NCBI RefSeq assembly: GCF_023256255.1
Contig: NZ_JAGDXD010000009.1
Location: 1 to 64,000, forward strand
Direction: 5' to 3'
Source of the DNA: Caldivirga sp.
Lineage (GTDB): Archaea > Thermoproteota > Thermoprotei > Thermoproteales > Thermocladiaceae
DNA: 64,000 nt
Translations under genes and position numbers: made by a program
In this document: one piece after another, positions 1 to 64,000 of the stretch
How the letters are laid out: each line of letters starts with the position of its first letter
How positions within the stretch are numbered: position 1 is the stretch's first letter
Notes under the pieces: model-generated
What the model was told of the DNA's origin: nothing
Seen by the model: the letters and a program-made list of their open reading frames with translations, nothing else
Database searches by the model: none

Positions 1-2
1 CT

Positions 3-386
3 TCTAGGCTACTTGGCCTAAACTCACTATCAATAATAGCAAACGACATAATGCCAGCTCTAATGCCTTGGATAGCTATAAACATAATGCTGAGCATTAA
101 CGGCGGATTTTATGGCGCAATGGGCCTAGCATTCCTAGGCATAGTACCATACACTAACATAAACTGGGGAGCAATACTAGGTAACGCGTTCTACCAGGAA
201 GCAGCAATATTCACCGCTACGGGAACAATACCAGCAGTAATAATAACGGTAGTATCCATAATAGTATTAATGGGTTTCGTAATGTTCGCTAATGCATTAG
301 GTAACGTGTTTGATCCAAGGTTACGCAGGGAAATTGAAGTTAAATTGGCCATGACGCAAAGGAGCAATTTAAACACCACAAGATAA
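3..386 (+). CDS. ABC transporter permease, DppC-type (partial, 3' end)
   Basis: The frame is open from the window edge to the stop at 384-386, so only the C-terminal ~127 residues are present. The fragment has hydrophobic stretches (MPWIAINIMLSINGGF, then AVIITVVSIIVLMGFVMFA) and ends with the motif GNVFDPRLR, which closes many DppC/OppC inner-membrane permeases. A substrate-binding protein gene follows 53 bases later on the same strand, as expected for a peptide/oligosaccharide importer. The internal ATG at 51 is not the start, because coding continues upstream of it (SRLLGLNSLSIIANDI). Substrate cannot be told from this fragment. Family assignment rests on the end motif and context. Confidence 0.75.
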   Translation, partial: SRLLGLNSLSIIANDIMPALMPWIAINIMLSINGGFYGAMGLAFLGIVPYTNINWGAILGNAFYQEAAIFTATGTIPAVIITVVSIIVLMGFVMFANALGNVFDPRLRREIEVKLAMTQRSNLNTTR

Positions 387-406
387 GTTATCTAACCTGT
401 TCGAAT

Positions 407-420
407 AAAACTTATTAATA
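407..420 (+). promoter_or_regulatory. TATA box of the binding-protein gene
   Basis: The A/T-rich stretch AAAACTTATTAATA is centred about 25 bases before the ATG at 440, so the mRNA would start at or next to the start codon (leaderless). This separate promoter would let the binding protein be made in excess over the permease. Confidence 0.55.
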
Positions 421-439
421 CGTATCAGCGCTGTTAATT

Positions 440-2839
440 ATGGAACTCCAATTTTCAAGTAAAGTAAAGTCAATGGCGCTACTCACAATAGCGGTGATAA
501 CAATAGCTGCAGTAAGTTTGAGCATGCTTATTGTTAAACCAGCATCACAGCAGCAAATAGTAATAGCTAACCCATCAACATTACTCTATTCCCCAAACCT
601 GCCACTTTGGAATCCAGTAGCCAGCCAAGGCAGTATGAATAAGTATTGGGGTCAAACCGTTGATGTATACGAATCATTAGCCATGTATAATGACTTAAAT
701 GGGCAATTCTACCCAGTTTTAGCGGAGAATTGGACATATATTCCTCAGAATAATACTTTTATAATATACTTAAGGAAGGGGCTCTACTGGTTTAATGGAA
801 CGGCCACAATACCCTTCACAGCATGGGATGTCTGGGCCAATATTATTCTTGAGGTTTTAACGTCAGGTCAATATTGGCCAGCCTTGAACAATAGCGATAT
901 TGGTGTTTTACTTAGGCAGGTTAGAGTTATTAATAATTATACATTAGAGTTGACTAACATGTCTACATGGGGTCCAACAATGGAGATATATATACTTAAT
1001 CAAGCTAATGCAGTTGAGACACCTTACCCAGTTTGGAAACCAATCCTTGATGAATTACTTGCAATGAATTCAAGCCAAAGGGCAACATTTATTCAAAATA
1101 ATTTAACCAGAATGAAGTTACCCTACTGGGGTATTTCACCCTGGTACTTAACATACATAAGCTCTACGTATATTCAGACATCCCTTGAACCAAGTAACCT
1201 ATTGAGTGAGTGGAGTCAAATATTCCCCTACGCTACATGGAATTACTATAACCCATCCATAGTAGTCTACTATGTTGGTGGATCATCACAAGCGATAGCA
1301 TCACTTGAATCAGGTTCAACAAACTATGCTGGCATGGCATTATCACCACAGCAGATTACTGCGCTTAAGTCAGCCGGCTTCTTCGTATTCTTATCGCCAG
1401 GTTACAATGACTTCGGAATATCAATTAATCCGTTAATTTACCCATGGAACATGACTCAAGTTAGGCAAGCCTTAGCGTATGTAATTAATAGGACTGAGGC
1501 AGTGCTAGCATGGGCCCCATTATATGTCCCTCAGTGGAATGGTGTTCCAACACCACCGTACACATTGTACACTTATCCAAAATCCGTATTAAGTGTGGTT
1601 TATAACTATACGGTAGATTGGAATAAGGCTGCTCAACTACTTCAATCAGTTGGTCTATATAAGAAGGGTAATCAGTGGTACCTACCAAATGGTACGCCAT
1701 TAACCTTAGACATAGTGGTTCCCAATTATGCGCAGGACTGGATAACAATACTCACCGTTGTGGCAAATGAATTAACCCTATTTGGTATTCCAACACATAT
1801 AATATCAATTGATGGGGCAACCTTCTGGGGTTCATACTTCTGGAGTGGTCAATGGACTGCTGCATCAATGTTTGTTGCGGCACCGATGACTGGCTACTAT
1901 GGTACATGGCACTTCTACATGTGGCCCTGGTGGGTTATACCTCAGATAAACATGGTCCCCAACTGGTGGACAAGCCCATATGGCTGGTGGCCTTTCCAGT
2001 GGCCTAACGGTACTTGTACGCCAGTAACCCTATTTAATTATGAAGATGTAGTATGCGTTAACAGTACATTCGGTTACTTCAGCCCCTTCAACTGGACGCT
2101 TCACGGTACTAGGTACAGTGGACCAGGTACGCCAGAGTGGACATTATTGACTAAAGTATTGTTCGCTTGGTGGGAATATTATTTACCCGTATTGCCTATT
2201 GGCGCATCATTATCCGCAGTAATGGAGTTTAAGCAAGGCCTGGCTGATGTCAATTGGATACTGAACTGCTTACCAGTAACAACACAGCAAGTACTGCTAA
2301 ATGGTGGTAGTGTAATAGATGGGTTACACGGCTTTTCACCAATATTGTTTGGTTCCTTCGCTCCTCCGGGTGTTGTTCCTCCTTTGGCTCAAGCTATTGC
2401 TAATGGTTCACTTTGGAGCAGGACACCTCAGTTCGCGGCCTTCATTGGTTTGCCGAGTCCTGATGCTTCTGTTCAACAGTGTGTTGCATCATACTTCCAT
2501 ATACCATACACCCCAGTGACAACCACTACTACCACTTCGACTACGACTAGTACTTCAACAAGCACCACTACGAGTACTACAACTACATCAACTAGTACTA
2601 CAACGACCACTTCAACCACAACAACCACGACGACAACCACCACTACTGCCGTGACTACAGCCACCACCACAGTAACATCAACAAGCACAGCAGTAAGCAC
2701 AGTAACATCAACAACCACGGCAGTATCAACAGTAACAGTCACAAAACCAGTAGTAAGCACAGCATTAATCGCCGGAATAATAGTAATAGTCATAGTAATA
2801 GCAGCAATAGCCGCCATTATAGCATTAAGAAGAAAATGA
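440..2839 (+). CDS. ABC transporter substrate-binding protein, family 5, with Thr-rich stalk and membrane anchor
   Basis: This 799-residue protein should capture peptides or oligosaccharides outside the cell and hand them to the DppBC-type permease just upstream. Residues ~15-35 form a signal-anchor segment. Residues ~40-690 fit the SBP_bac_5 fold and are rich in Trp, Tyr and Asn, with many N-x-S/T sites. Residues ~695-770 are almost only Thr, Ser and Val, a likely O-glycosylated stalk. A final helix (~772-795) followed by RRK anchors the C-terminus. The architecture is the known archaeal sugar/peptide-binding type. In several archaea 'peptide' transporters of this family carry sugars, and two glycosidases lie elsewhere in the window. 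Substrate is unproven. Confidence 0.88.
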   Translation: MELQFSSKVKSMALLTIAVITIAAVSLSMLIVKPASQQQIVIANPSTLLYSPNLPLWNPVASQGSMNKYWGQTVDVYESLAMYNDLNGQFYPVLAENWTYIPQNNTFIIYLRKGLYWFNGTATIPFTAWDVWANIILEVLTSGQYWPALNNSDIGVLLRQVRVINNYTLELTNMSTWGPTMEIYILNQANAVETPYPVWKPILDELLAMNSSQRATFIQNNLTRMKLPYWGISPWYLTYISSTYIQTSLEPSNLLSEWSQIFPYATWNYYNPSIVVYYVGGSSQAIASLESGSTNYAGMALSPQQITALKSAGFFVFLSPGYNDFGISINPLIYPWNMTQVRQALAYVINRTEAVLAWAPLYVPQWNGVPTPPYTLYTYPKSVLSVVYNYTVDWNKAAQLLQSVGLYKKGNQWYLPNGTPLTLDIVVPNYAQDWITILTVVANELTLFGIPTHIISIDGATFWGSYFWSGQWTAASMFVAAPMTGYYGTWHFYMWPWWVIPQINMVPNWWTSPYGWWPFQWPNGTCTPVTLFNYEDVVCVNSTFGYFSPFNWTLHGTRYSGPGTPEWTLLTKVLFAWWEYYLPVLPIGASLSAVMEFKQGLADVNWILNCLPVTTQQVLLNGGSVIDGLHGFSPILFGSFAPPGVVPPLAQAIANGSLWSRTPQFAAFIGLPSPDASVQQCVASYFHIPYTPVTTTTTTSTTTSTSTSTTTSTTTTSTSTTTTTSTTTTTTTTTTTAVTTATTTVTSTSTAVSTVTSTTTAVSTVTVTKPVVSTALIAGIIVIVIVIAAIAAIIALRRK

Positions 2840-2939
2840 GACTCTAAGCTCCAAAGAGAGAGTTTAAACTTAATTTTATTTTTTACTTCTCAGGATTTAT
2901 TTCCTCTCATTTCTTTGGATTCTGTAGAGATAGGTGGAT

Positions 2940-4208
2940 TCATATTTCGATGGCTTCGCCTGTTGTTAATGTTACGTGGATGTTCCTCTCCTCTAAGTAT
3001 TCACTAAGCCTTAGTGCATTTCTTGGGCTTGAGTGAACTATTAGTATGTTTGTTTCATCCTTGAAGTAATTAATGAAGTTAATCAATTCCTCTAGCCCAC
3101 TATGCGCTGAGAAGTCGAACCAATACACTTTGGCGTTAACCCTAATCTCCTCATTATCAATCTTAGCCACACCCCTAGTTAAGAGTTCATAACCCGGTGA
3201 GTCTGGGGCTTGGTAACTGGGTAGTATTAGTGCATTTCTCCTATCACCCCCAAGTCTCTTCAGGTAGTAGACTGCTGCACCACCCTTAAGCATTCCAGCT
3301 GGTGTAATTATTATTGCCTGGTCCCTTAGTGCATTTCTCCTGTAGTAATTACCCATAATCTCACTACTGTACGTTAATGCCTTAACGTATAGGTTAGGGT
3401 CCCTGAGGAATTGAGGATACTTGCTTATTATCCTATTAGCTATCCTAGCCAAACCATCAACATATATTGGTACATCAGTGACATTATGCTTAATTAACGT
3501 AAGTAATAATTCCTGCGTCCTACCAATTGTGAAGCTTGGTATTAGGACTGAACCCCCCTCATCTAACGTTGTTTTGACTGCATTAATGAACTCCTCCTCA
3601 AGCACTTCCCTAGATGGATGCGTGCCGCCTGCGTATGTAGCCTCCATTACGACTAGGTCAATATCCCTGGGAACTGAGTTTAAGTCAGCCCCATTAAGTA
3701 GGTTACTTGGGGATAAGTTAAAGTCCCCCGTGAACAGTATTCTAGTTCCATCAATGTTTAGAAGCGTCATCATGCTGCCTGGGACGTGGCCTGCGTTCAG
3801 GAATGTTAATGAATCGCCGTTTAAGTTAATCGTATCATTGAAGTTAACTGGGTTAACTTTCCTTAAGGTATTCCTAACCTCCTCATCCTCATAAGGTAGG
3901 TAATAGCCGCTTAACTTAACAGTATCCTTAAACATTATCTCAGCCAACTCAGCGGTCAGGGGAGTTGCGTAGAGTGGTGGTGCTGCGCTAATGTATAATC
4001 CAGGCAATGCCCCGGAGTGATCCAGGTGAGCGTGGCTAAGCACTACAGCTGAAAGATCCCTCGGCCTAACGTGGAGAGGGAATACTGGCTTACCTTCATC
4101 ATCAAAGTTAACCCCATAATCCAGCAGTACTGAGTTTCTTGAACCCTTAACTAAAATAGCCATCCTACCAACCTCACCACCGCCTCCGAGAACCTCAACA
4201 ACAACCAT
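2940..4208 (-). CDS. beta-CASP metallo-beta-lactamase-fold ribonuclease (aCPSF2-like)
   Basis: This 422-residue protein is a predicted zinc-dependent RNA nuclease of the archaeal CPSF family (mRNA 3'-end maturation or 5'-3' decay). The first residues give the strand MVVVEVLGGGGEVGR. The metal-binding motif HAHLDH is at residues 59-64, and later motifs are TGDFNL, EATYAGG, the beta-CASP region around FTIGRTQE, and C-terminal HSGLEEL and VHSSPRNA. There is no N-terminal KH extension, which separates it from aCPSF1 and fits the shorter aCPSF2 class. It stands alone on the minus strand, convergent with the binding-protein gene. Choice between endo- and exonuclease roles is inference. Confidence 0.88.
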   Translation of the reverse strand: MVVVEVLGGGGEVGRMAILVKGSRNSVLLDYGVNFDDEGKPVFPLHVRPRDLSAVVLSHAHLDHSGALPGLYISAAPPLYATPLTAELAEIMFKDTVKLSGYYLPYEDEEVRNTLRKVNPVNFNDTINLNGDSLTFLNAGHVPGSMMTLLNIDGTRILFTGDFNLSPSNLLNGADLNSVPRDIDLVVMEATYAGGTHPSREVLEEEFINAVKTTLDEGGSVLIPSFTIGRTQELLLTLIKHNVTDVPIYVDGLARIANRIISKYPQFLRDPNLYVKALTYSSEIMGNYYRRNALRDQAIIITPAGMLKGGAAVYYLKRLGGDRRNALILPSYQAPDSPGYELLTRGVAKIDNEEIRVNAKVYWFDFSAHSGLEELINFINYFKDETNILIVHSSPRNALRLSEYLEERNIHVTLTTGEAIEI

Positions 4209-4571
4209 TGGTTAAACCAACCCTTACATAAGTCAGAATACCGATAATTTTAAACTTTCGCTGCTTTCCACGGTTGAATCCTCATAGTACTCAGGCCATT
4301 AAATTAGTAATACATCATGAGTTATCAAACACATTGAGCACAGGATAGATCAAGGTCAATACAATGAATGATATTATTTACCTTAATTATGAAGTGTTTC
4401 CTAATCCATCTTCACAAGTTTCACGTTGCATCTACCTCTAGAGCGTAAGTTAACTAATGCCGTAAAGGCTTTAGCTGACATAATCCTTAAACCTTTCCAT
4501 AGGCTTACCTGACTTAAAAATAGTTAATAGATGAATTAATCATTGAATTAAATTATTCGGCATTCATTTAG
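4209..4571. other. Intergenic region without a recognisable gene
   Basis: These 363 bases separate the nuclease gene and the aldolase gene, both read leftward. I see A/T-rich sequence with several stops in all frames and no convincing RNA structure. It should hold the nuclease promoter near 4209-4250. Confidence 0.4.
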
Positions 4572-5465
4572 TTATTCACGCTCAAGCACCTGTACTTGTC
4601 TTGATATTTCCTGCAGCTTGCCTACTATGTCTTGAGGTGGTTTTGGCAGTAGAGGTTTCCTCGGATAGCCCACCCTCCATCCTGCATTATTCATCACGAA
4701 TTTTAACCTCGTCGGCATGTCCGGCTGCATTATCACGAATCTAGCTATTGGTAATAATTCCTCATGTATGCTCCTGGCTGTTTCATAGTCAGCATTAGCC
4801 ACAGCATTGAATAATCTAACGCTTGTTCTCGGCAATAGTGTATTTATTGCCGCTATTGAACCGCTTGAGCCCATTATGAAGGATGGGAAAAGCATGTCAT
4901 CGAGTGCAGTAAGTATGGGTACGTTCCTTACCTTAACTAATAAATCAGCTAATACGTGGATATTCCCACCACTCTGCTTAATACCTACGATTACACCCTC
5001 CTTAGCTAATTTCTCAATAACATTAACGCTTACTACATTCCAGGGAACCACATTGTAGATAATGATTGGTAATTTAGTCTTTTCGTAAATCTCCTTGTAG
5101 AATACGTAATTGCCCTCATCACCAGCATTAAATAAGTAGTGTGGTGGTGTTATCATTAACGCATCAACGTTAAGATTCTTAATGCCTAAAGCCCTTTCAA
5201 CAACCTGATGCACTGAATTAGTGATAATACCGGCAATCACTAGGAAGTTTCTCCTACCCCTAACTTCGATTGCAAGCTCAATGAGTCTCATAAATTCCCC
5301 ATCACTTAAAGTATGACCCTCACCTGTGCTACCGCCAATGGCAATACCATTAACACCAACGTCAATGATTCTCTTAACCTCCTCACGAAAAAGATCATAG
5401 TCAACATTACCATCCTCGTCAAAGGGAGTAACAACAGGTGGAATAATTCCCCTGAATTTTTCCAT
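4572..5465 (-). CDS. DapA-family (class I aldolase/synthase) protein
   Basis: The protein has the N-terminal motif GIIPPVVTPFDEDGNVD, the pyruvate-binding loop GGSTGEGHTLS, the conserved Tyr in IIIYNVVPWNV and the Schiff-base Lys in VGIKQSGG. These define the dihydrodipicolinate synthase / N-acetylneuraminate lyase / 2-keto-3-deoxygluconate aldolase superfamily. Crenarchaea use such enzymes for the branched Entner-Doudoroff pathway, so a sugar-acid aldolase is as likely as lysine synthesis; no neighbour decides it. A longer reading to 5543 would overlap the MNT gene and add ~26 non-conserved residues. I chose the Met at 5465 because a GAGG lies just before it and a TATA-like box sits about 25 bases upstream. 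Length 297 residues fits the family. Confidence 0.85.
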   Translation of the reverse strand: MEKFRGIIPPVVTPFDEDGNVDYDLFREEVKRIIDVGVNGIAIGGSTGEGHTLSDGEFMRLIELAIEVRGRRNFLVIAGIITNSVHQVVERALGIKNLNVDALMITPPHYLFNAGDEGNYVFYKEIYEKTKLPIIIYNVVPWNVVSVNVIEKLAKEGVIVGIKQSGGNIHVLADLLVKVRNVPILTALDDMLFPSFIMGSSGSIAAINTLLPRTSVRLFNAVANADYETARSIHEELLPIARFVIMQPDMPTRLKFVMNNAGWRVGYPRKPLLPKPPQDIVGKLQEISRQVQVLERE

Positions 5466-5486
5466 ATCCTCTAATGAAGATGAGGT

Positions 5487-5498
5487 AATTTTAATCTT
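5487..5498 (-). promoter_or_regulatory. TATA-like box before the DapA-family gene
   Basis: On the minus strand this reads AAGATTAAAATT, centred ~26 bases before the chosen start at 5465. It lies inside the end of the upstream MNT frame and supports the shorter start for the aldolase. Confidence 0.4.
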
Positions 5499-5502
5499 TA
5501 GG

Positions 5503-5880
5503 TTATGAATTACTAAGCCTAATGCACCTCCTAGCATGTTCAATGAGTTCCCTGGCTATACCTAAGTCATCCTTCAGTACCACGCCCAGCGCTATATCAT
5601 GGGCTATTGGGTAACACTTGCCTACTGCATTAATGGCTTCATGAATGTTCAACGCTATCACCTCAACGTTAGGTGGCATGTTGATGTTAAGTAGCCTTCT
5701 ATGCGGGGGCTCGGTGAATTCAGCCACCACTAAGACATCTACGTCACTGTCTACATTGAAATCGCCCCTAGCATATGATCCCACTAGGAGGACCGTGCCA
5801 TTAACCTCACCTGCAATGAGCTTAGCTAACTCAATGGCCCTATCCCTTAACCTCCTCCTCCACTCAATAATCTTCTCCAT
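5503..5880 (-). CDS. MNT-type nucleotidyltransferase (antitoxin-like partner of HEPN)
   Basis: This 125-residue minimal nucleotidyltransferase has the pol-beta signature LLVGSYARGDF followed by DSDVDVLVV, giving the GS and DxD catalytic motifs. In known HEPN-MNT pairs the MNT protein neutralises the HEPN partner, in characterised cases by adding AMP to it. The gene overlaps the 3' end of the upstream HEPN gene by 34 bases, so the two are translationally coupled. The motifs look intact. Role as antitoxin is inferred from pairing and family. Confidence 0.85.
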   Translation of the reverse strand: MEKIIEWRRRLRDRAIELAKLIAGEVNGTVLLVGSYARGDFNVDSDVDVLVVAEFTEPPHRRLLNINMPPNVEVIALNIHEAINAVGKCYPIAHDIALGVVLKDDLGIARELIEHARRCIRLSNS

Positions 5881-6263
5881 AAATCCTCAGTGAATACAAT
5901 AATGTTATTCGCAGCATTAATAGCTGTTTCTGCGTCGCTTCTCGTAAAATACTCGTAAGGTATGCCATCACTCCAAGCATCAACATACCTAGTGGGCACG
6001 TAAAACTTATCGAGGAACTTACATAAGTCAATTATGTTTTCGGGAATATTTACGAGCTCGCTCAATTCAGCTATTAGGTGAGTTAATGAATGTCCCCTCG
6101 TTGGTTTGCCTATACCATATAGTATGGCCTTAATGGCGAATTCAGCCGCTTGATGCGCCTTAAAGCAAGCCCAGTTGAAGTCACCGAATTCTGCATCACG
6201 CCTAGCAGACTCCAGCGTCCTCTGAGCCATTGTAATCCATCTACCATACTCCTTTAAATCCAT
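5847..6263 (-). CDS. HEPN domain protein (toxin-like partner of MNT)
   Basis: This 138-residue helical protein starts WITMAQRTLESARRDAEFGD and continues with NWACFKAHQAAEFAIKAIL, the typical HEPN helix with the AxQAAE motif. The region FYVPTRYVDAW followed by GIPYEYFTRSDA matches the C-terminal part of archaeal HEPN partners of MNT. An RxxxxH RNase motif is not obvious, which is common in this subgroup. It leads the two-gene unit with the MNT gene. It may be a toxin-antitoxin pair or a stress-linked nucleotidyltransferase complex; the sequence alone does not separate these. Confidence 0.85.
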   Translation of the reverse strand: MDLKEYGRWITMAQRTLESARRDAEFGDFNWACFKAHQAAEFAIKAILYGIGKPTRGHSLTHLIAELSELVNIPENIIDLCKFLDKFYVPTRYVDAWSDGIPYEYFTRSDAETAINAANNIIVFTEDLWRRLLSGGGG

Positions 6264-6508
6264 GAACCCTCACTAAGAGTACTCGCCGTATGCTTATATG
6301 CCTTCACATAGTGGTTCATTGGTTCTTAAGTTTTATGATCAAATACCTTTCAGAAGAAGTCATAAAAAGTTATAGTTTGGTTAAGGGCAAGTAAGGTAGA
6401 ATAGAGTGAATTTCATGGAGTCTTAATTTAAATGATGAGTGATGAAATACCCTCTAGGGTGGAAAAGCGGAAAGGATGCTGATGCTACTTAAATTAACTA
6501 TCCTATGG

Positions 6509-6516
6509 TATAAATA
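6509..6516 (+). promoter_or_regulatory. TATA box of dphB
   Basis: TATAAATA lies 24-31 bases before the ATG at 6540, the spacing expected for a leaderless archaeal transcript. Confidence 0.6.
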
Positions 6517-6539
6517 GGTGTTTAATCTAAGTTACACCA

Positions 6540-7385
6540 ATGAGTGGGGTACTTTACCTTATTGGTGTTGGGCTTAGTCCAAGTCAGGTGACTCAGGAGG
6601 CAATTAATGTACTTAAGAATGCTGGCTCAGTGTTTGCTGAGGAGTATACGTCAATGTTTGAGCTTAATTTAGGTCAATTCCTAACAAGCCTAATAGGTAA
6701 ACCTGTGATCATGTTGAGTAGGAGGGAACTTGAGGATGAGGGTGGTGAGGCCTTGATAAGGGCTGTTAAGGAACATGGTTCAGCAGCGTTGGTCACCATT
6801 GGTGATCCAATGCTTGCAACAACCCACTCCGCCTTATTAGCCAATGCGGCTCAAATGGGCATTAAGGTTAGGGTGATTAATGGAGTAAGCATAGTGTGTT
6901 CAGCCATTAGCCAGGCAGGCCTATCACCATATAAATTAGGCCCAGTTGCCACTGTGACTTATGAGAGGATGGGCGTCCTGAGTACTAGAGCCTATGAAGT
7001 CCTCTCAAGTAATTTAGGCAATGGACTACACACCCTACTACTCCTTGACATTAAGGATGATGGAGGGTTTATGGGTATTGATGATGCGGTTAATATAATG
7101 CTCAGGATTGAGAATGAAACAAAGCTAGGGGTAATTACAGGCGACTTAATTGCGGTGTTTGAGTCAAGGGTGGGTTGGGGGGATCAGGTAATAGTGGTAG
7201 GCCCCCTTATTAATCCACCTAATCTGAAGGCGCCAAGTGTAATAGTGGTGCCAGGTTTACTTAACCCAGTGGAGTGGGAGTTCCTTAAGATAGTCTACGG
7301 TGTCGGTGAGGAATTGCTTAAGAGGCATGTTAACCACGTTAAGTCACTTCTCAATAACCCACAATTCTCCTCAAGACTTCACTAA
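6540..7385 (+). CDS. dphB: Diphthine synthase
   Basis: This SAM-dependent methyltransferase methylates the modified histidine of elongation factor 2 during diphthamide synthesis. The 281 residues start GVLYLIGVGLSPSQVT, then FAEEYTSMF, LVTIGDPMLATTHS and VINGVSIVCSAISQAGLSPYK, which are the tetrapyrrole-methylase-fold motifs specific for DphB. The end ENPVEW-like segment (LNPVEWEFLKI) is also typical. The ATG at 6540 follows a good TATA box. The 3' end overlaps the convergent mcrC-like gene by about 35 bases. Function is well supported. Confidence 0.92.
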   Translation: MSGVLYLIGVGLSPSQVTQEAINVLKNAGSVFAEEYTSMFELNLGQFLTSLIGKPVIMLSRRELEDEGGEALIRAVKEHGSAALVTIGDPMLATTHSALLANAAQMGIKVRVINGVSIVCSAISQAGLSPYKLGPVATVTYERMGVLSTRAYEVLSSNLGNGLHTLLLLDIKDDGGFMGIDDAVNIMLRIENETKLGVITGDLIAVFESRVGWGDQVIVVGPLINPPNLKAPSVIVVPGLLNPVEWEFLKIVYGVGEELLKRHVNHVKSLLNNPQFSSRLH

Positions 7386-8667
7386 TTCTCCTCAACCCTA
7401 TATCCCAAACTAACCCAGCATCCTTACGCTCACCTGGGTCAATCATGAGCAGGTACATTACCTTCCCCTCCTTAAGCCTCAACTCAACATACCCCCTTCT
7501 CCTTAAGATTCCGTATAGCCTCAAAGTTGCGTCATCCTCATCATCAAAAACCATTCCTTCACTAAGACCTGGGAATACTAAAATACCAGCATCAGCATTA
7601 TGCTCATACATGTATGCCATTACCTTAAACCGCCCAGCCGTAATGTAACTTAGGTTTGTTGAGAACTTACACTCAATCACTACACTACGCTTATTCTTCA
7701 TGTATAAGTCAGGCTTACCCACAATGCTTTTAATCATCCTATCATTATCCTCACCAATTAACTCATCAATCCTTTCAACAATACCTACACTGAGCGGTTT
7801 ATTAAACATGAGCATTACTGAATCCCCCACCTCCGGGTTTAGGAATAGTGATTGGGATGCTCTAAAATACCCCATTCTCCTTAATGCAGCCCTAACTAAG
7901 GCATACACCAGTATTTCGTATAGTCTCCAGGAGAGCATAATGAGTGCATCATTACCCCTTACTCTACGGTGGGAGGTAACGTATACTTCACCATGTAGAT
8001 ACTTGGTTAATAGTAGTGATTCATGGGCTATTTTAAGCCAGTTCGGTGCATTCTGCACTAATCTACCATACTCCTCACTCACATTAATCCTATTACCACT
8101 TTTAGGTAATAGGGCTACCTTTTGCCTTACGCGTCTCATTATTCTATTAAGCTTAACTAATCCCCTATTTAGCTCCACTACTAGTTCATTATCCTGGTTG
8201 ACCATTGTCATTGGTTCAATAGTACGCTTCAATTCACTCCTTGTTGATTTAATGTTGTTAATGACCATGGTTGCAATCCCCCTAAGCACCATGTACTCCG
8301 GCGCCTTCCCACTAGGTACGTAGGTTATGTAGGAGTAAACGTTCATTGGGTACGTTGCAATCGTATGGGGTATGCTTAATGGGCCTAATGGGTCATTACC
8401 CTGATCAATCTTAAACTCCCTGTAAATCAACCTATCCCTGAGGGCTAGGTTAATAGAGTGGTTAAGCATGGTTAATGAGGCTAAGGAAATAATTAGCTTA
8501 ACATATGCCTTAGTTAAATAATCAACCACCACACCATTACCTTGGCCGACTAGGTTCTTTATCACATCAACCGTATCCTCAATATTGGAGTACGATAAGT
8601 AGTACCTAGTTGCTAAGCGAACTAGATTCCTTAACCTCCTTCTCTCACGCATCATTTGAAACACCAA
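7351..8667 (-). CDS. McrC-like nuclease subunit (PD-(D/E)XK) of a modification-dependent restriction system
   Basis: This 438-residue protein is the likely DNA-cutting partner of the McrB-like ATPase encoded immediately upstream; the two frames overlap by 23 bases. The C-terminal half carries a PD-(D/E)XK core: GKPDLYM (Asp ~320) followed by VVIECKFSTN (Glu ~332, Lys ~334) and the strand ADAGILVFPG. The N-terminal ~230 residues are helical and fit the DUF2357/McrC organisation, where this part binds the ATPase ring. All nuclease residues appear intact. It runs convergent to dphB. Substrate preference comes from the partner and is not visible here. Assignment to McrC is by domain order and gene pairing, not by strong sequence identity. 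Confidence 0.8.
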   Translation of the reverse strand: MVFQMMRERRRLRNLVRLATRYYLSYSNIEDTVDVIKNLVGQGNGVVVDYLTKAYVKLIISLASLTMLNHSINLALRDRLIYREFKIDQGNDPLGPLSIPHTIATYPMNVYSYITYVPSGKAPEYMVLRGIATMVINNIKSTRSELKRTIEPMTMVNQDNELVVELNRGLVKLNRIMRRVRQKVALLPKSGNRINVSEEYGRLVQNAPNWLKIAHESLLLTKYLHGEVYVTSHRRVRGNDALIMLSWRLYEILVYALVRAALRRMGYFRASQSLFLNPEVGDSVMLMFNKPLSVGIVERIDELIGEDNDRMIKSIVGKPDLYMKNKRSVVIECKFSTNLSYITAGRFKVMAYMYEHNADAGILVFPGLSEGMVFDDEDDATLRLYGILRRRGYVELRLKEGKVMYLLMIDPGERKDAGLVWDIGLRRISEVLRRIVGY

Positions 8668-10366
8668 CCCTACCCTTATTGAGGTAGTTGCCTAAGGCGT
8701 TATCTAAAGCACTGACTAACTTATGGTCTATTACGCCTAAGGATGACTTCAACGCCTCATTGAATTCCACGATAAGATTGTTGGGATTCAACACACCCAT
8801 GCGCTTCATCTCCTTAATAATATTTATTGCATTAACCACCGCCCCAGTTGATATGCAGGCACGCCTACTTATGTTTGAGTTTTTCCTTAAAGTAGCTACG
8901 TAATCGATTACTTGGCTTACCTCATCGTCGGATAATTCACCTCTGAGTTCACTACTCAATGACTCAACATCAGTGGCATCCTGCGGGCACTTAATCTCAA
9001 TAACCTGAAACCTCCTGGCTAATGCATTACCCACTAGGAACAGGTTTCTGACGTCAACTAGGTTCATTACTGCTATCACCCTTAATCTGCGTAATGGTTC
9101 ATCACCATACTTCCTGTAGTATTCCAGGAATCTCCTGGATTCGTCATCAAGCTTACTACCCCAATTCTCAATTTCATTCACTAATTCATTCATCATTCTC
9201 CAGTCACTGGGGTTTGGTGACCTGAATATTGTGAAGAATTCCCCAAAGGCCTTATCAGCGTCAGCCCTATTTAACTCATCTATTATGAGGAAGAATAACC
9301 TATCCCTCTCAGCAGCCCTATTATAGGCCTTGATTAGGAAGCCTGAAATCCACTTAACTGTACCATTTTCAATGGTCTCACCCCCAATTACGTCCCTCCT
9401 AAACCATAGGGCGTTGGCGGTCTTAATCATGTAACCATCATCACCGGCCACAGTCCTTGCAAGTAACTCAGCAAGCGTTGTCTTACCCATACCAGGTGGG
9501 CCAATTAACATAACGTTACCTAGTAATGCACCTACAATGAACCTACGTAGGATGGCCTCATCAGTACCCTTAATCCTTTCTTTAATCTTCTCTAGCACAT
9601 CGTTCACGTCGCTGATGGGTTGTAATGAAGCCTTAACCGTAGCCTTAAGTGGCTGCTCATAGAATCTAATCATTGCGTTAACCTCATCCTCAGTTAACAC
9701 ACTCTTAATTGCTTCCCAAATCCTCCTACTATTTTCATCTCTAAAGCAATTGTTGGTCTGGGGAACATAATTTACATTGTTCATTTTCAGTAGCTTAACG
9801 AGCCTTAATTCACCATGAATCTTCATTAATTCACCATTAACCTCATCATTGTATTCACCGTATTGTAGGATTCTTCTAATTACTTCGTCAATCCAAATCA
9901 CCCTAATTCTCCATCTAACTAGCCAATGTCTATTTTCACTCTCCTTCCAATACCTGAAATTCCTATACACGTCGAAATTAATGTCGGTAACTAGGCCAAA
10001 ACCCACATAACCCACACCATTAATGTAAAATAGGCCGATTAGTGGATGCGCATTACTCAGGTCCTTAATTTCAAACCTAGAGTTAAGTAACCCATTCCTA
10101 TACTTATCCACTAACTGCTTAAAAGGTATCCCAGTGATATCATCAATGTTCCTTGATGAGCTTTGCAAGCTATCTCCCCATATCGTGTATCCCTCCTCGC
10201 CCTGCATTGAATACTTAAGTGACCAAAACCAGTGCTCGCCAGTACCTGGGAAAACGCATATATTGGGGGAGGAGTCTTCATTAAGGTTTCTTAACCAATT
10301 AAGTAATTTCCTTAAATCAGCTAATTCCGTGAAGGGTTCCCTATAGGTTAACCAATCCCCATACAC
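8645..10366 (-). CDS. McrB-like AAA+ NTPase with possible N-terminal EVE/YTH-like domain
   Basis: This 573-residue protein is the motor and probable reader of the McrBC-like system. The AAA+ module (~255-480) has Walker A GPPGMGKT (289-296), Walker B LIIDELNRAD (Asp ~363, Glu ~364) typical of the McrB clade, sensor 1 IAVMNLVD and the arginine region GNALARRF. Residues ~35-160 have no helicase or nuclease motifs but show GVGYVGFGLVTDI and YWKESENRHWLVRWRIRVIWI-like spacing, reminiscent of EVE/YTH folds that bind modified bases. The Thermococcus gammatolerans McrB is known to use such a reader. Start is GTG at 10366, ~25 bases after a TTTAAAG box. The reader call is inference. Confidence 0.82.
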   Translation of the reverse strand: MYGDWLTYREPFTELADLRKLLNWLRNLNEDSSPNICVFPGTGEHWFWSLKYSMQGEEGYTIWGDSLQSSSRNIDDITGIPFKQLVDKYRNGLLNSRFEIKDLSNAHPLIGLFYINGVGYVGFGLVTDINFDVYRNFRYWKESENRHWLVRWRIRVIWIDEVIRRILQYGEYNDEVNGELMKIHGELRLVKLLKMNNVNYVPQTNNCFRDENSRRIWEAIKSVLTEDEVNAMIRFYEQPLKATVKASLQPISDVNDVLEKIKERIKGTDEAILRRFIVGALLGNVMLIGPPGMGKTTLAELLARTVAGDDGYMIKTANALWFRRDVIGGETIENGTVKWISGFLIKAYNRAAERDRLFFLIIDELNRADADKAFGEFFTIFRSPNPSDWRMMNELVNEIENWGSKLDDESRRFLEYYRKYGDEPLRRLRVIAVMNLVDVRNLFLVGNALARRFQVIEIKCPQDATDVESLSSELRGELSDDEVSQVIDYVATLRKNSNISRRACISTGAVVNAINIIKEMKRMGVLNPNNLIVEFNEALKSSLGVIDHKLVSALDNALGNYLNKGRVGVSNDA

Positions 10367-10497
10367 TATATTAATGCTTGCCTAATACTTTAAAGGATAT
10401 CGTTAAGGGAAACGCATTAATGAATCCCAATAATCTTAATGTAGATCTCAAGTTGGTGAAATTTTAGGGTTTGAATGCGCATTAAGGGCAAATCATA

Positions 10498-10508
10498 AGG
10501 TTTATAAT
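10498..10508 (+). promoter_or_regulatory. TATA box before the PaREP1 pseudogene
   Basis: GGTTTATAATG is centred about 27 bases before the GTG at 10531. The promoter looks intact although the gene is broken. Confidence 0.45.
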
Positions 10509-10530
10509 GTAGTAATTCGTATAATCAATA

Positions 10531-11011
10531 GTGCAGTTACCTGATTCACTAATTAATGCGCTTAAAAGAAGAGGATTAGGTGTGGATTATGTTATTGATT
10601 TACTAGTAGCTAGCCTAACTAAATATTGACCCCTCTGATGCTGCTAGGGCTCATGCCGAATCAGCATTATACATGCTTAATGAAGGTGTGAGTTTTGCTG
10701 ATAGGAATTATGTTGTTCAAGCCGGTGGGAAACTCTATAAGGCTGTTGAGGAGGCTATTAAGGCTTTAGCATTAGTTAAGGGTCTTAATGAGGCTAAGGA
10801 AGCATTAAGCAAGGGTAGGTGAACCGTAAGTCTACTGGATAAGACTGCGCGCAAATTAGGTGATACCACGTGGAGGGCTTGGGATGCTGCATACTTCCTA
10901 CGCATAAATGGGTTCCATGAGGTTAGGATTGATATTGAGGATGTAAGGGCCAGGATACTTGTTCTGCAGGCTTTAATGAATGAGGTTAAGAATGTTTTTA
11001 ATGCTTTATGA
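10531..11011 (+). pseudogene. PaREP1-family protein, frameshifted and with an in-frame stop
   Basis: The reading starts MQLPDSLINALKRRGLGVDY and stops at TGA near 10627-10629. In another frame it resumes IDPSDAARAHAESALYML, then GGKLYKAVEEAIKALALVKG, a helical PaREP1 signature, up to a TGA at 10818-10820 just where family members usually have Trp. The same frame then continues LLDKTARKLGDTTWRAWDAAYFL to the final stop at 11009-11011. Thus at least one frameshift and one nonsense change are needed to join it. PaREP1 proteins are expanded in Thermoproteales; their function is not established. The gene lies just before rpoF, where other archaea have rpl21e. Confidence 0.75.
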
Positions 11012-11061
11012 CTCATACTACTCAGTAATAATCTTTATAAACATTATTCCGGTGAACTCAT

Positions 11062-11409
11062 GTGGTTAGGAAAGTTAAGGATTACGTTGATGTGAGTAAC
11101 CCGGAGGCACTTAGGTTACTTGAGGATATTGTAACTAAGTACGGCCTAGAGTCACAGATAATAAACATTACCCTGGATTACCTTAGGAGGTATAGTAAGG
11201 TTAAGCCTGAAGACGCTCAGGCTCTTATTAAGGAGTTAACGAGCAAGTATGGTTTAGCCAGGATTACTGCAATACAAGTGGTCAACATTATGCCCTCAAC
11301 CCCTGAGGAGCTTCAGTCAATAATAAGTGTTGAGAAGAGACCCTTTAAGGAGGATGATCTTAAGGAAATCGTGGATCTCCTTAACTCCTACAGGGTTAAG
11401 TCAGGGTGA
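11062..11409 (+). CDS. rpoF: RNA polymerase subunit Rpo4/RpoF
   Basis: This 115-residue protein is the archaeal homologue of eukaryotic RPB4, part of the stalk of RNA polymerase together with Rpo7, with roles in open-complex formation and termination. The pattern EALRLLEDIVTKYG, YLRRYSKVKPEDAQALIKEL and VVNIMPSTPEELQSIISVE, ending in EIVDLL, is diagnostic of the HRDC-like Rpo4 fold. The start is GTG at 11062; the overlapping ATG at 11060 is in another frame. The DUF655 gene follows after only 3 bases, a gene pair that is conserved across archaea. Confidence 0.93.
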   Translation: MVRKVKDYVDVSNPEALRLLEDIVTKYGLESQIINITLDYLRRYSKVKPEDAQALIKELTSKYGLARITAIQVVNIMPSTPEELQSIISVEKRPFKEDDLKEIVDLLNSYRVKSG

Positions 11410-11412
11410 TTA

Positions 11413-11991
11413 ATGGTGGTTAGGAAGGAGGACTACGCCTATGTCCTAGACATAATACCCCCTGAGGAGGCTTTAATGAAGGAGGCTGAGATAATTAGGA
11501 GGGGTTTTCCAAGGAGGGATACTTACCTTCAGGTTATTGGGGAGGAGTACTTCACTCTCCTTGAGGTTACGCTTAAGCATGAGGCCACAGTGGAGGTTGG
11601 GGAGAGGGTTTACATTGGTAATGGTGTTAGGGATAAGGTGAATAAGATTGTTAGGAGACTTAAGTACGATGAATTAACACCCCAGGCTAAGCAGGAGCTT
11701 GAGGCTGTGGTGGAGAAGATTGTTAAGGCTAGGGAGAAGTTCTTCATCGACTGGGTTAATAAGGCTGGGCCATTAACCCTTAAGCTGCACAGCCTTGAGC
11801 TACTTAAGGGTATTGGTAAAAAGACCCTTAACCAAGTACTTGAGGAGAGGGTTAAGAAGCCCTTTGAGAGTTTTGAAGACTTCAAGAATAGGATAGGGAT
11901 TAATGTGCAAAGACTTATTGTTGAGAGGATTATAAGGGAGATTCAGGGTAATGAGCAATACTACGTATTCACAGCCCCACCCCCACCATAG
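11413..11991 (+). CDS. DUF655 family protein, predicted RNA-binding
   Basis: This 192-residue protein belongs to the archaeal DUF655 family, always near rpoF. The N-terminal half (YAYVLDIIPP through GERVYIGNGVRDKV) has the OB/S1-like look, and the C-terminal part LHSLELLKGIGKKTLNQVLEER is a helix-hairpin-helix-like segment, followed by FEDFKNRIG. Both suggest nucleic-acid binding, perhaps linked to ribosome biogenesis because ksgA often follows in other genomes. Here ksgA is absent and a glycosidase gene follows. Cotranscription with rpoF is likely given the 3-base gap. Precise function is unknown. Confidence 0.88.
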   Translation: MVVRKEDYAYVLDIIPPEEALMKEAEIIRRGFPRRDTYLQVIGEEYFTLLEVTLKHEATVEVGERVYIGNGVRDKVNKIVRRLKYDELTPQAKQELEAVVEKIVKAREKFFIDWVNKAGPLTLKLHSLELLKGIGKKTLNQVLEERVKKPFESFEDFKNRIGINVQRLIVERIIREIQGNEQYYVFTAPPPP

Positions 11992-12024
11992 ATACTTTAA
12001 AGCTAAGCACCCGTAGTAAAGCTC

Positions 12025-15003
12025 ATGCTTAGTGAGTCCGATTTCAAGAATCCACCAACCTGGTTTAGGGGTGTACCCTTTTGGTCAATAAACGATAAGT
12101 TGAACAGTGATGAATTAGTTAGGCAATTGAGACTCCTCATTAATGGTGGATTTGGGGGTGGGTTCTTCCATGCCAGGGAGGGTCTACTAACCCCATTCCT
12201 AAGTGATGAGTGGTTTAATGCCCTTAAGGCAACCGTTGAGGCTGCTTCAAGGGAAGGCTGCTTCATTTGGCTTTACGATGAGGATAGGTGGCCCTCAGGC
12301 TTCGCTAGTGGTCATGTACCAGCCCTAGGGCCTGAGCATAGGGCTAAATCAATAGTCATGGTGATCAACGCCACGCCATTTAAGGGGAGTGACGTAATGG
12401 CTGTATTCAAGTGTGCCCCAGGGAATGGTTTAATTCCAAGGGAATGCTGGAGGATTAATGAAGGTAAGGCTGAGGACGGCTACCTCTACTTAAGCTTCAT
12501 TAGGCATGTCGCCTCCCCAGGGGATCCATGGTACAGTGGCTTCAGTTACGTTGACTTACTTAATCCAAGTACCGTGGATAAGTTCATTGAAATAGCCTAT
12601 AAGCCTCATGTGGAAGCCCTTAAGGAATACGTGGGTAAGGTTGTTCCCGGCATATTCACTGATGAACCTAACTTAACTTCATCAAGACCACCTTGGAGGG
12701 GTCGATTAACACTATTGAGGGGTGCCCCCTTCCCTCAATATGCGTTACCTTGGACTGACAATTTCCCTGAGTACTTCAGGAGGATTAACGGTTACGACAT
12801 AGTTGATAAATTACCTGAATTATTCTTCAACATTGGTTCATACACTAAGACCAGGTATGATTACTGGAGGACCCTAACAATGCTCTTCATTGAGAGCTTC
12901 AGTAAGAGAATCTATGACTGGTGTAACGCCAATGGCCTCAGGTTCACTGGGCATTACCTAATGGAGGATACACTCCTCTCCCAACTGGTTGTTGGGGCTG
13001 TTATGCCCCATTACGAGTACATGCATGTCCCAGGTATGGACCACTTATGCTTAAGGACTTGGGAAATGTTCCTCACAGCTAAACAGGTTGCCAGTGTAGC
13101 CAATCAATTAGGTAAGGAGAGGGTTTTAAGTGAGACCTATGGTGCCACCGGTCATCACCCAACCTTCGAGGATAGGAAGTGGATTGGGGACTTCCTATAC
13201 GCCCTAGGCATTAACTTACTGAACCATCACCTAGTACCCTACTCACTGAGGGGTAGGAGGAAGGCTGACTATGGGTTAACGATACACTGGAGTCAACCAT
13301 GGTGGCCATATAATAAGGTTATTGAGGATTACTTCGCTAGGCTTAGCTATGTGCTTTCACAGGGGGTTAGGTTAGTGGATGTGTTAGTCCTGCATCCAAT
13401 GGGTAGTGTTTGGGCAACCTATAGTCCAGTTAATGAGTCTGAGGCGGTTACAGTTAATGAAAAATTCATGGAGGTTCTCAGGGGGTTAGCTAGAATGCAC
13501 GTGGACTTTGAACTTGGTGATGAAACAATAATGGCTAAGTACGGTAACGTAAGTGGGGGTGAATTAACCATAGGTAGGGCAAGGTATAGGGTAGTGGTGA
13601 TACCACCCAGCTACACTATAGCTGCCAGTACCATTAATGTACTCAAGAGGTTTATTGATAATGGTGGGTTAGTGGTGGCTATTAAACCTATTCCAACAAT
13701 GATTGATGGTGTTGAGTCACCTACCATTAATGATTTCCTCAGTAAGGTTAAGATTGTTGACAACGTAGGTAAGCTTAGTGAAATCCTAAAAAGCGTTGAA
13801 AGGAGCATTATAGTTAATAGCCCAAGCGATAAAGATGGTGAAGTATTAACTCATGTTAGGAGTGTTGGTGGTTCACTTATAGTCTTCATTGCTAATACAA
13901 GTAGGGTTAAGGATCATGAAGTTGAGGTTAGTTTTAAGGGTTCATTCAAGGTCGAGGACTGGGATCCCTTAACGGGCAGTATCAGTAACTACCCTGCTTC
14001 ATTAAGGAATGGGTGGACATTGGTTAAAGTTACCCTTAATCCCGTTGGTTCAAGGCTACTTGTGCTTAAGCCTGGTGAGCCATTAATTGAAAGGAGCGTT
14101 AACTACGTTAAGGTTGGTGAAGTTAAGTTAAGCAGCGACTGGGTTACGCGTAGGCTTAACCCCAATATCCTCGTCTTGGATTATGCAAGAGTTAAGGTTG
14201 GGAGTAACTGGAGTGAACCAATGCCCATGCCTAAGGTTAAGGACACCATACTCAGCCTAGGCGTTGGCTCAGCCTACACAATTAGGTTTGAGGTTAATGC
14301 TGCTGAGAAGCCTCAGGGTAAGTTAAGCCTAGTTGTTGAGAGTGATAATTTAAGGAGGATCACAATCAATGGTCATGAATTAAACTTAAGTAAACCCACT
14401 GGGACTTGGCTTGACTGGAACTTCAAAACATATGATGTAACAGACTTAATTAAGGATGGGATTAACATCATTGAAGTAGAGGGGATTATTGGACTAGAAC
14501 CTGACCTAGAGCCACTATACTTACTCGGTGAATTCGCAGTGGAGGCTAAGCCGAAGGGTCAATCAATAATTCACAGGGAGCAGCCGGTAACTAGCTTAGG
14601 TGACTTAACGAAACAGGGTTACCCATTCTATAGTGGTGCGGTTGAATTAACGAGATCAGTAAGAATAGTGAATGCTAGTGGGGGATTTGATAAAGTTGAG
14701 TTAATCCTCAGTTTTAATGCGGCATTAGCTATAGTATACGTGAATGGTGTTGAAGTTGCTAGGGTGATTCAAAGGAATAGCAGCGTGGATATAACTAAGC
14801 ATGTTAGATATGGGGATAATGAAATCAAGGTGACCCTAATTGGAACACTAGGTAACACACTTGGGCCACTTCACAGAAAGGGTGACTTAAGTTGCGTTGG
14901 GCCTGAAACATTCTATATTGTTAATGAATCATGGACTGACGAATATGTACTAAGGCCCTTCGGTCTGGAGGATGCCAGGTTAACGCTCTACCGCATAGCG
15001 TAA
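12025..15003 (+). CDS. GH106-like glycoside hydrolase (alpha-L-rhamnosidase-type)
   Basis: The 992-residue protein begins FKNPPTWFRGVPFWSINDKL and has GGFGGGFFHAREGL and WLYDEDRWPSGFASG, which match the start of GH106 and related large glycosidases. TDEPNL (~212) and the HYLMEDTL region are candidate catalytic segments. A TIM-barrel is followed by a Rossmann-like segment (VLHPMGSVWATYSP to KRFIDNGGLVVAIKP) and two beta-sandwich, sugar-binding-like domains (~680-990). No signal peptide is seen, so it is probably intracellular and works on imported oligosaccharides. A TATA-like ATACTTTAAAG lies ~25 bases before the ATG. Sugar specificity is unproven. Confidence 0.72.
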   Translation: MLSESDFKNPPTWFRGVPFWSINDKLNSDELVRQLRLLINGGFGGGFFHAREGLLTPFLSDEWFNALKATVEAASREGCFIWLYDEDRWPSGFASGHVPALGPEHRAKSIVMVINATPFKGSDVMAVFKCAPGNGLIPRECWRINEGKAEDGYLYLSFIRHVASPGDPWYSGFSYVDLLNPSTVDKFIEIAYKPHVEALKEYVGKVVPGIFTDEPNLTSSRPPWRGRLTLLRGAPFPQYALPWTDNFPEYFRRINGYDIVDKLPELFFNIGSYTKTRYDYWRTLTMLFIESFSKRIYDWCNANGLRFTGHYLMEDTLLSQLVVGAVMPHYEYMHVPGMDHLCLRTWEMFLTAKQVASVANQLGKERVLSETYGATGHHPTFEDRKWIGDFLYALGINLLNHHLVPYSLRGRRKADYGLTIHWSQPWWPYNKVIEDYFARLSYVLSQGVRLVDVLVLHPMGSVWATYSPVNESEAVTVNEKFMEVLRGLARMHVDFELGDETIMAKYGNVSGGELTIGRARYRVVVIPPSYTIAASTINVLKRFIDNGGLVVAIKPIPTMIDGVESPTINDFLSKVKIVDNVGKLSEILKSVERSIIVNSPSDKDGEVLTHVRSVGGSLIVFIANTSRVKDHEVEVSFKGSFKVEDWDPLTGSISNYPASLRNGWTLVKVTLNPVGSRLLVLKPGEPLIERSVNYVKVGEVKLSSDWVTRRLNPNILVLDYARVKVGSNWSEPMPMPKVKDTILSLGVGSAYTIRFEVNAAEKPQGKLSLVVESDNLRRITINGHELNLSKPTGTWLDWNFKTYDVTDLIKDGINIIEVEGIIGLEPDLEPLYLLGEFAVEAKPKGQSIIHREQPVTSLGDLTKQGYPFYSGAVELTRSVRIVNASGGFDKVELILSFNAALAIVYVNGVEVARVIQRNSSVDITKHVRYGDNEIKVTLIGTLGNTLGPLHRKGDLSCVGPETFYIVNESWTDEYVLRPFGLEDARLTLYRIA

Positions 15004-15092
15004 TTCATTAAGTAGTGAAGATTAGTTCCACATTAGGTTAGAATGTGAGGTAATTGTTTTAAGCACACCATTAATTAAGCTTAAACTGAGCT

Positions 15093-15380
15093 ATGAGGGG
15101 TAGGGTTAAGTTAAGAATAGTAGTTAGGGGCATCGTGCAGGGGGTGGGCTTTAGATCATTCATTAGGCGTCATGCCACTGCACTTGGCCTAACAGGCTAC
15201 GTTAGGAATCTACCTGATGGTGAATCCGTTGAGATAGTGGTAAGTGGCCCGGAGGATAGTGTGAATGAGTTAATAAGGCTTGCCAAGAAGGGTCCACCTG
15301 CGGCTGTTGTTGATAATGTGGAGGTGGAGCCCTATGAAGGTGCTGAGGATTTCGTGGACTTTTCAATAAGGTATGATTAA
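15093..15380 (+). CDS. acyP: Acylphosphatase
   Basis: This 95-residue enzyme hydrolyses acyl phosphates. The catalytic motif VRGIVQGVGFRSFIRRHA holds the phosphate-binding Arg, and LTGYVRNLPDGESVEIVVSG holds the catalytic Asn. Length and both motifs are standard. The gene overlaps the convergent exchanger gene by 18 bases at the 3' ends. Confidence 0.93.
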   Translation: MRGRVKLRIVVRGIVQGVGFRSFIRRHATALGLTGYVRNLPDGESVEIVVSGPEDSVNELIRLAKKGPPAAVVDNVEVEPYEGAEDFVDFSIRYD

Positions 15381-16376
15381 GTGGAACACAAGCATTACGT
15401 AAACCACGTAGCCTATTAAACCCAGTATGGCTACATCAGGGGTTAGTCTCCTCCTCACTATGTGGTAAATTATTATGATTGAAATGACTTCAACCATAAT
15501 TACACTTACTAATGCACCTAATGTTAACCTCCAGTGAGTTAGAAGTAAGCCTAATGCTGGGTATATTGTGGAGTAAAGAACCTTCTCACCCACCAACGCC
15601 GCTACAGCCATGGTGTCCCTATTCTTAAGCACCCATATCACTGCAGTTATTGACTCAGGCAGGACAGTGGCCAACGGTACCACCACTATTGTTAACGATA
15701 ATGCATCAATTGAAAGTAACCTAGCGGCCTCATCAATGGCGTGAACCATTAATCTTGAGCCAATTATTAAAGTAATAAGGGCTAAAACCACTTGAGTGAA
15801 TGCTAATGCATGCCTATACCCATGTATGTTAACCACTAGAGATAAGTATGGTTCCTCGTAATCCTCAATAGCTAATCCTTGAAAGGAGTACATAATCTTT
15901 ACGTAAATTATGTAAGTTAGGATTAGCAATAGCGCCACAGTCCACTTCACAATAACACTACTTATTAAAGCCGGTAGTAGTATGGTTGGGTAAAGCGCGG
16001 TGAAGAGTAGGTAAGGGATTATCAATTCCTTATTAACCTCAAGTACCACGTCATCTCTAGTTCCCAGGAACTTACCTATGAATACGAAGAGGAAGATTAA
16101 TGGGAAAACTACCGTAGAAATCATGAAGGGTTCACCCATTACCGTCCCAATCCCAATATCCTGCCCAGATTCCCCACCATATAGGTAAAGCGCCACCGCG
16201 AACACAATTAACTCAGGCGTTGAGGTGAAGATAGGTGATATGATGGCTCCAACAAATGACTCACCGATCCTTGACCTCCCACCTATGTACTCTAAGGCAT
16301 TAGTGAACAGTAAACCACCGGCAAATGTTAAGGCCACTCCAATAGTAATCCACGTAATTAAGACCATTATCCCCAT
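15363..16376 (-). CDS. Sodium/calcium exchanger family (CaCA) membrane protein
   Basis: This 337-residue membrane protein has about ten transmembrane helices in two inverted halves. The alpha-repeat motifs are visible: SPIFTSTPELIVFAVALYL with GTVMGEPFMISTVVFP in the first half and VVPLATVLPESITAVIWVL with AVAALVGEKVLYSTIYPALG in the second. Glu in both repeats (TPEL and LPES) would bind the cation. The family exchanges Ca2+ or other cations for Na+ or H+. The second repeat differs from classic CaCA sequences (GEKVL instead of GSNIF), so ion choice is open. Confidence 0.8.
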   Translation of the reverse strand: MGIMVLITWITIGVALTFAGGLLFTNALEYIGGRSRIGESFVGAIISPIFTSTPELIVFAVALYLYGGESGQDIGIGTVMGEPFMISTVVFPLIFLFVFIGKFLGTRDDVVLEVNKELIIPYLLFTALYPTILLPALISSVIVKWTVALLLILTYIIYVKIMYSFQGLAIEDYEEPYLSLVVNIHGYRHALAFTQVVLALITLIIGSRLMVHAIDEAARLLSIDALSLTIVVVPLATVLPESITAVIWVLKNRDTMAVAALVGEKVLYSTIYPALGLLLTHWRLTLGALVSVIMVEVISIIIIYHIVRRRLTPDVAILGLIGYVVYVMLVFHLIIPY

Positions 16377-16677
16377 TCATAAAGCAAATTACACAGCATT
16401 ATTTAAATTAAACCTAAGAGTAAGGTTAAGGAAATTTAGTACTTAAGCCAAGTTAGTTAAAGCTAATTGCTTATTAGCAACGAATGCTTAAAGCCTTTTG
16501 GCATTATGACGCATTGCAAAATTCACTCCCAAATTACTGCAATCAAAAATGAAGTCAGCTAAGGTAGTTTCAGGGAGATTATGGCACTGGAATGATCTTA
16601 GTGCACTAATACATTAGTGGAAGCTTAGACAATTATTAAGATGATTTTCATTTTAATGATGAGGCGAGGGACTGTGG
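16377..16677. other. Intergenic region without a recognisable gene
   Basis: This 301-base stretch separates the exchanger and the small membrane-protein gene on the minus strand. It is A/T-rich, with inverted repeats around TTGCTTATTAGCAA near 16468. A box-C-like ATGATGA occurs near 16656, but no matching box D follows. The exchanger promoter should lie at its left end. Confidence 0.35.
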
Positions 16678-16986
16678 TTAAGATGACCCCTTATTACTCT
16701 CCTGCTTCTTCTCCTCCTCTTGAAGCTTCTGCAACTCCTCCTGGATCTCCTTTTCAATCTCCTCAATGGGTTTTGGTGGCGGTGTAGTTGCTAACGCGTA
16801 TCCTATCCACGCCAGTATACCGAATACTGCTGCAACAGCTATGAAGCCTGTTAATTGAAGAATTAAACGCCACCATGGGGTGGCGAAGACTAGCCAACCG
16901 TAAGCCACTATTACCACCACGCCGACTACCATTAATGCAACACCTACTGTAGTGTCCTTACGCATTAGCGAATAGGAACTAGGCAT
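16678..16986 (-). CDS. Small membrane protein with charged C-terminal tail
   Basis: I do not recognise a named family. The 102 residues have two transmembrane helices (VGVALMVVGVVVIVAYGWLV and a second around LTGFIAVAAVFGILAWIGYA) joined by a short Trp/Arg-rich turn, then a ~35-residue tail of alternating Glu and Lys (KPIEEIEKEIQEELQKLQEE) that should form a cytoplasmic coiled coil. Similar short proteins are common and unassigned in Thermoproteales. Coding is supported by the clean hydropathy pattern and conserved-looking start. Function unknown. Confidence 0.7.
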   Translation of the reverse strand: MPSSYSLMRKDTTVGVALMVVGVVVIVAYGWLVFATPWWRLILQLTGFIAVAAVFGILAWIGYALATTPPPKPIEEIEKEIQEELQKLQEEEKKQESNKGSS

Positions 16987-17038
16987 TAATAAGTATTACT
17001 GTAGTAAGGTATATTTCCCCATTGATTAAGGGCCTATT

Positions 17039-17608
17039 GTGGTAATCTTAAGGTTCGTAACTAGGAATCAGCATAAGGTAAAGGAGGCTAGCTCAATACT
17101 TTCACAGTATGGTATTGGAATAATCATGGAGAATGCGATTAATAAGGTTGAAATACAGAGTGATAGTCTAGAGGAGATAGTTACTTATGCCCTTAGGTTA
17201 AATTGCGTTAATTGGCTTGTGGTTGAGGATGATGGCTTATTCGTGGATTCCCTCAATGGCTTCCCTGGGCCCTACTCAGAGTACGTTTACAGGACAATAG
17301 GGTTAAGGGGCTTATTGAGGCTTCTTCAGGGTTCAGTAAACAGGAGTGCGTACTTCAAGTCCGTTGTAGGCTTATGCATAAATAATGAGGTTAAGTTGTT
17401 TACAGGTATTGTTAAAGGTAGGTTAAGTGAGGAGCCGAGGGGTAGTGGTGGCTTTGGGTATGATCCAGTATTCATACCTGATGGTTATGATTTAACGTTT
17501 TCAGAAATGGGTGAGGAACTTAAGAATAAGCTATCGCATAGGTCACGGGCTTTCAATAACCTAGCCGGCTACTTAACTAGGATTACTGATTTAGGACAGG
17601 GGGCTTAA
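17039..17608 (+). CDS. Non-canonical purine NTP pyrophosphatase (RdgB/HAM1 family)
   Basis: This enzyme removes ITP and XTP from the nucleotide pool by hydrolysing them to monophosphates. The 189 residues start RFVTRNQHKVKEASSIL, the substrate-binding T/S-x-N-x-x-K motif, then VEDDGLFVDSLNGFPGPYS and the GSGGFGYDPVFIPDG loop with SHRSRAF near the end, all typical of the family. The start is GTG at 17039. The 3' end overlaps the convergent tldD by 26 bases. Confidence 0.92.
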   Translation: MVILRFVTRNQHKVKEASSILSQYGIGIIMENAINKVEIQSDSLEEIVTYALRLNCVNWLVVEDDGLFVDSLNGFPGPYSEYVYRTIGLRGLLRLLQGSVNRSAYFKSVVGLCINNEVKLFTGIVKGRLSEEPRGSGGFGYDPVFIPDGYDLTFSEMGEELKNKLSHRSRAFNNLAGYLTRITDLGQGA

Positions 17609-19010
17609 CCAGAATATTCTTAACCCTAAAGGTTACACCACCGAACCATACGGGTACACCCTGCATTGGGTTACCTTTGCCGCAAGTGCCAGCATTGAAG
17701 GATAGGTCATTGGCAACAGCATCAACACTACTCCAAAGCGCCTTAGTGGTTAACTCAACATAAGGCATTAAAACTAATTCACCTAATTCACCGTTAGTAA
17801 TCCTATACGCCTCTAATCCACCATACCTACCGAACCACCTCCTGTCATCAATATTCCATTCCTGGTAGGATACGAAGTATAGCCCATTCCTAGTTTCCCT
17901 AATTATCTCATCAGGCTTCCAGTCACCTGGAGCTAAGTAAGTGTTAGCCATTCTAGGTATTGGCTCCCTATTGAATTCACTTGCCCTGGCCGCGGCACTA
18001 CTGCGTGCGCCAATGTATGATGCGTATTCCCTGTTCATTAGGAATTCATTAATGACGCCTTTATTAACGAGGATCCTTGGCCTAGCCTTAACCCCCTCCT
18101 CATCAACCAGGTAGTAACCGTAACTATTCGGTATTGTTGGGTCATCAATTATGGTAACGTACTCACTTCCAATCCTCAAATTCCCTAAATCACTGGGCTT
18201 CATGTATGATTCACCAGCCTCAGCTCCTTCCCTACCCATTATTCTATCTAATTCGCTAGGGTGCCCTATGGACTCATGGGTAAATATTCCGGCTAATTCA
18301 GGTGAGAAAACTATGTCCAGTTTCTCCTCGCTTTTAATTGGCTTTGCATTATCAATAATTTTAACTAGTGTTTCCGCGTTCCTCTTAGCATCATCCTCTA
18401 TGCGGAGTGCCTTGATTAATTCCCAACCACCACTACCACCGTACTGTTCACTTCTTTGTTGACTAAGGCCCTTACTCGGGTCATGGGCCATAATCACCAT
18501 GAATAATTCAAGCCTAGGAACCCTACTTTCCACTAAGACACCTTCACTGTTAACTATAGTTTTCCTAGTCTCCATCATGCTTAGGCTAAGCATCCTAACG
18601 GACAACCTCTTATCCACGCTAACCACCTTATCCAAGTCCACTAAGTACTTCACCGCATCCTCCATTTGAATATCACTAAGCCTAGTCTTCTCAACAACAT
18701 CATATTTCAATGACATTAATTCACTGGGGGCTAGTGAAACCTCCCTACGCCTTAGTGTGGAGGCTGCCTTAGCCATTTTAAAGGCTGTTTCAGCAAGCTC
18801 AATTGATGGCCTTGGCCCTGAAGAAAAACCCCAGGCCCCTTTGTAAAGCACCCTAACTGAATACCCCTCCGTAGAGTCAGTTGACACCCTCTCCAGTACA
18901 CCATTCCTAACCCTAACACTCCTCTCGGAATCAGCCTGGTACCTAACCTCAGCGTATGATGCACCTAAACTAAGGGCCTTATCTAAAAGTCCCCTTAACT
19001 CATCCTCCAT
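17583..19010 (-). CDS. tldD: TldD-family metalloprotease
   Basis: TldD with TldE forms a heterodimeric metalloprotease that trims unfolded peptides. This 475-residue subunit shows the zinc motif HESIGH in FTHESIGHPSELDRI and the conserved late Cys in GTCGKGNPMQGVPVWFGG, so it is the catalytic TldD subunit. The N-terminal ASYAEVRYQ and VRNGVLERVS motifs also fit. No tldE is adjacent, although the two often sit together in archaea. It is convergent with the ITPase gene and divergent from proS, sharing the region 19011-19211. Confidence 0.92.
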   Translation of the reverse strand: MEDELRGLLDKALSLGASYAEVRYQADSERSVRVRNGVLERVSTDSTEGYSVRVLYKGAWGFSSGPRPSIELAETAFKMAKAASTLRRREVSLAPSELMSLKYDVVEKTRLSDIQMEDAVKYLVDLDKVVSVDKRLSVRMLSLSMMETRKTIVNSEGVLVESRVPRLELFMVIMAHDPSKGLSQQRSEQYGGSGGWELIKALRIEDDAKRNAETLVKIIDNAKPIKSEEKLDIVFSPELAGIFTHESIGHPSELDRIMGREGAEAGESYMKPSDLGNLRIGSEYVTIIDDPTIPNSYGYYLVDEEGVKARPRILVNKGVINEFLMNREYASYIGARSSAAARASEFNREPIPRMANTYLAPGDWKPDEIIRETRNGLYFVSYQEWNIDDRRWFGRYGGLEAYRITNGELGELVLMPYVELTTKALWSSVDAVANDLSFNAGTCGKGNPMQGVPVWFGGVTFRVKNILVKPPVLNQ

Positions 19011-19211
19011 AAGTTCAGTACGCAGTTGCGGCTTTTAATTATTCGTCCTCTTCAAACTACTTGAAATAACCATTATTCATAACTATGATGACTATTGCCG
19101 CGGCTTAAAGTACTGCATTAAAGCATGTTGAGTACACGCTGCTTAAGCTTATGTTTATAAAACCTGAAGAAATAACCACGGGGGATTTGTATTGCCACAG
19201 TTAACCTGAAG

Positions 19212-20657
19212 GTGGTCAGGGGGCCTCAGGAGAGGCCTAGGAGTAAGTGGGCCTCGTTCATTGAGTGGTTTAATAAGGTAATAATGGATGCTGAGGTATA
19301 TGATTATAGGTATCCTGTTAAGGGAGCCTACATATGGAGACCATATGGCGTTGCAATTAGGCGTAGTGTTGAGGCGTTAATACGCCGCCTACATGATGAG
19401 ACAGGGCATCAGGAAGTAATATTCCCCGTATTCATACCTTATGAATTCTTCTCAAAGGAGAGTGAGCACATTAGGGGTTTTGAGAATGAAGTATTCTGGG
19501 TTAGTAAGGGCACTAGTGGTGAGGAGCGTCTAGTGTTGAGGCCTACTAGTGAAACAGCCATGATGCCGATGTTTAAGCTTTGGATTAGGGACCACACGGA
19601 TTTACCACTGAGGGTGTATCAAATAGCCAGCGTCTTCCGTGCAGAGACAAAGATGACTCACCCCATGATTAGGCTTAGGGAAATCTCAATGTTTAAGGAG
19701 GCCCACACAGCTCATGTTGATAGGGAGGATGCTGAAAGGCAGATTAAGGAGGCCGTAGGCATATATAGAAGGATTTTCGATGAATTATGCATACCGTATT
19801 TAATAAGCAGGAGACCTGAGTGGGATAAGTTTGCTGGTGCCGTTTACACAATAGCCTTCGACACCATAATGCCTGACGGTAAGACCATGCAAATAGGCAC
19901 TGTTCATTACCTTGGTGAAAACTTCTCAAGGGTCTTTGACGTCAAGTACCTGGGTAAGGATGGGCAAATGCACTACGTCCACACCACTAGCTACGGTATA
20001 TCCGAGAGGGTAATAGCATCATTATTGACTTTCCATGGTGATGACAGAGGATTACTACTACCCCCAAGGTACGCCCCAATTCAAGTAGTAGTGGTGCCAA
20101 TAATGTATGGTGAGGATCAGGCAGTGTTAGAGTATGTTAAGAATGTGAGCAGTGAGTTACTTAACGCTAACGTGAGGGTTCACGTTGATGATAGGAGGGA
20201 TAAGACGCCGGGTTGGAAGTTCTACTATTGGGAACTTAAGGGGATCCCCATTAGGCTAGAGGTGGGACCAAGTGACGTTAAGGATAATGTTGTCACGTTA
20301 ACTAGGAGGGATACCTTCGAGAAGTACAATGTACCAAGGAATAATGTAGTTGAGGCCGTGAAGGATTTGATGAATGCGATAGAGGATAATATGCGTAAAT
20401 CAGCGTGGGAGTGGTTGAGGAGCCGCGTTAAGAGGAGTAGTAGTGTAAGTGAGGCTAAGGCAATCCTTAATGAGGGTGGGGTGGTGGAAGTCCCATGGAG
20501 TGGTGATGATGAGTGCGGTAAAAGAATAATGGAACTCACCGAATCTGATGCATTAGGCATACCGCTTGACATTAACGATACCCCAAGTGACCTTCGTGAC
20601 GCTGCCTGTGGTGATAAGAAGGCTGAGTATTGGCTTAGATTATCCAGGAGGTACTAG
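19212..20657 (+). CDS. proS: Prolyl-tRNA synthetase (archaeal/eukaryal type)
   Basis: This class II synthetase charges tRNA-Pro. The 481 residues include the motif 2 segment [31 protein letters not shown] before it, motif 3 [14 protein letters not shown], an anticodon-binding domain (~285-390), and the C-terminal zinc-like extension ([12 protein letters not shown] with a later [13 protein letters not shown]) ending in Tyr, as in archaeal ProRS. An in-frame stop lies just upstream, so the GTG at 19212 is the start. Confidence 0.95.
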
Positions 20658-20840
20658 GCATTATTGTTAAACCAAAGTAGTTAATAAGGTAAGGTTCTGT
20701 TTCCACTTTCCTAGTCTTCAATCCCCATCCTTTACTGTGGGGGCATAAAGTATTCCTAAGTCTCATGAGGTCTCCTTCATCATTCTCTAAAATCTTGAGT
20801 TTAACTTCCCTCAATCTGAAGGATTGATGATTTAAAGTAC

Positions 20841-20850
20841 AGTTATAAAG
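20841..20850 (+). promoter_or_regulatory. TATA box of egsA
   Basis: AGTTATAAAG lies 22-31 bases before the GTG start at 20872, a leaderless arrangement. Confidence 0.55.
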
Positions 20851-20871
20851 GGCGCTAGGGCTGTTGCTTTT

Positions 20872-21933
20872 GTGGTTAAGGGCTTGGAGCTGTTTGAAGT
20901 CCCAAGGCAAGTTGTTTTTGGGCCTAACGCCATAACTAAGGTTTCCGAGGTGCTTACTTACCTTGGATTAAGGAGGGGTCTCATCATAACAGGCCACATT
21001 CATAGTAGGCATATTGCTTCTAAGATTAGCGAGCAATGCGTCGACTGCCAAATAATTAGCGATGATGAAATTGAACTTAGCGATATGGTAAAGGGCATGG
21101 GCGCCTTCTCCGATGTAGACTTCATAGCTGGTGTAGGTGGAGGTAGGGTTATTGATGTTAGTAAGGTTATAGCTTATAGGCTTAGTAAGCATTTGATTTC
21201 AATTCCAACCGTGGCTAGCCATGATGGTATAGCGTCACCTTATATTTCATTCCTAATGCAGGATGATTTAAGTAAGCTAGGTATGGGTAAGGTTAAGAAA
21301 ACCCCACTGGCAATAATAGTGGATACGGGCATAGTGGCTGAGGCACCTAGGGTATTCCTCCTCTCCGGCATTGGGGAATTATTGGGTAAGAAGGTGGCTT
21401 TAATGGATTGGAAACTTGGCCATAGGATTAGGGGAGAGGATTACAGTGAATCAGCAGCTATGTTAGCCTTATCAAGCCACATGATAATAATGAATAATGT
21501 AAATAAGTTGAAGAAGCATGGTGAAGAGGAAACCAGGATAGTGGTTAAGGCATTATTAGGCTGTGGAGTTGCAATGGCTATAGCGGGTAGTACAAGACCA
21601 TGCAGTGGGTCTGAGCACCTCTTCAGTCATTCCCTAGACCTACTGGCTAGGGAACATGGAGTAAAGCAAGTGATGCATGGTATGCAGGTCGCATTAAGCT
21701 CAGTGGTTATGCTTTACCTACATGGGGCTAATTGGAGGAGGGTGATCAAAATAATGAAGGTACTTGGTTTACCAACAAGCTTTAGGGAACTTGGGTATGA
21801 TAGGGAACTAGTAATTGAAGCACTCATGAATGCCCACAAGATTAGGCCTGACAGATACACTATACTCGGTTCGAACGGCCTAACTAGGGAGGCTGCTGAG
21901 GAGGCCTTGGAGCAGACGGGCGTAATCACGTAA
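20872..21933 (+). CDS. egsA: sn-Glycerol-1-phosphate dehydrogenase
   Basis: This NAD(P)H-dependent enzyme reduces dihydroxyacetone phosphate to sn-glycerol-1-phosphate, setting the stereochemistry of archaeal lipids. The 353 residues show FEVPRQVVFGPNAITKV, the nucleotide loop AGVGGGRVIDVSKVIAY, ISIPTVASHDGIASP and the metal-binding region CSGSEHLFSHSLD with a later HGMQVALSSVVMLYLH. All are standard for G1PDH. Start is GTG at 20872. It confirms the archaeal origin of the window. Confidence 0.95.
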   Translation: MVKGLELFEVPRQVVFGPNAITKVSEVLTYLGLRRGLIITGHIHSRHIASKISEQCVDCQIISDDEIELSDMVKGMGAFSDVDFIAGVGGGRVIDVSKVIAYRLSKHLISIPTVASHDGIASPYISFLMQDDLSKLGMGKVKKTPLAIIVDTGIVAEAPRVFLLSGIGELLGKKVALMDWKLGHRIRGEDYSESAAMLALSSHMIIMNNVNKLKKHGEEETRIVVKALLGCGVAMAIAGSTRPCSGSEHLFSHSLDLLAREHGVKQVMHGMQVALSSVVMLYLHGANWRRVIKIMKVLGLPTSFRELGYDRELVIEALMNAHKIRPDRYTILGSNGLTREAAEEALEQTGVIT

Positions 21934-21989
21934 TTATTAGCTTGGTTTCTTTTAATCCTATTAGTGCTATTGAGTGGGCTGTATGCTTG

Positions 21990-22182
21990 TTGAAACTCTT
22001 CTTCTTTCATTACCTTATCATGCCCCTCAAAATTAGTAGCATTCTTCGGATTAATCAAGACTTGGTCTAGTAACATCTGAACACCAAAACGTCTTAGTAG
22101 TAATAACCTTACCCTTATTATTTATTGCTACAACACTCAACCCATCACTATTAGAATCAAAATCAGTAATCAAACCATAACC
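21990..22182 (-). pseudogene. Relic of an OrfB/TnpB-like transposase
   Basis: On the minus strand the stretch reads LITDFDSNSDGLSVVAINN, then GKVITTKTFWCSDV and a stop, and in an adjacent frame INPKNATNFEGHDKVMKE. The first piece looks like the RuvC-I strand of a diverged archaeal TnpB-like protein (D-x-N-S-D) and the second like the late H-D-x-V-M-K segment of the same group. The region between these motifs is missing and several stops follow. It sits between egsA and the CxxC protein gene. The family call is my inference from short motifs. Confidence 0.4.
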
Positions 22183-22193
22183 CCTCAGCTACC

Positions 22194-22880
22194 CTAGACC
22201 CCGATGTTTATGCTTCTTCCCTTACCTGCCTTACTCATGTTCACTATATCATTAACTGTTAGATTCGGGTAGTACCTCCTTATGAACCAGAAGGAGTTCA
22301 CGATAGGGTAATTGTAGGTTCCATCATCCTCAGCTAGGTCTATTTCCCCAATCCTCCATAGGTATGTTAAATAGTTTGAGTATATTTTCCTAGCCTCCAC
22401 CATCTCTAATGCTGCTGGGAATTCATTAGCAAATACTTGGCTAGCTAGGTTTAAGTCGGAGCTTAGCTTAATTAATATTCCATTACTTAAGCCTTGCTTA
22501 ACCACTGGGCATACTGTTGATGCTGCGTACTTAACCTCAAAGTCTATTACCTTATTTAATCTATCAATGGAATACCTTATTATTCTTGGTAAGTATGGGT
22601 AAGCACGGCAGGTTAGAGGCTTATACTTATCATGAACCAGGCACTTATTGTTACTGAGGAATGGACACTTATTGTCATCATTAAGGAGCATTAGGTATGA
22701 TAAAGCCAAGGTAACTTTATTATTTAAATCAACCACAGTATACCCAGTCTTAAACCTAACCTCAACCCCTAATTCCTCAGCTTCATCCTGTATTAAGTAA
22801 ACCTCATGAGGTAGTACTGTTACTGGGCTTAACCTACAGCATAGGCCACAATTAGGTATACACTTAAACACAAACGACAC
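22194..22880 (-). CDS. YkgJ-family CxxC cluster protein
   Basis: The 228 residues begin FKCIPNCGLCCRLSPVTVLP, then DDNKCPFLSNNKCLVHDKYKPLTCRAYPYLPR. This is the Cys pattern of the YkgJ (zinc- or iron-sulfur-binding) family, which is widespread and poorly characterised. The N-terminal Cys-x3-Cys-x2-CC and the LTCRAYP motif are both present. It is a single gene on the minus strand, 44 bases downstream of nothing on that strand except the reductase gene to its left. Molecular role unknown; a metal-cluster protein is the safe call. Confidence 0.85.
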   Translation of the reverse strand: MSFVFKCIPNCGLCCRLSPVTVLPHEVYLIQDEAEELGVEVRFKTGYTVVDLNNKVTLALSYLMLLNDDNKCPFLSNNKCLVHDKYKPLTCRAYPYLPRIIRYSIDRLNKVIDFEVKYAASTVCPVVKQGLSNGILIKLSSDLNLASQVFANEFPAALEMVEARKIYSNYLTYLWRIGEIDLAEDDGTYNYPIVNSFWFIRRYYPNLTVNDIVNMSKAGKGRSINIGV

Positions 22881-22924
22881 TATGGATCACTTTTAAAGGG
22901 GAGTTTAAATAGGGTTTTTAACCC

Positions 22925-23560
22925 CTACTCCCTAGTGTAATGAATTACAACCTCCTTACCGCATTCACATAAGTACCATTTAACAGGCTTAAACCTTGGG
23001 GATTGCTCAATTTTCAACGAATCACCCTCTAGGAAGCTTGTGCCCTTACCCAGCATGAAGGGGGCTATTGTTAACCTAACCTCATCTATGAGGTTCTTGG
23101 TGAAGAATTGCCAGTAAACCACACCACCACCCTCCACTAGAACCTTCTTAATGCCTCTTTCAGCAAGCTTCCCAAGTAATACCTCAACATCAACCTGCTT
23201 ATCGAATTCCATAACTTCCATTCCGGCTTTCCTGGCAAGCTCTATCTTAGCCCTTGGAGCCCTCTCAGTAACCGCGATTAGGACTGGTGCAGGTGAGCTT
23301 AGGAACTTTGACTCTAAGGGGACCCTGAAGGCGCCATCTATGAGCACTCTAAGTATCTGCTTACCAGTCTTAGGCGTGTATGTTCCATCAACATCAATCA
23401 CAGTCTGAGCCCCCACTATTGTTGCATCAACCTCATCCCTAGCCTTAAATAGCCTCTCCAAGTCATACCTGCACGTGAACCTGCTCCTAACGTAGGGGTT
23501 AGCTATTTTTCCATCCATAGTTATTGACGCTATTGCAATTACATAGGGTTTCACATTCAT
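22925..23560 (-). CDS. 2,5-Diamino-6-(ribosylamino)pyrimidinone 5'-phosphate reductase
   Basis: This RibD-C/DHFR-fold enzyme reduces the ribose of the first pyrimidine intermediate of riboflavin (and F420/flavin) synthesis in archaea. The 211 residues have VIAIASITMDGKIA at the N-terminus, DATIVGAQTVIDVDGTYTP, GIKKVLVEGGGVVYWQFF and DEVRLTIAPFMLGKG, all diagnostic. The catalytic start motif requires the Met at 23560, so the gene really overlaps the upstream kinase gene by 62 bases, suggesting coupled translation. Confidence 0.9.
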   Translation of the reverse strand: MNVKPYVIAIASITMDGKIANPYVRSRFTCRYDLERLFKARDEVDATIVGAQTVIDVDGTYTPKTGKQILRVLIDGAFRVPLESKFLSSPAPVLIAVTERAPRAKIELARKAGMEVMEFDKQVDVEVLLGKLAERGIKKVLVEGGGVVYWQFFTKNLIDEVRLTIAPFMLGKGTSFLEGDSLKIEQSPRFKPVKWYLCECGKEVVIHYTRE

Positions 23561-24128
23561 CTTGATCTAGTAGGGTTAACAGCTTAAGCATTAAAATCTT
23601 ATATTCATTTACTGCAGGTATTAGTACCAAGTAGCCTGTATAAAGACCATATAATACTCCAGTATTACTGGGCGCTTCAAGGACTGCTGGTATTGCCAGT
23701 AAATCCTCCTCACCATCAACAATAACAGTCACCCTATTACCAGAAAGTACATTGGCATAAGCACTCCTCAAAATGCTGAATGACTCGTAGACCAATGTGC
23801 TCCTCTCATTCTTAACCCTATACACTATACCGTCAATATCACTATGCTGAACAACCGTGCCCCTCCTTGTGTTTAGATCAATAATCCTTAAGTCAGGTCT
23901 TCTCCAGTAGGTGGTGACATTAAATGAAACCACATCACCAACAGTGGCTATTACACTTAATTTAAGGTCATTGAACAATTCCTTAGCAATCATTATTGAA
24001 TCCGGGGGATCCCTAGGTATAGATATTGCGAAGGGTAATGCCATTAACGCCCTCGCGCGTTTACTTCTGAGAACTAACCTAGGGCAATTGGCTTTACTCA
24101 TATTGATGATTCCACGTACATTAAGCAC
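23499..24128 (-). CDS. GTP-dependent dephospho-CoA kinase (DUF359)
   Basis: Archaea lacking bacterial CoaE use this DUF359 enzyme for the last step of coenzyme A synthesis. The 209 residues show IATVGDVVSFNVT, VVQHSDIDG, VKNERSTLV and VDGEEDLLAIPAVLEAP with a following YGLYTGYLVLIP, matching the family core. The Met at 24128 or the one at 24101 (MSKANCPRL) could be the start; the shorter form fits family length better. The 3' end runs 62 bases into the reductase gene in another frame. Confidence 0.85.
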   Translation of the reverse strand: MLNVRGIINMSKANCPRLVLRSKRARALMALPFAISIPRDPPDSIMIAKELFNDLKLSVIATVGDVVSFNVTTYWRRPDLRIIDLNTRRGTVVQHSDIDGIVYRVKNERSTLVYESFSILRSAYANVLSGNRVTVIVDGEEDLLAIPAVLEAPSNTGVLYGLYTGYLVLIPAVNEYKILMLKLLTLLDQDECETLCNCNSVNNYGWKNS

Positions 24129-24208
24129 CCTATAAGCTTTACTCCCTAGTATTTTCCGCAGCCGCTAAATGAAATAGTTAAGTTCATGGCTAAATTAAAA
24201 GGAATAGC

Positions 24209-25648
24209 TCAAGAGTAAACTGACCTCCTCCCCGCCCTTAAGGGCGGGGGTTCCCCGAGGTCTTGGGGGTTACACCCCTTTACGGGTGCTACTCTGTTAT
24301 GGTCTACAATAAACGATGATGGTTTTTTAATTGTTGAAACTATTATACCTACAGCCTTCTTCATTATATTTAATGCGCCGTTTAAGTCGCTGTGTAGCTT
24401 ATGTCCTTCAGGACAGTTAATTATACCTCTAGGATATCTCTTTACCTCAACGTTATGATAGGCGCAGAATTTAGAAGTGTTGTATTCGACAACCTCAAAC
24501 ACTTTCATGCCGTATTCCTGTGCCTTAAGTTCGATAACATCCATTAATTTGCGATAAGACCACATATTTACCGTAAACTTGTTACCCTTCTCTTGTGTAA
24601 TATTGTAAGGATAGCCTAAGTAGATAGTTGAAACACCAAGTTCGTGAAGTGTCTTAATTAAGTGAGATGCCAGGTTTCTGTATAAGTGAAGTAATCTCCT
24701 AGTTAGTTTCTTAAATAATCTTCTTTTCTCTCTTAATAATTCCTCGTATGCTCCATATTCACCTAAGTTTTTAACTCTGTCAGCTAACGATTGAATCTTA
24801 CTTATCTTCTTTTGGAAGTAGAAGTAGTCTTCTTTTGCTCTAATACCCTTGTAAAGCAACCATGTGCCATCATTAACTACGACACTCGCTAGGTTATTAA
24901 TACCCAAATCTATTGAAGCTATTTTATTTCCCTTTGGGGATTCAACTTGTATACTCCTCCTTTCACCGTGTATAATATATTTTGACTTCTTTCCATTTCT
25001 AGTTTCTTCTACACCAACCTCAACTGGTATGTGGGCATACCATTTGTTCGTATCTTCGTCGTAAATTATTTCTAACCTTCCTTGTTTACCGTACCATTTC
25101 AACCTACCTACGAACTCTATTTCCATATTAAAGTCCTTGAGAATTAGTAGATGTCTCTGTTCGTCTACTTCATAACGGTCTTGTCTTACTACTAGAATTA
25201 GTTTCCTTCTACCTATTTCTCTATCCTTCCAATATCCAGGTGGGGATACTTTCTTCATATGCGGAGGCAGTTTTCCTTGCTTCTTCAACTTTAGCAAGAA
25301 AAAGAATGAGTTCCATGCCTCGTTGTTCTTTTGAAGTACTGCTTGTGCATTAACACCTAGTTTGGTTTTGTACTTCTCATAATACTTATTCCACGTTCCC
25401 CTAAAATCTACTTCTTCACCACGGAAGAATTGCCTTCTCCTCTCATAATTAATCTCATTGAATAATTTCGCCGAGATGTCTGCTAACTTTCTCAACTTCC
25501 TTTCCTGAAAACCGTTTGGTAGAAGACGTACCACATTTGTCCTTTTATTTGAGAACTCGACTTCGTAGGCACCCTCCTCTGGTATTGCGGGAGTAAGAGT
25601 CGGCTCCCGCTCCTCATCCTTAAGGAGTTGACCAGAGGAGGGTGCCAC
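24209..25648 (-). mobile_element. tnpB: TnpB (IS200/IS605 OrfB-like) protein lacking the usual RuvC-II Glu
   Basis: The 479-residue reading belongs to the archaeal IS200/IS605 TnpB family, RNA-guided nucleases and Cas12 ancestors. RTNVVRLLPNG and NEINYERRRQFF mark the N-terminal domain; RuvC-I is IASIDLGINNL (Asp 247); the zinc-like pairs are FCAYH (395/398) and NCPEGH (412/416); RuvC-III is HSDLNGALNI (Asp 421). At the RuvC-II strand the protein has TIYLGYPYNI, so a Gly stands where catalytic TnpBs have Glu. No TnpA gene is near. The first ~35 residues look odd (proline- and acid-rich), so the true start may be a GTG near residue 39. Activity is doubtful or depends on another acidic residue. 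Confidence 0.85.
24230..24249. repeat. Right-end hairpin of the TnpB element
   Basis: CCCCGCCCTTAAGGGCGGGG is a perfect 20-base palindrome lying inside the last codons of tnpB, 20 bases before the stop. Such subterminal hairpins mark the right end of IS200/IS605 elements and, in active systems, the 3' end of the guide RNA scaffold. Confidence 0.7.
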
Positions 25649-25729
25649 GAGAGAAAATTGGGGTTTTTAATATTTAAGCTTTTACCCCGCCCCCTAGAAG
25701 GGGCGAGGTTTGTCGTTCGTTTTATCATG

Positions 25730-25751
25730 CGAAATCTACTGAGAGATTTCG
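25730..25751. repeat. Left-end hairpin of the TnpB element
   Basis: CGAAATC and GATTTCG form a 7-bp stem around an 8-base loop, upstream of the tnpB frame. A G/C-rich partial palindrome at 25684-25707 accompanies it. Both fit the subterminal hairpins recognised by TnpA in this transposon family. Confidence 0.5.
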
Positions 25752-25990
25752 TCCCTTTGGGTTTAGAGATGAGTTTTAAACCCCTTGAATGTTTTCGTTT
25801 CAGCATTAAGGTTGGGCTTAATGGGTAATGAGCCATGCATCATTATGTATTCATGGTAGGAATAGGCAATAATGTTAACCCTTTAAGGAGCATTTAAGCC
25901 ATGAAAGAAAAACCCCAGTGAAGCTAACCCCCGCTCATTAAGGCAGGAAGCAGTCAGCATGGTAAGGCACTGTAGTTATAGGTTAGGAAA

Positions 25991-25999
25991 CTTTTATAC
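25991..25999 (+). promoter_or_regulatory. TATA box of the aminotransferase gene
   Basis: CTTTTATAC is centred ~28 bases before the ATG at 26023. Confidence 0.55.
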
Positions 26000-26022
26000 G
26001 TTCAGAGGTGTAGGTATGCTTA

Positions 26023-27228
26023 ATGAATGTGAAGGACTTGCTCTCAGAGAGGACTAACCACATGAAGGCCAGTGACATAAGGGAGCTCCTTAAATGGGCT
26101 ACAGCCGACGTAATATCCTTTGGCGGCGGCTTACCAGACTTATCTCAATTACCCCTCAATGAGTATTCTGAAGTAGCCAAGTATGTTGTGAACAATTACG
26201 GCTTAAGGGCTCTTCAATACGGTAAGACTGAGGGTGTTGATGAGCTTAAGGATGAGTTAGCTAAGTTCATGGCTAAGCAGGGCATTAAGACTGATGCCTC
26301 ATTAATACTACCCACAGTGGGTAGCCAAGAGGCCCTCGAGCTCATGGCGAGGGTCTTCATAGATCCAGGTGACGTAATATTAACCGAGAAGCCAACTTAC
26401 CTTGCCGCCTTACAGGCCTTTAGGGTTTATAGGGCTAGAATAATCGGTGTCGACATGGATAATGATGGTTTAATAATTGATAAACTTGAGGACACCATTA
26501 AGAGACTTAAGAGTGATGGAGCTAAGATAAAGTTCATATACACTATACCCATTTGCCAAAACCCCACTGGTGTAATGATGAGTCTTGATAGGAGGAAGGC
26601 ATTGCTTGAATTAGCCAGTAAGTATGATTTAATGGTTCTTGAGGATAACCCATACAGTTACTTCACCTTTGACCCTGTTGATACAACACCCCTGAAGGCC
26701 CTTGATAAGGAGGATAGGGTTGTGTACACTTCAACCTTCAGTAAGATAATAGCCCCAGGCATTAGGTTAGGTTGGGTTGCAGCCAACCAGGATGTAGTGA
26801 ATTGGTTATCCATAGCTAAGCAAGCAATGAACCTACATACCCCAACCCTGAGTCAATACATAGCCTATGAATTATTGAGGAGAGGCATAGTGGATAGGTA
26901 CATATCTAAGATAAAGGAGACGTATAAGGTTAAGAGAGACGCAATGCTGGATGCATTATCTAAATACATGCCAAGGGGTGTTTCATGGACTAAGCCCAGT
27001 GGGGGAATGTTCATATGGGTTACCATCCCCGGTAATGTTAAGACTGAGGATATGCTTAACTTAGCAATAAGGAAGTACAAGGTTGCATACGTGCCAGGTA
27101 AATCCTTCTATCCTGATGAGGATGTACATAATGATATGAGGCTAAACTTCACATACCCATCAGTAGACCAGATATATGATGGTGTTAGAAGGCTAGCACT
27201 AGCCATAGAGGAGTATAGGGGAGGATGA
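26023..27228 (+). CDS. PLP-dependent aminotransferase, LysN/ARO8-like
   Basis: This 401-residue class I aminotransferase has VISFGGGLPDLSQLPL, LQYGKTEGVDELKDELA, TVGSQEALELMARVFIDPGD, the PLP-binding region YTIPICQNPTGVMMS, LEDNPYSYF, and the Schiff-base Lys in YTSTFSKIIAPGIRLGW. This pattern marks the 2-aminoadipate/kynurenine (LysN, ARO8) subgroup with broad activity on aromatic, branched and aminoadipate substrates. No amino-acid pathway genes flank it, so the substrate stays open. Confidence 0.88.
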   Translation: MNVKDLLSERTNHMKASDIRELLKWATADVISFGGGLPDLSQLPLNEYSEVAKYVVNNYGLRALQYGKTEGVDELKDELAKFMAKQGIKTDASLILPTVGSQEALELMARVFIDPGDVILTEKPTYLAALQAFRVYRARIIGVDMDNDGLIIDKLEDTIKRLKSDGAKIKFIYTIPICQNPTGVMMSLDRRKALLELASKYDLMVLEDNPYSYFTFDPVDTTPLKALDKEDRVVYTSTFSKIIAPGIRLGWVAANQDVVNWLSIAKQAMNLHTPTLSQYIAYELLRRGIVDRYISKIKETYKVKRDAMLDALSKYMPRGVSWTKPSGGMFIWVTIPGNVKTEDMLNLAIRKYKVAYVPGKSFYPDEDVHNDMRLNFTYPSVDQIYDGVRRLALAIEEYRGG

Positions 27229-27507
27229 AGGCACAATTACTCATTAAACCCAGTATTTCAATACCTCCAACCTATAGATTCAAATCCTAATGGCGTAACG
27301 CTAAATTAATACTTAACGTCTCGACATTAAGCATACATTTAATGTACCTAAAAATTCTGATGTTAAGGTGAAGTTATGCAGGTATTCTAAGCTCATTAGT
27401 GGAATGGCGCAATTGCGGGAAATTAGAGGGGTTATTAACTTGATTATTTTTCTCTTAAGGTAATGCAGTAAAAAATTAAAAGAACACAGTCTTGAAGGTT
27501 TAAGGAA

Positions 27508-27599
27508 GGGCCCGTAGTCTAGCTTGGTTAGGATGCCCGCCTCACGGGTGCTGTATCTGGGAACGCGGGAGATCCCGGGTTCGAGTCCCGGCGGGCCCA
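27508..27599 (+). tRNA. tRNA-Val (CAC) with a ~17-nt intron
   Basis: Acceptor strands GGGCCCG (27508-27514) and CGGGCCC (27592-27598) pair, with A at the discriminator position. The T arm is CCCGG-GTTCGAG-TCCCGG, and the anticodon stem is CCCGC/GCGGG. The interrupted loop begins CTCAC, giving anticodon CAC, and ends AC. Removing 27546-27562 (or one base later) leaves a 75-nt tRNA with loop CTCACAC, as in other archaeal tRNA-Val. A cut after A37 is the canonical place, but the sequence fits a cut after position 36 better. No CCA is encoded in full. Confidence 0.88.
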
Positions 27600-27651
27600 C
27601 TTTGTAATAATGTTTCCATAATGTTTTTAAGTTACTTAACCTTACCTTACT

Positions 27652-28341
27652 GTGCCTCACGGTGTCTTATCTAGGTTACTTAATCCCTTCATTAAGGGTG
27701 AGGTAGAGTTATTTAGCGAGCTTAGTGGGCATGCTAGGTTAACGCTTAAGGCCTTAGACATTATTGAGGGTGCATTAAGGAGTGGTGATTTTATTAAGGT
27801 CAAGGAGGCTGAGGTTGAGGTTAGTGTACTTGAGAATCAGGGTGATGAAATTAGTAGGATGCTTTCCCAGGAGGTTTCAACCGGTGCAATAGCTACCCCT
27901 ATAATGGGTGATGTGGAGATACTCATAGGTAAGGTTGATGATATCTTAGATAGGGTTCACATACTCTCCAGGGAGGTTAGGAGGGCTATGAGTATTTGCG
28001 TTAGCCCTGAAGTTAAGAAGGTTCTCTCAGAGGATGTTGTTGAACTCCTAATGGTTGATAGGAGGGGTGTGGAGGAGTTCATTAATCTGGCATCTACAAT
28101 AGCCAGTGGTGGGGATTGGAATAAGATAAGGAGTCATGTTTTAATAATAAGCAAATTAGAGGATGAGGTTGATGAAGCTAAGGATAGGCTTGTTGATAAG
28201 CTTTATGAACTTGCCAAGGAGGTTTCATACATTGAGTTCATGAGTCTACTCCACATAGTCTTCACGCTTGATGACATAATTGACATAACCAAGGATGCGG
28301 CGTACTTAACTTCCACAATATTAATGAGCCTAGGTGCTTAA
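27652..28341 (+). CDS. DUF47 (PhoU-like) phosphate transport regulator
   Basis: The 229-residue helical protein reads LFSELSGHARLTLKALDIIEGAL, KEAEVEVSVLENQGDEISRML and PIMGDVEILIGKVDDILDRVH, with E/D-x3-D repeats that bind metals in PhoU-like bundles. DUF47 proteins regulate PiT phosphate carriers, and the PiT gene follows after 3 bases. Start is GTG at 27652, ~50 bases beyond the tRNA. Confidence 0.88.
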   Translation: MPHGVLSRLLNPFIKGEVELFSELSGHARLTLKALDIIEGALRSGDFIKVKEAEVEVSVLENQGDEISRMLSQEVSTGAIATPIMGDVEILIGKVDDILDRVHILSREVRRAMSICVSPEVKKVLSEDVVELLMVDRRGVEEFINLASTIASGGDWNKIRSHVLIISKLEDEVDEAKDRLVDKLYELAKEVSYIEFMSLLHIVFTLDDIIDITKDAAYLTSTILMSLGA

Positions 28342-28344
28342 TTA

Positions 28345-29238
28345 ATGATAACTGAGGTTGCCTTAGCCCTAATACTAGCTTTAACCTTCCTAGTATCATC
28401 CAATAACTTATCCCTAGTGGCCGGAATGGCAGTGGGCAGTAGATTGCTTAGACCTGGGGTAGCGATGATGATTGCCCTAGCTGGATACATAGTGGGCTTA
28501 CTGGCCCAGGGAAGTGAAATGAGAGGCTATGGTGTAGCACCAGAGGGTTTACTAATACTTTCCCTAATTGGGGTCCTGGTGTTCACAATTGGTGAGGCGG
28601 CTAGAATACCAATGTCAATAACTAACTCACTCTACATGTCGTGGTCAGCCCTAGTGCTTTATAAGGATGGATTACTACCTGTTAATTTTCCGATAGTACT
28701 GTCTTCATGGTTCATAATACCCATATTACTAGCCCTGGCAGCCTACCTACTGTACCCATCATTAGTTAGGTTAACAGCTGCATCAAACCCCATTAGGAGG
28801 CTCTCCCTATATAGGTTAATCATGATTCTAACAGTGTTTCTAGTGGGCTTCTCCTTCGGTGCTAATAATCTCGGCCTAGTGTGGAGTATGCTTAGCTTCA
28901 GTAGAGTTGGCCTGGTTGGGGTAATCTTCGCCTCAACCCTAGGTGTGGTTGCAACCGGTAGAAGAACGCTCGGTCAATTCAGTAGAGGCATGTTTACACC
29001 ACCCCCAGTGTCGAGTAGTGTGACTCAGTTATTATCCTTCACGGCCCTTGAGTTAAGTACAGTATTCGCAATCCCAATCTCCCTTACGCTCTGTACAGTT
29101 GGTTCACTCCTAGGCATATCCATGGCTAGGGGCATGAGGATCATTAACACGCAGTACCTTAGGTTAATCCTAATAGGTTACGCATCAACAATGATAATAG
29201 CCTTCACCGGGGCATTATTGGTTGTTAGGTTAATTTGA
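28345..29238 (+). CDS. PiT-family inorganic phosphate transporter
   Basis: The 297-residue membrane protein has about nine helices. The PiT repeats are seen as LVSSNNLSLVAGMAVGSRLL in the first half and SFGANNLGLVWSMLSF with TLGVVATGRRTLGQFSRG in the second; these hold the paired Asn of the substrate site. Sodium or proton coupling is typical. It forms a two-gene operon with DUF47 and overlaps the convergent PGI/PMI gene by 9 bases. Confidence 0.88.
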   Translation: MITEVALALILALTFLVSSNNLSLVAGMAVGSRLLRPGVAMMIALAGYIVGLLAQGSEMRGYGVAPEGLLILSLIGVLVFTIGEAARIPMSITNSLYMSWSALVLYKDGLLPVNFPIVLSSWFIIPILLALAAYLLYPSLVRLTAASNPIRRLSLYRLIMILTVFLVGFSFGANNLGLVWSMLSFSRVGLVGVIFASTLGVVATGRRTLGQFSRGMFTPPPVSSSVTQLLSFTALELSTVFAIPISLTLCTVGSLLGISMARGMRIINTQYLRLILIGYASTMIIAFTGALLVVRLI

Positions 29239-30213
29239 TGGGCAACTAATACCCTTTATCTTCTCCTTAAGCGTATTTATTGGGTCTGTCCTAACGGGGT
29301 CAATGCCGTATAGTTCAGCTAACTTAATGCTAACTAAGCCAAGGAGCATTGAACCATAAACCTCTTGGCTGAGTCTACTCGAGCCCTTTAATTCAATAAC
29401 CTCAACATCACTTGAGTAACTCCTCACAACCTCCTCCACAGCCCTCATTAAGTAATCATGAACATCATCAGTCCTCCCCCTTATTATAATGTACTTAACA
29501 GGGTGCTTGAGCATTACTGCAACTATGTCATTATGGTCAGCCTCAGGCACAACAGCAACCACGGCAGGGGTCTTAGCGTTCTCATTAAGGTCATTCTTAA
29601 ACCTATACGCCACAGCCTGCAGCCCAAGGGGTACGAAGATCATGGGAACATGCCCCCTTATGAAGGAAGCTAACCTACCTGGTAACTCACTCTTCAACGC
29701 GTCTTCCTGGATCTTAATGCTCTCGTCAATTTCAGGTATACTTAAGTAATGGCTCAACACCCCAAGCACTGCATATAGGAGGTTAGGTAACCCAAACCTG
29801 GGGGCTATGGCTTTAGGAACCTTAACCACAGGGGCACCCCTACCCTCAAGTTCTGAGGCCAATCTACCGCCAGTAGTAACGCCCACTACTGGTATTCCTC
29901 TCTTCAATGCATCTAATGCACCGCATATTGTTTCCAGGGTTTCACCGGAGTAGCTTACAGCAATCACGAGTGACCTTGAGTCAACCCATTTAGGTATGTT
30001 GAAATCCTTGTGTACAATAATGTTGTAGCTCCACAGGGAGTCCCTTACAATATCACCCACTATGCCGGATCCACCCATTCCAGTAATGACTACGCTAGTT
30101 GGCTCGAAATCATACCTAATTGACCCAACCCTAAGGGATCTTGGGTTTAATTCCTTACCCAGTTTAAAGGACTCCAGCGATAACTTAGGCCAATCCTCAT
30201 AACCGTACAGCAT
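29230..30213 (-). CDS. Bifunctional phosphoglucose/phosphomannose isomerase
   Basis: This crenarchaeal SIS-fold enzyme interconverts glucose-6-P, mannose-6-P and fructose-6-P. The 327 residues have VVITGMGGSGIVGDIV, VSYSGETLETICGALDA, the catalytic Arg in APRFGLPNLLYAVLG, and ENAKTPAVVAVVPEADHNDI with His in the active site. All match the PGI/PMI family. A TTTAAAT box lies ~25 bases before the ATG at 30213. Confidence 0.92.
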   Translation of the reverse strand: MLYGYEDWPKLSLESFKLGKELNPRSLRVGSIRYDFEPTSVVITGMGGSGIVGDIVRDSLWSYNIIVHKDFNIPKWVDSRSLVIAVSYSGETLETICGALDALKRGIPVVGVTTGGRLASELEGRGAPVVKVPKAIAPRFGLPNLLYAVLGVLSHYLSIPEIDESIKIQEDALKSELPGRLASFIRGHVPMIFVPLGLQAVAYRFKNDLNENAKTPAVVAVVPEADHNDIVAVMLKHPVKYIIIRGRTDDVHDYLMRAVEEVVRSYSSDVEVIELKGSSRLSQEVYGSMLLGLVSIKLAELYGIDPVRTDPINTLKEKIKGISCPSN

Positions 30214-30296
30214 TATAAACCTCCAGTTTACTTGATTTAAATGCTTTAAGTCACATCATTACCGTTATTTACCTTGAAAACAACCTAAGTAAGGGT

Positions 30297-31736
30297 TCAC
30301 TTCCATGTTATGACCTCCACTGAGAAGTACGCCAGTATGCCTATTATCACTACGGTTAATGCCGAGATTACTGCACCAACTTGGAATGCGTACATTGATG
30401 GTACTGTGACTAAGAGTGGTACTTTATCCCCCGGCAGTATACCCATAAGCACCAGTGATGTGAACGTTGACTCCAGTGAACCAGCCACAGCGGGGCCAAG
30501 GGTGCCGCCTAGGTTTCTGAATACTGAGTTCATGGCTGTTGAAACCCCCATTACCTGTGGTTCCACCGAGAACACTAGTATGTTTATGAGGGACACGTTC
30601 ATTGCTGCTACCCCAGCCATGGCTAATGTTGTTGATGTTATTAATGCCGGTAAACCCAAGGGAGCCACTGCTGCCGTTATTAGGCTAAACAATGCGGCTA
30701 ATCCAGCCCCAGTCATGAGCATTCTCTTAGCGCCTATCCTAGTTATTAAGATACCTGCCACTGGCGCTACTATTAACTGAGCCACAGCCATGGGTATTGC
30801 GTATAGGCCAGTGTCGAAGATTGATAGGTTAAAGCCAACAGGCTTAGGTTCCTCAAGAAGTATTATTAGGCTTTGCTCAAATAGGAAGAGACCGAAGCCA
30901 GCAACCATTGCCGCTAAATTAGCGATTAATACATTCCTCCTAGCTAATAATGATAAGTTAATCAACGGTTGCTCCCTACCCCTCTCTATAGTTATGAATA
31001 TCCCTATGAATAGGAGAGCCACCAGGAAGGTTACTATTGTATCTGGGTTAGTCCAACCCCATATGGGTGCCTCAGTTAACCCATAGACCACTAGGCCTAA
31101 CCCAGCCCCAAGAACTATAGCGCCAGGTAAATCAACCTTAGCACTAGGGTTTCTGTACCTTGACTCCCTTATCCTGGTCACTATTAGGTACGCTACAAGT
31201 AGTACAAAGGGTATGGCAGTGTGGTATGTTGTCCTCCAGCCAAAGTACTGGCTTATGTACGCACCCAGAGGTAACGCCACTGCAGCACCAATACCAAAGG
31301 CCGCACTCACTAGACCCTGCGCCCTGGGTATTAATTCCCTTGGGAACTCCTCCCTAATTAGGCTGAAGGCTAACGCAAACATGGTTACTCCAATACCTTG
31401 AATACCCCTGAAGGCTATTAGGTATGTGAAACTAGGCGATACGCTGGTTAATGTGACTGCCACAGCATATATTATAACCACCGCTGAAAGCACCTTCTTC
31501 TTACCGTAAATGTCACCAAGTCTACCAACTATTGGCAGTAGAACTGTACCAGAGAGTAAGTATGCTGAGAGTACCCAGCTCACTTGGCTTGATGTCACCC
31601 CAAACTCCCTCTCTATCTCCGTTAATGATGGTATTAACATGCCTTCCACGTACATTACTATTACCGCTAATGCAGCAAGTATGATCATTGCCCTGTAGGC
31701 GTACTTAAGATCATACTCAGCGTTGCTGATTAGCAT
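30297..31736 (-). CDS. MFS efflux transporter, DHA2/EmrB-like
   Basis: This 479-residue membrane protein has ~14 helices. Motif A is GRLGDIYGKKKVL after helix 2, motif B-like IQGIGVTMFALAFSLI, and motif C-like AAFGIGAAVALPLGAYISQYFGWR. This pattern is typical of drug:H+ antiporters with 14 spans, which export hydrophobic compounds. No regulator is adjacent. Substrate unknown. Confidence 0.85.
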   Translation of the reverse strand: MLISNAEYDLKYAYRAMIILAALAVIVMYVEGMLIPSLTEIEREFGVTSSQVSWVLSAYLLSGTVLLPIVGRLGDIYGKKKVLSAVVIIYAVAVTLTSVSPSFTYLIAFRGIQGIGVTMFALAFSLIREEFPRELIPRAQGLVSAAFGIGAAVALPLGAYISQYFGWRTTYHTAIPFVLLVAYLIVTRIRESRYRNPSAKVDLPGAIVLGAGLGLVVYGLTEAPIWGWTNPDTIVTFLVALLFIGIFITIERGREQPLINLSLLARRNVLIANLAAMVAGFGLFLFEQSLIILLEEPKPVGFNLSIFDTGLYAIPMAVAQLIVAPVAGILITRIGAKRMLMTGAGLAALFSLITAAVAPLGLPALITSTTLAMAGVAAMNVSLINILVFSVEPQVMGVSTAMNSVFRNLGGTLGPAVAGSLESTFTSLVLMGILPGDKVPLLVTVPSMYAFQVGAVISALTVVIIGILAYFSVEVITWK

Positions 31737-31807
31737 AATGCAGCGATATCGGTAAGCCCTTTATAAACCATTCCACTTAAGCAAAAACCAATAAATAATT
31801 AAGGCGT

Positions 31808-32482
31808 GTGAGTCCAGTGGGTGCATTAAGTTTGAGGAGAAGCATAGTGCTAGATCCTCTTGAGTTCAAATTATCCAGGGCAGTTTACATTAGGGCAATG
31901 AGTGGCTTAGGCTTAAACTTCAGTAATGACGCAAAGGCAGCGGAGTTAGCGGGTGATTACTGCAGTAGTGACCCGGATCAATTATGGTCATTGAACTGGG
32001 AGACGGTAACAATCTACATGCCTCCTTACACAGGTAACCCTAATCCACGTGGATTAATAATAGCTGTTGAGGGTTTTACACTACGTAAACTATTAGGCGA
32101 TGGTGTGGTCCCTGATATAGTGGTTACCGACTTTGACTATGAACCAGATAATGTAATGGGATTTAATGGTATCGTTATTGGGCATGCCCATGGCGATAAC
32201 CTAGACGCTTACATCAAGTATGCGAAGCATGTGTCTAGATTAATACCAAGTGTTCAAGTTTGGCCCAGTAACTGTTCAATTTTAATACCAGGCTTCACCG
32301 ACGGGGATAGGGCGGTCTACCTAGCTACCTACATGGGTTCACGGCAAATTATAGTAAGGGGGTTCAATCCTGATGCGCAAATTAAGAGGAGTGATGAAGT
32401 TAAGAAGACTAAGCTTAAGCTAGCGGAGTATTTCATTGGTAGGGCAAGTAGGTTAACTAACATTAGCATTAGTAAGTACTAA
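31808..32482 (+). CDS. MptE-like 6-hydroxymethyl-dihydropterin diphosphokinase (DUF115)
   Basis: The 224 residues resemble archaeal MptE, which adds pyrophosphate to 6-hydroxymethyl-7,8-dihydropterin on the route to folate-like C1 carriers. The visible motifs are AVEGFTLRKLLGDGVVPDIVVTDFDYEPD (metal-binding DxD, shorter here) and IGHAHGDNLDAY with a later ILIPGFTDGDRAVYLATYMG, all typical of DUF115. Start is GTG at 31808. The next gene, a GT2, follows 36 bases later. Confidence 0.85.
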   Translation: MSPVGALSLRRSIVLDPLEFKLSRAVYIRAMSGLGLNFSNDAKAAELAGDYCSSDPDQLWSLNWETVTIYMPPYTGNPNPRGLIIAVEGFTLRKLLGDGVVPDIVVTDFDYEPDNVMGFNGIVIGHAHGDNLDAYIKYAKHVSRLIPSVQVWPSNCSILIPGFTDGDRAVYLATYMGSRQIIVRGFNPDAQIKRSDEVKKTKLKLAEYFIGRASRLTNISISKY

Positions 32483-32508
32483 TGGTAATGCCTAGAGAAT
32501 CCTAATAA

Positions 32509-32517
32509 CTTATAAAT
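32509..32517 (+). promoter_or_regulatory. TATA box of the GT2 gene
   Basis: CTTATAAAT ends just before the GTG at 32519. With the usual ~25-base spacing, transcription would start near 32537, where another in-frame GTG stands. This decides for the shorter protein start. Confidence 0.5.
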
Positions 32518-32536
32518 CGTGAGGCATTTAATCCAG

Positions 32537-33454
32537 GTGCATAGGGATTTATCAGAATGCATCACTGTAGTTATTCCAGCAAAGAATGAGGAGAAGGGGC
32601 TTGAATTCACGTTAAAGGAGCTAAGCGAACTAGGGTTCAATGATGTAATAGTTGTTGATGGTCACTCCACTGATAACACTGTTAACGTTGCGAGGAAATA
32701 CGGTGCACTAGTCATTGAGCAGCCGGGGGATGGGAAGGCTGACGCAGTGTATTATGGTTTAAGACTGGTTAAGAAGCCGTATGTCTTAATAATTGATGGC
32801 GATGGTACTTACGATCCGTCTTACATCCGACCAATGGTAACTAAGGCAATTAATGATGACTTAGATGAAGTGCTTGGAGCAAGGACTTGGGGTAGGGAGA
32901 ATATTCCATTAATTAATAGATTCGGTAACAGGATACTTACATCATTGTTTAACGTAATGTTTGGAACAACCCTATCAGATGTATTAACAGGCATGTACCT
33001 ACTAAGGACAAGTATGGCTAAGGCCATAATACCCTCAACCAGGGGATTCAGCGTAGAGGTTGATATTGCATCACAGGTTGCATCCATGGGTAAGATTGGC
33101 GAAGTTCCCGTTAAGTACCGTAAGAGAATTGGGGATCCTAAATTAAGGTGGACTCATGGCATAAGCATAGGTATAGACATAATTAGGCTAATGGCAAGGT
33201 TTAACCCCCTACTCATACTTGCATTACTAGCAAGCCTACTCGTGGTTCCAGGGATAGTGTTAACAGTATATGTGGCATCGCAGTTAATTGTTAATCATGT
33301 TAACCACTTCATATGGGGTATCATAGCCTTTCAACTAGACACCACAGGCCTACTTGGGATCTTGATCTCATTAACCACATTAATGATTAAGAGAATGGAG
33401 TATAGGCTTATTAGATTATTCACTAAGAGGGAGACTGAGTGTACGCCAGTATGA
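32537..33454 (+). CDS. GT2 glycosyltransferase, dolichyl-phosphate-mannose-synthase-like, with two membrane helices
   Basis: The catalytic domain shows ITVVIPAKNEEKGLEFTL, VVDGHSTDNTVNVARKYGA, the DxD motif in IIDGDGTYDPSYI, and DVLTGMYLLRTSMAK. After the GT2 domain (~1-225) come two helices (LLILALLASLLVVPGIVLTV and GIIAFQLDTTGLLGILISL), so it should act on lipid-linked sugar at the membrane, for N-glycan or surface-polysaccharide synthesis. UDP-sugar dehydrogenase lies next door. I chose GTG 32537 because the TATA box lies right before the alternative GTG at 32519. Confidence 0.87.
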   Translation: MHRDLSECITVVIPAKNEEKGLEFTLKELSELGFNDVIVVDGHSTDNTVNVARKYGALVIEQPGDGKADAVYYGLRLVKKPYVLIIDGDGTYDPSYIRPMVTKAINDDLDEVLGARTWGRENIPLINRFGNRILTSLFNVMFGTTLSDVLTGMYLLRTSMAKAIIPSTRGFSVEVDIASQVASMGKIGEVPVKYRKRIGDPKLRWTHGISIGIDIIRLMARFNPLLILALLASLLVVPGIVLTVYVASQLIVNHVNHFIWGIIAFQLDTTGLLGILISLTTLMIKRMEYRLIRLFTKRETECTPV

Positions 33455-33534
33455 TTAATACCCTAATCCTCATTATGCGGCTTAAGATTAAGGATAGTTG
33501 ATTCCTGTTTATTTTATCGCCTTAGTTAAGGTTA

Positions 33535-34917
33535 TCATTGTTTTACGGTTGGTCTACCCACAGCCATGTAAATGACACCAGGCGGTGGGCTTCTCCAATC
33601 CTTAATCATATGCCTTGAGTCCACTATAGCAATCCTACTTAGGCCTGTTAATTGAATTATCCTAGTCAGTGTTAACTCACCGTAATCACTATGGTCAGTT
33701 GCTATTACCACTACGTTAGCTCCCTTTAACGCATCCTCAATACTGTTAGTTAACCTAACTCCCCACTCCTCAAGGGTCTTATCGAATTTAACATAAGGGT
33801 CGTGGACAATAACGTTCATTGTGTTCCTCAGGTAATTAATTATATCGTAGGATGGGCTAAGCCTAGTGTCATCAACATTACCCCTAAAGGCTAAGCCCAG
33901 TACAGCCACCTTAGGTCTACTAACCCCCAGTTCATTTGCGGCAATCCTAATCAACTCAGCCACATAAGCAGGCGCATACTCATTAATTCCCCTAGCCGTT
34001 TGAGTGAGCCTCATGTTGAAGCCAATCTTCTCAGCTGCATACATTAGGAAGTAGGGGTAAACTGGTATGCATGATCCACCAACCCCAGGGCCAGGCTTAT
34101 GAAGATTAGAGTAGGGTTGACTATTGGCTGCCTCCCTAATTTCATCGAAGTCTAACCCAAGTAACCTAGCTAATTGAGCAAGTTCATTGGCTAAGGCTAT
34201 ATTAACATCTCTATAAGCTCCCTCGGCAAGCTTCTCGAACTCGGCAGCCGTTGGGTTAGATAACACTAAGGTGCCCTTCTTAGCTATGGCGCCATATAGC
34301 GTAGATGCCACTCTACTGCTAATGGGTCCAACGCCACCAATCACCTTAGGGTAACGCTCCTCAATATCAGCTATAGCCCTACCAACGTATATGCGTTCAG
34401 GTGAATAAGCCAGCGCATAATCCTTCTCAACCTTTAAACCACTCACCCTCTCAAGTATGGGTAAGGCAACATCCATTGTAGTACCCGGTGGGACTGAGGA
34501 CTCTATTATCACTAAGTCACCTGCCTTAAGCCCCTTAGCCACGTTCTCTATTGATGCCTTAAAGGAGTCGAAGACAGGCTTCTTATCCTTACTTAAGTAA
34601 ACTGGGACAGTGATTATCTTTACGTTACTTAACCTTGACGCCTCAACACCATTAGTAGTGTAACTTATCCTATCCCTAAGCCTCCTCAACTCCTCCTCAA
34701 CCTGCCTATCACTTAGCCTAAGTTCACATGCGTCAAGCTTCTTAATCTTCTCCGCATCAACATCAACACCAATAACCCTAGCCCCAGCCCTAAGCCACAC
34801 GGCAGCAATAGCTGTACCAACGTAACCCATGCCGTAGACTGATACTGTTAATGAGCCATTCCTCAAGGCATTAATCAGCTCCTCACTGCTCATTAACATT
34901 AGGTTAAGGTTACCCAT
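33535..34917 (-). CDS. Nucleotide-sugar dehydrogenase (UDP-ManNAc/UDP-glucose dehydrogenase family)
   Basis: This NAD-dependent enzyme oxidises a UDP-sugar to a UDP-uronic acid. The 460 residues show the Rossmann loop VYGMGYVGTAIAAVWLRAGA, VIIESSVPPGTT, YSPERIYVGRAI, KLAEGAYRDVNIALANELA (catalytic Lys) and the catalytic Cys in PGVGGSCIPVYPYF. The ERIYVGRAI form points to the WecC-like group. The neighbouring GT2 suggests a surface glycan role. Exact sugar unproven. Confidence 0.9.
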   Translation of the reverse strand: MGNLNLMLMSSEELINALRNGSLTVSVYGMGYVGTAIAAVWLRAGARVIGVDVDAEKIKKLDACELRLSDRQVEEELRRLRDRISYTTNGVEASRLSNVKIITVPVYLSKDKKPVFDSFKASIENVAKGLKAGDLVIIESSVPPGTTMDVALPILERVSGLKVEKDYALAYSPERIYVGRAIADIEERYPKVIGGVGPISSRVASTLYGAIAKKGTLVLSNPTAAEFEKLAEGAYRDVNIALANELAQLARLLGLDFDEIREAANSQPYSNLHKPGPGVGGSCIPVYPYFLMYAAEKIGFNMRLTQTARGINEYAPAYVAELIRIAANELGVSRPKVAVLGLAFRGNVDDTRLSPSYDIINYLRNTMNVIVHDPYVKFDKTLEEWGVRLTNSIEDALKGANVVVIATDHSDYGELTLTRIIQLTGLSRIAIVDSRHMIKDWRSPPPGVIYMAVGRPTVKQ

Positions 34918-35044
34918 AATTCACCGTTAACCCTAGGGCTTATTAATTTTGGCTAGGAAAAGGCCACCGTACACCTAGGCTCAAACATTGTATAGAGGAC
35001 ATTTCAGTAAAGCATAAAAACAATACCATGCTGAATGCTGACAG

Positions 35045-35166
35045 GCCCCGGTAGCTCAGCCTGGTTGGAGCGCCCAGGGGATGAGGGTAACCCCACTCCC
35101 CGCGCATGCCTCGTAAGCAAACACTGAGCAAGCGGGAGGTCCCGGGTTCGAATCCCGGCCGGGGCT
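35045..35166 (+). tRNA. tRNA-Thr (CGT) with two introns
   Basis: Acceptor strands GCCCCGG (35045-35051) and CCGGGGC (35159-35165) pair; T is the discriminator. D arm is GCTC...GAGC and T arm CCCGG-GTTCGAA-CCCGG. Exon 1 ends ...GCGCCC at 35075. Intron 1 (35076-35107, 32 nt) interrupts the anticodon stem at about position 29/30 and folds into a G/C-rich hairpin (GGGGA...TCCCC). Exon 2 GCCTCGTA gives anticodon CGT. Intron 2 (35116-35130, 15 nt) is at the canonical 37/38 site. The spliced tRNA is 75 nt with stem CCCGC/GCGGG. Confidence 0.88.
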
Positions 35167-35284
35167 CTAATACTAGGCATGCCTCAAGCCATTTTGTGTC
35201 AGCTTAAAGATGGTGTTGAATGAGTAATGTAGGCTATTACTAATGAGGAAACACTTATTTCAGTGAACCCTAGTATTAATCCAC

Positions 35285-35670
35285 GTGGAGTATCATAAAT
35301 GGTTTGCGCAAGCCATAAGGGATTTGAAGACTGTAGGGAACGCTTTAGGTTCAGGGGGGACTACTATGCATGCGCATTCTGGGCACAGCAGGCAGCAGAG
35401 AAGGCTTTGAAGGCGTTATTGATCAGTAGAGGTAAGGTACTTAAGACTCATGACCTTATAGAGCTTAGTTACACTATAAGAGATGAACTTCACATTGATG
35501 TGTCGCAGGTGATTGATGATTTAAGGGAATTAACGGCACATTATACGATAGCCCTTTATCCTGATGCAGCCAATGGATTACCTTATGAAGTGTATACTGA
35601 GGCAAGGGCCAAGGAGGCTTTAGAGAGGGCCAGGAGGGTGATTGAATGGGTAAGGCAAAATCTGCATTAG
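35285..35670 (+). pseudogene. HEPN domain gene with a frameshift in a G6 run
   Basis: From GTG 35285 the frame reads VEYHKWFAQAIRDLKTVGNA, the expected HEPN N-terminus, then reaches a run of six G at 35364-35369. After it, the conserved part YYACAFWAQQAAEKALKALL and LKTHDLIELSYTIRD lies in another frame. Seven G would join both into one normal HEPN protein of ~129 residues. In that frame the gene ends at 35670, overlapping the MNT start. A start at 35299 would give an unnatural N-terminus. It may be a true mutation, slippage-prone phase variation, or a sequencing error. Confidence 0.75.
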
Positions 35671-36005
35671 AAAGCCAGGTTATAATGCTTAAGAGAGCCT
35701 GGGGGTTTATAAGTAAGGTTAAGTCCAGGTTAAGCATAATTGATGTTTACGTGGTTGGTTCAAGGGCTAGGGGAGATTATACTGATGTCAGTGATATAGA
35801 CCTTGTGATAATAAGTAATGATGTTAAGGGGTTGAATCAACTGGAGAGGAGGCTGCTTCTTAAGGATCTTCTTGAGCCTCGCGTTGAATTCTTCATATAC
35901 ACTAAGGATGAGTGGGATGAGGAGGCTTCAGTCTGGGTGAGTGAATTAAAGCGGGAGGCTGTTAGATTAATTGACCTACTAAAGGAATATAATGCTACCG
36001 TTTAA
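35646..36005 (+). CDS. MNT-type nucleotidyltransferase (partner of HEPN)
   Basis: The 119 residues show IIDVYVVGSRARGDYTDVSD followed by IDLVIISND, the intact GS...DxD active site of minimal nucleotidyltransferases, and a third acidic position in RVEFFIYTKDE. It overlaps the HEPN frame by 25 bases, the normal coupling in HEPN-MNT modules. The order here is HEPN first, as in the pair at 5503-6263. With the HEPN frame broken, it may be an orphan antitoxin that still counters HEPN proteins in trans. Confidence 0.85.
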   Translation: MGKAKSALESQVIMLKRAWGFISKVKSRLSIIDVYVVGSRARGDYTDVSDIDLVIISNDVKGLNQLERRLLLKDLLEPRVEFFIYTKDEWDEEASVWVSELKREAVRLIDLLKEYNATV

Positions 36006-36156
36006 TGAGAGCCGCATGAATGGGTGTCTTCACTGGGATTCGGCTTAATTTACGTAGAGATAATGAGTGGTGTAAAGCTTAAATACTTACTTGAATTATG
36101 GTGCTTGATGCGGTTTCTTCTCAAGTAAGGAGGAATTCGTAAAGGAGCTTACGAAG

Positions 36157-39108
36157 ATGGCTGAGAAATGGCAGATGGAATGGTATAGTAGCGGTATATT
36201 CAACGCTAACCCAGATAACTCAAGGCCTAAATTCTTCATCACAGTACCTTACCCCTACATAGAGGGACCACCCCACATAGGGCATGGTAGAACATTCACA
36301 ATAGGTGATGTTGTTGCTAGGTTCAAGAGAATGATGGGTTACAACGTGTTGTTCCCAATAGCGTTCCACATAACTGGTACACCCATACAGGCTGTTGCGG
36401 ATAGGTTAAGTAAGGGTGATGCCGAGTATGAGAATAGGTTGAGGAGGGAGGTTGAGATGTACGTTAATGATCCCGTTAAGGCAAGTGAGATTGTCAGTGG
36501 GTTTAAGGATCCCTGGAATATCGTTAACTTCTTCAAGGATAAGTTCATTGATGATTTTAAGGCGATAGGTTATTCAATGGACTTCAGGAGAATGTTCATG
36601 ACAGGTGACCCACATTACAGCTCCTTCATAATTTGGCAGTACGTTAAATTAGCCTCTAAGGGCTACTTAGTGAGGGGTCGTCACCAAGTCCTCTATGCTC
36701 CTGATGAGAATCAGGCAGTGGGTGAGCACGATATTAGAGGTGGGGATGAGTTAAAGATAGATATACTGCAGTTTAACCTACTTAAATTTAAGTTAAATGA
36801 TTCATATTTAGTGGCCGCAACTTTAAGACCTGAGACAATATATGGGGCAACCAATGTTTGGATTAACCCGGACTCAACATATGTTGAGGCCATTATTAAT
36901 GAGGAAAGGTGGATCATTTCAAAGATAGCCGCATGGAAACTCCAGTACCAGGATAAGGATGTTAAGGTAGTGAGGGAGTTCAAGGGCAGTGAACTTGTAG
37001 GTAAGTTTGTTGAAAGCCCCATAGGGGTTAAGTTACCTGTCCTGCCAGCTTTCTTTGTTGATGATGACACGGCCACTGGGGTTGTTTACAGTGTTCCAGC
37101 GCACGCACCCTACGATTACGTAGCCTTAATGGACCTGAAGAGTAATGGTGAGTTACTCAGGAGGTATAATATTGAGGAGATTGTTAAGGTAATTGAACCA
37201 ATAAGCATTATTAAGTTACCTGGGTTCAGCAAGTACCCGGCTAGGGATGTTGTTGAGAAGTTGAAGGTTAAGAACCAGGATGATAGGGAGAAGTTGGATG
37301 AAGCGACCAATATTGTGTATAGGGAGGAGTATTATAATGGTGTAATGAGTGAGAACACGCCCTTTAATGGCGTTAAGGTTAATGATGCTAGGGTTAAGGT
37401 GATTGAGGAGTTGAGGGGTAAGGGATTATTAGACATAATGTATGAGATTGAACCTAGGAAGGTGTACACTAGGGGTGGTTCGAGGGTTATTGTAGCCGTA
37501 ATCAAGGATCAATGGTTCCTAAACTTCAGTGACCCAACTTGGAAAGGCCTAATGATTAAGGCCCTTGATAACATGAAAATAATACCGGAGGAGTATAGGC
37601 AGAACTTCAAGGCAACCTTAGACTGGTTAGGTATGAGGCCCTGCGCCAGAAAGAGGGGTTTAGGCACTAGAATGCCATGGGACCCTGACTGGGTAATTGA
37701 ATCACTAAGTGACTCAACGATCTACATGGCCTTCTACACAATAGCCCACCGGCTTAATGAAACTGGGTTAGCAGTGAAGCTGGGTGAATTAGCTAAGAGG
37801 GTTATTGAGACTAAAGCTGAGGATTCAATTGCCCTAAATAAGCTAGTGAGCTTCTATGATTACGTGTTCCTAGGTCAAGGCGACCCTGAATCCATAGCTA
37901 GGTCTCTAGGTGTGGATAGGAGTGTAATTGAGGCCATTAGGGCTGAGTTCGAGTACTGGTACCCAGTTGACCAGAGGCATAGTGGCATAGATTTAATATC
38001 AAATCATTTAAGCTTCTTCATAGCACACCATGCGGCAATATTCCCTGAGAAGCATTGGCCTAGGTCAATATCATTAAATAATTATGTAATTAGGGAAGGA
38101 AGGAGGATGAGTAAATCCCTTGGTAATGTTATTTACCTTAAGGAGTCAATTAGGCAGTACTCACCAGATTTAATAAGACTATACGTCTCCTACTCAGCGG
38201 ACTTAGATAATGTTATGGATTGGAGAAGCGACGAGGTTGATACAGTACTCAGTAGGCTAATGGACATTTGGAACACTGCGCAGGTTATAGTAAGCATGGG
38301 TGGGGAAGCTAAGGAACCCAGTAACCCAACAATACCTACTAGGTGGTTGTTAAGTGTCTTAAACAGGACTATTACTGAAGGCGCCAAGGCTCTTGAGGAA
38401 ATGAGGATAAGGCAGTTTGCATTAATGGTGTTCTTCAACCTGTATGATGCGGTGAGGATATACATGACCCTTATGGATGAGTTACCTAGGGATGAAGTAA
38501 GGTACACCCTATGGAGGGTTCTTGATGCGTGGGTTAGGATGATGCAGCCGATTACACCACACATGGCTGAGGAGATTTGGCATAATATGGGCAAGTCATC
38601 ATACTTATCCGCTGAGAAATGGCCTACAGTGGAGCAGCAGTACATTAATGATGATGTGGAGAACGCCTTTAAGGTCGTTGAGAGGCTCATAGATGATGTT
38701 AGGGAGGTCACTAGGGTTAAGGGGCAGGTTGGCATCGTGAATGTTTACGTTGGTCCCCCTGACTATGTTTACGATATTTTCAATGAAGCTATTGAAATGA
38801 TGGATAGGGGGGTTGCTGTTAGGGACATAATAAGGAACCTGGCCAGTAAGTATAAGGGTAAAGGTGATGTGGTTGCTAGGATAGTTAATGATATTGCTGA
38901 CGGTAAGTTACCTAGGTTTAAATTATCTAGGGATATGGAGATGAGCGTAATGCATAGTTTCAAGTCATACATTGAGAGGAGACTAGGCATTAAGGTAACT
39001 ATACAGGATGCAGTGGCGCCTATTAATGATCCTGCTAATAGGGCTAGGTTATCGTTACCGGGTAGACCAGCTATTCATGTTGAACCCGCATACACTAATA
39101 TATATTAA
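36157..39108 (+). CDS. leuS: Leucyl-tRNA synthetase (archaeal type)
   Basis: This 983-residue class I synthetase charges tRNA-Leu. The HIGH motif is HIGHGRTF (40-43 onwards) after FFITVPYPYIEGPP; the editing domain (CP1) spans ~200-480; WVIESLSDSTIYMAFYTIAH is typical of LeuRS; the KMSKS signature is RRMSKSLGNV near residue 650; the anticodon-binding helices follow. The ATG at 36157 has AAGGAG 9 bases upstream; an open frame runs a little further upstream without a better start. Crenarchaea such as Sulfolobus can carry two LeuRS; only one is seen here. Confidence 0.93.
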   Translation: MAEKWQMEWYSSGIFNANPDNSRPKFFITVPYPYIEGPPHIGHGRTFTIGDVVARFKRMMGYNVLFPIAFHITGTPIQAVADRLSKGDAEYENRLRREVEMYVNDPVKASEIVSGFKDPWNIVNFFKDKFIDDFKAIGYSMDFRRMFMTGDPHYSSFIIWQYVKLASKGYLVRGRHQVLYAPDENQAVGEHDIRGGDELKIDILQFNLLKFKLNDSYLVAATLRPETIYGATNVWINPDSTYVEAIINEERWIISKIAAWKLQYQDKDVKVVREFKGSELVGKFVESPIGVKLPVLPAFFVDDDTATGVVYSVPAHAPYDYVALMDLKSNGELLRRYNIEEIVKVIEPISIIKLPGFSKYPARDVVEKLKVKNQDDREKLDEATNIVYREEYYNGVMSENTPFNGVKVNDARVKVIEELRGKGLLDIMYEIEPRKVYTRGGSRVIVAVIKDQWFLNFSDPTWKGLMIKALDNMKIIPEEYRQNFKATLDWLGMRPCARKRGLGTRMPWDPDWVIESLSDSTIYMAFYTIAHRLNETGLAVKLGELAKRVIETKAEDSIALNKLVSFYDYVFLGQGDPESIARSLGVDRSVIEAIRAEFEYWYPVDQRHSGIDLISNHLSFFIAHHAAIFPEKHWPRSISLNNYVIREGRRMSKSLGNVIYLKESIRQYSPDLIRLYVSYSADLDNVMDWRSDEVDTVLSRLMDIWNTAQVIVSMGGEAKEPSNPTIPTRWLLSVLNRTITEGAKALEEMRIRQFALMVFFNLYDAVRIYMTLMDELPRDEVRYTLWRVLDAWVRMMQPITPHMAEEIWHNMGKSSYLSAEKWPTVEQQYINDDVENAFKVVERLIDDVREVTRVKGQVGIVNVYVGPPDYVYDIFNEAIEMMDRGVAVRDIIRNLASKYKGKGDVVARIVNDIADGKLPRFKLSRDMEMSVMHSFKSYIERRLGIKVTIQDAVAPINDPANRARLSLPGRPAIHVEPAYTNIY

Positions 39109-39155
39109 TTAAATTACCTAATAAGGTGATTTAAATAAGTGAAGACTAATAACCC

Positions 39156-39674
39156 GTGAGGGAGGAGACTAGGAATATACAGGAGTTAAGTTATGAGGTT
39201 TTATTCAGTGCGCCGGATAAGGATGGTGCTGTGGTTTCAATAAGGGTACATAGGTTAGTTAAGGATGCGTTAACACGCATAGCTAAGGAGGAGGGGCTTG
39301 ATGGTGTATCTGAGCTTGTTAGACACATAATAGCATCATTCCTCCTCAGTAAGCTTAATGTCGCTAAGCCTGAACCGAAGATACTTACCCCACCAATGTA
39401 CGTTAACATTAATGTTAATAAAACCGTGAGGGGGGTTGATAATGCGGAACGGGAGTTGGCTAAGATTAAAATTGAGGATAAGGTTGAGGAGGCTTATGAA
39501 TTCATTGATAAGTATAAAAGAGGTTTAATTAGGGTGACTGGGAATAATAATTATGCTAGGAAGATTAGGAGAGATTTGGCTGAGGCAATAGCCTTAGCGT
39601 TAAAGTATGGGCTTGAGGACGAGTACTCAAGACTAAAGGTACTCCTAAATGAGGTTCAGCTACTTTTAGATTAG
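39156..39674 (+). CDS. Putative ribbon-helix-helix-like protein, function unknown
   Basis: I do not recognise a named family. The N-terminal ~65 residues (VVSIRVHRLVKDALTRIAKE, then LDGVSELVRHIIASFLLSKL) have the strand-helix-helix layout of RHH DNA-binding proteins. The middle is loop-like (PKILTPPMYVNINVNKT), and the C-terminal ~80 residues are charged helices with ARKIRRDLAEAIALALKYGL. Start is GTG at 39156, after a TTTAAATA box ~24 bases upstream. A transcription factor is plausible. Confidence 0.6.
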   Translation: MREETRNIQELSYEVLFSAPDKDGAVVSIRVHRLVKDALTRIAKEEGLDGVSELVRHIIASFLLSKLNVAKPEPKILTPPMYVNINVNKTVRGVDNAERELAKIKIEDKVEEAYEFIDKYKRGLIRVTGNNNYARKIRRDLAEAIALALKYGLEDEYSRLKVLLNEVQLLLD

Positions 39675-39713
39675 CTCCTAGGACACTACGCCATAATTAT
39701 TGATAACATGCGC

Positions 39714-40145
39714 TTAACCAATAACACCCTTTCTCCTTATAAGTACCCTAATGTTATTATCATATTTAAGCGTATAATCAACCAGACCGCTTGCCTTAAG
39801 GATCTCAAGTATCTTAATTACTTGATCAGGGGATGTGTTGAGTTTCTTAACTAAGTCATCTAAGTATTCATCATTACCACCATTCATGATCACCTTCAGT
39901 AAGCTTGACTCAACGTTAACCCTAGTTGTGAAGTATTGCGCAAGTAGCCTCTGGGATTCGGTGAACGTTCTTGAAATGAAGTCCAACATAACGCCAACAT
40001 CATTAACTATGCCTCTTAATTCATCAATGGCCTTATTAACCTCAACACATGGGCCACTACACTTACTCCTATAGGCTTCAAGCAGCCTAATCACATCATT
40101 AATATCATCAATGATACCCATAATGATTATTACCCTAACATTCAT
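39714..40145 (-). CDS. Hypothetical protein with helical N-terminus and winged-helix-like C-terminus
   Basis: No named family is recognised. Residues ~10-90 are helical (DDINDVIRLLEAYRSKC and later DFISRTFTESQRLLAQYF), with two Cys in SKCSGPCVEV that could bind metal or form a disulfide. Residues ~90-143 (NDEYLDDLVKKLNTSPDQVI, ILEILKASGLVDYTLKYDN, IRVLIRRKG) look like a winged helix-turn-helix. The Met at 40121 (MGIIDDINDV) may be the real start. A regulator is possible. Confidence 0.6.
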   Translation of the reverse strand: MNVRVIIIMGIIDDINDVIRLLEAYRSKCSGPCVEVNKAIDELRGIVNDVGVMLDFISRTFTESQRLLAQYFTTRVNVESSLLKVIMNGGNDEYLDDLVKKLNTSPDQVIKILEILKASGLVDYTLKYDNNIRVLIRRKGVIG

Positions 40146-40225
40146 TTAAGCGTGTCGTTTAATAAATTAGCAAAACTTCAGCGGTAAGTAAGATTATTAA
40201 GCACCACCCCCACACCCACTTAACT

Positions 40226-40774
40226 ATGGGGGATAGGTGGGTTATCAGTAATGTGGATGATTTCCTAAGTAAGGTGGATAAGTATGCACTTAAGATTAAG
40301 GCTAATGGTAATGCTAAGGGATTTGTGGCAATATTCTACGACCTACATTGCCCTGGGTGTGCATTATTGGAGCTGGATTTAATGGATTACTTAACTCAAT
40401 TGAATCAAAAAGGCATCATAGATATAATATTCGTGGATTACCCAGTTCATAGGGTTGAGAAGCTTCATGCTAAGGTAAGGGTACTGTTTAAGAAAAACCC
40501 AGGGGAGTTCCTTAAGGTACTTAACAATATTTACAGTAATATGGTTGAGAAGGGTGTGTTAGTTAAGGATATAGAGGAGGTGAGTGATGCAGAAGCAGCC
40601 AGTGAACTTCAGGCAGTTAATGAATGTAAGAAGATAGCTAAGGGAATAAAGGTGCCAGGTACACCAACAATCATGGCTGGCAGATATGATAGGGATACTG
40701 GGGTTGCTTTATTCGGCTATGATGGGCCAGACTCAGTAATGAACCTGATAAGGGAAGTCATATTCGAATTCTAA
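40226..40774 (+). CDS. Thioredoxin-fold protein with CPGC motif
   Basis: The 182 residues show VAIFYDLHCPGCALLELDLM, a CxxC redox centre at the start of a helix, and the cis-Pro loop KVPGTPTIMAG. An ~80-residue helical insertion lies between the two, as in DsbA/DsbG-like or SoxW-like proteins. A third Cys is in AVNECKKIAKG. No signal peptide is visible, so it is probably a cytoplasmic thiol oxidoreductase; hyperthermophilic crenarchaea use many intracellular disulfides. Confidence 0.78.
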   Translation: MGDRWVISNVDDFLSKVDKYALKIKANGNAKGFVAIFYDLHCPGCALLELDLMDYLTQLNQKGIIDIIFVDYPVHRVEKLHAKVRVLFKKNPGEFLKVLNNIYSNMVEKGVLVKDIEEVSDAEAASELQAVNECKKIAKGIKVPGTPTIMAGRYDRDTGVALFGYDGPDSVMNLIREVIFEF

Positions 40775-40887
40775 TAATACTGTATGCGGTGCTGAACATT
40801 AAGACTGAGATTTCACTTAATATACTCGTGGATTACATGGCTGAATACGAGGGAGATATTTATAAAGGGCTCGCTTAAAATAAAATT

Positions 40888-41094
40888 ATGCCTAAGACTA
40901 AGTCTGAGGAGAAGATGGTGTTAATATCGGTTCACATCCCGCGACAGATGCTTGAGGAGCTTGATGAATTAGTTAGAAGTGGAGTATTCCCATCCAGGAG
41001 TGAAGCCATTAGAGTAGCCATAAGGGACCTCCTCCTCAGGGAGAGGGCTAGGGGAGTGGAGCAGAGTAGTGGAATGCTAATGAGCGGTAGGTGA
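40888..41094 (+). CDS. CopG/RHH-family transcriptional regulator
   Basis: The 68 residues contain VLISVHIPRQMLEELDELVR followed by GVFPSRSEAIRVAIRDLLL, the complete ribbon-helix-helix fold: one DNA-contacting strand and two helices. A TATA box TTTATAAAG (40859-40867) lies ~25 bases before the ATG. Such proteins bind DNA as dimers, often regulating their own promoter. Target unknown. Confidence 0.85.
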   Translation: MPKTKSEEKMVLISVHIPRQMLEELDELVRSGVFPSRSEAIRVAIRDLLLRERARGVEQSSGMLMSGR

Positions 41095-41183
41095 GTGAGC
41101 GTTTTAAACAATCAGGATGACTATAACCTAGTGTGTTTACTGGTTAATGAAAATAACTAATGGTTAATAATTGGATACGGAAT

Positions 41184-41196
41184 GTTTAAATATATG
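41184..41196 (+). promoter_or_regulatory. TATA box of the 41214 gene
   Basis: GTTTAAATATATG is centred ~24 bases before the GTG start at 41214. Confidence 0.5.
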
Positions 41197-41213
41197 CCTC
41201 AATAAACTTAATA

Positions 41214-41633
41214 GTGGTTTACAAGGGTATTGGAGTAAGGTTCCTTTACATACATGGGGAGGTTACAGCACCACCGCCACCTGGTGCTCAACTTCAAATG
41301 GCAATGAACATTCAGGTTAATGGACCACCGGAGGTGATGGAGGAGTTGGTTAATGTACCGTTCACTATAACAGTGTCCTCAATGCCACCGTCAATAGGCA
41401 TAACTATAAGGGGTTTGTTAACAATACAAGCCACTAGTGATGATGTTAAGAGGATATCGGGACAATTAAAGAGTGGTAATGTGCCACCTGAGATTCAGGC
41501 CATAATAACTCAATACGCGGTCTTTGAGGCGGGGCTAGTTGCAAGGGAATTGGGTATTCCTCCAACAATACCATTACCAGCCATGGCTCAACCCCAACAG
41601 TCGCAGCAGAAGGGGCCTCCAACGGCTATTTAA
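41214..41633 (+). CDS. Hypothetical protein, function unknown
   Basis: I do not recognise this 139-residue protein. It has an N-terminal beta-rich part (VRFLYIHGEVTAPPPPGA and QMAMNIQVNGPPEVMEELVN), then VPFTITVSSMPPSIGITIRG, a helical middle (SDDVKRISGQLKSGNVPPEI) and a Pro/Gln-rich tail (AQPQQSQQKGPP). The alternation of hydrophobic beta-strands suggests a SecB-like or similar oligomeric fold, but this is weak. It lies upstream of rpl21e, 55 bases apart, and has its own promoter. GTG start at 41214. Confidence 0.6.
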   Translation: MVYKGIGVRFLYIHGEVTAPPPPGAQLQMAMNIQVNGPPEVMEELVNVPFTITVSSMPPSIGITIRGLLTIQATSDDVKRISGQLKSGNVPPEIQAIITQYAVFEAGLVARELGIPPTIPLPAMAQPQQSQQKGPPTAI

Positions 41634-41688
41634 CCTAACCTGCCTCACTTCACTATAAATTTAAAAACCTTCAGTAGGCATTGCAGCA

Positions 41689-42048
41689 ATGGTTGCCAGA
41701 ACACATGGCTATAGGTTTAAGTCTAGGAAGCTGCTTTCGAAGTCGCCTAGGGAGAAGGGTAGGCCTGGATTATTTAAATGGCTTCTTGCAAGGTACTACA
41801 GGGTGGGTGATAAATTAGTCATAGACATTGACCCAGTCTACATAAGTACTGCACCCCACAAGAGGTATCAGGGTAGGGTTGGAACCTTAATTGGCTGGAG
41901 GGGGAAGGCTCTTGTACTGGAGGTTAACTTCATGGGTGAGAGGAGGATTATAATAACAACACCTGAGCATGTTAAGCCACTTAACCTTGAGGATTTCCTT
42001 AAGGAGAGGGCGTCGGTTAAATCAATTGTCCAAAGTGAGACTAATTAA
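41689..42048 (+). CDS. rpl21e: Ribosomal protein eL21
   Basis: The 119 residues match archaeal L21e: MVARTHGYRFKSRKLLSKSP, then RYYRVGDKLVIDIDPVYIST, PHKRYQGRVGTLIGWRGKAL and VTTPEHVKP-like TTPEHVKPL. It is a large-subunit protein. In many archaea it precedes rpoF; here that gene is ~30 kb away. A TTTAAAAA stretch lies ~25 bases before the ATG. Confidence 0.93.
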   Translation: MVARTHGYRFKSRKLLSKSPREKGRPGLFKWLLARYYRVGDKLVIDIDPVYISTAPHKRYQGRVGTLIGWRGKALVLEVNFMGERRIIITTPEHVKPLNLEDFLKERASVKSIVQSETN

Positions 42049-42054
42049 ATGACC

Positions 42055-42585
42055 TTAACGTTGACTACTTACTGTTACTTTAAGCAGGCTGAACACGTCA
42101 TCCTCCCTTATTACCGCTATGCCTGTCTTTGATGGAAACACCTCTATTTGAATTACCTTATCAGGGTTCTCTAATTTAACCTTCCTCATTATTTGCGGTG
42201 CTGCCTTATCTATTATAGTCATTCTATCAAAGAGGACACCCCTCCTCCTAACCTCTATTTTATAAGTCTCCCCCTCAGCAATCATTGAGTTGCCCATTTG
42301 AACAGCCTTATTCACTATCTCATTCACATCAGTCCTAACAACCTCTTGAATGGGCACAACCTTAAGTATAAACCTCGGTACAAAGGCATTACTGGTAACC
42401 AACTCCCTTAGGCTATTACTAAAACCCACTGGATCCATATCAACCTTACCTGTCAGTAATCCATCAAAACCCGTGAAGAATGTCCTAACGTTAACGGAAA
42501 GTAACTCACCAACTCTCTTTAACTCCGCAATACACTTACCCTCAACACCCCTTCCGGTTGACACCACTAGATTAAAAGACATCAC
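42055..42585 (-). CDS. THUMP-domain protein (Tan1/THUMPD1-like)
   Basis: The 176 residues have VSTGRGVEGKCIAELKRVGE at the N-terminus, a middle IVPIQEVVRTDVNEIVNKAVQ-like part, then YKIEVRRRGVLFDRMTIID and VIQIEVFPSKTGIAVIRED, matching a stand-alone THUMP domain. In eukaryotes Tan1 is the tRNA-binding partner of the ac4C acetyltransferase Kre33/NAT10, and archaea have similar proteins; that role is inferred. It is convergent with rpl21e, 6 bases apart. Confidence 0.82.
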   Translation of the reverse strand: MMSFNLVVSTGRGVEGKCIAELKRVGELLSVNVRTFFTGFDGLLTGKVDMDPVGFSNSLRELVTSNAFVPRFILKVVPIQEVVRTDVNEIVNKAVQMGNSMIAEGETYKIEVRRRGVLFDRMTIIDKAAPQIMRKVKLENPDKVIQIEVFPSKTGIAVIREDDVFSLLKVTVSSQR

Positions 42586-42633
42586 TACTCAACTTGACTT
42601 CACTAACCTAGTTTAAATGCATTTTCAAATACG

Positions 42634-43767
42634 TTAAGTCATGAGTCTTAACGCTGATAATGACACCAACACGCCACAGGTTGCTAAAACAACACCCATG
42701 CTGAACCCTAGGTTACTTGAAATTAACGTAACAATGAGAGGACCAAAGCCCCCAAGTATCCTACCTAACGTAAAGGTGAAGTTTGAACCAGTTGCCCTAA
42801 CTTCAGTGGGGTAAAGTTCACTTAACCAAACCCCTAGATAGGCGAAGATCCCTGTTGAGAAATAGTCTAGTGATATTAGGGTTATTAGGATACCGGGGTA
42901 ATGAAGTAGGGCTAGTACCATGGTTAATAGGCCAGTTACCGAAGCCAATGCCCCCATAGCTACCTCAACAATACCCCTACCGTATTTATCCGATAGTAAT
43001 CCAGCTAACATGAATGATGCAATGCCTAGTACTGGAAGCAGTATTACCATTGAGCCGGGGGCATTTAACGCATGCATGTATGTTGGGGCCAAGCTAACTA
43101 GTGGTATTGTATAGAGGAAGGCTGAGGCAACGAGTACAGTGCCCCATAGTGTTATCTTAAGGTATCTCCCCTTAAATAGGTTACTATAACTAATATTCCT
43201 AATGGATCTCCTCCTAATTGTTTCAGGTATAAGTAATGCGGAGGGGATTGACACAATCATGCTCACTAAACCAGTCGTTAACGCCATCTTAGTCCAATTA
43301 CCCGTTAACACGGCTGTTAATGAACCTAAAACTAACCCTACAAAGTATAATCCCTGCATGAACCCACCCATGAGCCCCCTACCTTTACTCCAATTCTCAG
43401 CAACAACAGCGTAGCTAATGCCGTTTTCAGCGTTAACACCAAACCCAACCATGAACCAGATAATGTAAAGCTCAATAAGATTACTTGCGTAACCAGCAAT
43501 TATAGTGAAGATAGAGAATAAGATAACTGACGCTAATATGCCAATTCGCCTACCATACGCATCCGATATTGCTCCTATTACTAAACCACCAATAGAGCCT
43601 CCAATGAATGATGCTGTGATAACTCCTGAGACAATGGGTAATGGTACCTTGAATTCATCGGCAATTACCCTAAGGAAGTATACTATTGAGAAGACGGAGT
43701 AGGATGACATTAGGAATGGTATTAGGATCACCAGTAATGTTAATGCCTTATTCATGAGATGGTGCAA
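42634..43767 (-). CDS. MFS transporter, 12-helix sugar/metabolite porter-like
   Basis: The 377-residue membrane protein has twelve helices. Motif A appears as GAISDAYGRRIGILAS between helices 2 and 3 and again as GLLSDKYGRGIVEVAM in the second half; PETIRRRSIRNI marks the central loop (a PESPR-like sequence), and LSELYPTEVRATGSNFTFTLGRI is typical of the sugar-porter/metabolite:H+ group. Substrate unknown. Confidence 0.85.
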   Translation of the reverse strand: MHHLMNKALTLLVILIPFLMSSYSVFSIVYFLRVIADEFKVPLPIVSGVITASFIGGSIGGLVIGAISDAYGRRIGILASVILFSIFTIIAGYASNLIELYIIWFMVGFGVNAENGISYAVVAENWSKGRGLMGGFMQGLYFVGLVLGSLTAVLTGNWTKMALTTGLVSMIVSIPSALLIPETIRRRSIRNISYSNLFKGRYLKITLWGTVLVASAFLYTIPLVSLAPTYMHALNAPGSMVILLPVLGIASFMLAGLLSDKYGRGIVEVAMGALASVTGLLTMVLALLHYPGILITLISLDYFSTGIFAYLGVWLSELYPTEVRATGSNFTFTLGRILGGFGPLIVTLISSNLGFSMGVVLATCGVLVSLSALRLMT

Positions 43768-43828
43768 TTCGCTGTCTTATTTAAAATTTTCCCACTACCG
43801 AGGGCCCTGTTCTTCAGGATTATGAGGA

Positions 43829-44608
43829 TTAAGTGTATTTAATTATTGCTTCGGTGAAGGCTCGTACTATGTACTCCACATTAATGCTCTTGAATAAGCC
43901 CACGTCTGTTACCGCTATGTCAATTAGACTTAACGGTACTTCATCAAAGAGTGGGATGTCTAAACCATTAATGCTGATTCTATGAATATTCACGGGCCTA
44001 GATTTACGTGCCTTAAAGGATTCGAAAACCACTATCACTGGCTTGCCTAGGTGCCTTGCTGTTAAGGCCAAGGGTAGGGAACCCATTTTATTAACTATAG
44101 TGCCCTCATACAATCCATCACAGCCCATGACTACGGCATCAGCATTACTTATGAAGTAGGTCATGGTTAGGTCAGGAACCACTAAACCATTGTGACTACC
44201 CCATATTTTACCTTCCCCACCAGGATTAGATTCTAGAGCAATCACTCTAGCCCCTATGGCCTCAGCAAGTAGTCTCACATTTGATGAGTAACTCACAGTG
44301 ACTATACTCTTAATACTGCTCTTAAGCGCTAGGGAATTGAATTTGATTCTCTCCTCAGCATTTCTCCAATAAGCCCTAATAGCCTTGGCTAATCTACTAG
44401 GCTCCAGTTGGCTAAGTAACTCTGCAATGTTCTCAAGTGGAGCCATGCCTGACCTAATCATTCTAATATCTCGGATAATTGACTCAGTGTCAATACCTTC
44501 CCTATGCCCAGCTTCAATTAAATCAGCTAACTTAAGGAAGTACCATGAAGCACCGTGAACCTTATCGCTAATCATCTCCTCCAATATGCTCCTGTAGGAT
44601 TCAGTCAT
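43829..44608 (-). CDS. eIF-2B alpha/beta/delta-like protein
   Basis: The 259 residues are in the aIF2B/ribose-1,5-bisphosphate isomerase superfamily. The core is seen as IVTVSYSSNVRLLAEAIGAR, ALESNPGGEGK, SNADAVVMGCDGLYEGTIVN (Cys and Asp like those used by sugar isomerases) and NKMGSLPLALTARHLGKPVI. In archaea members act as R15P isomerase in AMP recycling, methylthioribose-1-P isomerase or eIF2B-like factors. This short divergent one cannot be assigned more closely. Confidence 0.8.
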   Translation of the reverse strand: MTESYRSILEEMISDKVHGASWYFLKLADLIEAGHREGIDTESIIRDIRMIRSGMAPLENIAELLSQLEPSRLAKAIRAYWRNAEERIKFNSLALKSSIKSIVTVSYSSNVRLLAEAIGARVIALESNPGGEGKIWGSHNGLVVPDLTMTYFISNADAVVMGCDGLYEGTIVNKMGSLPLALTARHLGKPVIVVFESFKARKSRPVNIHRISINGLDIPLFDEVPLSLIDIAVTDVGLFKSINVEYIVRAFTEAIIKYT

Positions 44609-44646
44609 AGTACTGGGTCAGTGAGCCTAAATAAAAATTAATGCCG

Positions 44647-45084
44647 CTAACTGGGGCTTATTCGGTTTAGTGATTCTGAAAGCAGTTTTCTTAATAGCTC
44701 CAGGTCGCTAGTTAACCTATACATGAGTATGTTAACATCGACAGAGTTCTCGAAGATTGCAACAATGTTTAAGTCATTATTATTAATTACAACTATTGAG
44801 TACTGATCACCATTAATAGTGATTACCTTATACTTAAAATTTGTGAACCAACTATCCGGTTTAGTTCTCTTAATACGGTTAATTACGTCCCTCATCAATG
44901 TTAAAAATAATGATAAGTCAACATCACCTATGTTTAAGTCACCCCTCTTTACGAAGCCGAGAGTTAAACCATTAGTACTTAATAGAGCTATTGCCATAAC
45001 CCCATCAATGTCATCTACTTCACTTTGAAGCAGCCTATTAACCTCGATTCTTAACCTGCCCAAGTAATTCACCCCTATTTGCAC
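44647..45084 (-). CDS. Roadblock/LC7-like small protein
   Basis: The 145 residues have the alternating helix-strand pattern of the roadblock/LC7 fold: LRIEVNRLLQSEVDDIDGVM, AIALLSTNGLTLGFV, a helix DVDLSLFLTLMRDVINRIKR, then YKVITINGDQYSIVVINN and LNIVAIFENSVDVNILMYRL. In prokaryotes such proteins partner small GTPases. No GTPase gene is adjacent. It lies 30 bases from the eIF-2B-like gene, probably in one unit. Confidence 0.75.
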   Translation of the reverse strand: MQIGVNYLGRLRIEVNRLLQSEVDDIDGVMAIALLSTNGLTLGFVKRGDLNIGDVDLSLFLTLMRDVINRIKRTKPDSWFTNFKYKVITINGDQYSIVVINNNDLNIVAIFENSVDVNILMYRLTSDLELLRKLLSESLNRISPS

Positions 45085-45197
45085 TGCAGTAAACTACTTT
45101 TTATCGAATCTCCCTTATTTCATAGCGTTTAATCCTTAACGCTTATTAATAATGAATCAGGTTAAAGGGCTGAATCCTTTTTCATGTTAATGGAAAT

Positions 45198-45207
45198 GTT
45201 TTTATAT
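45198..45207 (+). promoter_or_regulatory. TATA box of the structured RNA gene
   Basis: GTTTTTATAT lies about 20-25 bases before the 5' strand of the closing helix of the RNA (45223-45229), the place expected for transcription of an RNA gene on the plus strand. Confidence 0.55.
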
Positions 45208-45222
45208 TCCATTGCAGGGATC

Positions 45223-45448
45223 TAGGGTGTATCGACTCGATGGAAGCGATGCTCCGAAGGTTGGTACAAGTGCAGAGATGGGAGGCTCATGCCGTTGGTC
45301 TCAACCGGGCCTCATGACCCACACGTGATCAGAATGAGCATGTGGCCGAGGGCCAAGTCCCTACACTTGACCGTGAATAACGGAATAAAGGTGCAGGGAC
45401 AAACGGAACATGACTGAGGCTACTGTAAAATACCTTGGTTTCACCCTA
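45223..45448 (+). ncRNA. Structured non-coding RNA, unidentified (type T RNase P RNA is one candidate)
   Basis: The ~226-base segment lies between genes, is visibly G/C-richer than its surroundings, lacks a long frame and is closed by a perfect 7-bp end helix (TAGGGTG at 45223-45229 with CACCCTA at 45442-45448). Internal helices are GTCCCTACAC/GTGCAGGGAC (45357-45366 and 45391-45400, one mismatch) around CCGT/ACGG, CCACACG/CATGTGG (45319-45325, 45339-45345) enclosing a kink-turn-like GTGATCAGAATGAG, and GGTT/AACC with GAGAT/GTCTC (45259-45306). L7Ae binds kink-turns and is part of archaeal RNase P; Thermoproteaceae have a short type T RNase P RNA. I cannot find the usual GGAAAGTC box, so the identity stays open. 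It is not SRP RNA: helix 8 is missing. Confidence 0.65.
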
Positions 45449-45484
45449 AAGCCTTATATTTACCTCCTAAAGTGACTACGGTTA

Positions 45485-46525
45485 ATGCTGGTAACAGTGT
45501 ATGATGAAGGTTACTTAAGGCATGAGACGCCTGCGGATCATCCTGAGTCTCCTAATAGAGTGTTAAGCGCATTAAGCGGTGTGGGTGAATTAGCTAAGAT
45601 TATTAGGCCTACGGTTAATGTTGATTTAATTGAAACGGCTGAGCTTGTTCATGAGTATCATTATGTTGAGTACGTTACATCATTATGTGCAATTGGGGGA
45701 AGGCTTGACCCAGACACTTACGTATCTAGGGGTACTTGTGATGCCTTAACTTCCAGTATCAATGCCCTAGCCACTGCAGTTAACCTTCTTAAGTCAGGAG
45801 TAAGGCATATCTACTTACCTCTAAGGCCCCCTGGTCATCATGTAGGTTTTAGAGGTAGGGCACTTCTAGCTCCGACTCAAGGATTCTGCGTGCTTAATAA
45901 TGCGGCAATAATCAGTAGCTTATTACTTAAGAGTGGGGCTTCCAGGGTTGCTGTACTAGACATTGATGCTCATCATGGTAATGGTACCCAAGAAATATTC
46001 TATAGTACATCTAAGGTCTTCTACATTAGCACTCACCAGGATCCAAGAACCCTTTACCCAGGTACTGGCTACGTTAATGAAGTTGGGGTAGGTGATGGGG
46101 AGGGTTTCAACATGAACATACCATTACCACCAATGACAGGTGATGACTTGTTTAAGGTTGTCTTGAAGCCTATTGAAAATGCCTTGAGGCAATACAAGCC
46201 AAGTTATATAGTTGTATCATTAGGGTTTGATTCGCACTTCCTAGACCCATTAACTAACCTCAACCTTAGCTTAAACAGTTACATTGAGGCATTCCTCATG
46301 ATTAGGAGACTCATTGAGGAGGGGGTTACTGAAGGTTCAGTTTACGTTCTAGAGGGTGGTTACAATACTGATGTTATTAGGCAAGGTTCAAGAGCCCTAG
46401 CTATGGTCAGTAATGGTATTGATCAAGTTAATATTGAATACTATACAAAGACTAATGGGGAGATTGCTAAATATTTCAATAAAATGATTGAGCAGCATAG
46501 GGCATTTTTCCCTCAGTATTACTGA
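45485..46525 (+). CDS. Histone deacetylase/AcuC/acetylpolyamine hydrolase family protein
   Basis: This 346-residue zinc hydrolase removes acyl groups from lysine or polyamines. The N-terminus YDEGYLRHETPADHPESPNR, then LPLRPPGHHVGFRGRA (tandem catalytic His), VAVLDIDAHHGNGTQEIFY (metal-binding Asp and His), SLGFDSHFLDPLTNL (second metal Asp) and YVLEGGYN (active-site Tyr is in the EGGY motif) are all complete. Archaeal substrates may include Alba or polyamines; this is inference. It follows the RNA gene by 37 bases. Confidence 0.92.
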   Translation: MLVTVYDEGYLRHETPADHPESPNRVLSALSGVGELAKIIRPTVNVDLIETAELVHEYHYVEYVTSLCAIGGRLDPDTYVSRGTCDALTSSINALATAVNLLKSGVRHIYLPLRPPGHHVGFRGRALLAPTQGFCVLNNAAIISSLLLKSGASRVAVLDIDAHHGNGTQEIFYSTSKVFYISTHQDPRTLYPGTGYVNEVGVGDGEGFNMNIPLPPMTGDDLFKVVLKPIENALRQYKPSYIVVSLGFDSHFLDPLTNLNLSLNSYIEAFLMIRRLIEEGVTEGSVYVLEGGYNTDVIRQGSRALAMVSNGIDQVNIEYYTKTNGEIAKYFNKMIEQHRAFFPQYY

Positions 46526-46676
46526 CGGCTCTGAGTCATTTGGTTGTCTGTATCATTTTCACCCCACTATTCATTGTTTTTGATTGCTTCTAAGTCCTTT
46601 TAGTGCTAAGTTGATACTGCATTAACAAAACTTATGAGCTTTGCGATTGATGCTTAATTGGAAGGTCACTATGAAG

Positions 46677-46892
46677 TTTGCGAGTAGGCCTTGAGGAAGG
46701 CACCCAATGAAAACCCATACCCCTAAAGGGAGCTAGTGCCATAGAGTTCGGCCTTCATTGTGGCTAATAGTCACTTTTCGTGACTATTAGTCGCTCGGCC
46801 TCATTACTCCTTCTTCCTCCCCGTGCCGTCTACGGGACTAACTCCCCTCGAGGACGCGGGGGTTTCATTGGGTGCCCTCCTCCACCTCGCAA
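46677..46892. repeat. Nested long palindrome, probable transposon-derived (MITE-like) element
   Basis: Nested inverted repeats fill ~216 bases: TTTGCGAG (46677-46684) with CTCGCAA (46886-46892); GGCACCCAATGAAAACCC (46699-46716) with the near-complement at 46858-46876; AGGGAG...TAGT (46727-46737) with ACTA...CTCCCCT (46837-46848); and a perfect 11-bp central hairpin (46764-46774 and 46780-46790, loop TTTTC). A tnpB-tail relic on the minus strand overlaps its right arm. It may be a non-autonomous element of the IS200/IS605 type or a folded RNA. Confidence 0.65.
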
Positions 46893-46921
46893 CTGCTCAC
46901 AGGCTTCACAGTGGCACCCTC
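46865..46921 (-). pseudogene. Relic of a tnpB 3' end
   Basis: The minus strand reads EGATVKPVSSCEVEEGTQ followed by TGA. This acidic-ending tail resembles the last residues of archaeal IS605-family OrfB/TnpB proteins, which run into the right-end repeats. A TAA lies in frame just upstream, so only ~18 codons remain. On the plus strand at ~46964-47053 the reading NYLIALRGLEAIKNNEQS resembles the end of another transposase group. Both calls rest on recall of short motifs. Confidence 0.35.
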
Positions 46922-47120
46922 CAATTAAAATTTGTAAGTAAAGTTTATAAGCTTTGTAATTACTTAATAGCATTAAGAGGACTAGAAGCAATTAAAAACA
47001 ACGAACAGTCACGCAAACGCGTTGCAGACGGGGTGGGGAAGGGAAACTATTAGTTACGGTGAAGACTGGTTCTTAGGCGTAATTAATTATTTATAGATCA
47101 AGGGGATTCAGTGGTTCAAC

Positions 47121-47909
47121 ATGCTTAGCTTATTCAATGCTCTTAATAGGAGTCTACTGAGTATATTAAAGAGGCATTACTTAGAGAACCCTGTTCAGTA
47201 CGTGTACTTAATGTATGATATATTGTATTACCCCGAATACACTGAGCTTTACCTTAACCTAAGTGGAAGTAGGATAACAGGTTACGTACTCTTCTGGAGG
47301 GGTTACGTATCATCAATGCACGTGTTTGGTAATGTGAGGGAGATACCGATCGATATTAAGGATGCTGGAAACATAGTAGTACATGCATTGACTAAACCAG
47401 ACATAACCATGAGCCTTATTGAGAAATTAAACGCTGCTGGTGGGGGTGCTTATGTTTCAAGGCTTCTTACAATGATATGTAATGATTTCACATTTAAGGA
47501 GTACACTAGGCATAGTGTTAGGAGGCTTGGATTACAGGATGTGGATGAGTTCGTTAAGATTATTAATGTTGATAAGGCTGAGGCTAAGGCAAGACTTACA
47601 TCACCTCACTGGCATTACTATGGAGCATTCATTAACAATAAGTTGGTGTCGGTGGGGGGTACGTATATTAAGTTACCTGAATTATGGGTTATTGGTGACG
47701 TTACTACATTACCTGAATACAGGAATATGGGATTAGCTAAGTCTGTTGTGTCAGCAATAGTTAAGGATGCCCTAAGAAGTGGAGCTATGGCAATGCTTCA
47801 TGTTGATGAGAATAATGAACCGGCTTTAAGAGCTTACAGAGAAATAGGCTTCCATGCTGTTCAAGAATTCCTACTTATAAAAGAGACTAGTGGTTTTAAT
47901 TACCCTTAA
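47121..47909 (+). CDS. GNAT-family N-acetyltransferase
   Basis: The 262 residues consist of a diverged N-terminal GNAT-like half and a C-terminal FR47-type domain with the acetyl-CoA site VIGDVTTLPEYRNMGLAKSV (R/Q-x-x-G-x-A) and HVDENNEPALRAYREIGFHA. The substrate cannot be read from the sequence. Such tandem-GNAT proteins often modify small molecules or protein N-termini. The gene follows the palindromic element and stands alone. Confidence 0.82.
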   Translation: MLSLFNALNRSLLSILKRHYLENPVQYVYLMYDILYYPEYTELYLNLSGSRITGYVLFWRGYVSSMHVFGNVREIPIDIKDAGNIVVHALTKPDITMSLIEKLNAAGGGAYVSRLLTMICNDFTFKEYTRHSVRRLGLQDVDEFVKIINVDKAEAKARLTSPHWHYYGAFINNKLVSVGGTYIKLPELWVIGDVTTLPEYRNMGLAKSVVSAIVKDALRSGAMAMLHVDENNEPALRAYREIGFHAVQEFLLIKETSGFNYP

Positions 47910-48106
47910 TGTTCTCGCTTGAGGATAATGGGATTCTTACCGATATTAAAGTGTGCACTATCTTAAGTGCCCTCACCCACCTATAATTAACTAAGGCAAT
48001 GGATAAACTGTATGATGGCCTACATGGTGATAAAGTAAACAACAAGCCTTGTTCTTTTAGGATCAAATTAAGATTGAATCATTGAATGCCTTAAGCCTAA
48101 AACGAT

Positions 48107-48118
48107 ACTTATATTTAG
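48107..48118 (+). promoter_or_regulatory. TATA box of the membrane AAA+ gene
   Basis: ACTTATATTTAG is centred ~26 bases before the GTG at 48139 and supports this start over the out-of-frame ATG at 48126. Confidence 0.5.
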
Positions 48119-48138
48119 TATCCGCATGAGTAGTTTAA

Positions 48139-49827
48139 GTGGCGACGCAGGACGCTAAGCCAAGTAGTCTTAGTAGGATAATAGCGGCACTAGGTGGTTT
48201 ACTTGTTTCCCTAATTGCCCTATCTCCATTGGCGTCATTCACGCTTTTTGCAATCACTAACCACGGCTTTATGCTACTAATGCTGGTGATACTGGGTGGC
48301 CTTATTGCAATTAGTGCCGTAGGTAGACTTAACCAAGCTTCAATTCTAGGCTTGCTTGCGTACGTAATGGCATTAGCATTAGCCTCGTGGTCATGGTTCT
48401 ACAGGAACCCCATTGGCTCAATGCTTAGGTTAACACCCCTACTGTTAATACCAGCAATAATAATAGGTGTCCAGATTAAGTTATTCAACTCATCATCAAG
48501 CCAAGGCGTGAGTCCACTGTTCTCAATAGGCTCATTACTACTGATGTTTCAACCATGGCCAGGTCCATTAATTGGTGCTGCATGGGGTTTAGCGGGTGGC
48601 GTAATATCAGCTTATGAAGCATTCTCAATGCCAACTCTCCCAGCCTTAACGTACGTTTTAACCTACCTAATCGGTAGCATGATGCAAGGTACATTACCAT
48701 GGGACCCAATATCGTTAACACCCTTAAACTTCTATGGTGTCTTCGTCACTAATATTGCAACCTACAGTAACCCAACCATACTATCCTTAGTAATAGTGAT
48801 GGCTGTTGTTTACGTTGCTTCACCATCATTAGCCAGGTTAATTAAGGGGCCTGTTTCCCCAATCTTATCCTCGTTACTGGCTTCAGTAGCATCAGTAATA
48901 CCAATGTTGGCTTACGACCAATTACCAGTATTTTTAATTGTACAAAACATGTTACTACTACTTGCCGCTGCACTACCTGCATCGTATGTTGGGGTTTGGT
49001 ATGTGAATAGCGCTGATGTACTACCAATGTTGTACGGTAGTATAGCAGATATACCTGATAAGTATAATTTAACCAAGTATTACCGTGAGGATTGGGAAGC
49101 TTTAATAGGGTTAGATTCAGCCAAGAGGGAACTTATTATTGCAGCCGAGAGCTTTAGAGGTAATGGCGTTAGGCCAATTCACGGTGTCTTACTTTATGGG
49201 CCAGCTGGTACAGGTAAGACTGCTCTTGGCCTTGGTTATGCTGCTTGGCTTGGCCTATACAGGGGTTTCAGGGTTATTATAGTTAAGGCTGGTAGGCTCA
49301 TGAGGGGTGGACCATGGGAGGCTGCTTGGAGGCTTGAGAGGGTCTTTGCATTGGCTAGGGCGCTTCAACCAAGCGTAATATACATTGATGAGGTTGACTC
49401 CATTGGTAGGACTAGGGAAGAGGCTGGAACTGGGGGTTATAGACTTGTGAGCGTGCTTCTTCAGAACATTGATGGGGTAGCCTCAAGATACGATAAGGTT
49501 CTTGTTGTGGCTACAACCAATAACGTTAATGCACTTGATGAAGCATTAATCAGGCCAGGTAGGTTAGGTGACTTAAAAATATACGTAGCTAAACCACCAC
49601 CCGACATGGTTAAGGCAATAATAATCGGTGTAGCACAGCAGAGGGGTGTCATAGTGCCGCCTTGGTTATTAGAGAAGGCCAGCGGCCTAATTGAAACTGG
49701 GGCGGAAGCTGAGGCTCTGGTTAACTGCATAGCCGTGAAGCAGTTGGCTGGCGTAAATGATGCAATGCAGTTTGATGCTTGCCTAGCTGGAATAACTAGA
49801 GGTATAGAGGCGTATGGGCAATCTTAA
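48139..49827 (+). CDS. Membrane-anchored AAA+ ATPase with polytopic N-terminal domain
   Basis: The 562-residue protein joins a polytopic N-terminal part of ~300 residues (about nine to ten helices, such as LGGLLVSLIALSPLASFTLF) to a single AAA+ domain: GLDSAKRELIIAAESF, Walker A GPAGTGKT (~354-361), Walker B VIYIDEVDSIG (Asp ~417, Glu ~418), sensor 1 VVATTNN and the arginine region LIRPGRLGDLKIY. The AAA core is of the FtsH/Cdc48 class, but no zinc-protease domain follows and two membrane helices are the norm in FtsH. A role in extracting or remodelling membrane proteins is likely. No family name recognised for the N-terminal part. Confidence 0.8.
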   Translation: MATQDAKPSSLSRIIAALGGLLVSLIALSPLASFTLFAITNHGFMLLMLVILGGLIAISAVGRLNQASILGLLAYVMALALASWSWFYRNPIGSMLRLTPLLLIPAIIIGVQIKLFNSSSSQGVSPLFSIGSLLLMFQPWPGPLIGAAWGLAGGVISAYEAFSMPTLPALTYVLTYLIGSMMQGTLPWDPISLTPLNFYGVFVTNIATYSNPTILSLVIVMAVVYVASPSLARLIKGPVSPILSSLLASVASVIPMLAYDQLPVFLIVQNMLLLLAAALPASYVGVWYVNSADVLPMLYGSIADIPDKYNLTKYYREDWEALIGLDSAKRELIIAAESFRGNGVRPIHGVLLYGPAGTGKTALGLGYAAWLGLYRGFRVIIVKAGRLMRGGPWEAAWRLERVFALARALQPSVIYIDEVDSIGRTREEAGTGGYRLVSVLLQNIDGVASRYDKVLVVATTNNVNALDEALIRPGRLGDLKIYVAKPPPDMVKAIIIGVAQQRGVIVPPWLLEKASGLIETGAEAEALVNCIAVKQLAGVNDAMQFDACLAGITRGIEAYGQS

Positions 49828-49904
49828 CCAAGACTAAGTAATGAATAAGGTGTGTCAGCTATGTTAAAGTTAGGGATGCAAAGTATTTAAGCTGATAAAC
49901 CCGT

Positions 49905-50528
49905 ATGGGTGTTGTGGTCAGTAGGAGGTTAATGTTTAAGGTCAGGAACACTGATGAGGCCGTTAGGTTCATTAACGTTTACCTGAATGAGGTCAAGGCA
50001 AGGGAAGTTTACGTTAAGTATAAGGGCAGTAGGCTTGAGGTTAAGGTTAGGGGTAATCCAATCCTAGCTAAGGTATTCTCAACAGAAGCCCATAAGGTTT
50101 ACGGAACCTTGAGGCAGGGTAGGTTAGTTAATGTCTTTGACTTAACCGTGGTGATGCGTGAGGCTAAGCCTAAGTCACCCATACCACCTGAAACTATTGA
50201 ATTAACCCTTAGACTAATGGGTTATTACGCTGAGTTAAATGAATCAAGGTTACGTACAGGTGCAAGCCTAAGTAAGGTCATTGAGATTGTGAGAAGGCTT
50301 TCCGAGGCCTATGCAACCATGGTTGACTTAGACATTAGCAGTAGTGCTAAGAGGATTATAGCATCCCTTGCGGTTGCTAAGGGAATAAGCGTCTACGATG
50401 CTATTGATGAGTTAGTGAGTATGGATGTGCTTAATAAGGGTAATGTAAACGGAAGGGAGTACATAACTCTTAAGACTAATCTAAGTGATGTAATAGGCAT
50501 GTTAACGTCAAGGAAAGGTATTGAATAG
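49905..50528 (+). CDS. DUF2067-like archaeal protein
   Basis: The 207 residues begin RLMFKVRNTDEAVRFINVYL, then YVKYKGSRLEVKVRGNPILA and a C-terminal helical region (TIELTLRLMGYYAELNESRLR, SSAKRIIASLAVAKGISVYD). The layout fits the crenarchaeal DUF2067 family, which is uncharacterised and often close to ribosomal genes; here rpl7ae and rps28e follow. ATG start at 49905. Function unknown; RNA-related work is a guess. Confidence 0.6.
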   Translation: MGVVVSRRLMFKVRNTDEAVRFINVYLNEVKAREVYVKYKGSRLEVKVRGNPILAKVFSTEAHKVYGTLRQGRLVNVFDLTVVMREAKPKSPIPPETIELTLRLMGYYAELNESRLRTGASLSKVIEIVRRLSEAYATMVDLDISSSAKRIIASLAVAKGISVYDAIDELVSMDVLNKGNVNGREYITLKTNLSDVIGMLTSRKGIE

Positions 50529-50554
50529 GCTTAACAGTCTCATTAACTGTGAAA

Positions 50555-50564
50555 GTTTTTAAAG
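50555..50564 (+). promoter_or_regulatory. TATA box of rpl7ae-rps28e
   Basis: GTTTTTAAAG is centred about 27 bases before the ATG of rpl7ae at 50587. Confidence 0.5.
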
Positions 50565-50586
50565 GGTACAGAACCACATATGGTGT

Positions 50587-51081
50587 ATGAGTACAATAGA
50601 CCCGAGGGTCTTTTACGCGAATCCACCTCAGGGGAAGCCAATATATGTTAGGTTCGCTGTACCTCAGGAGCTAGCTGAAATGACGTATAATGTAGTGAGC
50701 ATGGCTAAGCAGACAGGGGTTGTTAAGAGGGGTTCCAATGAAACTACGAAGATGATTGAGAGGGGGTTGGCTAAACTGGTAGTTATAGCGGAGGATGTTG
50801 ACCCACCTGAAATAGTAATGCACCTACCATTACTATGTGAGGAGAAGGGTATACCATACGTTTACGTACCCAGTAAGGAGAGGTTAGGTAAGGCCGTTGG
50901 CTTATCATCATACGCCTCGGCGGTCACCATAGTTGATGCGGGTCAAGCAGCTAAGGATCTTGAGGACCTAGTAACTAAACTAAATGATGTCAGGGTTAGC
51001 GCCGGCTTAAACCCAATACAATTACCGAGGACTCAACCACAGGCTAAGCCTCAGCAAAGGGAGAGAAGGGAGAGGGAGTGA
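50587..51081 (+). CDS. rpl7ae: Ribosomal protein L7Ae (eL8)
   Basis: L7Ae binds kink-turns in 23S rRNA, in C/D and H/ACA guide RNAs and in RNase P RNA. The 164 residues have RFAVPQELAEMTYNVVSMA, VVKRGSNETTKMIERGLAKL, VVIAEDVDPPEIVMHLPLL and KGIPYVYVPSKERLGKAVGL, all diagnostic; an unusual Pro/Gln/Arg-rich tail of ~30 residues (QPQAKPQQRERRERE) follows. rps28e begins 5 bases downstream. Confidence 0.95.
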   Translation: MSTIDPRVFYANPPQGKPIYVRFAVPQELAEMTYNVVSMAKQTGVVKRGSNETTKMIERGLAKLVVIAEDVDPPEIVMHLPLLCEEKGIPYVYVPSKERLGKAVGLSSYASAVTIVDAGQAAKDLEDLVTKLNDVRVSAGLNPIQLPRTQPQAKPQQRERRERE

Positions 51082-51086
51082 TTTAA

Positions 51087-51329
51087 ATGGCTAATGAGGG
51101 TGGTGAGATTAAGCTAAGCCCATACGATGATGCCACTGCGGCTGTTGTGGTTCAGATACTTGGTAGGACTGGGGTAGCTGGTGAAGTTAACATTGTTAGA
51201 GTTAGGATACTTGAGGGCAGGGATAAGGGAAGGATAATAACGAGGAATATTAAAGGCCCCGTGAGGGTCGGGGACATATTAATGCTAAGGGAAACTGAAC
51301 GTGAAGCAAGAAAGATAACAGTGAAGTAA
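51087..51329 (+). CDS. rps28e: Ribosomal protein eS28
   Basis: The 80 residues include [40 protein letters not shown] and [19 protein letters not shown], the OB-fold small-subunit protein S28e near the mRNA exit. The L7Ae-S28e order is conserved in archaea; the L24e and ndk genes that often follow are absent here. Confidence 0.95.
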
Positions 51330-51489
51330 AATACTTAATCAATATTAAGTTAAAAATCAATAAAGGGCACATAGCCCACTTTTAAAAGCGGCATAATTTT
51401 AATGTTAAACCTCGAATAAAGGAAGCCATGATTAACGGTAAGTTAAAGAGTTAACATTTTAAGTTGATTTTAAGGATTCACATTTATCA

Positions 51490-54387
51490 CTAAGCTACAT
51501 CTACTGTAACCGCCTTCTCTCCTTCTGGTGTGGCCACTGAAATCACTTGTTTACCGGCTTCATGAAGTCTCACAGTGAAGGTTACTGCTCTCTCCTCACC
51601 TGGATCTAAGTACACCCTATGCTCCTCCGTTACTCTACCATTAATCTTAAGCATGATGGGCACTAAGTCACCTACCTTACCCTCATTCCTCAGAGTAGCC
51701 TTAACCCTAATTGATTCACCAGCCTTAACGTTGCCCTTATTTACATTAACCCCAATTACATTTATAATACCCTTCACTAGTTGGGTTAACGTGAATTCAC
51801 CCATTAGCCTAATGTCCATTGATGATGAACCAACTAATGCTTGATACACCCCTGGCTCTACAATACGTCTAAGCCCAGAATCATACATTGCTAAGTCGTC
51901 TAACGTTAACTTAAACTCAACAGTAGTCTTCTCACCGGGCTTTAGGCTAATCCTCCTGAAGCCCCTAAGCATCATTAATGGTCTAGCAATGCTTGAGTAC
52001 TTATCCCTTATGTAGAGTTGAACAACTTCATCACCCGTTAACTTACCTACATTCTCAACATTAAATGAAACTGTAACTACACCATCACTCTCATTAACGC
52101 TGACCTTAAGGTCACTGTACTTGAACTGAGTGTAGCTTAAGCCATGTCCAAAGGGGAATAGTGGCGTTGAAGGCATGTTAACGTAATCATAAACCCTACC
52201 ACTTGGCTTAGTGAAGTAGTAAAGTGGCTCCTGACCCTCATGCATTGGCCACGTTAACGGTAACTTACCACCAGGATTATACTCACCGAGGAGTACTTGA
52301 GCAATAGCCTCACCGCCCATTTCACCAGGGTACCATGCCTCAATCAACGCTGGAACCTCACTAATCCACTCACCAACAACAGGACTCCCGGTTGTTAAAA
52401 CTACCACAGTATTCTTATTAACCTTCAGAACCTCCTCAATAAGCTTCTCCTGGCATCTTGGTAATCTAAGGGATGCCCTATCCCTCTGCTCACCCTCAAT
52501 AATACCCACAAACACCACTGCTACATCAGCCTTAGAGGCCGCATCAACAGCTTCCCTAATCATTGAGTCCTCTACTAGATCCCAACCAAGCTTAATGTAT
52601 GCATAACCGTAGTTTAACCTACCGTACTCAAGCTTAATTTCATACTGTCTCCCACCCTCAAGCTTAATTAAGCCTGACTTAGGGGAATTACTCAAGGCAC
52701 CCCACGAGTCCACTATGTTTTTACCATCAACCGTAAGCCTAAAACCACCCCCAGCAGCATAGACCTTAAACTCATAGGTACCGGTGACTGGTGGTGTAAT
52801 GTAGCCGATCCACCTAACGGAGTATTTACCTGAGTCAAGCCCTGGGTATGGTGGATCGTAACCCATGTCAAGCCTGAAGAATCCCTCCCATGGTGCATCA
52901 ATCCTTACACCAACTGGTTCACCCTCAAGGTTAGGGTTATTGTAGTACTCACCCCTGAGCCCATGCCTATTAGGTTCACCCATGGGTATGAGGTACCTTG
53001 TTGGTATTGGGTAATCGGCATCCATGTCCGCTATACATCCCTTAGCATGAGTAACGTTAATGCCCCTAGCCTTAAAGGCATCAATAGGTGTTATTACGCT
53101 CCTCGGCATTGCACTATAGCCACCTAACCTAACCTCATCTGCAAATGGACCAATTAAGGCTATTGACTTAACCTTAGATTTATCAATTGGTAAAACACCA
53201 TTATTCTTAAGCAGTACAATAGCCTTCTCAGCTGCTTCAAGGGCTATTCTCCTATGTTCCTCAGAGTCAACAACCTTAGTTTCCTCAGGGTCAACGTAGG
53301 GTGAATCAAACAGGCCTATTAGGAACTTAGACTTCACCACCCTCCTAACAGCCTCATTAAGAGCAGCTTCACTAATCAACCCCTTTTTAATAGCCCTAAC
53401 TAATGGTTCACCGTATATTGAGAACCCTGGGAATTCAACATCAAGCCCAGCCTCAAGGGACAGTTTAGCAACCTCCTCAGGATTATCAGTTATATAATGC
53501 CTATTAATTATACCGGTGACTGAACCATAATCAGACACCACAAAGCCCTCGAACCCTAATTCCCACCTAAGAACCTCTGTTAGCCAATACTTACTCATTG
53601 AGCATGGTACACCATCTATTGAGTTGTACGCCGCCATTACTGATAATGCCCCAGCCTTAATGGCAGCCTTGAATACGGGTAGTTCAGTCTCCCTAATGAA
53701 CCTCTCACTCATGTGTATTTCGGCACTATCCCTACCACCATCACCAACGAAGTTCATTATGTAGTGCTTGGGGGTAGCCACTATGCCCTCCTCTCTAAGC
53801 GCCTTAACGTAAGCATAAGCCATTTGAGACGCCAAGTATGGGTCTTCACCGTAAGTCTCCTCAGTCCTACCGGCCCTAGCGTCGAAGCTAAGGTTAACCA
53901 CAGGGGATAGGCATTGCCTAATACCCCTAACCCTAGTCTCCCTAGCGATAGCCTTAGCAACCCTATACATTAAGTCAACATCCCACGTTGCCGCCAATGC
54001 TATTGACTGTGGAAATACCGTTGAGTGCTTCGCAACGCAGCCATGTAGACACTCATCATGGATTATCACAGGTATTCCTAACCTAGTCTCCTCAAGAAAC
54101 CTCCTCTGAATCTCATTAGCCTTAACAGCACCCTCAGCGGGTTCAGTGTTCCTGAGTACTATGGATAAGTTACCTACATCAAGGCTATCCGTCATAGCTG
54201 ACCTAAGTTGTGCAACCTTCTCCTCAATAGTCATCCTACTGAGTAAATCCTCAACCCTATCATCAATCGGCTTACCAGGATCCTCAAAGGGTGCCATTAC
54301 GCCATCCTTATCATGGTCAATCCACCCACCGTGATACATATCGCTTCTTTTAATGCTACTAGGCATGAAATGAGTTGACTTAGACAT
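51490..54387 (-). CDS. GH3 beta-glycosidase with PA14 insertion and C-terminal beta-domains
   Basis: This 965-residue enzyme removes non-reducing-end sugars from beta-glycosides. The GH3 domain has RLGIPVIIHDECLHG, GRTEETYGEDPYLAS, TPKHYIMNF and the nucleophile Asp in FVVSDYGSVTG (~286). The second (alpha/beta) domain (~390 onwards) is interrupted by a PA14 domain (GEYYNNPNLEG to IKLGWDL) that shapes the substrate pocket. A fibronectin-III-like domain follows, and ~90 extra residues (~870-965, VNKGNVKAGESIRVKATLRN) form a CARDB-like beta-sandwich. No signal peptide is seen, so it may act inside the cell. Confidence 0.9.
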   Translation of the reverse strand: MSKSTHFMPSSIKRSDMYHGGWIDHDKDGVMAPFEDPGKPIDDRVEDLLSRMTIEEKVAQLRSAMTDSLDVGNLSIVLRNTEPAEGAVKANEIQRRFLEETRLGIPVIIHDECLHGCVAKHSTVFPQSIALAATWDVDLMYRVAKAIARETRVRGIRQCLSPVVNLSFDARAGRTEETYGEDPYLASQMAYAYVKALREEGIVATPKHYIMNFVGDGGRDSAEIHMSERFIRETELPVFKAAIKAGALSVMAAYNSIDGVPCSMSKYWLTEVLRWELGFEGFVVSDYGSVTGIINRHYITDNPEEVAKLSLEAGLDVEFPGFSIYGEPLVRAIKKGLISEAALNEAVRRVVKSKFLIGLFDSPYVDPEETKVVDSEEHRRIALEAAEKAIVLLKNNGVLPIDKSKVKSIALIGPFADEVRLGGYSAMPRSVITPIDAFKARGINVTHAKGCIADMDADYPIPTRYLIPMGEPNRHGLRGEYYNNPNLEGEPVGVRIDAPWEGFFRLDMGYDPPYPGLDSGKYSVRWIGYITPPVTGTYEFKVYAAGGGFRLTVDGKNIVDSWGALSNSPKSGLIKLEGGRQYEIKLEYGRLNYGYAYIKLGWDLVEDSMIREAVDAASKADVAVVFVGIIEGEQRDRASLRLPRCQEKLIEEVLKVNKNTVVVLTTGSPVVGEWISEVPALIEAWYPGEMGGEAIAQVLLGEYNPGGKLPLTWPMHEGQEPLYYFTKPSGRVYDYVNMPSTPLFPFGHGLSYTQFKYSDLKVSVNESDGVVTVSFNVENVGKLTGDEVVQLYIRDKYSSIARPLMMLRGFRRISLKPGEKTTVEFKLTLDDLAMYDSGLRRIVEPGVYQALVGSSSMDIRLMGEFTLTQLVKGIINVIGVNVNKGNVKAGESIRVKATLRNEGKVGDLVPIMLKINGRVTEEHRVYLDPGEERAVTFTVRLHEAGKQVISVATPEGEKAVTVDVA

Positions 54388-54691
54388 AGTTGAATAATTA
54401 ACTATAAGTCAGTACTATTTTTAAGTAATACGCGCCATAACTAATTGGTTTACCTTCCTTGCCCTAAAGGACAGGGCTTAAGTACGTGGTAAGGGTAATG
54501 GGATTCTCAGGGCCTCGTTGAATTAACTTCAATTACGGAAACAGTTTAAAACACTGTTAACTGCTTTAAATTATCATGAAGTTACGCATGCTGTTAACGC
54601 GCATAATGGTTAAGTACTACTGCGCGTATGCATCATTATTACGTATTCAAGTGAGGGAAGGTAAGCGCAGGAAAAGGAGGTGAGTGTTTTA
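54388..54691. other. Intergenic region between GH3 and surface-protein genes, with transposon-end-like hairpins
   Basis: It holds divergent promoters for both genes. A hairpin GCCCTAAAGGACAGGGC lies near 54469-54485 and another TTGAATTAACTTCAA at ~54517-54531. Their spacing is like the end hairpins of the TnpB element at 24-25.8 kb, so a solo IS200/IS605-type end is possible. No coding sequence is seen. Confidence 0.35.
54673..54683 (+). promoter_or_regulatory. Strong ribosome binding site deciding the start of the surface protein
   Basis: AAAGGAGGTGA lies 8 bases before the ATG at 54692. It covers the alternative GTG at 54680, so translation should begin at the ATG. Confidence 0.7.
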
Positions 54692-57535
54692 ATGAATACA
54701 ATTAGGGCTATGATACTCATTATTATATTGACAACCACCTCGGCAGTAATAGCCAACGCCCAATCAGCCGCTTGCTGGTACTACTGGCCTAATGTTAATG
54801 TCAATATTGGTCAAGGATTACTGGTTAAAGTGATGAATGGGTCCTATAACCTATACGTCTTTACGCCAACACAGTACAGTAGGTGGAGTAGTAGCGGTAA
54901 CGCATATGCAGTCTACTCAAGCAGGGTCACCACAGGCGCCTACTTAATACGCATTCCACCAGGCACATACTACGTAGTACTATACCCCACCCAATGCAAT
55001 GGGGTCACTAACGTCAGTATTAACGTTATTGGATTAGCCCCAACCGGTGTATCATCAACCATGCCTATTAACACCACCGCCATTTTAGGCTACTTCAATG
55101 TAAGTAGCATTAGGGCTTGGAACGCAAGCTACACCGCAGTCAACATACTAAGGGTACCTAAGGGTGGTGCTAGCCTTCAATTAAATGCCGTGGTGAGGGT
55201 TGAATTAATTAATGGCGGTTTTCAGGAGTATTGGCTTCAAGATGCCTTAATATTCATTACTAATGAGGGAGTGTTTAGGGTGGTTGATAATGTTTGGAAT
55301 GCTACAGCCCCTAAAGCCAACATGTCCCAGTACTTAATTAATGGCTCCGGAAGAGTTTATGAGGTTATGGGCATTAACCAATGGTATTACGGTTACATTA
55401 GTAGTTTCAACAAGTATAGTTTACCATTATCAGGTTACCTGGAGGTTAACGTGACTTTAATTAATGGTTCAGTGGTAGTCATGTTCGGCTACGCCATAAT
55501 AAGGAATGGGAGTAATTACGCATCGCCTACTATTACGTGGTTTGACAATGTGACTTTAGGAGTAAAGGCTAAGCAAGCATTAATAGTAACCACCCCCTAT
55601 GAGGAAACTGGAGGTGGATACGCCTATGACGTTGAGTTAGTTTTCGGGGGAAGCTTTAACGGTGAGCAGACTACCTTTGAAAGCCTCAATGCCCAATTAG
55701 CCATAATGCATTGGGGTGGGTCAGGCTGGGTGCCTTACAGCCAAGTCTACAACTTTGGTATGAATACTGCTGAATCTGCAACTGACTTAGTAACATCAAT
55801 AGCCAGTAACGGTAATGTGCAGGTCACAGTGGGTATACCATACTACGGTGAGTTAACTAATGCCTTTAAACCAACAATACCCACGAGCTTTATTGAGGTG
55901 ATTTACCCAAATGGTACCGTTAGGGGCTTCTACGTATTTAAAGAAACCATGGTTGCCTTACCCATGATAATAAGGGGTAATGGGATTACGTATGTTTTTA
56001 AGGGCATTATTGAATCATGTAATGGAGCAGTACGGTTAATTAGTAATAGTTCGGTCGAAGTGGTTCCAAGCATTAATAAATTGTCATCATGCATAATAAG
56101 GGGTAACTACAGCGTATACTTCCTAGTGGCGCTTAGGTCGCAGTACCCTATTAACGTTACCTTAGTTAATGGTACATTCGCAGTAACTAATATTGAGAGT
56201 TGGGTGCCTGCGAACTCATCACTAGTGATTAGAGTTAAGTCCATTTACACCTTCAATAACTTAACTAGGGTTAAGACTACTAACGAGACTTCAATTAATA
56301 TTACTGTTAGGACACCATTAAACCTTACTATTAACTGGATTAGGCAATACTTAGTCAACGCCAGTAGTATTGTACCCATTAATATTAATGGTTCATTAAC
56401 GTTAAGCTACGTGAATTGGGTTAATGAAGGTTCCATATTGGTATTAACGATACCGGGCTTCATTTACTTCAATAATGGAACTAGGTTAATGGCCTTGAAT
56501 AAGTCTAGCGTAGGCATTGTGGTTACGCATCCATTAGTCATTACTACCTCATGGGTTAGGCAGTATTTAGTCAACATTAGTAGCGTTGTCCCAATCCTAA
56601 TTAACAGTAGTCATTCAATAAATTATGTACATTGGGTGAACTCAGGCAGCATAATTAATGTAACAGTGCCAAGGTACTACTACGTTAATGGTAGTGTACG
56701 GTTAATGTCCCTTAACTCATCCGCTTTAATTACTGTTGATAAACCAATTAAGGCTGCTGTGAAATGGGTTAGGCAGTACTTGGTTAACATTAGTAGTCCA
56801 GTCCCTATAATAGTGAATGGGTCTCGGTTAATCTCCCTAATTAACTGGTTTAATGAATCAAGTACCCTGGTAATCAATGCGCAGTCCCACTACTACTTCA
56901 ATAATGGAACCAGGTTACTGCTCCTTAATTCAACAATGATTAAAGTAATCATTAATAGGCCCCTTAACCTCACTGTTAATTGGGTTAAGCAATACTTAGT
57001 TAATGTAACCAGTCCAGCATCCTTCACATTAAATGGTACTTTACTAGGATCACTGCTTGGGTGGTTCAACGCAAGTTCATTAATTAATATTACGCTTACA
57101 ATCCAATACTTCAGTAATGAAACTAGGCTACTTCCTTTAAACTCATCATTAATGCTCATTAAGGTTAATAAACCCCTCAACATTACTATCACTTGGGTTA
57201 GGCAGTACCTAGTTAATGTAACCAGTCCAATACCGTTAAGGATCAATGGTTCTGAGTTTAGGAATTACTCCGAGTGGGTTAATGCAGGTGCCTTAATCAT
57301 TTTAAGTGGCCCAATGAGGGTTATTGAGGGTAATTTAACTGTTATTAGGTTAACTTCAGTGTTTATTAATGGTCAAGCTCACAGTTCACTACCCATTAAT
57401 GTGACTGTTAATGAGCCATTAACGGTGAGTGTGGATTGGGTTAGGGATTACGTGATTTACTATTCAATAGCCTTACTTGTAATTATTATTATATTAATTT
57501 TAGTTGCTTCACATGGTGGAGTTAATAGATCCTAA
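54692..57535 (+). CDS. Large secreted surface protein with ~72-residue repeats and C-terminal anchor
   Basis: I do not recognise a named family. The signal peptide is AMILIIILTTTSAVIANA, ending before QSAACWYYW. The N-terminal ~480 residues are beta-rich with a second half (~290-470) that reads FGGSFNGEQTTFESLNAQLA. From ~540 to ~930 there are six repeats keyed by W(V/I)RQYLVN at 56336, 56552, 56765, 56981, 57194 and 57437, spaced 72, 71, 72, 71 and 81 residues, each with N-G-S/T-rich strands. The last copy changes to WVRDYVIYYSIALLVI and runs into the C-terminal helix. It is likely an S-layer-associated, N-glycosylated stalk protein. Very high N-x-S/T content supports extracellular location. 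Confidence 0.75.
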   Translation: MNTIRAMILIIILTTTSAVIANAQSAACWYYWPNVNVNIGQGLLVKVMNGSYNLYVFTPTQYSRWSSSGNAYAVYSSRVTTGAYLIRIPPGTYYVVLYPTQCNGVTNVSINVIGLAPTGVSSTMPINTTAILGYFNVSSIRAWNASYTAVNILRVPKGGASLQLNAVVRVELINGGFQEYWLQDALIFITNEGVFRVVDNVWNATAPKANMSQYLINGSGRVYEVMGINQWYYGYISSFNKYSLPLSGYLEVNVTLINGSVVVMFGYAIIRNGSNYASPTITWFDNVTLGVKAKQALIVTTPYEETGGGYAYDVELVFGGSFNGEQTTFESLNAQLAIMHWGGSGWVPYSQVYNFGMNTAESATDLVTSIASNGNVQVTVGIPYYGELTNAFKPTIPTSFIEVIYPNGTVRGFYVFKETMVALPMIIRGNGITYVFKGIIESCNGAVRLISNSSVEVVPSINKLSSCIIRGNYSVYFLVALRSQYPINVTLVNGTFAVTNIESWVPANSSLVIRVKSIYTFNNLTRVKTTNETSINITVRTPLNLTINWIRQYLVNASSIVPININGSLTLSYVNWVNEGSILVLTIPGFIYFNNGTRLMALNKSSVGIVVTHPLVITTSWVRQYLVNISSVVPILINSSHSINYVHWVNSGSIINVTVPRYYYVNGSVRLMSLNSSALITVDKPIKAAVKWVRQYLVNISSPVPIIVNGSRLISLINWFNESSTLVINAQSHYYFNNGTRLLLLNSTMIKVIINRPLNLTVNWVKQYLVNVTSPASFTLNGTLLGSLLGWFNASSLINITLTIQYFSNETRLLPLNSSLMLIKVNKPLNITITWVRQYLVNVTSPIPLRINGSEFRNYSEWVNAGALIILSGPMRVIEGNLTVIRLTSVFINGQAHSSLPINVTVNEPLTVSVDWVRDYVIYYSIALLVIIIILILVASHGGVNRS

Positions 57536-57604
57536 TGTTTGTTAATGATTGATTTATATCTTCACCTATTTTCAATTTTTCATTATTAAGCAGCTGAATG
57601 ACGC

Positions 57605-59236
57605 ATGACATTATCTCGCGTAGAAAGGCTTAAAAGAGCTTCATACATGTGGTGTATGTATATGTCTGATGTTGCCTTTGAGTCACTTACACCGGCTGAG
57701 TGGTTTAGGCGCAATAAGGAGATTGCGGGCTTCTCAAGCCCCAGTAGGGCAATGTATCAAACGGTCAGGGAACTTATTGAGAATGCCCTAGATGCCACTG
57801 AGAATCACGGCATATTACCCTCCGTTAAAGCAGCAATAAGGTACATTGATAAGGATAAGGACATATACTCAATATACGTTGAGGATAACGGCATAGGCAT
57901 CCCTGAGGAGGAAATACCCAATGTCTTTGGGCAAATATTCTACAGCTCTAAATACAGGATTAAGCAACATAGGGGCATTTTTGGACTTGGCGCCAAGATG
58001 GTTGTCCTCTACGCCCAATCAACCTCAGGAATGCCTGTTAGGGTAACGAGTTCAATGAAGGGTTCTCAATACATATACACTTATGAAATCAGCATAGATA
58101 CTGTTAAGAATAAGCCAGTAATACATAGTCACGTTAGGGTTGAGAATAAGTACGGTTGGCATGGTACCGCCGTTAAGGTGGTTCTTGAGGGTAATTGGCA
58201 GTATGCGAAGAGTAGGATTGAGGAATACTTCACTAGGACCGCCATGATAACCCCCTACGCGGAGATAATTCTTATTGAGCCTAATAACGAGGTCATCAGG
58301 TTCAATAGGATAACGACAATAATGCCGAAGCCGCCTATGGAGGGTTTACCTCACCCAAGTAGCATTGACCTTGAGTCCCTTAAGCAGTTAATAAACAGGA
58401 ACAGTGACATCCCGCTCATTGACTTCCTTAGGGAGAACTTCGATGGTATTGGTGATGAGACTGTTAAGGAGTTCCTAAAAACAGTGAACATTAGGGCTAG
58501 TAAGCATGTTAAGAGACTCAGCGAGACTGAATTAAGAATGCTTGCGGAGAAGATGAGGCAATTCAATGGTTGGAGGAGACCAAGGGCTGACTGGCTTTCC
58601 CCCATTGGTGAGAAGATACTGGCTAACGGTATACTCCACGTCCTTAAGCCTGAGGCAGTGTTCGTAACCACTAGGAAGCCTGCCTCATACTCAGGTCACC
58701 CATTCATAGTTGAGGCTGCCATAGCATGGGGTGGGTCAATAATGCCTTTGGATAAGCCAATACTATACAGGTACGCTAATAAAGTTCCCCTACTCCAAGA
58801 TGAGGGTAGTGATGTGATTAGGCACGTCATTGATGAGGTTGATTGGAGCCAATACAGGGTTAAGTTCCCAGCCCCCCTAGCCGTAGTGGTTCACGTATGC
58901 TCAACTAAAATACCCTATGCCTCAGCTGGTAAGGAGGCTATTGCTGATGTTCCTGAGATTGAAAAGGAGGTTAGGTTAGCGGTCAGGGAGGTTGCCAGGA
59001 AGCTTAAGGTTTACTTAGCCAGAAAGGAGAGGGAACATGAATTGCTAACTAAGTACGCTATACTTAGGCTTTACACTGATGAGGTTTCCTCAGCATTATC
59101 CTTCGCGTCTGGGGTTGATGAAGGTGTGATTAAGGGTAAGCTTGAGGAGTTGATTAAGAGGAAGCTAGGTCTTGACATAAGGGCTGGTCCACCCACCATT
59201 ACTGAAGGTGAGGTAAGCAACGTTGTAGTTACTTAA
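57605..59236 (+). CDS. top6B: DNA topoisomerase VI subunit B
   Basis: This GHKL ATPase drives strand passage of the archaeal type IIB topoisomerase. The 543 residues have SPSRAMYQTVRELIENALDA (Bergerat motif I), YVEDNGIGIPEEEI, FGQIFYSSKYRIKQHRGIFGLGAK (motif III), the H2TH segment ~270-340, and the transducer domain with catalytic Lys (~460). Family members usually begin at MSDVAFESLTPAEW, i.e. 57656 or 57662, where a TTAAAAG box lies ~25 bases upstream; the longer start is kept because another TATA (TTTATATC, 57553) would serve it. top6A, often adjacent, is not in the window. Confidence 0.92.
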   Translation: MTLSRVERLKRASYMWCMYMSDVAFESLTPAEWFRRNKEIAGFSSPSRAMYQTVRELIENALDATENHGILPSVKAAIRYIDKDKDIYSIYVEDNGIGIPEEEIPNVFGQIFYSSKYRIKQHRGIFGLGAKMVVLYAQSTSGMPVRVTSSMKGSQYIYTYEISIDTVKNKPVIHSHVRVENKYGWHGTAVKVVLEGNWQYAKSRIEEYFTRTAMITPYAEIILIEPNNEVIRFNRITTIMPKPPMEGLPHPSSIDLESLKQLINRNSDIPLIDFLRENFDGIGDETVKEFLKTVNIRASKHVKRLSETELRMLAEKMRQFNGWRRPRADWLSPIGEKILANGILHVLKPEAVFVTTRKPASYSGHPFIVEAAIAWGGSIMPLDKPILYRYANKVPLLQDEGSDVIRHVIDEVDWSQYRVKFPAPLAVVVHVCSTKIPYASAGKEAIADVPEIEKEVRLAVREVARKLKVYLARKEREHELLTKYAILRLYTDEVSSALSFASGVDEGVIKGKLEELIKRKLGLDIRAGPPTITEGEVSNVVVT

Positions 59237-59291
59237 ACGGATACCTGTTACGTTAGTAAAGCGTAAAACACCCAGGCTTAAGCACTGATTG

Positions 59292-60425
59292 ATGAGGCTG
59301 CTTGAGTATAAGGGTAAGGAGATACTGGCTAAGTACGGTGTAAGTGTGCCTAAGGGCATTGTAATCAGTAGCGTGAGCGACATTGATAAGAGTAACCTAA
59401 AGTACCCAGTCTTCGTTAAGTCCCAAGTACCCTTCGCCGGTAGGGCTAAGATGGGGCTTGTTAAGAGGGCTAGTAATAAGGATGAGGCTAAGCAAATAGC
59501 GTCAGAGTACTTGGGTAAGGTTATTCAGGACTTCGAGGTTAAGAAGGTTCTACTTGAGGAGGGGGTTGATGTTGCTAAGGAGTACTATGTCTCAGTAACC
59601 ATAGACAGATCCAGTAGGACATTCATAATCCTAGCTTCACCAGAAGGTGGGGTTGATATTGAGGAGATAGCTAGGACAAGCCCTGAGAAAATATACAGGG
59701 CCAGGATCCACCCCTTTGAGGGTCTTAGGGACTACACCGTTAACGCAATTAATAAGTTCATGGGCTTCACAGGGGACTTAGCCTCGAAGTTCGCCTCACT
59801 CCTCAGGATAATGTACAATGTGTTTGAGACGTATGATGCTGAGTTAGTGGAGATTAATCCGCTTGCCTTAACAAGGGACGGTAACTTCGTTGCCCTTGAC
59901 GTTAAAATAATGATTGATGATAATGCGTTGTATAGGCATGGGGACATTTCAGTTGAGGAGGAGGGCGACTTAACCAGGGAGGAGCTTGAGGCCAGGAAGT
60001 ACGGCTTCCACTACGTGGAGTTACCAGGCTACGTGGGTGTGGTTGGTAATGGGGCTGGATTAACAATGGCAACAATGGACTTAGTTAAGGAGTTTAAGGG
60101 TGAGCCGGCGGACTTCCTTGACGTTGGAGGTGGAGCAAGTAGGGATATTGTTAAGGCTGCCTTAACATTACTACTTAAGGATGAGAGAATTAAGGGTATT
60201 GTATTGAATATATTTGGTGGAATAACTAGAGGAGATGAGGTTGCGTACGGGGTTGTTGAGGCCTTTAAGGAGATTGGCGCATCTAAGCCATTAGCAATAA
60301 GGCTGAAGGGAACTAATGAGGAGGAAGGTAGGAGAATACTGGCCCCACTGGGGGTTAAAATTTATGAAACGGCCGAGGAGGCCATAGGTGAATTAATGAA
60401 GAATCTACAGGGTGGTGGAAGATGA
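59292..60425 (+). CDS. sucC: Succinyl-CoA synthetase (ADP/GDP-forming), beta subunit
   Basis: It forms succinyl-CoA or makes ATP/GTP in the citric acid cycle together with SucD. The 377 residues begin [20 protein letters not shown], with ATP-grasp sequences [40 protein letters not shown] and the CoA-ligase domain [39 protein letters not shown] at 59292 is preferred over TTG 59289. The stop overlaps the sucD start (ATGA). Confidence 0.94.
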
Positions 60426-61297
60426 TACTGGTTGATCAGAATACTAGGGTATTGGTGCAGGGAATAACAGGTAGTGAGGGGTCTAGGCATACACTGTACA
60501 TGCTTCAATACGGCACTAAGGTGGTTGCTGGGGTAACGCCAGGTAGGGGTGGTCAACAGGTCCACGGTGTTCCAGTCTATGATTCAGTGGAGGATGCATT
60601 AAGGAAACACCCTGAAATAAACACTTCAATAATATTTGTCCCAGCCAGGTTCGCCTCAGACGCTGTCTACGAGGCTGTGGATAATGGGATAAGGCTAGTG
60701 GTGATAATAACTGAACATATCCCCATACACGATGCAATAAGGTTTGTTAACTACGCCAAGTACAAGGGCACAGTGATAATTGGGCCAAACTGCCCAGGTG
60801 TTGTTAGTCCAACAGTAAGTAAGGTTGGTATACTGCCTAACAGCGTCTACGTTAAGAAGGGGCCGGTTGGTATAATATCCCGTAGTGGTACCTTAACGTA
60901 CGAAATATCATACCACCTAACCCAGGCTGGTTTTGGTCAAAGCACTGTGGTTGGTATTGGTGGTGACCCAATAATAGGCACTGATATGGTTGAGGCTGCC
61001 TTAATGTATGAGAATGATCCTGAAACAAAGTACCTAGTAGTAATTGGTGAAATAGGCGGTGATCAGGAGGAGAGGCTTGCTAATCTTGTTAGGGAGGGTA
61101 AGGTAACTAAGCCGATTGTAGCCTTCATAGCCGGTAGAACTGCACCACCAGGTAAGAGACTTGGCCATGCAGGCGCGATAATATCAATGGGAGTAGGCAC
61201 CTATGAGGGTAAGGTTAAGGCACTTGAGTCAGTTGGAATCAAGGTTGCTAAGACACCGCTTGAAGTTGTTAAGCTTGTTCGTGAACTCTCAAAGTAA
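60422..61297 (+). CDS. sucD: Succinyl-CoA synthetase, alpha subunit
   Basis: The 291-residue subunit binds CoA and carries the phosphorylated His. It shows [85 protein letters not shown] and the active-site His in [13 protein letters not shown]. All motifs are standard. It overlaps sucC by 4 bases. Crenarchaea may use it in the dicarboxylate/4-hydroxybutyrate cycle as well. Confidence 0.94.
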
Positions 61298-61562
61298 TGA
61301 AGTAATCAACTTAAAATAATGTTTTTAATATTCACGCTATTTCATTAATTACACCTACTCCACTGGTTGGGATAATAATCATAAATGCTGATTATGTAAA
61401 TAAAGACTCGTTAACCCAAGGGGAGTACAAAGTAAATACGCAAAAACCAGAGTCATTAACTCACTAAAATAGATGCCCTAGAACCTTACAATCGTAATAT
61501 TTTTGACATCTGTTTACAAGGTTACATGGGTCAATGCCTTAAAGTACCACATCTAGGATTCA

Positions 61563-61919
61563 TTAACTTAATAACAATTCTAGGTATTCCCTTAATGCTA
61601 CTGCGTTATTGTAGGGTGACTTTGATGAGTAGAGTAGGGTTATTGTTTTACCTTCCCTAAGCATCTCAATTATAACCTTCACCTTAGGATTATTCCTTAG
61701 TTCATTAAAGTACCTACTCTTAAATTCCTCCCACTTAGCTGGATCATGGCTGAACCACCTCCTTAACTCATCGCTAGGAGCCACATCCCTTAACCATAAA
61801 TCAACCTTAGCCTCATCCTTACTAATACCCCTAGGCCATAATCTATCCACTAGGATCCTCACGCCATCACTGCTTAATGGTGGTTCATAGATCCGTTTAA
61901 CCCTTATCAATGCAGTCAT
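61563..61919 (-). CDS. DUF488 family protein
   Basis: The 118 residues match DUF488: [60 protein letters not shown] and [20 protein letters not shown]. The family is small and uncharacterised; its residues suggest a nucleic-acid or phosphate interaction. Stands alone on the minus strand, next to the decayed ATPase. Confidence 0.9.
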
Positions 61920-61939
61920 TAGGCTAATAGGGGTGTGCC

Positions 61940-62552
61940 TTAAATTAAACTTACCCTAGTTACCTCGAACCTATTCACATCAATCTCATAGAAGAATCTA
62001 CCGAACAGTGGTGACTTAGGATCCTCAACACATATGAAGTCGTATAGTAGACCAACCTCAGACCCCGTTAATATGAATGTTACGTTTCTGTCGAAGTCAT
62101 AGGCATGGACCAGGGCATTGAGAACCTCACTTGACAAGGGGCCCCTCAGTCTCTGAGCCTCGTCGAAGACTATGATAACCCCTCTTCATTAAGCCTATCA
62201 AGCAATTCAGCTAAGCTAACCTGCTCCCTACCCTTTCATCTAATTTCAACGGCATTACCCAGTATTGAAATTCCGCTAACCCTCCTTAATATGTTGATAA
62301 GCTTATCGAGGCTAGATGATAAGGCATTAGATATTAACCTATATAGGTCCGACCTACCGTAGTTAATCCTAAGTGACCTACAGTCAATAAATACATAGGG
62401 TATCTTAACCTCGCTTAATGCGACGTTAACTATTGAGGTTTTACCAATCCTCCTAACCCCTTGGCTTATTGATGTTGTAGGATCTCGTTAAGCTCCCTAT
62501 CCCTATCATACAGGTCAGCCCTAGTCACTTTAGGCCTCTCATCAAATAGCAT
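61940..62552 (-). pseudogene. Decayed archaeal STAND-type ATPase
   Basis: The minus strand starts MLFDERPKVTRADLYDRDRE at 62552, then frameshifts before the P-loop (missing most of its loop), then GVRRIGKTSIVNVALSEVK and YVFIDCRSLRINYGRSDLY in a second frame, a TGA inside NAVEIR|KGREQ, then another frameshift before VIIVFDEAQRLRGPLSS and FILTGSEVGLLYDF. It ends SPLFGRFFYEIDVNRF, lacking the C-terminal winged-helix region. It aligns with the intact gene at 62601 throughout, so it is a broken paralogue beside it. Confidence 0.8.
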
Positions 62553-62600
62553 GACTACAACCCCCTTAGTCTTAAAAACCCTTTCACCACCCCCTATGAA

Positions 62601-63707
62601 TTAGGGGTAATTTGTGAAACATCTGAGACCCATTACGGCATCTCTCATTAACTTATCCGGTAGCGCATAGTTATCACCCTCCTTGATGAGTAGTGAGTAG
62701 TCTAGTAGCGCCTTTATTAACGAAGCCACGGCTGCATTGTTAAGCTCCCTACCCTCCATGGCCTCAAGCGTCCTCTTAATCATAGACCAACTGCACCCAT
62801 TGATACAAGTCTCCAATATTCTTATGTACCTCCGCTCAGCCAGATGCCTGCCCTCGTTGATGAAGTTGCAAACCTCCCTACGAATTAACTTAACCGCCTC
62901 CATCTTAACCTCATTTAAGGCCTCATGAATCCCTACCCTCAACGCCCTATACCCGAACAAGGTCAACCAGCCTGGATTCCCACCAAGCTCCTCATAAATA
63001 CGCTCAGCCTCATTAAACTCAATGCCATGCTCAGCGAAGCCTCGCCTTAGGAATTCAACCGCTTGATCCCTGCTAAAGGGCCTTAGTGTGATATCTACGT
63101 AGGCCCTACCGAATAGTGGTGATTCGGGATACGTTAATTTTAGGAACTTGGTAAAGACCCTGAACTCTGAGCCAGTTATAATCAGTGTTATGTTTCTTAA
63201 GTTATCGTAGGCGTAGGCTAATGTAGGCAGTATGTTGAAGCCCTTCGCCTTAACAAGCTCCTGAGCCTCATCAAGCACTATAACAGCCCTTAACCCCTCA
63301 TCACCAGCCCAATCATTTACTGTATCTAGTATATCGGCCAACATAACCCTATCCGCACCCCATGAAAAGCTCACCCTAAAGCCACTAATGCTCACGCCCC
63401 TAATCTTCGAAAGCATGGTCATTAACTTCCTTGACCTAACCCTATCATTAATAGTGTCCTCGAGGGCCTTCACGAAATCACGGTAGCTTACGTAACCCCG
63501 CTCCTCAAATCGTCTTAAATCTATGTAGAAGTAGCTGTTGGGCATGTGTTCATTAAGTACAGCCTTAATTAGGGATGATTTACCAACCCTCCTAAGGCCA
63601 AAGACAACTATAAGTGGCTCATTCAAGCTATCCCTAAGCCTATTAACCTCACCCTCCCTGTCGAACAAGTCCCTTAAACTCTCCTTAACCCTAATGTCAA
63701 AGAGCAG
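62601..63707 (-). CDS. Archaeal ATPase (PF01637 STAND-type)
   Basis: The protein has Walker A VFGLRRVGKSSLIKAV, Walker B VIVLDEAQELVK, sensor LIITGSEFRVFTKFLK, then SPLFGRAYVDITLRPFSRDQ and ELGGNPGWLTLFGYRALR, and a C-terminal winged-helix (EGRELNNAAVASLIKALLDY). This family is expanded in hyperthermophilic archaea and mostly unassigned. A TTG start at 63668 gives 355 residues; a CTG at 63707 gives 13 more that match the start of the decayed paralogue (LLFDIRVKESLRDL versus MLFDERPKVTRADL), so I extend the gene. Non-ATG starts are all that is available; an in-frame TAA precedes the CTG. Confidence 0.82.
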   Translation of the reverse strand: MLFDIRVKESLRDLFDREGEVNRLRDSLNEPLIVVFGLRRVGKSSLIKAVLNEHMPNSYFYIDLRRFEERGYVSYRDFVKALEDTINDRVRSRKLMTMLSKIRGVSISGFRVSFSWGADRVMLADILDTVNDWAGDEGLRAVIVLDEAQELVKAKGFNILPTLAYAYDNLRNITLIITGSEFRVFTKFLKLTYPESPLFGRAYVDITLRPFSRDQAVEFLRRGFAEHGIEFNEAERIYEELGGNPGWLTLFGYRALRVGIHEALNEVKMEAVKLIRREVCNFINEGRHLAERRYIRILETCINGCSWSMIKRTLEAMEGRELNNAAVASLIKALLDYSLLIKEGDNYALPDKLMRDAVMGLRCFTNYP

Positions 63708-63742
63708 TTACCCCCACCCAACCAGGTTACCCCCACCTAACC
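63707..63742. repeat. Two 17-nt direct repeats in the ATPase promoter
   Basis: GTTACCCCCACCCAACC (63707-63723) and GTTACCCCCACCTAACC (63726-63742) differ at one base. They lie between the TATA box (63741-63750) and the probable start, where a repressor would block the polymerase. An autoregulatory operator is a reasonable guess. Confidence 0.5.
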
Positions 63743-63750
63743 TTATAAAC
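63741..63750 (-). promoter_or_regulatory. TATA box of the archaeal ATPase gene
   Basis: On the minus strand this reads GTTTATAAGG. Transcription would begin near 63716-63720, inside the first direct repeat. Confidence 0.5.
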
Positions 63751-63826
63751 CCTAAGGCACTGCAAATAACTTGATTATTTTGAAAAATTAAGTTGATTTA
63801 ATGTAAATATATTTAAATTAACTCAT

Positions 63827-64000
63827 TTACCTCTTAGACCATTTATATACGATGATACCTCCGTAGATCAAGGCGCCGCTCACTATCAACACCACTACTA
63901 TGGATAACACTAGGTGGGTTAGGGGTATCCTCATGGCTACTCCGCTGGAGTAGTAGCTGTAGAGTAGTAATGCCTTATTTGTATATAGCTTATAGGGCCA
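63827..64000 (-). CDS. Partial membrane protein (3' end only)
   Basis: The minus-strand frame is open from the window edge to the stop at 63827-63829, giving 57 residues. It contains VAMRIPLTHLVLSIVVVLIV and SGALIYGGIIVYKW then SKR: one C-terminal transmembrane helix with a positively charged end, as in tail-anchored surface proteins and transport-binding proteins. The rest is outside the window, so no family can be given. The intact frame over 174 bases and the hydropathy support coding. Confidence 0.6.
   Translation of the reverse strand, partial: WPYKLYTNKALLLYSYYSSGVAMRIPLTHLVLSIVVVLIVSGALIYGGIIVYKWSKR

Follow-up and report, generated by a model that had tools for sequence, protein, structure and literature searches.

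The gap upstream of an HDAC-like gene in Caldivirga sp. carries a 240-bp, gene-less insertion. It occupies positions 45,167–45,406 on the forward strand of the window, the whole 64,000-nt stretch that was analyzed. The orthologous gap in same-genus genomes has no insertion, as comparison with related genomes, the check proposed in the preliminary description, revealed. In this uninserted-site alignment the gap has diverged, so the borders it gives are not base-precise. The insertion has a left end (LE) and a right end (RE) common to full IS607 elements and other MITEs, and its right half corresponds to the tnpB 3′ end, comprising an omegaRNA scaffold together with the RE. We are confident that it is a non-autonomous IS607-family MITE whose right half is a TnpB omegaRNA scaffold.

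The LE (45,167–45,208) matched the LEs of the autonomous copies L042, L044, L039, and L032 at 86–93%. It contains a TATA-like box, TTTTTATATT, at 45,199–45,208, confirming the TATA box described previously. In the window copy and some other copies, the LE, starting with GGGCTGAATCCTTTTTCATGTTAAT, directly abuts the 3′ end of tnpB; in still other copies, the core forms the 3′-terminal part of a tnpB gene with an open frame. A GG dinucleotide is present at both ends of the MITE (GGG...CGG). GG is the overlap (crossover) dinucleotide of IS607 (PMC4058570).

The preliminary description had placed a structured RNA gene at 45,223–45,448. These boundaries had to be revised, as they start 56 nt inside the unit and end 42 nt into host DNA. 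The 7-bp closing helix described with them (45,223–45,229 with 45,442–45,448) pairs element DNA with host flank 36–42 nt past the RE. Such a pair was not seen in other element copies, and a rough estimate gives about 0.2 matching 7-mers between two 60-nt flanks from chance alone. The helix was rejected because its 3′ arm is host flank and the site is uninserted in same-genus relatives; it is a chance pairing. The segment was also said to have no coding frame. In fact, codons at 45,289–45,366 (forward strand) are a remnant of the TnpB C-terminus, with 23 of 26 residues identical to the TnpB encoded on contig C4 of the same genome (E = 3e-16).

The predicted guide, which in omegaRNAs comes after the RE, lies in the host flank at 45,407–45,426 (forward strand). 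The sole genomic match for this sequence was itself, and a guide aimed at another site in the genome was rejected for lack of a second match.

RNA structure and covariation

The segment 45,223–45,448 folded at −81.1 kcal/mol (z = −3.1 against dinucleotide shuffles). The z-score of the element RNA (45,230–45,406) was −2.4 against the same kind of control. At its 5′ side, a hairpin at 45,230–45,266 with the stem UAUCGACU/GGUUGGUA comes from the TnpB zinc-finger-coding region, and the hairpin fold was found here and in autonomous copies. The omegaRNA core and RE (45,275–45,406) matched covariance model R1 with 136.7 bits and contain compensatory changes. All of these features are on the forward strand.

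Helix 1 (45,282–45,286 with 45,298–45,302) encloses a loop that holds the pseudoknot strand CCGUU (45,292–45,296). Helix 3 (45,308–45,312 with 45,350–45,354) is followed by helix 4 (45,319–45,327 with 45,337–45,345), and the RE forms a hairpin, helix 5 (45,357–45,367 with 45,390–45,400). Compensatory changes support each of these helices. Between helices 3 and 4 lies a k-turn-like loop (CAUGA at 45,313–45,317 and CCGA at 45,346–45,349) that recurs in most copies. This AUGA/NGA internal loop has GA on both strands in 35 of the 57 aligned copies. Thus, both the kink-turn-like loop and the minimum of three internal helices read from the single sequence were borne out, the helices by compensatory changes across copies.

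In 11 copies, the proposed structure paired 93.7% of cells, compared with 28–45% when it was slid, and 10 pairs were doubly changed. RNAalifold found the same nested helices independently. The covariance model gave 65 matches in 20 of the 45 genomes of the order. Among 55 distinct aligned copies, changes on both sides occurred at 31 of 35 pairs, supporting five helices with the pseudoknot included; the alignment (A3) had been fitted to the model, and the counts for modelled helices, though not for the pseudoknot, are inflated as a result. The compensatory changes that had been proposed as a check are therefore present in relatives.

The last five bases of the element, AACGG (45,402–45,406), pair with CCGUU in the loop of helix 1. 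This pseudoknot was not part of the search model, and it covaried all the same: the combinations were CCGUU/AACGG (29 copies), GCGUU/AACGC (5 copies), GUGUU/AACAC (1 copy), and CCAUU/AAUGG (1 copy). The RNA lies at the tnpB 3′ end and terminates at the RE, and its conserved pseudoknotted fold directly precedes the predicted guide. A fold with a pseudoknot before the guide start is what one would expect in a TnpB omegaRNA, in which the guide comes directly after the RE.

A second IS607-like group (L093, L101, L105, L108, L113, L116, and L118) ends in AACGC instead of AACGG. The TnpB tail in this group reads PMALAS rather than PMPLAS, a protein change that corresponds to the base change in the pseudoknot.

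Related elements and proposed origin

A DNA search of 61 genomes (its own and relatives) located the core (45,275–45,408) in other genera and, at identities of 86, 79, and 76%, in three further places of the same genome. Three full copies, L039, L042, and L044, are 1.92–1.94 kb long and encode a serine transposase (TnpA) and TnpB. The TnpA of L042 was assigned to IS607 by NCBIfam NF033518 (199.4 bits, cutoff 110) and also matched PF00239. The TnpBs of the full copies matched TIGR01766 (77 bits, cutoff 32), and the tnpB of L042 is frameshifted. An intact TnpB reading frame of 411 aa, its RuvC residues judged by eye alone, is present in the same genome on contig C4. No close TnpA was found in the 97% complete assembly, where the best match was a 48% relative; this counts against the IS607-MITE reading. 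A PDB sequence search with TnpB gave no match. Two loci, L037 and L038 (G003), encode a distantly related TnpB group with the same omegaRNA core at the end; no IS607 TnpA was detected with them.

We propose that an internal deletion fused the promoter-bearing LE to the omegaRNA scaffold, which overlaps the tnpB 3′ end and forms the RE. Judging by its position, the LE TATA box would drive tnpA in autonomous copies, and in the MITE transcription may start from it. The pseudoknot closes on the last five bases, which would place the first base of a guide at 45,407 in the host flank. The resulting RNA could load onto the intact TnpB of contig C4. The IS607 TnpA would mobilize such elements in trans, recombining at GG dinucleotides.

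TnpBs of the kind that belongs to the window element were found in Metallosphaera yellowstonensis, Sulfolobales archaeon Acd1, and Thermocladium modestius. M. yellowstonensis MK1 (L156–L215) had 111 model matches in all. The 65 matches examined included 42 clear MITEs in 41 distinct places, mostly of 261 bp, and 11 TnpB-type copies; this genome therefore has at least 41 omegaRNA-only MITEs, a lower bound. These MITEs have their leader and a remodelled 5′ hairpin in common with Thermoproteales MITEs such as L033, L040, L041, and L043. The window copy, by comparison, has a different junction and an unremodelled 5′ hairpin, and for this reason it seems to have arisen by a deletion of its own that led to the same layout. 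L034 and L092 seem to be additional cases of this kind. The repeated survival of the hairpin and core fits selection for a compact omegaRNA; alternatively, the core may be retained for transposase binding at the RE. As an ascertainment check for MITEs without an omegaRNA, 13 LE matches were inspected: 9 end in the scaffold and 4 are solo left-end fragments. Two solo LEs, L142 (G007) and L144 (G010), are near-identical, and about 70 bp in they carry an apparent coding sequence of another element on the opposite strand.

The window also contains, at 46,654–46,928 on the minus strand, an imperfect inverted-repeat (hairpin) element present in roughly 15 places of the genome. An Rfam Sso133 match (59.3 bits, 46,817–46,878) lies inside it, and one copy is 100% identical over 187 bp. 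This element represents another MITE family, one that was probably active recently.

Active guide RNA or passenger

The identity, boundaries, and conserved structure of the MITE are established. Stated cautiously, it is an IS607 MITE that has inherited an omegaRNA scaffold, and the activity of its RNA is putative. Conservation of pairing was compared between copy types. TnpB-bearing copies kept pairing at 26 of 31 changed pairs, against 30% expected by simulation. MITE copies kept it at 18 of 36, against 46% expected (P = 0.31), and the window copy at 3 of 5. Base-pair constraint was thus strong in TnpB-bearing copies and not detectable in MITE copies, the window copy included. An apparent signal of selection on the RNA in 28 Metallosphaera copies (33 of 48 kept, P < 0.001) was rejected, as shared changes had been counted repeatedly. 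With each change counted once, pairing in the Metallosphaera MITEs was kept at 10 of 20, which was not significant (P = 0.09).

Since constraint was not detectable in MITE copies, the window copy may be a passenger and not an active trans-acting guide RNA. We somewhat favor the reading that it is now a passenger or is slowly decaying.

The competing reading, which we hold to be possible yet rather doubtful, is that the MITE is an active omegaRNA gene, with a compact omegaRNA transcribed from the LE promoter and loaded onto TnpB from a full copy elsewhere. In the same reading, and with the same reserve, the RNA-loaded TnpB would cut the element-free allele of its own site, and TnpB would keep and spread the MITE in trans. 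Consistent with this, the window copy has kept the TATA box in its LE, the 5′ hairpin, the pseudoknot, and 32 of 35 pairs, and the same genome encodes the intact 411-aa TnpB. Apparently separate deletions (the window copy, L034, L092, and the common MITE lineage) all kept the 5′ hairpin and core, and M. yellowstonensis has dozens of such MITEs. The lack of detectable constraint on pairs in MITE copies speaks against an active gene, and core retention may reflect what the transposase needs at the RE.

An extension to archaeal IS607 MITEs of hyperthermophiles and thermoacidophiles at large is more speculative still. They might be mobile guide-RNA genes, i.e., promoter-driven compact omegaRNAs without a nuclease, but we regard this as unlikely. 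An equally tentative part of this reading is that dozens of them per genome would program a few TnpBs in trans, with a different guide at each insertion site.

Other identities and relation to known systems

A simple tnpB 3′ remnant left by decay, instead of a transposed MITE, would account for the presence of only the last tnpB codons. It is very improbable, as an LE is joined on, both ends are intact, and the same layout occurs in elements of other genomes. Slightly less credible again is a new class of cellular RNA with a stand-alone gene. The segment is structured, intergenic, and has a promoter-like box, but it also has transposon ends and TnpB homology, is multicopy, and is absent at this site in sister species. 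From the structured RNA gene described initially, the structure with its k-turn-like loop is retained, with compensatory changes in relatives; its status as an RNA gene of its own and a new class is not. What takes its place is the omegaRNA end of an IS607-family element, here within a MITE. The archaeal omegaRNA family of the window MITE, though absent from Rfam, is a known kind of RNA. The type T RNase P RNA suggested earlier, or another known cellular RNA, has almost nothing in its favor: the resemblance was in length and k-turn only, the RF02357 match (87.9 bits, cutoff 60) sits on another contig (C57) of the same genome, for which reason the segment is not this RNA, and the Rfam search recommended for it gave no family at the segment, even with permissive filters.

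Among known systems, IS607 and ISC1904, which combine a TnpA serine transposase with TnpB, resemble the elements described here in the TnpA family of the full copies, the GG ends, and a tnpB upstream of the RE. Unlike them, the window copy has lost both genes and measures 240 bp instead of about 1.9 kb. Like TnpB omegaRNAs and the IS607 reRNA with RAGATH-18 (PMC11061315), the window RNA lies across or next to the tnpB 3′ end and the RE. Further features shared with the RAGATH-18 reRNA are pseudoknot(s) and a possible kink-turn, the latter reported for the RAGATH-18 portion of guide RNAs from bacterial IS607 elements (PMC11061315). However, the window RNA belongs to a different, archaeal sequence family, lacks a tnpB, and has no Rfam match; the RAGATH-18 model itself did not match the window element. 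Archaeal sotRNAs/IS200/IS605 omegaRNAs (RF02656 and RF02657, as named in PMC12558985) are likewise sense RNAs from the archaeal tnpB 3′ end, but they belong to another IS family, and no Rfam match to the window element was obtained. In a search of part of the open-access literature for IS607 MITEs and trans-acting omegaRNAs, no description of IS607 MITEs keeping an omegaRNA was found, an absence that does not prove novelty. In prokaryotes, MITEs of IS200/IS605-type elements have kept their ends and lost their genes. The window element has done the same.

What looked like an orphan RNA becomes a system open to testing, in which nuclease-less mini-transposons carry an archaeal IS607 omegaRNA family that Rfam lacks and whose pseudoknot covaries. 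The independent-looking deletions that kept the 5′ hairpin and core hint at a natural compact scaffold with about 65 nt dropped. Should TnpB accept MITE RNAs in trans, a single TnpB could be supplied with guides from many places in the genome, which would put the system midway between a selfish element and a guide array.
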